Source: Ktedonobacteraceae bacterium (lineage in GTDB: Bacteria > Chloroflexota > Ktedonobacteria > Ktedonobacterales > Ktedonobacteraceae). Taken from it: a stretch of DNA of 27,000 nucleotides. The notes under the pieces are model-generated. The model searched no databases and had not been told where the DNA came from. It worked only from the letters and a program-made list of their open reading frames with translations. The position numbers and the translations under genes are program-made. How positions within the stretch are numbered: the first letter of the stretch is position 1; every line of letters starts with the position of its first letter. The stretch lies in the NCBI GenBank assembly GCA_014896635.1, contig JADBKA010000043.1, positions 1 to 27,000 of the forward strand. The letters run 5' to 3'. This document shows, piece after piece, positions 1 to 27,000 of this stretch.

Positions 1-1494
1 CTCGCTGCTGCCAGCTTCAGGCGCGGTCCGCAATACATGTGGCCGGCGAATCAACATCCAGACGAAATAGACCAGACCTAAAGCAAACATGATCACCGAG
101 TAGAGCCAGGGCGTGGCAAAAGTCGCATCACGGAAGATGAGTAGCTCAAAAACGAGCCAGACAACAGCTAAAACGATGATCGGCCACTCCCACACACCCA
201 GTTTGAACCCATGTGTTTCAGGCAATTTACGTCTTGAGGTGATATATAGGATAATGGTTGCAAGGTAGATGATCGCAGGCAACAGTGTTGCAGCACTGAA
301 GAGATTGGTCAACGTGTTGCTCTGGCCGGGGACATAGATGCCAAGCAGCGCAAACGCAGCCAGTATGACTTCGATCAGAATGCCGCACAGCAGCGTTGCC
401 GCGACCGGCGTGCTTGTCTGATGATTGACCTGCCGGAACAGGCGATACCAGGGGAACCGCTCATCGCGCGACATGGCCCAGGTCAGGCGCGTCGCAGTGA
501 TAAAGATGACCAGACCACAGGCGAAAATCGAGAAAGTGACCAGCACCAGCAAGATATCGCCAACAACCTGTCCAAGCGTCTGCGTGACAATATCAGCAAC
601 CGGCGTAGCGGATGCGCTCAGTGCTTTGAGATCGCCAGAAGCCAGGGTCAGTACGATGAGGAAGAGAAAGCCGACAATGCCGCTCAGAACAACCGAACTC
701 CACATGGAGAAAGGCACAACGCGGTGAGCATCCTGCGTCTCTTCGGCCAGATTCGCGGCAGCCTCAAAGCCAACGATGGTAAATGAGCCAAGCAGGAAGG
801 AGAGCATGAACGGACTGGATTTGAAGAGGCCCCCCAGGCCGAAGTAACCATCAGGGGAAACCACCCCCGTGCTGAAAAGATGATCAGGGTGCAGCAGTCC
901 GCGTGCCGCGCCGACGATCAGCAGCAGCAATGTCAGGCCAACGATACCAACAACTTCCGTCCCTACAGCGATATTGTTAATGCGCGCCGACCAGAGCGTG
1001 GAGAAGATAATCAGCAGCATTTGCAGGAAAATCACGATAGCGGTTGCCAGCCAGGCGCTCCCCGGCGTCGCTGTATAGCCAAAAAGGCTCGGCAGCACAG
1101 TCGAAGCGACCGCATAATCCACAGCTACCGTATCGACTATCAGGAAGACGAAAGAGACCCAGCCGATCAGCCAGCCAACCTTAGGATTTGCCAGCCGCGA
1201 GGTCCATTGATAGGAATAGCCGGCCAGGGGAATACGCGATGCCAGGGCCGCGAACACCAGTGAGACGAAGAGCTGGCCGATGATGACCAGCGGCCACGTC
1301 CAGATACCAAGCGGACCGCCCCAGTTCAGGACGGAGCCATAGGTAGTGAAGATGCCCGTCGTGATGCTGATAAAGGAGAAACCAACGGCAAACGAGGCAA
1401 ACCGTTTCAGTTCGCGGCGAAATTCCTGCTGGTAGCCGTATTTCTGTACCGCTTCTTCAGCATAGCTTTTCTGTGGCTGCTCAGTGCGTGACAT
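1..1494 (-). CDS. APC-family amino acid permease, C-terminus off the window
   Basis: Open for 498 codons from ATG at 1494 to the window edge, so the stop lies outside. The start has AAGGAG 8 bases upstream (1503-1508). The protein opens with a short polar segment and then alternates hydrophobic helices in the pattern of a 12-helix APC carrier. The first helix holds the run FISITTGIFTTYGS and helix 2 begins near GIWTWPLV. The segment GFEAAANLAEET is typical of the amino-acid/polyamine/GABA permease branch (TM6 region), and the loop SRDERFPW is the usual APC cytoplasmic signature. It should import an amino acid or amine by proton or sodium symport. It lies 52 bases after the CoxG-like gene on the same strand, so it probably shares the operon driven from about 4530. 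Substrate is not predictable from sequence. Confidence 0.9.
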   Translation of the reverse strand, partial: MSRTEQPQKSYAEEAVQKYGYQQEFRRELKRFASFAVGFSFISITTGIFTTYGSVLNWGGPLGIWTWPLVIIGQLFVSLVFAALASRIPLAGYSYQWTSRLANPKVGWLIGWVSFVFLIVDTVAVDYAVASTVLPSLFGYTATPGSAWLATAIVIFLQMLLIIFSTLWSARINNIAVGTEVVGIVGLTLLLLIVGAARGLLHPDHLFSTGVVSPDGYFGLGGLFKSSPFMLSFLLGSFTIVGFEAAANLAEETQDAHRVVPFSMWSSVVLSGIVGFLFLIVLTLASGDLKALSASATPVADIVTQTLGQVVGDILLVLVTFSIFACGLVIFITATRLTWAMSRDERFPWYRLFRQVNHQTSTPVAATLLCGILIEVILAAFALLGIYVPGQSNTLTNLFSAATLLPAIIYLATIILYITSRRKLPETHGFKLGVWEWPIIVLAVVWLVFELLIFRDATFATPWLYSVIMFALGLVYFVWMLIRRPHVLRTAPEAGSSE

Positions 1495-1546
1495 GCATCT
1501 GGCTCCTTTCAATACGATATACAGTCTGGGAGATGGAGAGGAACGA

Positions 1547-2005
1547 TTACAACGGGTCGGAGCTACGAAAGAGTGACGCGATATTGTCGGCAAACTGTCG
1601 GGAGAGCTTCTGTGAGGTTGAGCGTACAATCGCTTCTCCCAGGCTGGCAAGCCGTCCCACCAGGGTCAGGTCCATTGTATAGTGGACAACGGTTGTAGCC
1701 GCATCCTGTGAGATCAGCTCAAGCGTGACGCGCGCACGAAAGGCTCCCGCCATCGCCAGCGGCTCTCCCACCAGCTCTCCGACGAGACGACGCGGCGCCT
1801 CAACTTCCAGCAGCGTACCTTTTGCATGTGAGCGGACCGTCATGAACTGCACCTTGACCGAGAGATCCGCCTCATAGTGAGTATCATCCAGTTGCCGCGC
1901 TTGCTCGCAGCCTGGAATCACACGGCAGAGCTGTGCCGGGTCCAGCAGGACCTGCCACACCTGCTCACGTGCTGCGCTGACTGTGACAGCACCCTGTAGT
2001 TTCAT
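1547..2005 (-). CDS. CoxG-like SRPBCC-fold protein
   Basis: 152 residues. The chosen start (ATG at 2005) overlaps the stop of the upstream oxidoreductase as ATGA, implying translational coupling; a longer reading to 2050 would run into that gene. The sequence MKLQGAVTVSAAREQVWQVL, then PAQLCRVIPGCEQ, is the classic opening of the CoxG (carbon monoxide dehydrogenase subunit G) family: a START/SRPBCC helix-grip fold with the LxxCIPG-like loop. A mid-part MAGAFRARVTLEL and C-terminal helix ROS-like segment (QKLSRQFADNI) complete the fold. In CO dehydrogenase operons CoxG is thought to help membrane attachment. No coxLMS genes are present here, so the role is more likely that of an accessory or ligand-binding protein for the neighbouring flavoprotein dehydrogenase. 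Family sure, function uncertain. Confidence 0.85.
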   Translation of the reverse strand: MKLQGAVTVSAAREQVWQVLLDPAQLCRVIPGCEQARQLDDTHYEADLSVKVQFMTVRSHAKGTLLEVEAPRRLVGELVGEPLAMAGAFRARVTLELISQDAATTVVHYTMDLTLVGRLASLGEAIVRSTSQKLSRQFADNIASLFRSSDPL

Positions 2006-2856
2006 GCTTGCCCTCCTGCCAGCAGTGAAGCCATCTTCTTTCCCATCCATAGCGAGTCGGTATGGTCGAGAGAAGGCGAGACCACCGTGCCGGTTGCATA
2101 GATACCGCGTACACTCGTCTGGTAGCGTTCGTCCACCTGAATTGCCCCGCCGGGTCTCAGGAGAACGCCGCTGCCCTTCAGCCAGCGCGTGTTTGCCTGC
2201 ATGCCAGTGCCATAGACCAGCACATCTGCCGCGATGTGCTGTAGTTCGCCACTATCCTTGCGGCGCAGCATAACCTGTTGCAGGCGCGGAAAGCCCTCGA
2301 CTGCTACCAGCTCGCTTTGCGCCGGATCGACGAGTATCGCTTCCATGCCCACCTGCATCAACCGCCTGGCTGTGATAGTAGTATAACAGCTATGGCCGTA
2401 GACGACTGCACGTTTGCCCGGCAGGTAGCCACGCGCCAGCAATTGATGGGCCAGGATGGGCGTCATCACGCCGGCGGGACGTGAGCCGGGAATCTGCGCA
2501 TGCTCGCGTGTTAGCTCCAGACCGCCACAGGCGATCAGCAAACGATGGGCCTGTATTTCCAGTGTCCCTTGCCGCTGGCGAACGAGCAAGCGATGTGGTT
2601 CTCCTTCTGCCGGTGCCGGGAGCAGGCCGACCGCTGTTGTGCTAAAGCTGGTGGCCATCGAGCGGGGAAAGCGGAGAGAGCGTATCAACTCCCAGGCATC
2701 CTCGAAACCGGGCGCCGGGAGCGCGTGCCGCAGGAAACCGCCCGGCGCTTCCTGGTAATCGAGAAGTAGCATTTCCCCGTCCGCCAGACCCGCACGGATG
2801 GCGCTGAGCGCACTCAATCCCGCGCCAACAATGACCAGATCATAACTAGTGCTCAT
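2002..2856 (-). CDS. NAD(P)/FAD-dependent oxidoreductase
   Basis: 284 residues from ATG at 2856, chosen because the Rossmann motif begins at once (DLVIVGAGLSALSA, glycines 11 and 13) and AGGAG lies about 11 bases upstream. The open frame extends to 3009 but that part lies in the upstream gene. It has an N-terminal FAD dinucleotide-binding fold, an internal RLLIACGGLEL segment (second FAD contact), a central KRAVVYGHSCYTTITARRL segment for NAD(P), and a C-terminal GIYATGTV motif typical of pyridine nucleotide-disulfide oxidoreductases. Small proteins of this type accompany GlpA-like dehydrogenases carrying a BFD [2Fe-2S] domain, passing electrons to or from NAD(P). Here it lies 23 bases after such a gene and overlaps coxG-like by four bases, so it is probably a subunit of the same complex. 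Confidence 0.87.
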   Translation of the reverse strand: MSTSYDLVIVGAGLSALSAIRAGLADGEMLLLDYQEAPGGFLRHALPAPGFEDAWELIRSLRFPRSMATSFSTTAVGLLPAPAEGEPHRLLVRQRQGTLEIQAHRLLIACGGLELTREHAQIPGSRPAGVMTPILAHQLLARGYLPGKRAVVYGHSCYTTITARRLMQVGMEAILVDPAQSELVAVEGFPRLQQVMLRRKDSGELQHIAADVLVYGTGMQANTRWLKGSGVLLRPGGAIQVDERYQTSVRGIYATGTVVSPSLDHTDSLWMGKKMASLLAGGQA

Positions 2857-2879
2857 CACATCCGGTTCTCCTCTTGTTA

Positions 2880-3587
2880 TTAGAAAGTGGGACGGCGCGT
2901 GGTAACGGGAGATGAATGCGCCATGTGCTTGTTGAGCGCCAGGAGATCGCGTCCCAGTTCTTGCTGGAAGAGATCGGCCAGGCATGCCATACAGAGGTTG
3001 CCCTGGCAATCGCCGAGCATAGCGCCGGTGCGACGCTTAAGACCGTCAAGCGTCGCCGGCGGCAGAAGACCACGCAGAGCCGCCAGGATCTCGCCGCGTG
3101 TGATCGAGCGGCAGAGGCAGATGACGTCGCCCTCGTCAGGGGATGTCTGCGCCAGGTACTCCGGCAGCTCTTCGATAAACGAGGAACGCTGCGATAAGCC
3201 CAGTCGATCCCGCGCCAGACCGGCGACATAGCGTCCGATGGCCGGCGAAGCAGAAAGACCTGTTGAGCGGATACCCGCAACGTGCAGAATACGCGAACTG
3301 GTGGTGGCCGGACGGATGATATAGCCGCCAGTGCTGCTAACGGCGCGCAGGCCCGCAAACTGGCGCACGCTCTCTGCCGTCGTCATGGCAGGGACCAGCT
3401 TCCCCACGCCTTCACGAATCGTGCGCAGGCCAGCTTCTGTCGTTGAAAGATCCTCTTTCGAGGGAACATCCTCTGCCGTAGGTCCGAGCAGCACACCGCC
3501 GAACACTATTGGCGTAACCAGAATGCCTTTCGAGATCGGGCCGGGTACGGGTAGCATGATCTGTGAGACACCGTGATCCTCTTCCAC
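2880..3587 (-). CDS. C-terminal fragment of the GlpA-like dehydrogenase, BFD [2Fe-2S] domain
   Basis: The 3' frame of the broken gene. Homology-like sequence begins at about 3623, before the first ATG (3587). It contains the end of the DAO domain (GILVTPIVFGGVLLGPTAED, then IRSTGLSASPAIG, the usual FAD-contacting C-terminal motif) followed by a BFD-like [2Fe-2S] module with cysteines in ICLC and CQGNLCMAC. No convincing ribosome binding site precedes the ATG, so this is not an independent gene. Confidence 0.7.
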   Translation of the reverse strand: MEEDHGVSQIMLPVPGPISKGILVTPIVFGGVLLGPTAEDVPSKEDLSTTEAGLRTIREGVGKLVPAMTTAESVRQFAGLRAVSSTGGYIIRPATTSSRILHVAGIRSTGLSASPAIGRYVAGLARDRLGLSQRSSFIEELPEYLAQTSPDEGDVICLCRSITRGEILAALRGLLPPATLDGLKRRTGAMLGDCQGNLCMACLADLFQQELGRDLLALNKHMAHSSPVTTRRPTF

Positions 3588-4282
3588 AATAATGAACTGG
3601 CCCTTGCGTGGCGTGAGCGTGAAGAGTCATCGCCCACCATGCGCGCGATCTCATCGGACCAGAGGCCGGCAGCATTGACTACCAGTGCTGCGTTGAAGAT
3701 CAGACCACCACTGGTGCGTACCTGCACGCGCTTATCAGATAGTACAAGGCTCGTCACGGCCTGGTTTGTAAAAACTGCGGCGCCGTTCTGCATAGCATTT
3801 TCGCAATAGGCGCGGGTCGTCCAGAACGGATCTATGATGCTTTCCCCTTCAATGAGCACGCCGCCCATCACGCGAGGATTGACATACGGCGCGCGTTCCA
3901 GAATATCGGCGCGCGTCAGACGCTGCAAGGTGACGCCGTTGCGCGCAGCGCGAGGGATGATGCCCTGTTCGAGGGTGGAGAGTTCTTCCTGGCTGGTTGC
4001 TATCATCAGCGCGCCGGTCTGTAAATATGGGATATGCAGCTTTTCAACGACGTCAGGCCAGAGCGCGCGCGCCTCTGCCAGCAGGCGCGCTTCGAGCGTA
4101 CTGGGGGAAGCGTCGAAGCCGGTATGCACAATGGCGCTATTCGCCTTGCTGGTGCCTTCACAGATATCGGGGGCGCGCTCCAGCAGTGCTATGCTCGCAT
4201 CAAAGCGTGCCAGCTCGCGCAAGATAGCACAGCCCACAACGCCACCGCCAATCACAAGGATATCGACATCTTTCTGCTGCAT
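3506..4282 (-). CDS. N-terminal fragment of the GlpA-like dehydrogenase
   Basis: The 5' frame of the broken gene, carrying the FAD-binding fold (GGGVVG at residues 12-17) and most of the DAO substrate domain through AALVVNAAGLWSDEIARMVGDD. After about residue 220 the reading becomes an arginine- and serine-rich tail unlike any flavoprotein and ends at 3506. On its own it would lack the last part of the catalytic domain and the iron-sulfur domain, so it is unlikely to be functional unless the frame is restored. Confidence 0.7.
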   Translation of the reverse strand: MQQKDVDILVIGGGVVGCAILRELARFDASIALLERAPDICEGTSKANSAIVHTGFDASPSTLEARLLAEARALWPDVVEKLHIPYLQTGALMIATSQEELSTLEQGIIPRAARNGVTLQRLTRADILERAPYVNPRVMGGVLIEGESIIDPFWTTRAYCENAMQNGAAVFTNQAVTSLVLSDKRVQVRTSGGLIFNAALVVNAAGLWSDEIARMVGDDSSRSRHARASSLLWKRITVSHRSCYPYPARSRKAFWLRQ

Positions 4283-4363
4283 GGCTTTCTCCAGTTCTGG
4301 ACACAATCGGGTAGAGCAGCGCAATCGGATATGCAACAGCAACCCCGCCCGGTTTTCATACTC

Positions 4364-4484
4364 CCTTGCGTTCAGATGGGCAAGATGCGCCAGCATCTTG
4401 CCAGTCCCGCCGGTGGCGGGACGGATCTCGAACGGCTATCAAGATTTCATACCAAGTTGCTTCCAGAGAAGCAACTTGGTATCA
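4364..4484 (+). repeat. three-hairpin dispersed repeat, copy A
   Basis: About 121 bases beginning CCTTGCGTTCAGATGG and containing three consecutive inverted repeats: CAAGATGC/GCATCTTG, GTCCCGCC/GGCGGGAC and a perfect 15-base arm pair at 4449-4463 and 4468-4482 (loop CAGA). A second copy in opposite orientation lies at 22764-22886. It falls inside the presumed 5' leader of the minus-strand dehydrogenase operon. It may be a REP/MITE-type element. Confidence 0.85.
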
Positions 4485-4516
4485 GATCACCAGTTTTCAT
4501 AATTTCAGAAGTTGTG

Positions 4517-4536
4517 ATACTTTATGATCAAAGTAT
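4517..4536. promoter_or_regulatory. inverted repeat, candidate operator of the dehydrogenase operon
   Basis: ATACTTT (4517-4523) and AAAGTAT (4530-4536) form a 7-base inverted repeat with a 6-base centre. It overlaps the -10 box and start region of the minus-strand promoter, the expected place for a repressor. A related string TGTGATATACTTT occurs again at 4599-4611, on the kinase side. Confidence 0.5.
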
Positions 4537-4560
4537 ACAGATAATATGATAATTTGTCAA
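4532..4560 (-). promoter_or_regulatory. sigma70-type promoter for the dehydrogenase operon
   Basis: On the minus strand TTGACA (4560-4555) is followed after exactly 17 bases by TATACT (4537-4532), a near-perfect housekeeping promoter. Transcription would start near 4525, giving a leader of about 240 bases that contains hairpin repeat copy A before the ATG at 4282. Confidence 0.75.
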
Positions 4561-4726
4561 CATTTTTAGACGTGAATTTCTGGAAGAACTTTTCACAATG
4601 TGATATACTTTCCTGGTGAAAGAACAGTGCTGCTTCGTTCTTCCTGTTCTCAAACCGGCGTGGTGGACTCACGTGGTAGATGGGGAATCATTTTCTGACT
4701 TCCTGGCTCCCTGGAGTTTCTGAACG

Positions 4727-6319
4727 ATGTCCTGGTTTCAGACGCGGCAATCGGTGGATATTCATGACCAGATGGCTATCCTCATCGGTAGTGCCGTTCG
4801 TCTATTGTGTGGGGAAGCGGGCGTTTTTGTCGTAGCGAACGAAGTGTTTGACCCGCAGAGTACCAGCGAATATAGCCTCTATCGCTTGAGCGAAGAGGTC
4901 TTGCCGACCCTGCTGGCGGATGTGCAGGAAGGTGTGCAGCCGAATTCCCTGCATCCTTTTGTGATCGAGCCGGTCGCGCCTTCACTCGCTATTGAGCTTG
5001 GAATGGACGAAGACGTGGTGAAGCAGCAGGGCATCGTCCGCTGTTCGCTGCTGCTCTATGATCGCAGCGGACCTGTGGGCGTGCTGCACTTTTTGCGCCG
5101 CGCCACTGCGCGGTCCTGCTTCGAGCAGCACAGCCGATCGGCAGAGGGGGAAGACGCACTCTACCTGCGCCTGTTTATTGCCCTGCTCACCGCCAGCCTG
5201 CGCTTCGCCTTGCAGTCACAGAGCCTGGTCAGCGAGCAGGCGCGCTTCGCCGCAATCTTCCAGCACAGTGCTGAAGGTATGCTGACGGTTGACGGCACCC
5301 TGCGCATCGCCGACTGGAATCCGGCCATGGAGCGCCTCACCGGCTGGCGCGAAAGCGAAGTGCGGGGACGCTTCTACTTTGAAGTGCTGCGTCCGCGTGA
5401 CCGGCAGGGCCGGGGACTGGGCTTACAGGACTCGCCCATCTTGCAGGCTTTTGCAGGTCAGACGGTCATCAACCGCGAAATGATCATTCTCAGCCGCGAT
5501 GGTCAGCCGGTACACGTTGCTGTCACCGCCACCTGCGTGCGATCATCGCGTGGCGAGCCGGTGAATGGCATTCTCAATGTACGCGACCTGACGCGCGAAC
5601 GTGAGCGAGAGGAACAGCGTTCAACGTTTATCTCAGTGATTTCACATGAGCTACAAACGCCGATAGCCATTATCAAAGGCTATGCCTCGACGCTTGCCCA
5701 TGCCAGCGCCCGGTTGGATGCAGCATCGCTGCAACCTCGCCTGGTCGCAATAGAAGAAGAGGCCGACCGGCTGAACAAACTGGTAGGCAATTTGCTCTAC
5801 GCCTCGCGCATTCAGGCCGGCGGTTTGCAAATGGATATCGCCTCGCTGGACCTGGAGTCGCTCATTGAGAGCGTTGTGCGGCGGCTGAAAGCGAAGAGTC
5901 CAGATGTCAGTTTTACGCTGGACATTCCCGCTGACCTGCCGATCGTCAAAGCCGACCGCGACAGGATTGAAGAGGTTTTACTGAACCTGCTGGATAACGC
6001 CATCAAATATTCGCCGCGCCAGCGCACAATCACCGTAGCCGCCCGTGCGACCGGTGAGGAAGTCATAGTGAGCGTCAGCGATGCCGGTATGGGCATCTCG
6101 CTGCGGGACCAGCAGCAGATTTTTGATCGCTTCCAGCGCGCCGACAACCGCGTGACACAGGCAATGCCAGGCGCCGGCCTGGGCCTCTACATCAGTCGCG
6201 CCATTGTCGAGGCGCACGGTGGGCGCATCTGGGTTGAGAGCACTCTGCATCAGGGTTCAACGTTTTCGTTCAGTTTACCGCGAGAAGAGAAAGCGCAATT
6301 GCCAATGGTGGTTTTTTAA
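4727..6319 (+). CDS. sensor histidine kinase (GAF-like, PAS, HisKA, HATPase)
   Basis: 530 residues, no clear membrane segment, so probably cytoplasmic. Residues 10-165 look like a GAF-type sensory domain, 168-285 a PAS domain ([29 protein letters not shown]), and 295-365 the dimerisation/phosphoacceptor domain with the phosphorylated histidine H307 in SHELQTPIA. The ATPase domain follows with N box [11 protein letters not shown] (420-430), G1 DAGMGIS (452-458), F box IFDRFQR (465-471) and G2 GAGLGLYIS (482-490). Every catalytic box is intact. The stop overlaps the response-regulator start by one base (TAATG), so they are a coupled two-component pair. Start ATG 4727 has GGAG about 11 bases upstream. 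The signal sensed is not evident. Confidence 0.93.
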
Positions 6320-7053
6320 TGGAGAGAGATGTATTTGACCAGCGAGATATGACCATCCTGATCGTGGATGATGAACCGCGCATCCGTGATGTCGTACGTA
6401 TGAATCTGGAGCTTGAGCATTATCGTGTGATAGAAGCCAGCAGCGGACTGGAGGCGCTTGAGCAACTGCGCGAGCATCTTCCCGACCTGGTGGTGCTGGA
6501 CGTCATGATGCCAGATATGGACGGCTTCGAGACACTGCGCGCCATCCGCGAAGTTTCGACAGTACCTGTCATTATGCTGACGGTGCGCCAGAGCGAACCT
6601 GATCGTATTCGCGGCCTGGACCTGGGAGCCGACGACTATATCGCCAAACCGTTCAGCCCGCGCGAACTGCTCTCGCGCATTCGCGCACTGCTGCGCCGCA
6701 CCATGATGCCGGCTCCATCGCGCAAAACCGAGATCATCGTCGATGACGATCTCAAGATTGACTTCGCGCGCCACGAGGTCATTGTACGCGGGCAGAAGGT
6801 TACACTGAGACCAACCGAGTACCGCCTGCTCTATCACCTGGTGAGCAACGCCGGACGCCTGCTCACACACGAAACGTTGCTCTCGAAAGTCTGGGGACGC
6901 GAATACCGGGACGAAGCGCATTACTTGCGCCTCTACATCACCTACCTGCGCCAGAAAATCGAGCAAGACCCGGCCCATCCCCGCTATATTCTGACCGAAC
7001 GGGGGATCGGCTACCGCTTTAAAGAACTGGATGGACAGTACACCAGCAAATGA
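6319..7053 (+). CDS. OmpR/PhoB-family response regulator
   Basis: 244 residues. The receiver domain (residues 11-125) has the acidic pair D17-D18 in VDDEP, phosphoacceptor D61 in [11 protein letters not shown]88 and K110 in AKPFSP: a complete set. The C-terminal winged-helix DNA-binding domain runs from about 140 to 240, with [13 protein letters not shown] and the wing motif [11 protein letters not shown], close in style to KdpE and PhoB. The start is taken at the ATG that overlaps the kinase stop; ATG 6349 ([10 protein letters not shown]) is an alternative giving a ten-residue shorter protein. It should be phosphorylated by the upstream kinase and act as a transcription factor; targets are unknown, but it is followed within 16 bases by the URO-D family gene. 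Confidence 0.93.
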
Positions 7054-7069
7054 AAAGGAAAGGATGCTT

Positions 7070-8059
7070 ATGAATAAAAAAGAGCGTGTTGATGCCGCAC
7101 TACGGGGAGAGCCGGTAGACCGCGTGCCGGCAAGCCTGTGGGGCCATGACTTCGAGCGCGAATGGAGTGTGCAGGGACTGGTCGAGGCGACAGTCGAAAA
7201 CTTCACGCGCTATGACTGGGATTTTGTGAAGGTCAATCCGCGCGCTACCTACCATGTCGAGGGCTGGGGCGCGAAGTACAGACCATCAGGCGACAAATAC
7301 AGACCGCCAGTCTTTGAAGGCTCGCCTATCGAGAGCACATCAGACTGGAAGCGCCTGCGTCCTCTGGAAGCCGACCGGGGCGCGCTGGCAGAACAACTGC
7401 GCGCCCTGCAACTGATCAATCATGAAGTAGGATATGATGCCTACTTCGTGCAAACTATTTTCTGCCCGCTCGGTGTAGCGAAGTACCTTGTCGGCAACAG
7501 TAATCAGCCGATTCTGCTCTCCATGCAAGAGGATCGCAAAGCCCTGCATGCCGGCTTGCGCGTCATCACCGAAACATTTATCGAGTTCGCTATTGCCTGC
7601 CTCGAGGCGGGCGCGAGCGGCATCTTCTATGCCACCAACGGCTGGGCCAGAGAAGGATTGCTGACCGAAGACCAGTACCGCGAATACGGCGAACAGTACG
7701 ACCTGGAACTGCTGGATGCTATCAAGAGCCGGAGCAAATTCACTATCCTGCACAACTGCGGGCAACGTATTTACTTTGACCTGCTTGCTTCCTATCCTGT
7801 GCAAGCCATTAGCTGGGCAGCAACGCTGGAAGGGAATCCCGACCTGGGCGAAGGCAAGCGGCGCTCTGGTAAAGCTGTCATAGGAGGCATCAGCGAGAAA
7901 ACGGTGCTCAAAAGTGGCAGCATTGAAAAGATACAGGAAGAGATAGAACGGGCGCGCGAACTGACCGGGGACCGGCATTTTCTGCTCGCGCCGGGCTGTG
8001 CCGTGCCGCCTGAGGTGCCGGAGAAGAACCGCGAAGCGGTACGACAGGCGCTGGCTTGA
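7070..8059 (+). CDS. uroporphyrinogen decarboxylase (URO-D) family protein
   Basis: 329 residues from ATG 7070, preceded by AAAGGA at 5-6 bases; an ATG six bases earlier (7064) is also possible. The start KKERVDAALRGEPVDRVPASLWG and the end HFLLAPGCAVPPEVPEKN are typical of the wide URO-D superfamily (TIM barrel), which includes haem-pathway HemE and corrinoid or coenzyme M methyltransferases. HemE hallmarks such as a FAGRYLPEY-like arginine motif are not seen, and the C-terminus has GCAVP rather than the HemE GHGI-type end, so it is probably not the housekeeping decarboxylase. It may be a metal-dependent methyl-transfer or decarboxylase enzyme. It sits 16 bases after the response regulator and is likely cotranscribed with it. 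Confidence 0.85.
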   Translation: MNKKERVDAALRGEPVDRVPASLWGHDFEREWSVQGLVEATVENFTRYDWDFVKVNPRATYHVEGWGAKYRPSGDKYRPPVFEGSPIESTSDWKRLRPLEADRGALAEQLRALQLINHEVGYDAYFVQTIFCPLGVAKYLVGNSNQPILLSMQEDRKALHAGLRVITETFIEFAIACLEAGASGIFYATNGWAREGLLTEDQYREYGEQYDLELLDAIKSRSKFTILHNCGQRIYFDLLASYPVQAISWAATLEGNPDLGEGKRRSGKAVIGGISEKTVLKSGSIEKIQEEIERARELTGDRHFLLAPGCAVPPEVPEKNREAVRQALA

Positions 8060-8084
8060 CACAGGCTGATGCATTCGCTATACT
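8056..8084 (+). promoter_or_regulatory. consensus sigma70-type promoter for the NUDIX operon
   Basis: TTGACA (8056-8061), a 17-base spacer and TATACT (8079-8084). The -35 box overlaps the last codons of the URO-D family gene. The predicted transcription start near 8091 leaves a leader of about 325 bases before the NUDIX start codon. Confidence 0.75.
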
Positions 8085-8090
8085 CACTGA

Positions 8091-8415
8091 TAATGCTTAA
8101 AAAGTAGTTGGACGCGACTGCGTAACGTGGAGAGGACTAACAAGGGTAAGGAAGGGGATGGCGAATCGCCAGAACAGGCGCAGGAACGGGCAGAAAAGAG
8201 CAGGGACGGCACAGCGGGAAAGCACGCGGGCGGTAAATGTTGTATAGTATAGATAACAGGGAAGAGAAAAGAGAGCGTGCATGCGCTCTGATGAGGGAGA
8301 TGGAGAGCAGAGTGGAGGGGATGTATGGTCGCGTTGAAACATCCTCAACTCTCAGGAGTGATACAGGGCTGCTCGCGCCGCACTTTTGTGGGATGAGAGA
8401 GGGTACATCGCAAAC
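8091..8415 (+). other. long purine-rich leader, no gene seen
   Basis: About 325 bases between the predicted transcription start and the NUDIX gene. The plus strand is strikingly rich in A and G from about 8130 to 8320. Open frames here lack a ribosome binding site and run on into the NUDIX gene out of frame. It could be an untranslated leader or a separate small RNA; I see no known riboswitch class. Confidence 0.4.
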
Positions 8416-8952
8416 ATGGAGCGATATCGAACAATGCGGGCCTACTCAGCAGGCGGCGTCGTCTTTCGTCTTATCCCGCTGCGCTCTTTCGACAGGGACT
8501 TCTCAGTCAGCGGGTTTTGCCGGGAATGCGGGGTTGCCGGCTTACAAAGTATAGTGACGATGGAAGTAGCACTGGTAGGGCGCAGCCATGCCGGCCTGTG
8601 GGCGTTGCCCAAAGGTACGCCACTCCCTGGCGAGACAATCGAACAGGTAGCAGTACGCGAAGTGCAGGAAGAAACCGGGTTAAAGGTGCATCTGATCGGC
8701 TATATTGGGAGTGTTTCCTACACGTTTGTGCGCGAGCATATCCGTTATCATAAACAGGTACGCCATTTCTTGCTGGAGGCTATCGGGGGTGATACTTCTC
8801 AGCATGATCATGAATACGATTCGGTAGAATGGTTCCCCATCCAGGAAGCCTGTCGCCGCCTGACCTACCAGAACGAGGTGCAAATTCTCTACCAGGCTGA
8901 AGGAATGCTCCAGCGGTGGCTGCAACACCGGCGCAAGGAAGGGCGGAGATGA
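8416..8952 (+). CDS. NUDIX hydrolase
   Basis: 178 residues with a perfect NUDIX box at residues 67-89: G67, then E73, and REVQEETGL, matching Gx5Ex7REUxEExGU, which binds the metal and splits a nucleoside diphosphate linked to another group. Between the first strand (SAGGVVFRL) and the next (VALVGRSHAG) there is an insertion of about 25 residues containing CREC, longer than in typical small NUDIX proteins. The start is uncertain: ATG 8386, 8416 and 8434 are all in frame and none has a strong ribosome binding site. Its stop overlaps the next start as ATGA. Substrate not predictable; it could be an Ap4A or (d)NTP pyrophosphohydrolase. Confidence 0.88.
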   Translation: MERYRTMRAYSAGGVVFRLIPLRSFDRDFSVSGFCRECGVAGLQSIVTMEVALVGRSHAGLWALPKGTPLPGETIEQVAVREVQEETGLKVHLIGYIGSVSYTFVREHIRYHKQVRHFLLEAIGGDTSQHDHEYDSVEWFPIQEACRRLTYQNEVQILYQAEGMLQRWLQHRRKEGRR

Positions 8953-9323
8953 GTAATATACTGCGCGATCCGCATTCCCCCTCATCGCACAGGATCGGGT
9001 TTTTCCGCCGCCTCCTCTTCCCCTATAGCGGGGATCAGGTGCTCACCTTCCAGCAAGGGCGGCGTGTCATTTTGACCTGGGTGTTGTTCTTCGGGCTGGC
9101 ACTATCACTTGGCAGCCTGCCGGTAGAACTGGCTCTGATGCAAACGGTTTCCCTGCGCGTGCTGGCTCTATCGTTCCTGCTTTCGTTTCTTGCCGGCGGA
9201 ATCATTTTCGGCGGTTTTGCTCTGCTTGTGGTTGCTATGAACAACCAGGCTGCTCGTTTCGTGCAGCAGCGGAAGCAAGCCGGTCATGATCACAATACCA
9301 GCGGAGGTAGGCATGGATCTTAG
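8949..9323 (+). CDS. small two-helix membrane protein, unknown function
   Basis: 124 residues; the start is fixed by the ATGA overlap with the NUDIX stop. A basic N-terminus (FFRRLLFPYSGDQ) precedes two hydrophobic segments at about residues 42-62 (VILTWVLFFGLALSLGSL) and 72-98 (VLALSFLLSFLAGGIIFGGF), then a short polar tail with His, Asn and Gln. No family was recognised. It overlaps the next gene by 11 bases, so the three genes form one tightly packed operon. Confidence 0.72.
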   Translation: MSNILRDPHSPSSHRIGFFRRLLFPYSGDQVLTFQQGRRVILTWVLFFGLALSLGSLPVELALMQTVSLRVLALSFLLSFLAGGIIFGGFALLVVAMNNQAARFVQQRKQAGHDHNTSGGRHGS

Positions 9324-9972
9324 CGTTGAAGGCAAAACAGAGCGTATTCCTCCCGGATCGCATATCTGTCAGTTGTACAGTAAGGTGACAGAGATTCCCG
9401 GCGTTACGGCGCGTTTACTGCGAGTGGGCCTTTCACTCTCCGAAAAGTGTATGTTCGCAGCAAACCCCGCGCAGGTGAAGGAACTGTGCGAAGAGTTGCG
9501 CAAACTGGGGTGTGATGTCGATGCGCTGGTAGCATCAGGACAGCTAGTCCTGTATGAAGAGCGAGAAGTGTTTCTAGCAAATGGGAAGCGGTTCGATCCC
9601 TACGCTTTGCTCTCATCTCATCAAACCTTTATTGCACAGGCGTTACGCGAGGGGTGGAAAGCAGTTCGTATTTCTATCGACATGACCTGGTTGTCAAAGG
9701 ACATTGCAACCGCTGAACAGATACTTAAGTATGAAGCTGCCTCTGATGCCGTATTCACTTTCCAGAATGCTCCTATTATTGCCCTGATGCATTACGATCA
9801 CAGTAAGCTAGTCCCTAACCTGATTGTGGAGTTGTTGAAACTGCATCCCATCTCTGTCGTCGGTAAATTCATCAGGCGCAATCCGTACTATGTTAATTCT
9901 GAGCAGTATATGCTTAAAATTCTCCGTATGAACAAAGAGAATAAGGAGAAGCGAAATAACGGTGAGAAATAG
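9313..9972 (+). CDS. MEDS-domain (DcmR-type sensory) protein
   Basis: 219 residues. GTG/ATG choice is clear: ATG 9313 has GGAGG 5 bases upstream, inside the end of the previous gene. The sequence IPPGSHICQLYSKVTEI, LLRVGLSLSEKCMFAANPAQV, and ALREGWKAVRISIDMTWLSKD follows the MEDS domain layout (methanogen/methylotroph DcmR sensory domain), a RecA/KaiC-like fold used as a sensor in anti-sigma-factor systems and in DcmR. The usual opening GxHxC is present as GSHIC. No HTH or kinase domain is fused, so it must act through a partner. Codons are more AT-rich towards its 3' end. The ligand is unknown. Confidence 0.8.
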   Translation: MDLSVEGKTERIPPGSHICQLYSKVTEIPGVTARLLRVGLSLSEKCMFAANPAQVKELCEELRKLGCDVDALVASGQLVLYEEREVFLANGKRFDPYALLSSHQTFIAQALREGWKAVRISIDMTWLSKDIATAEQILKYEAASDAVFTFQNAPIIALMHYDHSKLVPNLIVELLKLHPISVVGKFIRRNPYYVNSEQYMLKILRMNKENKEKRNNGEK

Positions 9973-10012
9973 CGCGGAGAACAGAAGATGGCTGTCTTCT
10001 CTGTTCTCCGCG
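9973..10012 (+). terminator. stem-loop after the NUDIX-MEDS operon
   Basis: CGCGGAGAACAG (9973-9984) and CTGTTCTCCGCG (10001-10012) form a perfect 12-base stem directly after the stop at 9972. The T-run after it is poor (TTCCTG), so termination may be Rho-assisted or bidirectional for the convergent genes. Confidence 0.6.
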
Positions 10013-10021
10013 TTCCTGTCA

Positions 10022-10083
10022 AATCTGTTTAAAATTTAAAAGGGGTATGACATTCTTAGAGGGGGAGTTGTTTAAAACAGATT
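10022..10083. repeat. AT-rich inverted repeat between convergent genes
   Basis: AATCTGTTTAAA (10022-10033) and TTTAAAACAGATT (10071-10083) are inverted with one extra base; the second arm covers the stop of the minus-strand AIM24 gene. It may act as a terminator for that gene. Confidence 0.4.
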
Positions 10084-11076
10084 GTTCAGGTTCAGATCAA
10101 GGTTGCTCTGCCCGCCTGCCTGCGGTGCTCCTTCGGTAGTTGGTGGATGATACGTCATGGACTGGATGCCAATACGGCCAGGGCCAATGAAGCGATTCAG
10201 GATGATAGAGGCGCCGGCCATAAACCCGCCGATAGCGCCCAGGATGCCTCCGCCGCGCTGTGAGCCTGCAACCGTTGTTACCGTCATTTGTACAGAAGGA
10301 TCTTTCCAGAGCCAGGCGCCCGGTTCGATATCCAGAGCTTCGCCAGGCGCCAGCATCTTCTCAAAAACATTGCCGTAGCCATGCAGCAGCAATATACCTT
10401 CGCTGCCCACTGCTGTAAACTGGTCGATGAAAATGCCCGTGCGACTGAAGAGGATATTTGCTGCTCCCTGTACGAAAGTAAAGTTGTAGTCGATATTGCC
10501 CGTTGCGACCAGGAACTGGTGTTCACGTACTTCGACTGTCTGACCCGGCAATAGGCGCAGCGCCACAATCTGTCCTACAGAGTCGCGTGAAAAAGCGATG
10601 TTACCCGGCCCATATGCCTCTGTCATGAAGATTTGCAGGCCGGCGAAGAAGCGCCTGGCGGCTCCTTGCAGCGACTTGAAACCGATCTGCACGCCGGGGT
10701 GCTTCCAGAGCAGAATGTGGTGCTCAAAGTAAATGGGCATTTGATTGCCGAGCATGATATCGACCACCGGCACGAGTTCGCCATCGATGGTGATGGTCAT
10801 ATCGGCCACACGCAGGGGGCCTTTGGGGTTATGCAGTTCGGCTCTGGGGACCGCATTTCCGAAGAGGCTGCTAGTATACTCTTCATACTGGTCAGGGGGT
10901 GTGTAGACCTGGGAGGGTGACGGATACGGCGAATAGTTTCCCTGGGGTGCTGGGGGGACAGGTGTCGCTGCGACGGGCGGGGGGGTCTGACCCTGGCTGG
11001 CCGGCAATGCCGCTCCGCAGCTTCCACAAAACTTGACTCCGGCAGCGACCGGATTCTGACAGCGAGGACAGATCAT
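10072..11076 (-). CDS. zinc-ribbon AIM24-family protein
   Basis: 334 residues from ATG 11076, which has AAGGAG upstream. The first 21 residues are a zinc ribbon (C3, C6, C17, C20: CPRC and CGSC), followed by a proline- and glutamine-rich linker to about residue 65. Residues 88-310 match the AIM24 (DUF124) double beta-barrel family, with LWKHPGVQIGFKSL, FFAGLQIFMTEAYGPG and FLVATGNIDYNFTFVQG. Bacterial members are of unknown role, sometimes linked to membrane or cell-surface processes, and the human-like name comes from a yeast mitochondrial inner-membrane protein. A glycine-rich hydrophobic stretch (GGGILGAIGGFMAGASIIL) near residue 285 could touch the membrane. Transcribed towards the NUDIX operon. 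Confidence 0.9.
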   Translation of the reverse strand: MICPRCQNPVAAGVKFCGSCGAALPASQGQTPPPVAATPVPPAPQGNYSPYPSPSQVYTPPDQYEEYTSSLFGNAVPRAELHNPKGPLRVADMTITIDGELVPVVDIMLGNQMPIYFEHHILLWKHPGVQIGFKSLQGAARRFFAGLQIFMTEAYGPGNIAFSRDSVGQIVALRLLPGQTVEVREHQFLVATGNIDYNFTFVQGAANILFSRTGIFIDQFTAVGSEGILLLHGYGNVFEKMLAPGEALDIEPGAWLWKDPSVQMTVTTVAGSQRGGGILGAIGGFMAGASIILNRFIGPGRIGIQSMTYHPPTTEGAPQAGGQSNLDLNLNNLF

Positions 11077-11205
11077 AGATTTTTCTCCTTCTCCCTTCTG
11101 ATGTTGCTTGCTCACTGATCGGTTAACCTTGATCATAACAGGTAAACGCAGAATGAACAAGAGGGCCAAAAAGAGAAGTCCAGCAGGATCGATGCTCTTC
11201 TAACG

Positions 11206-11297
11206 GGGGAATGGGGGTATCCCAGAGGCGTTCACTTAACAGAAGGGGGGTCCAGGGGGGCTTTGCCCCCCTGGCGGGGGCATGGGGGTACCCCCCA
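11206..11297. repeat. G-rich palindromic spacer element
   Basis: A 10-base perfect stem CCAGGGGGGC (11252-11261) / GCCCCCCTGG (11265-11274) with loop TTT is followed by CGGGGGCATGGGGG and a near-palindrome TGGGGGTACCCCCCA (11283-11297). The motif ATGGGGGTAYCCC also occurs upstream at about 11211. Runs of five or six G occur repeatedly, so a G-quadruplex is possible. It lies between two minus-strand genes and could stop or stall transcription. Confidence 0.6.
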
Positions 11298-11359
11298 CTT
11301 CTTTCTCTCTCATTTAGTGATGGACAGACCAGCCAGTAAGGAGAAGGAAAAGAGAGAGG

Positions 11360-11734
11360 CTAAAGAACAAAGCTATCGGCGAGCGGGCTGCGCACATTGC
11401 TGTTCTCACGCTTGTCGCTATTGAGATTGACCGTTGCCTGCCCGCCGGTGGGACGGCCATTCTGGGCGTAGTTATTTGGAGAACTCTGCGACATAGGCGG
11501 CGGAGTTTGCATGCTCTGTAAAGCGGCCTGTGACTGGGGAGAGAGCTGCCCCGCCTCGGTAGCGAGCTGGATAGTTTTCCCCTCGATGACGACGGCGATC
11601 CCGACGCCCCTGCGCAATTCTGCAAGTTGACGACGGAGTTCGCGGTTTTCAGCTTCTAATGCGTCCATTAACTTTTTCTGCTCAAGCAGCATCTGTGCAA
11701 TGCCTTCAAAGCCAGCGCTAGCAGTGCGATCCAT
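11360..11734 (-). CDS. small coiled-coil protein, unknown function
   Basis: 124 residues from ATG 11734, with AGGAGG 8 bases upstream (11743-11748), a much better start than the open frame beginning at 11818. Residues 10-42 form a strong coiled coil (LLEQKKLMDALEAENRELRR). Residues 43-60 resemble a short beta pair (GIAVVIEGKTIQLA) and the rest is low-complexity glutamine, proline, serine and asparagine. No family recognised. It lies 92 bases after coaBC on the same strand, and the coiled coil suggests oligomerisation. Confidence 0.7.
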   Translation of the reverse strand: MDRTASAGFEGIAQMLLEQKKLMDALEAENRELRRQLAELRRGVGIAVVIEGKTIQLATEAGQLSPQSQAALQSMQTPPPMSQSSPNNYAQNGRPTGGQATVNLNSDKRENSNVRSPLADSFVL

Positions 11735-11826
11735 AGTGGGTTCCTCCTGCGTACTTCGTGTACCCATTAATTCTAAAACAAAATCTCCCATCACAGCGCC
11801 ACGTCTCCTCAACGCCAACTGGCAAT

Positions 11827-13086
11827 TTATGTTTGTCTGCCCAACAACGACACAACCCGGTCTAGAATTGCTGCCGCGACGCCGGGTTTGGGCATTACAG
11901 GTAAATCTTCCATTGCACCGTTGGCATGAAAGATAAGAACTTTGTTGGTGTCCGTGCCAAAACCACTATCCGAGCGAGTGACGTCATTCGCTACCAGGAG
12001 ATCCAGGTGTTTCTTCGCCAGTTTCTCCTTTGCATGCGCTACCAGATCATGCGTCTCGGCAGCGAAGCCCACACGTATCAAACGCCGGCTCGCCTGCTGG
12101 TGATCGTATCGCTCGTCGGCCAGGTAGGCTAGTTCTTCCAGGATATCGGGGTTTTGCACCATGTGGATAAAAAAACCCTCTTCTCCTTCCTGTCCTCTCA
12201 CCTCACTACCACTTTTTTTGATCTTTTGCGGGGCCGGATGAAGCGGGCGGAAATCCGCGACCGCAGCACTCATGATCAATGCATCAGCATCGGAAATGAA
12301 TTGATGAATGGCATCGCGCATCTGCATGGCCGTTTCGACGCTGTGCAGCTCTACCCCGTAGGGGGCAGGCACTTCAGTCGGCCCGGCTATCAGGATGACA
12401 TGTGCGCCCCGGTCTCTGGCCTCGGCTGCCAGGGCGTACCCCATCTTTCCTGATGAGCGATTGCCTATATAGCGCACCGGGTCGAGCGGCTCACGTGTGC
12501 CGCCGGCGGTAACAATCACCCGGCGGCCTGCCAGAGCGCCTGTGCGTCCAAGCACAGTGCTGATCGCTTCTAACAGAGTGGTCGTCTCTGGCAGGCGACC
12601 GGGGCCGATGGCACCGGAAGCCAGGCGACCCACCTCCGGCTCAACGACATAAGCCCCCCGTTCCTTCAAGAGAGCAAGATTAGCCTGTGTTGCCGGGTGC
12701 GTGTACATATCCTTGTACATTGCAGGCGCCAGCAATAAAGGGGCCTGTGTCGCCAGAGCCACAGCGGTCAGCATATTATCCGCCAGGCCATGTGCCAGCT
12801 TTGCAATCGTATTAGCAGTTGCTGGCACAACTGCCAGCAGCTCCGCCGATTCCGCCAGCGCGATATGTGTCTCCGCTGCTTTACCAGACGGCTCCCACAG
12901 ATCGCTGTAGACGGGCCGGTGGCTCATCGTCGCAAATGTGAGCGGGCGGATGAAGTCCTCCGCGTGCTCGGTCATGATCACATCAACAAGCGCGCCGGCC
13001 TGCTGCAACTGGCTGACCAGCTCCACCGCTTTGTAGGATGCAATCCCTCCACAGATTCCGACGATGATACGCCTGTTCAGTAACAT
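11827..13086 (-). CDS. coaBC: CoaBC: phosphopantothenoylcysteine decarboxylase / phosphopantothenate-cysteine ligase
   Basis: 419 residues, the normal length. It makes 4'-phosphopantetheine in coenzyme A synthesis: CoaB (C-terminal half) joins cysteine to phosphopantothenate and CoaC (N-terminal half, FMN) decarboxylates the product. CoaC opens with GICGGIASYKAVEL and keeps the catalytic histidine H74 (ETHIAL). CoaB has VTAGGTREPLDPVRYIGNRSSG, SAAVADF and the KIKK lysine. Two positions usually cited for CoaC differ: the PxMNxxMW asparagine is tyrosine Y124 (APAMYKDMY) and the flap cysteine is serine S157 (LASGAIGPGRL); substitutions at these sites are seen in other phyla, so activity is not excluded. 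An insert SGSEVRGQEGEEG follows KIKK. The ATG has GGAAG close upstream. Confidence 0.95.
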   Translation of the reverse strand: MLLNRRIIVGICGGIASYKAVELVSQLQQAGALVDVIMTEHAEDFIRPLTFATMSHRPVYSDLWEPSGKAAETHIALAESAELLAVVPATANTIAKLAHGLADNMLTAVALATQAPLLLAPAMYKDMYTHPATQANLALLKERGAYVVEPEVGRLASGAIGPGRLPETTTLLEAISTVLGRTGALAGRRVIVTAGGTREPLDPVRYIGNRSSGKMGYALAAEARDRGAHVILIAGPTEVPAPYGVELHSVETAMQMRDAIHQFISDADALIMSAAVADFRPLHPAPQKIKKSGSEVRGQEGEEGFFIHMVQNPDILEELAYLADERYDHQQASRRLIRVGFAAETHDLVAHAKEKLAKKHLDLLVANDVTRSDSGFGTDTNKVLIFHANGAMEDLPVMPKPGVAAAILDRVVSLLGRQT

Positions 13087-13247
13087 GATCTTCCGCTATC
13101 CTTATCTCACTCGCTTCAGGCGGATCAACGGCCCTGCAACATACAATGAAGGACAGTGCTACGATAGCACAGTGCGCCTGTTCCGGCAAGTCTTTTGCCT
13201 GGAAGTACCCCTGGAAGTACCATCCACACCCTCTCAGTCTTCTCACT

Positions 13248-16200
13248 TCACGAACGGATGTCTTTGCGCTTCAAAAACCAGCCGATAGCCCAGCCCAGGA
13301 TCACGATGGTGATTGCCAGGGCAACCCAGCAGAGCAGGAGATGCGCAACGGCTTCGGGCTTGCTGGTAGTCGAGAAAAGCAGGCCCTTGAACGAGAAGTC
13401 GTCGGCCCCCAGTTTATCGCCGTGCAGGCCCACCGTTGAACCCATCGCGGCCATCGCCCAGCGCGTCGGGAAGAAGGCGCCGATAACCTGTAAGAGTGGC
13501 GATTTGTCGAGCGAGAAGACGACGCCCGCGAAGATGACCTGCGGCAGCAGCGCCAGCGGTACAAGGCTCATAGCGCGATCATTGTTCGAGACGATGGCCG
13601 AGATAGTCAGGCCGATCATCAGGCCAGCTATCGAGGTCAGCGCCATCGTAATATAGATCTCTACAAATGGTGAGAAGAGAATCTGCTGTGATGGCAGGCG
13701 CTCTATCGGTGAGCGGGCAAACACGACGGCAACGAGTATCAAGCTTTGCAGCAGGCAGAGCAGGCCCAGCACGAAGAATTTAGAGAAGATGTAAGGGATG
13801 ATGCCCAGATTGACCGCGCGCTCACGCCGGTAGATGGCGGCCTCCTTGACGATTTCTCGCGAACCATTGATGCAGCCAAACATGACTGCCGCAAACGCCA
13901 TGATGAAGAGATCCTTCTGTGCATCGCCTCCCGAACCTGGTGCGATGGCTTCCTGCAACACCTGTTCCTTCGTTTTATGCTGCTGTTGCAAGAATGCCTG
14001 GCCTTGCTCTGTATCGAGCGCTGCAGCGACACGGTTGCAGTTACGGCTTACAATCGGCCCGCTTGTATCGGTAATGTTAGCGCGTGTGGGACAGTTTGCA
14101 ACACTAGTGACTGCGAACGTGCCTGCATCCATCAGGAAGAGCAGGACAAGCGCGATGATGGGGGCCTGGAGCAATAGAATCGCCAGATTGGCCGTATCGT
14201 TTTTCAGCAGTTCCAGGTAGCGTACGGCAAGGATGCGGAACTGCTTCCAGGGATTGCCGCGCTTGGGCGGCTTGACGGCTGTGGTGGCGGTTGGATTGTA
14301 GGCCCGATTCCCGCCCTGCTGGAGCGGGGCCAGCACATAACGCTGGTAGGCGGGCGATTGCCTGAAGCGCGCCTCGGCCTGCGCCGGGATGTCGGGATTC
14401 TCGTCGGTGGGTTCCAGCGCGCTATAGATTTCGGCGAAGTCGCTCTTCTCGAAGTATTCTTTGGCTTCGTCAGGGGGACCAAAGTAGGCCAGGCGGCCAC
14501 CACGCGCCAGGAAGCAGACGTAGTCGCAAGCATTGATGTTGTTCGTCGCATGCGTCACCAGGACAATAGTACGGCCCCGGTCGGCCAGCCGGCGCATCAG
14601 CGACATCATCTTGCGGTCGAGGCCCGGATCGAGGCCCGACGTCGGCTCATCCAGGAAGAAGACACTGGGATTGGCGAGCAGTTCAAGCGCAATGGAGACG
14701 CGCTTGCGTTGTCCGCCTGAGAGCTTGCTGATCAGCAGGTTGCGCTGTTTCTTCATCTCGACGTCTTCGAGCACCTCTTCAATGCGCTGCCTGATCTGCT
14801 GTTTTGTGAAGTCATCGGGCAGGCGCATTCTAGCAGCGTAGTAGAGAGCGCGCTCGACGGTCAGATCGCGGTGAATGATGTCGTCCTGCGGCACATAGCC
14901 GAGTTGGGTGCTGAAAGCTGCCAGATTCTTGTAGTAGTCCTGGCCGTTGTAGAGCACGGTTCCCTGCTGAGCCGGGCGCAGGCCATTGAGCGCATTCAGC
15001 AGTGTTGACTTACCGGCGCCGGAGCCACCGACCAGGGCGACAAATTTGCGCGGTGGGATGACCAGCGAGATATCGTTGAGCAGCACCACTTGCTGGTTGC
15101 CACGCCTGACGAGACGTAGCGCATCAATACGGACGCCACTGCTTTCGTCGTGCTGGGCAAGATGCGTCCCGGTATAGGCAAGTTTAAAAGGACCGATGCG
15201 AATTTCATCGCCAGGATTAAGTGGTCGCGTGTGGACCCGCTGTCCATTCACATATGTATGGTTGGTGCTGCGCAAATCAACGATGCGATAGCCCCCCTGT
15301 GCCTGTTCCAGGCGAGCATGGTGGCCGGAGACCTGGGGATGGTTCAGCACAACCATATTGTCGGGCAGGCGGCCAAGCGTGATCACAGGCGCCCCCAGAG
15401 CAATAGGACGAATTTCCGGTACGGCTTCCTGCGGCGCGCCCGTGCCGTCATTATAGGTCAGCGTGACAAACGTACCATTTTCATCACTGATGCGCAGAAC
15501 ATCACCGCGCGTCAGGACGAGGCGAAATTGCTCGTTGCCCCGATAGGCGCGTCCCTTGTAGTCGATGCCGTTCAGCGTGCGGCCTCGCTGAGGATGAGGA
15601 TGGATGAAGACAAGCCGGTTTCCCTCACGCACAATCTGCGCATGGAAACCAGAGACAGTCGGCCTGTCGATCCAGATCGCGCCCGGATCGCCACGCTGCT
15701 GTCGCTCACGCAAGGACGGGTCACGTCCAATATCAATGACCGGCGCGGCCAGCCGATAGGTATGCCTGTTGCGATCAGTGTTGGTGCTGACTTCGAGCGT
15801 AGGCTCGCCGCTGGCTCGTTCTGTGCCGGTGCTGGGAGCCTGGGCCATTGGTGGCGAGAAGGCAGCCTCGGTTCCACCGGAAGCTTGCGTTGAGAGTGGA
15901 GCAAAGGCAGGTGACACCGACGGTGGCGATGAAGCAGGGGGTACCGAGGAAAAAGCAGAGACAGGCGGCATTGACGGGGGTGATGAGGCAGGTGGCATCG
16001 CGGAGAAAGGATCTGACCGCGCGGTGAGGGGAGTCGAGGAAGGGATAGAGACCTCGAAACGGAAAGTAGTAGTGGGGCCAAGTCCTATAGTGTCGTTGTG
16101 AGCGAGCGGTGATTGTTCTACTTCACGCTGATTCACGGTGACAATATTCTTAGGAGCGAGCTTCCTGATCATCCACGCCTCCCCGTTCCAGAGAAGCTGG

Positions 16201-16394
16201 GCATGCTGGCGCGAAACCGCCGGATCGGCGATGACAACATCATTTTTTAGCTGCGGGTCGTTCGGGTCACCGCCGCGCCCAATATAGATCAAAGGCTTTG
16301 TGATAAGGAAAGTTTTCCCCGCCATCGGCCCGCTGAGAAAGTGAATAGAACCAAGCACCGAGGGACTATTGACCATTTCCATAGTGATGAGCAT
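13248..16394 (-). CDS. FHA-FHA-FHA ABC transporter fusion (ABC-2 type, ABCG-like)
   Basis: 1048 residues. Residues 14-115, 198-312 and 330-408 are three FHA domains, which bind phosphothreonine; the first has GRGG...VSRQHAQ, the second IGRD...VSGFHAQ and the third LGRLPDN...VSGHHARL with STNHTYVNG. A serine/proline-rich linker (118-198) joins the first two. The ABC ATPase follows: Walker A GGSGAGKST (456-464), signature LSGGQ (558-562), Walker B VFFLDEP (578-584), switch H615. The membrane half (about 710-1048) has six helices and a loop with paired cysteines (NCPTRANI, SRNC), as in ABCG half-transporters. It likely exports or pumps a lipid or small molecule under Ser/Thr kinase control. An in-frame stop lies just before ATG 16394. 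An AAAGGAGG at 16442-16449 is too far upstream to serve it. Downstream is coaBC, 161 bases away. Confidence 0.94.
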   Translation of the reverse strand: MLITMEMVNSPSVLGSIHFLSGPMAGKTFLITKPLIYIGRGGDPNDPQLKNDVVIADPAVSRQHAQLLWNGEAWMIRKLAPKNIVTVNQREVEQSPLAHNDTIGLGPTTTFRFEVSIPSSTPLTARSDPFSAMPPASSPPSMPPVSAFSSVPPASSPPSVSPAFAPLSTQASGGTEAAFSPPMAQAPSTGTERASGEPTLEVSTNTDRNRHTYRLAAPVIDIGRDPSLRERQQRGDPGAIWIDRPTVSGFHAQIVREGNRLVFIHPHPQRGRTLNGIDYKGRAYRGNEQFRLVLTRGDVLRISDENGTFVTLTYNDGTGAPQEAVPEIRPIALGAPVITLGRLPDNMVVLNHPQVSGHHARLEQAQGGYRIVDLRSTNHTYVNGQRVHTRPLNPGDEIRIGPFKLAYTGTHLAQHDESSGVRIDALRLVRRGNQQVVLLNDISLVIPPRKFVALVGGSGAGKSTLLNALNGLRPAQQGTVLYNGQDYYKNLAAFSTQLGYVPQDDIIHRDLTVERALYYAARMRLPDDFTKQQIRQRIEEVLEDVEMKKQRNLLISKLSGGQRKRVSIALELLANPSVFFLDEPTSGLDPGLDRKMMSLMRRLADRGRTIVLVTHATNNINACDYVCFLARGGRLAYFGPPDEAKEYFEKSDFAEIYSALEPTDENPDIPAQAEARFRQSPAYQRYVLAPLQQGGNRAYNPTATTAVKPPKRGNPWKQFRILAVRYLELLKNDTANLAILLLQAPIIALVLLFLMDAGTFAVTSVANCPTRANITDTSGPIVSRNCNRVAAALDTEQGQAFLQQQHKTKEQVLQEAIAPGSGGDAQKDLFIMAFAAVMFGCINGSREIVKEAAIYRRERAVNLGIIPYIFSKFFVLGLLCLLQSLILVAVVFARSPIERLPSQQILFSPFVEIYITMALTSIAGLMIGLTISAIVSNNDRAMSLVPLALLPQVIFAGVVFSLDKSPLLQVIGAFFPTRWAMAAMGSTVGLHGDKLGADDFSFKGLLFSTTSKPEAVAHLLLCWVALAITIVILGWAIGWFLKRKDIRS

Positions 16395-17079
16395 GTGCCG
16401 TATTCAGCAATCCAGGCTCAGCCGCCAGGCTGGTACGGCAACCTCCTTTCTGCATGCCTGTCTGAAAATGCTTGCGTTGTCGTCCTGCTATCTGCCACTT
16501 CATTAAGATGATCAATAATGAAGAGAATAAAACTTGCTTTATTTCTGACTCATCTGCATGCCTCTATAGCAGACAATGCTATCTTCCCACTCCCCCACAA
16601 TCAGGAATGGCGCGCTTCACCGGGAGCGTTTGACCCGGATAGTTCCCAGAATGAAGAACGTTACTAAGATAGATTTTTCCTGGCTATTATACTTCAGAGG
16701 CTCAATCCCGTAAACAGGAAAGGTCTCTGAATCTACTGCGATAGCAGTGTTTTCCTCTCACTTCCAGGCCAGCAGGATGGTAAGGGTTGCAGGCATTAGT
16801 ACTATTTCGCCCATGCGTAGGGAATGCTTCTTCGTTAGAATTATTGAGTAAGCAGCCAGCGATGCTATCAGAATAGTTGTTCTGTTTATTGACGATGAGC
16901 TGACCATATGTTAGTATCCCAGGCCATAGAGGCTTACTCCACAGGTGCGTACTTATTTGCTCTATATATTGAGAACGATATTCTACTGATTCCCAGGCTT
17001 CGGGGCTAAAAGCGTTTTCTGATAATTGCTCCTGACAATGCACCGGTGATACTGCGAGAAAAAGAGAGTTCACAATGTC
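16395..17079. other. divergent intergenic region, no convincing gene
   Basis: About 685 bases between the minus-strand FHA-ABC gene and the plus-strand DUF4388 gene, so it must hold both promoters. A 123-codon minus-strand frame (17073-16702) starts at GTG without a ribosome binding site and resembles no protein I know; I do not call it. I found no clear consensus promoter. Confidence 0.4.
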
Positions 17080-17682
17080 ATGAAGCCGCGTGGAACAGTA
17101 ACAGAAAAATTAGCGGATGTTATTCAGCTCCTTCAGTTGACTCACAAGACTGGCCTCCTGACGGTAGAGCGCAGCGGCATGGGCAATACACTAGAGCAGG
17201 GAGTGATCAGACTGGTCAATGGGCAGATCACCGATGCAAGTCTTGGCCCACTGAGAGGAGCAATGGCATTTGACAGGCTTATGTCATGGGGAACCTGTTA
17301 CTTTGTGTTTCAGCCTGTAACGACGAGTCTACCTTCCTCTGTTCAATCGCAGGCTGTTTCTCCCATGAGCAGTGGCCCCTTGCCGAGTAACCTGAATACC
17401 GATCCGCTGGCGGGGCCTGTGGAGCCGGTCTCTGAAAGCATCACGCCCTTGCCCGCTGCGATACAGCAGGTAGTCCCATATCGCATACGGAGCGCCTCAG
17501 AGATTCTGCCGTATTTTTCCCGGCTGGGACTATCTCGCACCCATAGACAATTATTCCTGTTGATTGATGGACAGCGCACTCTTGAAGACCTGGTGCGACT
17601 TATGGGCCACAGGGCCGACGAGATCCGCACCTTGCTCGCCGATCTGGAACGCGCGGGCCTCATTCGTCTGCAATCATTGTAG
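17080..17682 (+). CDS. DUF4388 (PATAN-like) domain protein
   Basis: 200 residues. The first 80 residues carry a DUF4388 domain: GTVTEKLADVIQLLQL, THKTGLLTVERSG, VNGQITDASLGPLRGAMAF and LMSWGTCYFVFQP give the usual helix, strand, G-x-I-x-F-x-x-G order. DUF4388 domains accompany PatA-like response regulators and gliding or c-di-GMP signalling proteins. Residues 82-130 form a proline- and serine-rich linker; 130-200 look like a small winged-helix (LFLLIDGQRTLEDLVRLMGHRADEIRTLL). No phosphoacceptor receiver domain is present. The ribosome binding site is weak. It precedes the sensor gene by 14 bases. Confidence 0.82.
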   Translation: MKPRGTVTEKLADVIQLLQLTHKTGLLTVERSGMGNTLEQGVIRLVNGQITDASLGPLRGAMAFDRLMSWGTCYFVFQPVTTSLPSSVQSQAVSPMSSGPLPSNLNTDPLAGPVEPVSESITPLPAAIQQVVPYRIRSASEILPYFSRLGLSRTHRQLFLLIDGQRTLEDLVRLMGHRADEIRTLLADLERAGLIRLQSL

Positions 17683-17696
17683 CAAAGGATTCACCT

Positions 17697-19289
17697 ATGG
17701 CTCAGCAAGTCAAAGTTGCTTCTGGTAAACGACGTCTGCCTTTATCTCTGTATATATCGCTGTTGCTGGCGCTGACCGCTATCGTCTCACTGTTTGCGAC
17801 CATCGGCAGTATCGAAAGTCTCCTGCGGCCAGCGCTGGTGAAACAGCTCAGTACGGATATGCAGAGAAGCGCACAGACGCGCGTCCAGCTTATCGACACC
17901 TACCTTGCCGAACGCATGAACGATATCAAAACGTTAAGCCAGGCCACTCCTGTGAAAACGTTATTGTCTGCCGGCGACGCCAACAGCAGAGAAAACGTCC
18001 GCAATATGTTGTTCACTGTGCAGCACCGCGATGTGGCAAACTATATCAGCCTGACATTGCTTAATGCACAAGGAAATATTGCCTTATCCTATCCATCTGA
18101 TCCCCAATTGCACGGAAAGCATCTCATTGTACCAGAAATACGCGATCAGCTCCAGCAGTCGAGCAGCGTTGCGATCTCAAATGTGTTCTATGATCTCACC
18201 GGCAACAAAGCTTCAGTCGATATCTACGCCGGCGTCCTCGACAGCACTTTTCACACTATAGGCTATATACGAGGCTCGCTCGGCCTGCATCGCATCTGGG
18301 AGCCTGTTGACGGCGAGCCGCAGGCGATAGGTGCTGACAGCTATGGCTTTATTCTCGATCAGAATGGAGTGCGCATCGCCTATACCAACCCTGACCGTTC
18401 AGGCTTCACTCATCCCAGATACCTGTTCAAAGCAATAACACCACTCTCGCCACAGTTGCAGCAACGTATCAAGGATGAGGATCTCTACGGCAACAGTACC
18501 AGCGCCGTCACAACTATTGCCGATCCACAACTGGCCGCTTTGCAGAACGATAGCCGGCCTTCCGCCATCACCGAATTTACCCCGGCAGAGCAGAACCAGA
18601 CATACGTGGTGGTCAAGTGGCGCAGTACGGTCGTTCCCTGGACGTATTATATTCTCAGGCCGCTGAATTCTGTGGCCGGCCTGGCCGATCAGCAATTGCT
18701 TACCGTCATCCTGATCGTGGTGGTGGTGCTTACTGTTGCGATTATCGCCGGCCTGCTCGCCGGACGGCGTATTGCTCAGCCTATCTCGCGCTCCGTTGCC
18801 GTCCTGCGCAATAACAGTAAATCACTAAAGGAGCTGGCGAATGATGAGCATACGGTAGCAAATGAACAGACATGGCTGGTCGAAGCCTCGCGCGTTGCGC
18901 TCGAATCGATCAAATACTATACCAATGCGGCCAGTATTGCCGCTCAGCGTATCCATACCGTCAGCACGAACCTGGTGCAAAATTCACAGACGCTCGATGC
19001 ACAACGCTTCAACAAGGCCATGCACGACATAGTCGAAGCTGCATCATATATTGAGCGTGCGATCAGGCACCAGGAGACGATGAACGGAAAACTGGAGACT
19101 TCGCTGCGCGTGACCACCCAGGCAACTGAGCAACTCACCAGGGGCGCGAAATCTACCGATGAGGCCGCCGCCCAGCTTGAACGAATTGTGGAAGAGCTGA
19201 TATCCGTTGTCGGTGAGCAACGCAACATCTCCGACGCTTCTTCCAACCCTGAAAGTGAGAGAGAAGTACATTATGCAAGCAATGTATAA
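17697..19289 (+). CDS. transmembrane Cache-like sensor without recognised output domain
   Basis: 530 residues; ATG has AAAGGA seven bases upstream. One helix at about 15-37, a large extracellular region to about 333, and a second helix at about 334-356 (LLTVILIVVVVLTVAIIAGL). The outer part (RVQLIDTYLAERMNDIKTLS, then YISLTLLNAQGNIALSYP and SYGFILDQNGVRIAYTNP) is laid out like a double Cache (dCache) ligand-binding domain. After the second helix comes GRRIAQPISRSV, a HAMP-like entry, and a long coiled coil (380-507). The tip of an MCP hairpin is absent and there is no kinase, GGDEF or phosphatase motif, so it needs a partner, possibly the DUF4388 protein. It overlaps the solute-binding gene by 17 bases. 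Confidence 0.85.
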   Translation: MAQQVKVASGKRRLPLSLYISLLLALTAIVSLFATIGSIESLLRPALVKQLSTDMQRSAQTRVQLIDTYLAERMNDIKTLSQATPVKTLLSAGDANSRENVRNMLFTVQHRDVANYISLTLLNAQGNIALSYPSDPQLHGKHLIVPEIRDQLQQSSSVAISNVFYDLTGNKASVDIYAGVLDSTFHTIGYIRGSLGLHRIWEPVDGEPQAIGADSYGFILDQNGVRIAYTNPDRSGFTHPRYLFKAITPLSPQLQQRIKDEDLYGNSTSAVTTIADPQLAALQNDSRPSAITEFTPAEQNQTYVVVKWRSTVVPWTYYILRPLNSVAGLADQQLLTVILIVVVVLTVAIIAGLLAGRRIAQPISRSVAVLRNNSKSLKELANDEHTVANEQTWLVEASRVALESIKYYTNAASIAAQRIHTVSTNLVQNSQTLDAQRFNKAMHDIVEAASYIERAIRHQETMNGKLETSLRVTTQATEQLTRGAKSTDEAAAQLERIVEELISVVGEQRNISDASSNPESEREVHYASNV

Positions 19290-20610
19290 TCGAAGATCAC
19301 TCATCAAAATGGGTCTCAGCAGTATGGCAGGATTGGCCCTGTTCGGGCTGGCCGGCTGCACCGAACCAGCTTCTTCTCCCCCGCCTACGACGTCGCGGCA
19401 GGCCCCTGCCGCGCTCCGAATGATCTTCTGGGGATCAGCGACACGCAACGAGTTGACGTCGAAGGCGATCCAGCTCTTTGAGAAGAGTCATAACGGAGTG
19501 ACGATCACCTCGCAATTTACCGGCTTTGATGTCTACTGGAAACAACTGGACGCGCTCATTACCAGCGGCAAGACGCCCGATCTGATCCAGATGGATATGC
19601 GCTATCTGGCGAATTTTGTCAGAAAGGGGCAGTTGCTTGACCTCACACAGTCGATCTATAACCAGACGATTGACCTGTCCGACTACGATCCTCTGCTGCT
19701 CGGCAGCAGTAAGGCCAACAATACCGTCTACGGCGTGCCGATGGGTGGAAACTACCAGTGCTTCTTCTACGACATGACGCTGCTCAATCGCGCCAATGTG
19801 GGGCCGCTCCCGGCAAATATGGACTGGGCGACTTTCAGAGCATATACGCGCGAGATCTCACGCGCCTATGGCAAGAGCATTTTTGGCACCGAGGATTGTA
19901 GTGGCAATATTACCACGTTTGAGGTATGGATACGCCAGCGCGACCGCAATAAAGAGGTCTACAACCGCGAGGGAGGACTGGGCTTTCTCGTCGATGATGC
20001 CGCCGAGTGGTTCGACTACTGGAATACGCTCAGAAGTGAGGGCGCGTGCGTGCCAATAGAGATACAGATGCAGTTGAAGAACCTTTCCGCTGCACCAGAT
20101 CAATCGAGCATGATCAAAGGCAAAGCGGTCTTCAATACTGCTCTGTCGAACATGTTTGATGCCTACCAGAAAGCGGCAGCACACCCGCTGGATCTGGTGC
20201 CGATGCCACGCGGCAAGGAACCTGGCATGTATCTCAAGGCGTCCATGCTGATGAGTATTGCCGCTACTACCAGGTATCCTGATATCGCAGCCAGCTTTAT
20301 CAGTTTCATTAATAATAATGCTGATGCCGTGAAAGCGCTGAGCATTGAACGAGGCATTCCCGGCTCTGCCCTGGCGCGCAGCATGCTTGTGCCGCAACTC
20401 ACCGTCGCGCAGAGAAAAATCCTCGATTATGTCAGCACTGTGCCAACGCTTGGTCTGACGCGCGTGAAAGAGGTGCTCGACCCGCCAGCAGCCGGGCAGA
20501 TAGAGGCACTGCTGATCCAGACGTCGCAAGATATCGGCCAGGGGAAAATGAAGCCTGCCGAGGGGGCAAAAACTTTTTACGAGCAAGCGCAGAAAATTCT
20601 TGGCAAGTAG
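19273..20610 (+). CDS. ABC-type sugar-like solute-binding lipoprotein
   Basis: 445 residues from ATG 19273. The N-terminus has a Tat-like motif NRRSLIK, a hydrophobic stretch and a lipobox LAGC with C29, followed by a Ser/Pro linker, so it is an exported lipoprotein. The mature part has the family-1 sugar-binding pattern: LRMIFWGSATRNELTSKAI, DLIQMDMRYLANFVRKGQLLDLT, YGVPMGGNYQCFFYD. C-terminal helices contain VKEVLDPPAAGQIE and MKPAEGAKTFYEQAQKIL, normal for such proteins. No ABC permease or ATPase gene adjoins it; it overlaps the upstream Cache sensor by 17 bases, which suggests it supplies ligand to that sensor or works with an ABC system elsewhere. Confidence 0.92.
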   Translation: MQAMYNRRSLIKMGLSSMAGLALFGLAGCTEPASSPPPTTSRQAPAALRMIFWGSATRNELTSKAIQLFEKSHNGVTITSQFTGFDVYWKQLDALITSGKTPDLIQMDMRYLANFVRKGQLLDLTQSIYNQTIDLSDYDPLLLGSSKANNTVYGVPMGGNYQCFFYDMTLLNRANVGPLPANMDWATFRAYTREISRAYGKSIFGTEDCSGNITTFEVWIRQRDRNKEVYNREGGLGFLVDDAAEWFDYWNTLRSEGACVPIEIQMQLKNLSAAPDQSSMIKGKAVFNTALSNMFDAYQKAAAHPLDLVPMPRGKEPGMYLKASMLMSIAATTRYPDIAASFISFINNNADAVKALSIERGIPGSALARSMLVPQLTVAQRKILDYVSTVPTLGLTRVKEVLDPPAAGQIEALLIQTSQDIGQGKMKPAEGAKTFYEQAQKILGK

Positions 20611-20634
20611 AAGAAAATTCATCTTTGTATCGTT

Positions 20635-20640
20635 TATAAT
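20635..20640 (+). promoter_or_regulatory. possible -10 box upstream of signal peptidase
   Basis: A perfect TATAAT 160 bases before the signal peptidase start, in the gap after the solute-binding gene. No good -35 lies 16-18 bases upstream, so this is tentative. Confidence 0.3.
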
Positions 20641-20799
20641 CAAACTGGCACTTGTTGAGCAGGGATACAATAGAGAAAGACAGGAAAAGACGGGTGTGCA
20701 GGGATACTCCGCACTGTCCTCGCACAGCCTTTTTCTCCTCTCTATTAGCAATGACAGAAAGGATGTTGAATAGCCTTGCAGCGCGTAGAGGGAAAACCG

Positions 20800-21552
20800 G
20801 TGGACATAGAATTTGACTTTGAGAAGCGTTATCGCCTGGCACGTGAAATAATCGAAACGATTGTGTTGACGGTACTCATGTTTCTGGTGATTCGCCTGGC
20901 TGTACAGAACTTCAACGTCGATGGCATGAGCATGGAACCCAACCTGCACAACCAGGAGCTAGTGCTGGTAGATAAATGGACGTACCATTTCCATACGCCG
21001 GCGCGTGGGGATGTGGTAGTTTTTGTGGCGCCCCCCAACCCGACGCAGGATTACATCAAGCGCATCATCGGCGTGCCTGGCGATATCATCACCATTCAGG
21101 ATACGACGGTGATGGTCAATGGCAAGGCTTTGCAAGAGCCGTATATTGATCCGCGCCGGCAGGGCAATCCCTATGGGGCTATCGTTAATCGTGTCGTGCC
21201 GCCCGGCACATACTTTGTATTGGGGGATAACCGCGCCGGTAGTTCCGATTCGCGTGATTGGGGATGCGTACCGGCTGCGAACATCATCGGACGGGCCGCG
21301 CTGGTCTACTGGCCGCTTGGGCAGGACAATAATGGCTTCATCCCGAACGTTTCCTCTACCTTCAAAGATATACCTGCACCACCAGCCGTCAAGAACACAA
21401 ATACCTGCCCGGTGGTGAAAAGTCCGCCCAGAGCCAGCAGCATATCATCCACTAACAGTACCCTACTCCTGCAAGCGAACATGTCGCTGGCGTTTATTCC
21501 GCCGGGTCTGCTTGCGCTCTACATGCGCCGTGTGAGGCGGCATATCCGTTAG
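20800..21552 (+). CDS. lepB: signal peptidase I
   Basis: 250 residues from GTG 20800, preceded by GAGGG at about 7 bases; an in-frame TTG at 20776 is the alternative, eight residues longer. A single N-terminal helix (IIETIVLTVLMFLVIRLAV, about 17-35) anchors the protein, with the catalytic domain outside. The catalytic serine is S44 in DGMSMEPN and the general-base lysine is K87 in DYIKRIIGVPGD; the box GDNRAGSSDSRDWG is also intact. It removes signal peptides from Sec-exported proteins such as those encoded nearby. A C-terminal extension after the core (about 190-250) contains a second hydrophobic stretch NMSLAFIPPGLLALYM with a basic tail, which is unusual. Its stop directly adjoins the convergent zinc-ribbon gene. 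Confidence 0.95.
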   Translation: MDIEFDFEKRYRLAREIIETIVLTVLMFLVIRLAVQNFNVDGMSMEPNLHNQELVLVDKWTYHFHTPARGDVVVFVAPPNPTQDYIKRIIGVPGDIITIQDTTVMVNGKALQEPYIDPRRQGNPYGAIVNRVVPPGTYFVLGDNRAGSSDSRDWGCVPAANIIGRAALVYWPLGQDNNGFIPNVSSTFKDIPAPPAVKNTNTCPVVKSPPRASSISSTNSTLLLQANMSLAFIPPGLLALYMRRVRRHIR

Positions 21553-22725
21553 CTATCCCAATACCAGATTCATCTCGTGATCTTTGAGTCGTACCTGCCG
21601 GACCGGATGCCCGATCTTTGCCTGCGCATCGGCCAGGTGCCGGTTCAACAGTGTTGCCATTTCCTGTGATGACATGACCAGGCTGACCGGGCCTTCGGTG
21701 GTCACATTGGCAGCGACAAGCTTTCCATCCTGCGCCTGTGGTGTACCGCTGATGGCGCATGCCAGGCCATAGATCTGGAACTCGATGCGGACGCCCGCAG
21801 GTGTAATTTTCGTTACAGGTTGTTTGACCGGATTTGAAGGCGCGAGATTGAGCACGATCAGATTATTGAGCGTGCTCTCCGAAACGGCCAGGGTATAGCC
21901 AGGCGGCAACTGCGAAGCCTGGGCCGGGATCTGATTGACGGCGGATGAGAGAGCGCGGTCGAGTTCGGCCTGCGCGATATCATGTGCATAGGGACGTCCC
22001 AGTAAAAACCAGCCTGCGCTAGCAGCGACGAGCAGCAGTACCAGTACGCCGAGGCAGCCAAGCGCACAGTTGAGGCCACGACTACGCTGTGGTCTTTTCA
22101 CAACCCCTGGTTGCATTTTATTTTTTCCTTTGCGTGACTTTGATGTTGTCGGTGGGCTGACCTGGTAGAAAATGAATGATCCCGAAGGCGTTGAGGAGGG
22201 AGCAGGCAGGGCAGGATTCGAGGCATCAAAGGAGAATCCGGCTGAATGTATACTTTCGCTGCCAGTTCCGGCGGGCGGAAAAGCCTGCTGAGTGGCGTTC
22301 TGGAAATAGAGCACCGGCGAGTCGATGCCCTGGCCGGAGTCCGCAGGAACGGGCGCAGGAAAAGACCGCTGTGCTTGTTCCGGGAAAACATTTACGGTTT
22401 GTTCGGCATCGCTCACCAGCGTCGGTTCTGGAGAAACGATTACTGTCTGTTCAGCATCACTGGTACTTTTGTCGTTGTCGAGTTGCGTCGTAGGAATATT
22501 GGCGCTGTGCCTGCCTTCTTCTCGAACTGTGAAAGGATGTTGCGAAGATATGTTCTCTGGCACAGGTGACGTGAGTTGACTGGATGGTTGGAGCGGCAGG
22601 TCAGGTTCCGGCTTCTGATCACTTGCCAACTCCGGTAGAGATGATGAAGAGGTGACAGGTGTGCCGCAGTGCGGGCAGAAGCGCGCACGCTCGATGAGAG
22701 GCTTATGACAGCTATCACGGTTCAT
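21553..22725 (-). CDS. zinc-ribbon single-pass membrane protein, unknown function
   Basis: 390 residues. It opens with a ribbon-like motif C6, C17, C20 (MNRDSC and FCPHCG), but the usual first cysteine of MxCxxC is replaced by arginine at residue 3, so metal binding may be lost or altered. A long low-complexity region rich in Pro, Ser and Thr (25-215) contains a tandem duplication of SDAEQTV at about 89 and 105. A lone transmembrane helix lies at about 221-243, with an outer C-terminal domain of about 145 residues (YAHDIAQAELDRALSSAVNQ, LNNLIVLNL, VSLVMSSQEMATLLNRHL) that I do not recognise. Orientation is probably C-terminus out. It abuts the signal peptidase gene tail to tail. Confidence 0.78.
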   Translation of the reverse strand: MNRDSCHKPLIERARFCPHCGTPVTSSSSLPELASDQKPEPDLPLQPSSQLTSPVPENISSQHPFTVREEGRHSANIPTTQLDNDKSTSDAEQTVIVSPEPTLVSDAEQTVNVFPEQAQRSFPAPVPADSGQGIDSPVLYFQNATQQAFPPAGTGSESIHSAGFSFDASNPALPAPSSTPSGSFIFYQVSPPTTSKSRKGKNKMQPGVVKRPQRSRGLNCALGCLGVLVLLLVAASAGWFLLGRPYAHDIAQAELDRALSSAVNQIPAQASQLPPGYTLAVSESTLNNLIVLNLAPSNPVKQPVTKITPAGVRIEFQIYGLACAISGTPQAQDGKLVAANVTTEGPVSLVMSSQEMATLLNRHLADAQAKIGHPVRQVRLKDHEMNLVLG

Positions 22726-22763
22726 CAGTCATAGACCACCTGTGAAAAATCTCGCTATGCTAT

Positions 22764-22886
22764 GTCTCATTCCATGTTGCTTCTCTGAAAGCAACATGGG
22801 ATGGAATCTTGATACTCGTTCAGAAACGTCCCCCCGCCGGTGGGACTGGCAAGATGCTTGCGCATCTTGTCCATCTGAACGCAAGG
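22764..22886 (-). repeat. three-hairpin dispersed repeat, copy B
   Basis: Read on the minus strand it starts CCTTGCGTTCAGATGG and aligns over its whole length (roughly 85 percent by eye) with the copy at 4364-4484. All three hairpins are kept: CAAGATGC/GCATCTTG, the GTCCC/GGGAC block with an imperfect stem, and CCATGTTGCTT/AAGCAACATGG. It lies between the divergent zinc-ribbon and WYL-regulator genes. Confidence 0.85.
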
Positions 22887-22912
22887 TAATATCAGGCTAT
22901 CTTTGTAGTAGT

Positions 22913-22933
22913 ATATGCCTATTTATGGCATAT
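22913..22933. promoter_or_regulatory. inverted repeat, candidate operator of the WYL regulator gene
   Basis: ATATGCC (22913-22919) and GGCATAT (22927-22933) with a seven-base AT centre, 65 bases upstream of the WYL regulator start and thus placed for autoregulation. The sequence is A/T rich around it. Assignment by position only. Confidence 0.45.
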
Positions 22934-22997
22934 GTCCATAACTCTTCCACTTGTCTCCCATAGGCGTAGACTGAACGGAAAGAGGAGGAGAACATAC

Positions 22998-23954
22998 ATG
23001 TACCATCCCACGAGTCGCATTCTCACCGTGCTTGAACTGCTCCAGGCCAGGCCGTTCATCAGCGGGCCAGAGCTGGCTGCGCGCCTGGAGATGGATGTAC
23101 GCACGGTGCGTCGCTACATCATGCATCTTCAGGATGCGGGTATTCCTATCGAGGCAACCACTGGCCGCTATGGGGGCTACCGGCTCCGGCCCGGCTTCAA
23201 GCTGCCGCCGCTGATCTTCACGGAAGAGGAAGCGACGGCGATCATGCTCGGTCTGCTCGGCACGTCCTGGCTGGAGATCGGCCAGTCACCGGCGGCGGTC
23301 GAAGGCGCGCTGGCGAAGGTCTCGCGTGTGCTGCCGCAGCGCGCGCGAGAGCGCCTGCAAGCCATGTCCTCTCATCTCTTCTTCTTCTCGCCTCAGCAGG
23401 AGTCGCGGCCCGATGTCTCGCTGCTGATCACGTTCAGCCAGGCCATCGGACAGCGCCAGCGCGTCGCCATCGACTACCGCTCCTACAACGACGAGTTGAC
23501 GCATCGTAAAGTCGAGCCGTACGGCATCGTGGGCTGGCAAGGACGCTGGTACCTGGTTGGCTACTGCTGTCTGCGCCAGGACTACCGCACGTTCCGCCTG
23601 GATCGCATCCAGCAGGTGCAGACGCTTGAGGAGTCTTTCGAGCGACCAGAGGATTTTGATTGCCGGGCGTATGTGATGAAGTGGTATGGTAAATCTGAGG
23701 GTCGCTGGCAGATTGAAGTCGAGTTTCAGGCGCCGCTATTCACGGTACAGCAGAGGATACCCACGTTCTACGGAGAGCTTGCGGCTACGCCGACCGGCGC
23801 GCTCTTCCGCTGCGAGTATGATGACCTGGATAGCCAGGCGCGCTACCTGATGTCGCTCAACCTGCCATTCGTCGTGCATCGTCCCCCTGAACTGCGCGAT
23901 GCTCTGCTCCGCCTGGCCGAGCAGATGATGCAGATTGCGAATACAGAGTCGTAA
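22998..23954 (+). CDS. HTH and WYL-domain transcriptional regulator
   Basis: 318 residues; ATG 22998 has GGAGGAG eight bases upstream, so the longer frame from 22932 is not used. Residues 6-60 are a winged helix-turn-helix (RILTVLELLQARPFISGPEL, RTVRRYIMHLQDAGIPI). The WYL domain (about 150-230) has the eponymous tripeptide at W184-L186 (GRWYLVGY) with the RTFRLDRI motif behind it. A C-terminal WCX-like domain fills the rest. WYL proteins sense ligands such as nucleotides or nucleic acid and regulate defence, DNA-repair or metabolic genes. No such target gene adjoins it here; it may control itself or the divergent zinc-ribbon gene. Confidence 0.92.
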   Translation: MYHPTSRILTVLELLQARPFISGPELAARLEMDVRTVRRYIMHLQDAGIPIEATTGRYGGYRLRPGFKLPPLIFTEEEATAIMLGLLGTSWLEIGQSPAAVEGALAKVSRVLPQRARERLQAMSSHLFFFSPQQESRPDVSLLITFSQAIGQRQRVAIDYRSYNDELTHRKVEPYGIVGWQGRWYLVGYCCLRQDYRTFRLDRIQQVQTLEESFERPEDFDCRAYVMKWYGKSEGRWQIEVEFQAPLFTVQQRIPTFYGELAATPTGALFRCEYDDLDSQARYLMSLNLPFVVHRPPELRDALLRLAEQMMQIANTES

Positions 23955-24004
23955 GCAGTTTACAAATAAGAGAAAAAGCAAGAACCCAGGACTAGTGTGG
24001 GAAC

Positions 24005-24035
24005 GGCATTCATGACGAGTCTCCCCGATCCCGCT
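24005..24035 (+). repeat. 31-bp repeat, first copy
   Basis: Starts GGCATTCATGACGAGT and ends CCCCGATCCCGCT; 29 of 31 bases match the copy at 26353-26383. Both copies encode MTS(L/T)PDPA from an in-frame ATG, then diverge. It may be the remains of a gene start carried by a mobile element. Confidence 0.6.
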
Positions 24036-24287
24036 CCTCATGAAGGACGCTGGCACGTTCCAGCCCTCGATCATGTAGGCACGGCATTACAGTATGTACC
24101 CTGCACTGCTGGGCATCAAACAATGGCCGGAAAAGCTCCACTGGATACGCTCATGATGGACACGAACAAGGGGAACTATACTCACCTAGAGTTTTTTAAC
24201 TGGTCCGACACATTTTTTACCAAATTGTAACTATATTTCTACATAAAATTTACAATGTTTTTCTATCATCGAAAATAAGCAAGATAA
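24036..24287. other. AT-rich intergenic stretch before the structured leader
   Basis: After the 31-bp repeat a 77-codon frame (23997-24230) continues but has no recognisable domain and no ribosome binding site. The last 80 bases are AT-rich, with ATTGTAA (24224-24230) and TTACAAT (24250-24256) inverted 19 bases apart, a possible regulatory site for the hydrolase gene. No other gene is seen. Confidence 0.35.
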
Positions 24288-24389
24288 AAATACTCTCTTT
24301 GAGAGCGTTCCCCGACTCTGAGGTGTAATGAGAAATTAATACACCTATCAATATCTATCGCTCCTCCTATCGGGGACTAAAGAGTATTT
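24288..24389 (+). promoter_or_regulatory. candidate structured leader RNA before the secreted hydrolase
   Basis: Nested inverted repeats: AAATACTCT (24288-24296) with AGAGTATTT (24381-24389), TCCCCGA (24309-24315) with TCGGGGA (24370-24376), and AGGTGTA (24321-24327) with TACACCT (24340-24346). Alternatives compete: CTCTC/GAGAG at 24293-24305 would break the outer stem, and GAGCG (24303-24307) could pair with CGCTC (24359-24363) as a pseudoknot. The outer 3' arm ends one base before the ribosome binding site GAAAGGA. It resembles a cis-regulatory RNA of no class I recognise. Confidence 0.5.
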
Positions 24390-24403
24390 GGAAAGGATGT
24401 GCC

Positions 24404-25567
24404 ATGTTATTCTTCCGCCGAGTTGTTGTCATTGCTCTGCTTTTCCTGGCTATAGTTGTACTTGATCTGGTGAGCAATTCCAGTCGTTTTGCCTCTGCTA
24501 CATTTTCAAGCCCACTTGCCGCTACACCATCACCCCCCAAAAAATCTCTTCCATTTCCCAGTACCTATCCTACTTCTAAGCCAAGACCTACTCCTTCAAC
24601 TCTTAACACACGCGCTGTTTCCAGCCCCTGGCGAGCAGGTGTAGACACCATCATACTGGTTCATGGATTCAATGCTGCGCCAAGTGGAAGTTCTGTTGGC
24701 TTTAACTGTGCAGACCATTATAACTACGGATGGGGTACGGTTATCGACTATCTCAAGCAGCCACATACCATTGCTGGTCAGCGAAAAACCTGGGGTAGAA
24801 CTGGAGACATTCAGACGGTCAAATTCTACAGTGGTGATGTCAACTGCAATGCAGATCTCCACGACAGTAAATACACAAGCCATTGCAGGAATTATGTCCC
24901 TGGAAATGAAGGGAACAATAACGAGAGCATCTATCATCTTAGTTGTTTATTTGCCTGGTATATCTATCTGAACTACAGTATCCATGATGGCTGGAACGTC
25001 GAAGTTGTGGCTCACAGTATGGGTGGACTGATTGTACGCAATGCTATCTATCAGGTGACACAGCGCAAGGCAACATGGACAATGCCTCCTAGATTGGGCA
25101 TCACCGACGTTGTGACCTTTGGCACCCCTCATGGAGGCATTGATCTAGGACAGCAAATCGCCGACTTTTTTGCCATTTGCCATTCCTGTAGACAGACTCA
25201 GGAGATGACATCTAATAGCTCATTTATGAATGAGATGTATAATCAAGCACAAAATCCTCAGGCTAACCAGGATGGTCGTGGTACGGACTGGACTCTCATG
25301 GGTGATTTTAATTGTGATCTGGCTGTATCTGGCGAATCATCCACCTGGATGAATGGAGGGAGAAAATCACGCTTCATCAAACAGGATAATCCTAATAGTG
25401 CGTGCTACGGCCATGCTGGCTACCTCACAGACACCAATGACCGTGAGAGAACCGAAATTACATGGTGTGATGGATGCTCCATCAATGAGTCTTACTGGAA
25501 CTACTGGAATGCGGCTCCTCGTTCTCTGTTCCATATGATGCATTCCCTCTGGCTCTCCACCTGGTAA
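24404..25567 (+). CDS. secreted alpha/beta hydrolase (lipase/esterase-like)
   Basis: 387 residues; AAGGA six bases before ATG. A signal peptide or anchor (VVVIALLFLAIVVLDLV) is followed by a Ser/Pro/Thr-rich linker to about residue 75. The hydrolase core has the oxyanion strand TIILVHGFN (82-90) and the nucleophile elbow AHSMGG with S205, followed by VVTFGTPHGG; Asp and His partners are not fixed by sequence alone. The many cysteines (for example 102, 148, 161, 181 and CHSC, CDGC) suggest disulfides or extra metal sites. The base composition is more AT-rich than the neighbours, pointing to horizontal transfer. It likely acts outside the cell on lipids or esters. Confidence 0.87.
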   Translation: MLFFRRVVVIALLFLAIVVLDLVSNSSRFASATFSSPLAATPSPPKKSLPFPSTYPTSKPRPTPSTLNTRAVSSPWRAGVDTIILVHGFNAAPSGSSVGFNCADHYNYGWGTVIDYLKQPHTIAGQRKTWGRTGDIQTVKFYSGDVNCNADLHDSKYTSHCRNYVPGNEGNNNESIYHLSCLFAWYIYLNYSIHDGWNVEVVAHSMGGLIVRNAIYQVTQRKATWTMPPRLGITDVVTFGTPHGGIDLGQQIADFFAICHSCRQTQEMTSNSSFMNEMYNQAQNPQANQDGRGTDWTLMGDFNCDLAVSGESSTWMNGGRKSRFIKQDNPNSACYGHAGYLTDTNDRERTEITWCDGCSINESYWNYWNAAPRSLFHMMHSLWLSTW

Positions 25568-25675
25568 AAATTGTAGCAGGTTCTGGCATTCTCTCAGAGA
25601 GGATAGCAGTTCTGTAAAAGAACCAGGTATACTTTCTGAGAGAAATACGATATATTGCTCATGAAGGAGGTATAT

Positions 25676-25984
25676 GTGAAGACCTATCGCAACGCACTCA
25701 TCACCTTTGGCCTGGGGCTGGTCAATATTCTTATGTTCTTTTTGATAGCTATATTTCCGGTAATATATCATTTTCCTTATATACAGCTTTTTTACCTTCT
25801 CCCACCACTGGCAGCAATTGTGATGGGATTTGTCACGTTTTTCACCAATAAAGAGGAACCATTTACTGGTAAAGTGCGATTATTTCTCTATAGTGGTTTA
25901 GCACTTGGTTTCATCAGCATGGTGCTAAGTGCTGGTCTCCTCTTCTACTATCTTGCCTTTCACAGCCTGGGGTCGGGTCTCTAA
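25676..25984 (+). CDS. small membrane protein, first of a tandem pair
   Basis: 102 residues from GTG 25676 with AAGGAGG five bases upstream. Three hydrophobic segments: about 10-32, 36-55 (FYLLPPLAAIVMGFVTFF) and 66-92. The opening KTYRNALITFGLG is shared almost exactly with the next gene. No family recognised; possibly a DUF-type three-helix protein. Its composition is AT-rich like the hydrolase before it. Confidence 0.7.
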   Translation: MKTYRNALITFGLGLVNILMFFLIAIFPVIYHFPYIQLFYLLPPLAAIVMGFVTFFTNKEEPFTGKVRLFLYSGLALGFISMVLSAGLLFYYLAFHSLGSGL

Positions 25985-26033
25985 GGGTATGCCTGAATTC
26001 GCGCCGGTCAGCACGCTGTTCAAGGAGGTATAG

Positions 26034-26243
26034 GTGAAGACCTACCGCAATGCGCTTATCACTTTTGGCTTGGGTAGAGCAAGTGTCGTGATGCTCTACC
26101 TCACGTATCTGTTGCCAGTGATTTATCGTATTCCATTCCCTCTCCAACTCGTCTACCTTCTGCCGCCCTTGCTGGCTATCGTGATGGGATTTGTGACGTT
26201 TGGCACTCATAAATCAAGCAAGAGAAGATGTACCAACCCATAA
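26034..26243 (+). CDS. truncated paralogue of the preceding membrane protein
   Basis: 69 residues from GTG 26034, with the same AAGGAGG-TATA-GTG arrangement as the gene before. It matches that protein through LPPLLAIVMGFVTF(G)T(H)K (about residue 59) and then ends in an unrelated basic tail SSKRRCTNP, missing the third helix. The divergence point (about 26210) precedes the mobile-type repeat at 26266, so loss by insertion or deletion is likely. It may be non-functional. Confidence 0.65.
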   Translation: MKTYRNALITFGLGRASVVMLYLTYLLPVIYRIPFPLQLVYLLPPLLAIVMGFVTFGTHKSSKRRCTNP

Positions 26244-26265
26244 ACAGTGTAGGAGCGACATTTAT

Positions 26266-26355
26266 GGCTCTGTTGAGAAATCCTCACTCTCTGCTCGCTT
26301 TGAGCGGGAATGTCCTTCCTCTCTGAGCTTGGGAAATCAATTTGCCAACAGAGGC
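26266..26355. mobile_element. MITE-like 90-bp inverted-repeat element
   Basis: GGCTCTGTTGAGAAAT (26266-26281) and, inverted, GCCTCTGTTGGCAAAT (from 26355-26340) match at 13 of 16 positions, bounding 90 bases without coding capacity. The ends resemble insertion-sequence termini starting GGCTCTGTTG. No transposase is present. Confidence 0.5.
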
Positions 26356-26383
26356 ATTCATGACGAGTACCCCCGATCCCGCT
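26353..26383 (+). repeat. 31-bp repeat, second copy
   Basis: 29 of 31 bases identical to the copy at 24005-24035, joined directly to the MITE-like element. Here the ATG opens a 32-codon frame (26360-26458, starting MTSTPDPAEL) that overlaps the end of the NACHT-type gene by four bases; it looks like a gene-start remnant. Confidence 0.6.
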
Positions 26384-26454
26384 GAGCTTGCAGAGTGCAT
26401 GCCCACGCTGAGCTGCCTCAGACAGGCCCCGGCAAAAGAAAAACCCGCTCCCCC

Positions 26455-27000
26455 TTAGCCTTGCTGAGATGTAACCTCTGCCGGAGCACTGCCCATATCC
26501 TGTTGTGACGGAGAAAACGTCGAAGCCGCTTGCACGTGCAAGTCCTCGAAATAATCCTGGAGCAGAGCGTGGGCAAAGCGGTAGCCGCCGCCAACGCGCC
26601 GCAGTAGAATGCGCTTCGTGGCATCTTCGAGAAACGGCACCACCTGCCAGGGAAAGACGCCGGCGCGCGCAAGCCAGAAGCGCAGGATATAGTGATGCAC
26701 AACGTCACTCAGCATACCGGAAAGCCCGCCGGAAAGCACACCGAAAAGCACACCGGCAAGTACACCAGAAAGCACGCCATAAAGCACACCGGCAAGCACA
26801 CCAACCAGCACACCAGAAAGCACACCAGAAAGCACACCAACCAGTACACCGGAAGGCACGCCGGAAAGCCCGTTTTTTAGAGACTGCTGCATCCCTTCAT
26901 CAGGAGAGAGGGTAGGGCGCTCGGTCAGTTGCTCTGTCGAAAGACTATCAACCAGCTCTCTGAATAGCCAGACGGCCAGCCCGGCGGACAGGCCACTGAC
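26455..27000 (-). CDS. C-terminal part of a NACHT/STAND-type NTPase with GVLx repeats
   Basis: 181 residues in frame up to the window edge, so the N-terminus and any NTPase domain lie outside. The visible part begins GLSAGLAVWLFRELV, then has about 13 tetrapeptide repeats of the form GVLS, GVLA or GVLV, strongly hydrophobic and probably membrane-embedded. After them VHHYILRFWLARAG, FLEDATKRILLRRVGGGYRFAH and LLQDYFEDL are typical of the closing part of NACHT/STAND proteins from cyanobacteria and Chloroflexota. The C-terminal tail is Ser/Gln rich. Such proteins act as signal-triggered switches, some in phage defence; which role applies here cannot be told. Confidence 0.8.
   Translation of the reverse strand, partial: VSGLSAGLAVWLFRELVDSLSTEQLTERPTLSPDEGMQQSLKNGLSGVPSGVLVGVLSGVLSGVLVGVLAGVLYGVLSGVLAGVLFGVLSGGLSGMLSDVVHHYILRFWLARAGVFPWQVVPFLEDATKRILLRRVGGGYRFAHALLQDYFEDLHVQAASTFSPSQQDMGSAPAEVTSQQG
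26712..26867. repeat. 12-bp tandem repeat (13 units) encoding GVLx
   Basis: Thirteen consecutive 12-base units close to GCACACCGGAAA on the plus strand, each giving four residues (GVLS/A/V) on the minus strand. Units differ mainly at wobble and variable positions, so the array is old enough to have drifted but keeps its phase. It is prone to copy-number change. Confidence 0.85.

Follow-up and report, generated by a model that had tools for sequence, protein, structure and literature searches.

The window, i.e. the whole stretch of 27,000 nucleotides analysed here, contains a dispersed non-coding repeat of about 123 bases that is made almost wholly of palindromes. Its two copies, A and B, both lie between divergently oriented genes, as the initial annotation had proposed and as the sequence, the list of open reading frames (ORFs) and Pfam confirm. 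The copies, the neighbouring genes and the promoter-like sites are the following.

3506..4282, minus strand: N-terminal part of an FAD-dependent oxidoreductase (DAO), downstream of copy A; a GGAG site suggests the start at 4282
4364..4486, plus strand: element copy A, length 123 nt (self-blastn, alignment, fold)
4476..4503, plus strand: promoter-like TTGGTA-16-CATAAT (consensus match 9/12), starting in hairpin 3 of copy A and leading away towards the histidine kinase gene
4532..4560, minus strand: promoter-like TTGACA-17-TATACT (consensus match 11/12), pointing through copy A to the dehydrogenase gene
4727..6319, plus strand: PAS sensor histidine kinase, the first gene across copy A (ORF, Pfam)
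21553..22725, minus strand: zinc-ribbon protein gene, downstream of copy B (Pfam E 4e-5, below the curated cut-off)
22765..22886, minus strand: element copy B, length 122 nt (self-blastn, alignment, fold)
22910..22938, minus strand: promoter-like TGGACA-17-TATACT (consensus match 10/12), pointing through copy B to the zinc-ribbon gene
22998..23954, plus strand: WYL/HTH regulator gene, the next gene across copy B; an AGGAGG site suggests the start at 22998

The occurrence of two copies in unrelated divergent intergenic regions is real. When the window is compared with itself by blastn, the pair is the top repeat (144 bits, the runner-up reaching 75 bits), extending over 129 bases at 85.3% identity with E 4e-35. 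In the global alignment, 106 of the 123 columns are identical, and the copies differ by 16 substitutions and one 1-base gap. The inverted two-copy arrangement put forward earlier is therefore sound, whereas the ends given with it, 4364-4484 and 22764-22886, are nearer to 4364-4486 and 22765-22886. The blastn similarity is confined to 4358-4486 and 22765-22892, and the flanks of the two copies are unrelated to each other, from which we infer that the element has moved or been copied. Judged from the ORF list, there are three divergent regions in the window, and the third, at about 16395-17079, holds only a 5.9-bit match to a covariance model built from the two copies.

Other repeats are also present in the window. 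A 31-base repeat at 24005-24035 and 26353-26383 is 94% identical, is followed by unlike sequence and could encode the first residues, MTS[L/T]PDPA, of two short proteins. Tandem 12-base units, each composed of AGCACACC and four variable bases, occupy 26699-26878 and give 11 overlapping 60-base copies, and self-blastn detects a diverged direct duplication at 25664-25852 and 26022-26213 (69% identity over 192 columns).

Both copies are predicted to fold into a three-way junction, in which a closing helix surrounds hairpins 1 and 2, with hairpin 3 standing separately. The predicted fold of copy A has the following parts.

4365..4377, plus strand: 5' arm of the closing helix, 13 pairs
4379..4402, plus strand: hairpin 1, 10 pairs with a loop of 4
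4404..4422, plus strand: hairpin 2, 8 pairs with a loop of 3
4425..4443, plus strand: 3' arm of the closing helix, with a 1-base and a 5-base bulge
4449..4482, plus strand: hairpin 3, 15 pairs with a loop of 4, outside the junction

The closing helix comprises 13 pairs in copy A and 12 in copy B. The initial annotation had described three adjacent hairpins; the folds bear out the strong hairpins but not their adjacency, for two of them sit inside the closing helix and the third lies apart. Palindromes are thus found near both ends of the element, the junction beginning at base 2 and hairpin 3 stopping 4 bases short of the end in copy A. The RNA fold of each copy has a z-score of about -8 and the single-stranded DNA folds have z-scores of -9 to -11, with none of 200 shuffles equally good in either case, and the complementary strand of copy A folds as well as the element strand. 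The consensus fold of the two copies contains 42 pairs, of which 40 are unchanged, one is compensatory and one is changed on one side.

While the copies diverged, the fold, or the sequence of the stems, has been preserved beyond what chance would give. We compared copy B with 2000 mutants of copy A that carried an equal substitution burden at random positions. The energy of copy B is -58.8 kcal/mol against a mean of -38.1 (sd 5.2) for the mutants, only one of the 2000 being as low, and four pairs are broken against 10.3 expected. Run in either direction between the copies and for each strand, the energy test yields 1, 0, 0 and 0 of 1000 mutants that are as good. Because the energy and the broken-pair tests both beat the random mutants, we conclude that the fold was kept during the divergence of the copies. 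The differing columns are 9 of 92 paired and 8 of 31 unpaired ones (Fisher p 0.036); the 9 stem substitutions compare with 12.0 expected and are not clearly fewer, since 6% of simulations give as few. The energy test is blind to the distinction between RNA and single-stranded DNA, and likewise to that between selection at the present sites and selection in a mobile lineage.

The paired change in the third hairpin, from which selection on the folded form had originally been proposed, is present in the alignment and in the consensus fold as one event: CAAGTTGC/GCAACTTG in copy A becomes CATGTTGC/GCAACATG in copy B, an A-T to T-A exchange. Altogether 6 of the 46 pairs of copy A differ in copy B. 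Two still pair, namely this compensatory one and a wobble (C-G to T-G), and four are broken (T-A to T-T, G-C to A-C, G-C to A-G and A-T to C-A), two of the four carrying changes on both sides. Mismatches in place of paired changes, which the initial annotation would have counted against its proposal, thus occur in part between the two known copies. Pairs altered on both sides number three against 0.78 expected, a count reached by 2% of the mutants, and two of these three no longer pair. Among the 2000 random mutants of copy A, 25.6% contain one or more compensatory pairs, so that a single such event is no evidence alone, and this rate together with the four broken pairs rules out covariation as proof of RNA function. 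Selection on the fold therefore draws its support from the fold energy and the small number of broken pairs and not from the single covarying pair; the fold energy is the stronger evidence.

The same figures bear on a neutral explanation, in which a non-functional palindromic stretch was duplicated and template switching at replication, not selection, maintained the likeness of its arms. Palindrome correction can yield paired changes without selection, and a quarter of the random mutants acquire at least one compensatory pair in any case. Such a process suits the perfect arms of single hairpins but less so the long-range closing helix, in which all 12 pairs common to A and B are unchanged, and we regard it as improbable.

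In its genomic setting, copy A lies 81 bases and copy B 39 bases from the inferred starts of the minus-strand genes. The initial annotation had placed copy A in the predicted leader of the dehydrogenase operon, and this agrees with its position downstream of the good promoter-like site of the dehydrogenase gene; 22910..22938 is the sole promoter-like site near copy B. All of these sites are consensus matches only, of which 0.6-0.7 would be expected by chance per region. Relative to the predicted minus-strand transcripts, copy A is in reverse and copy B in forward orientation. The GlpA-like FAD oxidoreductase gene next to copy A (2880-4282, minus strand) is itself split over two reading frames by a frameshift or a sequencing error: positions 1-235 of the DAO profile fall in 3506-4282, and positions 252-352 together with a BFD-type Fe-S domain fall in 2880-3587.

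This arrangement invites the reading of the element as an RNA module of mRNA 5' leaders, acting on stability, processing or translation and comparable to copies of BOX, ERIC and Bcr1 that became useful after insertion. The position of both copies between a promoter-like site and a minus-strand gene start points in this direction, as do the conservation of the RNA fold and the effects of co-transcribed BOX, ERIC and CE repeats described in PMC3049150. Nevertheless, the two leaders would bear opposite strands of the element, the promoters are consensus matches with a chance count of 0.6-0.7 per region, the downstream genes (an oxidoreductase and a zinc-ribbon protein) are unrelated, and Rfam gives no match at the gathering score. 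We consider a leader module rather unlikely, if worth keeping in mind. A riboswitch can be rejected on the grounds that no known family is matched, the downstream genes are unrelated and the two copies have opposite orientations; this opposition argues against a strand-specific riboswitch and is what would be expected of a palindromic mobile repeat. A small-RNA gene that was duplicated once is very doubtful as well. The stable fold would suit it, as would the promoter-like site that, in element orientation, precedes copy B by 23 bases, but neither region contains a terminator-like site and the region scan found no promoter-like site upstream of copy A in element orientation.

We searched for relatives at several levels. 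A covariance model of A and B, run over the window with its filters off, gives 20 matches at E <=10 and no new copy: besides A and B there are four matches of one or both hairpin types on the strands opposite to them above 8.5 bits and two more there at 8.5-8.9 bits, and the remaining matches, elsewhere in the window, reach at most 8 bits. Rfam yields no match at the gathering cut-off in the 27,000 bases. Below it, at E <=10, 7 matches lie around A and 8 around B, mostly on single hairpins and taken as chance; the best are mir-72 at A (E 0.17) and mir-51 at B (E 0.053), and THF-II at copy B scores 20.7 bits of the 41 needed. A known RNA family is accordingly ruled out at the gathering score, the matches below the cut-off being judged chance.

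Beyond the window, no relatives were found in the plasmid, phage and viral collections or in a frame-translated protein search, the sole phage match (29 bases, E 0.4) being taken as chance. Of six pattern scans of viral contigs, three returned matches, 15 in total and all in unrelated sequence, and a protein scan of these contigs gave no relative. The joined frames of both copies produced 34 and 78 candidates among proteins, none at E <=10, in what is a weak test. The exact-pattern scan of genome contigs, which was the only search to cover Ktedonobacterales genomes, gave one match, in a Neomegalonema (proteobacterial) MAG; it lacks the hairpins and was taken as chance. Chloroflexota were otherwise represented by two plasmids, of Thermomicrobium roseum and Candidatus Chlorohelix, with a best DNA match of E 1.27. 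The T. roseum plasmid has three covariance-model matches, the best with 27.4 bits and E 3.7e-4, which we judge to be chance though E is below 0.001; the best is an 85% G+C hairpin pair without closing helix or hairpin 3. None of 50 genomes in the phylum of G001 gives a match, a result that is uninformative. Pieces of the element sequence are unmatched in the literature, and queries for Ktedonobacter or Ktedonobacteria repeats, for IscB/HEARO and for three-way-junction repeats brought nothing relevant among the matches listed. To our knowledge, structured intergenic repeats are little catalogued in this bacterial group.

As to the proteins of the window, CoaBC shares at most 80% identity with the other proteins among the best 120 matches listed; the two of these given with an organism name come from Dictyobacter (77% each), which suggests a Ktedonobacterales-like host. 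No plasmid record carries the zinc-ribbon protein, and an AIM24-like protein has relatives on five plasmid records. A large protein at 13248-16394 (minus strand) combines FHA domains with an ABC ATPase and an ABC-2 membrane domain (Pfam); its relatives, encoded on 14 plasmid records chiefly from cyanobacteria and actinobacteria, reach a coverage of at most 51%.

The ends and flanks of the copies were inspected for signs of mobility. A 9-base direct repeat, GTTTTCATA, stands beside copy A.

4352..4360, plus strand: left 9-base direct repeat, a possible target duplication, uncertain
4493..4501, plus strand: right 9-base direct repeat, a possible target duplication, uncertain

If the repeat marks a target duplication, the element could be a MITE of the DDE type, and among 2000 base-shuffles of the 20-nt flanks only 1 reaches its length. 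However, it is separated from the stretch common to A and B by 3 and 6 bases, the flanks of copy B have no 9-base counterpart (the longest direct repeat there is 5, a length reached by 27% of shuffles), and no terminal inverted repeats are seen on reading both ends of both copies. A DDE-type MITE is thus unlikely to be the answer; a true target duplication would for its part speak against movement of the IS200/IS605 type. The word TTTCATA flanks copy A at 4354-4360 and 4495-4501 and recurs inside it at 4445-4451, immediately ahead of hairpin 3; this internal occurrence is not conserved in copy B.

Guide sequences and enzymes were sought in the same way. No GT[AG]G guide lies within 2 bases of a hairpin foot in either copy: the sole GT[AG]G on the element strand of copy A is inside hairpin 2, and on the other strand of copy B a GTGG, which copy A lacks, stands at a distance of 3 bases from the hairpin 1 foot, within the stem of hairpin 2. 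An unpaired CGTC tag is likewise absent: the element strand has no CGTC, and the one on the other strand, seen as GACG at position 57 in both copies, overlaps the stem of hairpin 2. Pfam assigns no transposase family, including Y1_Tnp, and no IscB or TnpB family to the 30 ORFs scanned of the 85 listed (>=80 aa). HEARO and the omega RNAs of IscB and TnpB elements are structured RNAs tied to IS200/IS605-type elements and are known for their frequency in Ktedonobacter. HEARO is not among the Rfam matches at E <=10 around either copy.

Among the systems compared, the feature list of PATEs (palindrome-associated transposable elements) is the best fit. In two strains of Haloquadratum walsbyi, PATEs number 177 and 194 copies, show strain-specific insertions and are kin to the IS605 type; they are too short for a transposase, lack terminal inverted repeats, have palindromes near both ends and form heterogeneous copies (PMC3119063). 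Our element resembles them in being, at 123 nt, too short to encode a transposase, in having no terminal inverted repeats and palindromes near both termini, and in that its copies differ. It departs from them in its two copies, in the lack of any partner found and in the three-way junction at one end. PATEs have no target duplication; of the two copies here, B shows none and A has the 9-base repeat. Their trait of alike near-terminal palindromes was sought after the sequences had been inspected: in copy A the stems of hairpins 1 and 3 have CAAG[A/T]TGC in common (0.4% of shuffles), and the likeness is not significant in copy B (10.8% of shuffles).

The element is also like REP, REPIN and BIME sequences in being an intergenic palindromic repeat with a strand-symmetric fold. 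Repeats of the GTAG type have been reported in Chloroflexi (PMC3733652, PMC6006769), and by the rule for this type a GTAG or GTGG stands 0-2 bases from the 5' foot of the hairpin (PMC6006769). The element differs from the REPs of RAYT (TnpA-REP) enzymes in that there is no guide at a shared hairpin foot, in its unit of 123 instead of 20-65 bases, and in that no RAYT is encoded among the 30 of 85 window ORFs scanned. A GTAG-type REP thus fails on the GT[AG]G guide and a CGTC-type REP on the unpaired CGTC tag. The pneumococcal BOX (PMC3049150) is set apart by being modular (boxA/B/C) with terminal inverted repeats, which the element lacks; Bcr1 is listed in a table of structured repeats in PMC2267715. 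In our comparison, the element probably works like repeats of the PATE, REP and BOX type, and we file it as a member of none.

By analogy with these systems, we tentatively favour a non-autonomous palindromic mobile repeat, similar to PATEs, REPs or Bcr1 and moved in trans as folded single-stranded DNA, an account that we find quite possible yet short of probable. Its mobility, the enzyme, its transcription and its effect on genes are matters that we infer. The account rests on the 85% identity of copies with unrelated flanks, the conservation of the fold, the capacity to fold on both strands and as single-stranded DNA, and the opposite orientation of the copies to their promoters; it is weakened by the fact that only two copies are known, with no empty site, no transposase in the ORFs scanned and no shared GTAG/GTGG guide. 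A transposase supplied in trans, of the IS200/IS605 or TnpA-REP type, would recognise the folded single-stranded DNA and copy the element to new places, as has been proposed for PATEs and REPs. The fold would be kept either because only copies that can fold are able to move or because disruptive copies in leaders are selected against. A copy inserted between a promoter and its gene would add a stable fold to the mRNA in either orientation. A more specific version, in which an undescribed mobile family of Ktedonobacterales consists of a junction-plus-hairpin unit moved as folded single-stranded DNA and gives orientation-independent structured leaders to unrelated genes, seems to us somewhat unlikely.

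On the present evidence, the element is a further example of the small structured intergenic repeats known from many bacteria. Should it prove to represent a family, a single-strand transposase acting on it would have an unusual substrate in the three-way junction, and the leaders that carry the element could serve to test whether folded mobile repeats alter gene expression in either orientation.
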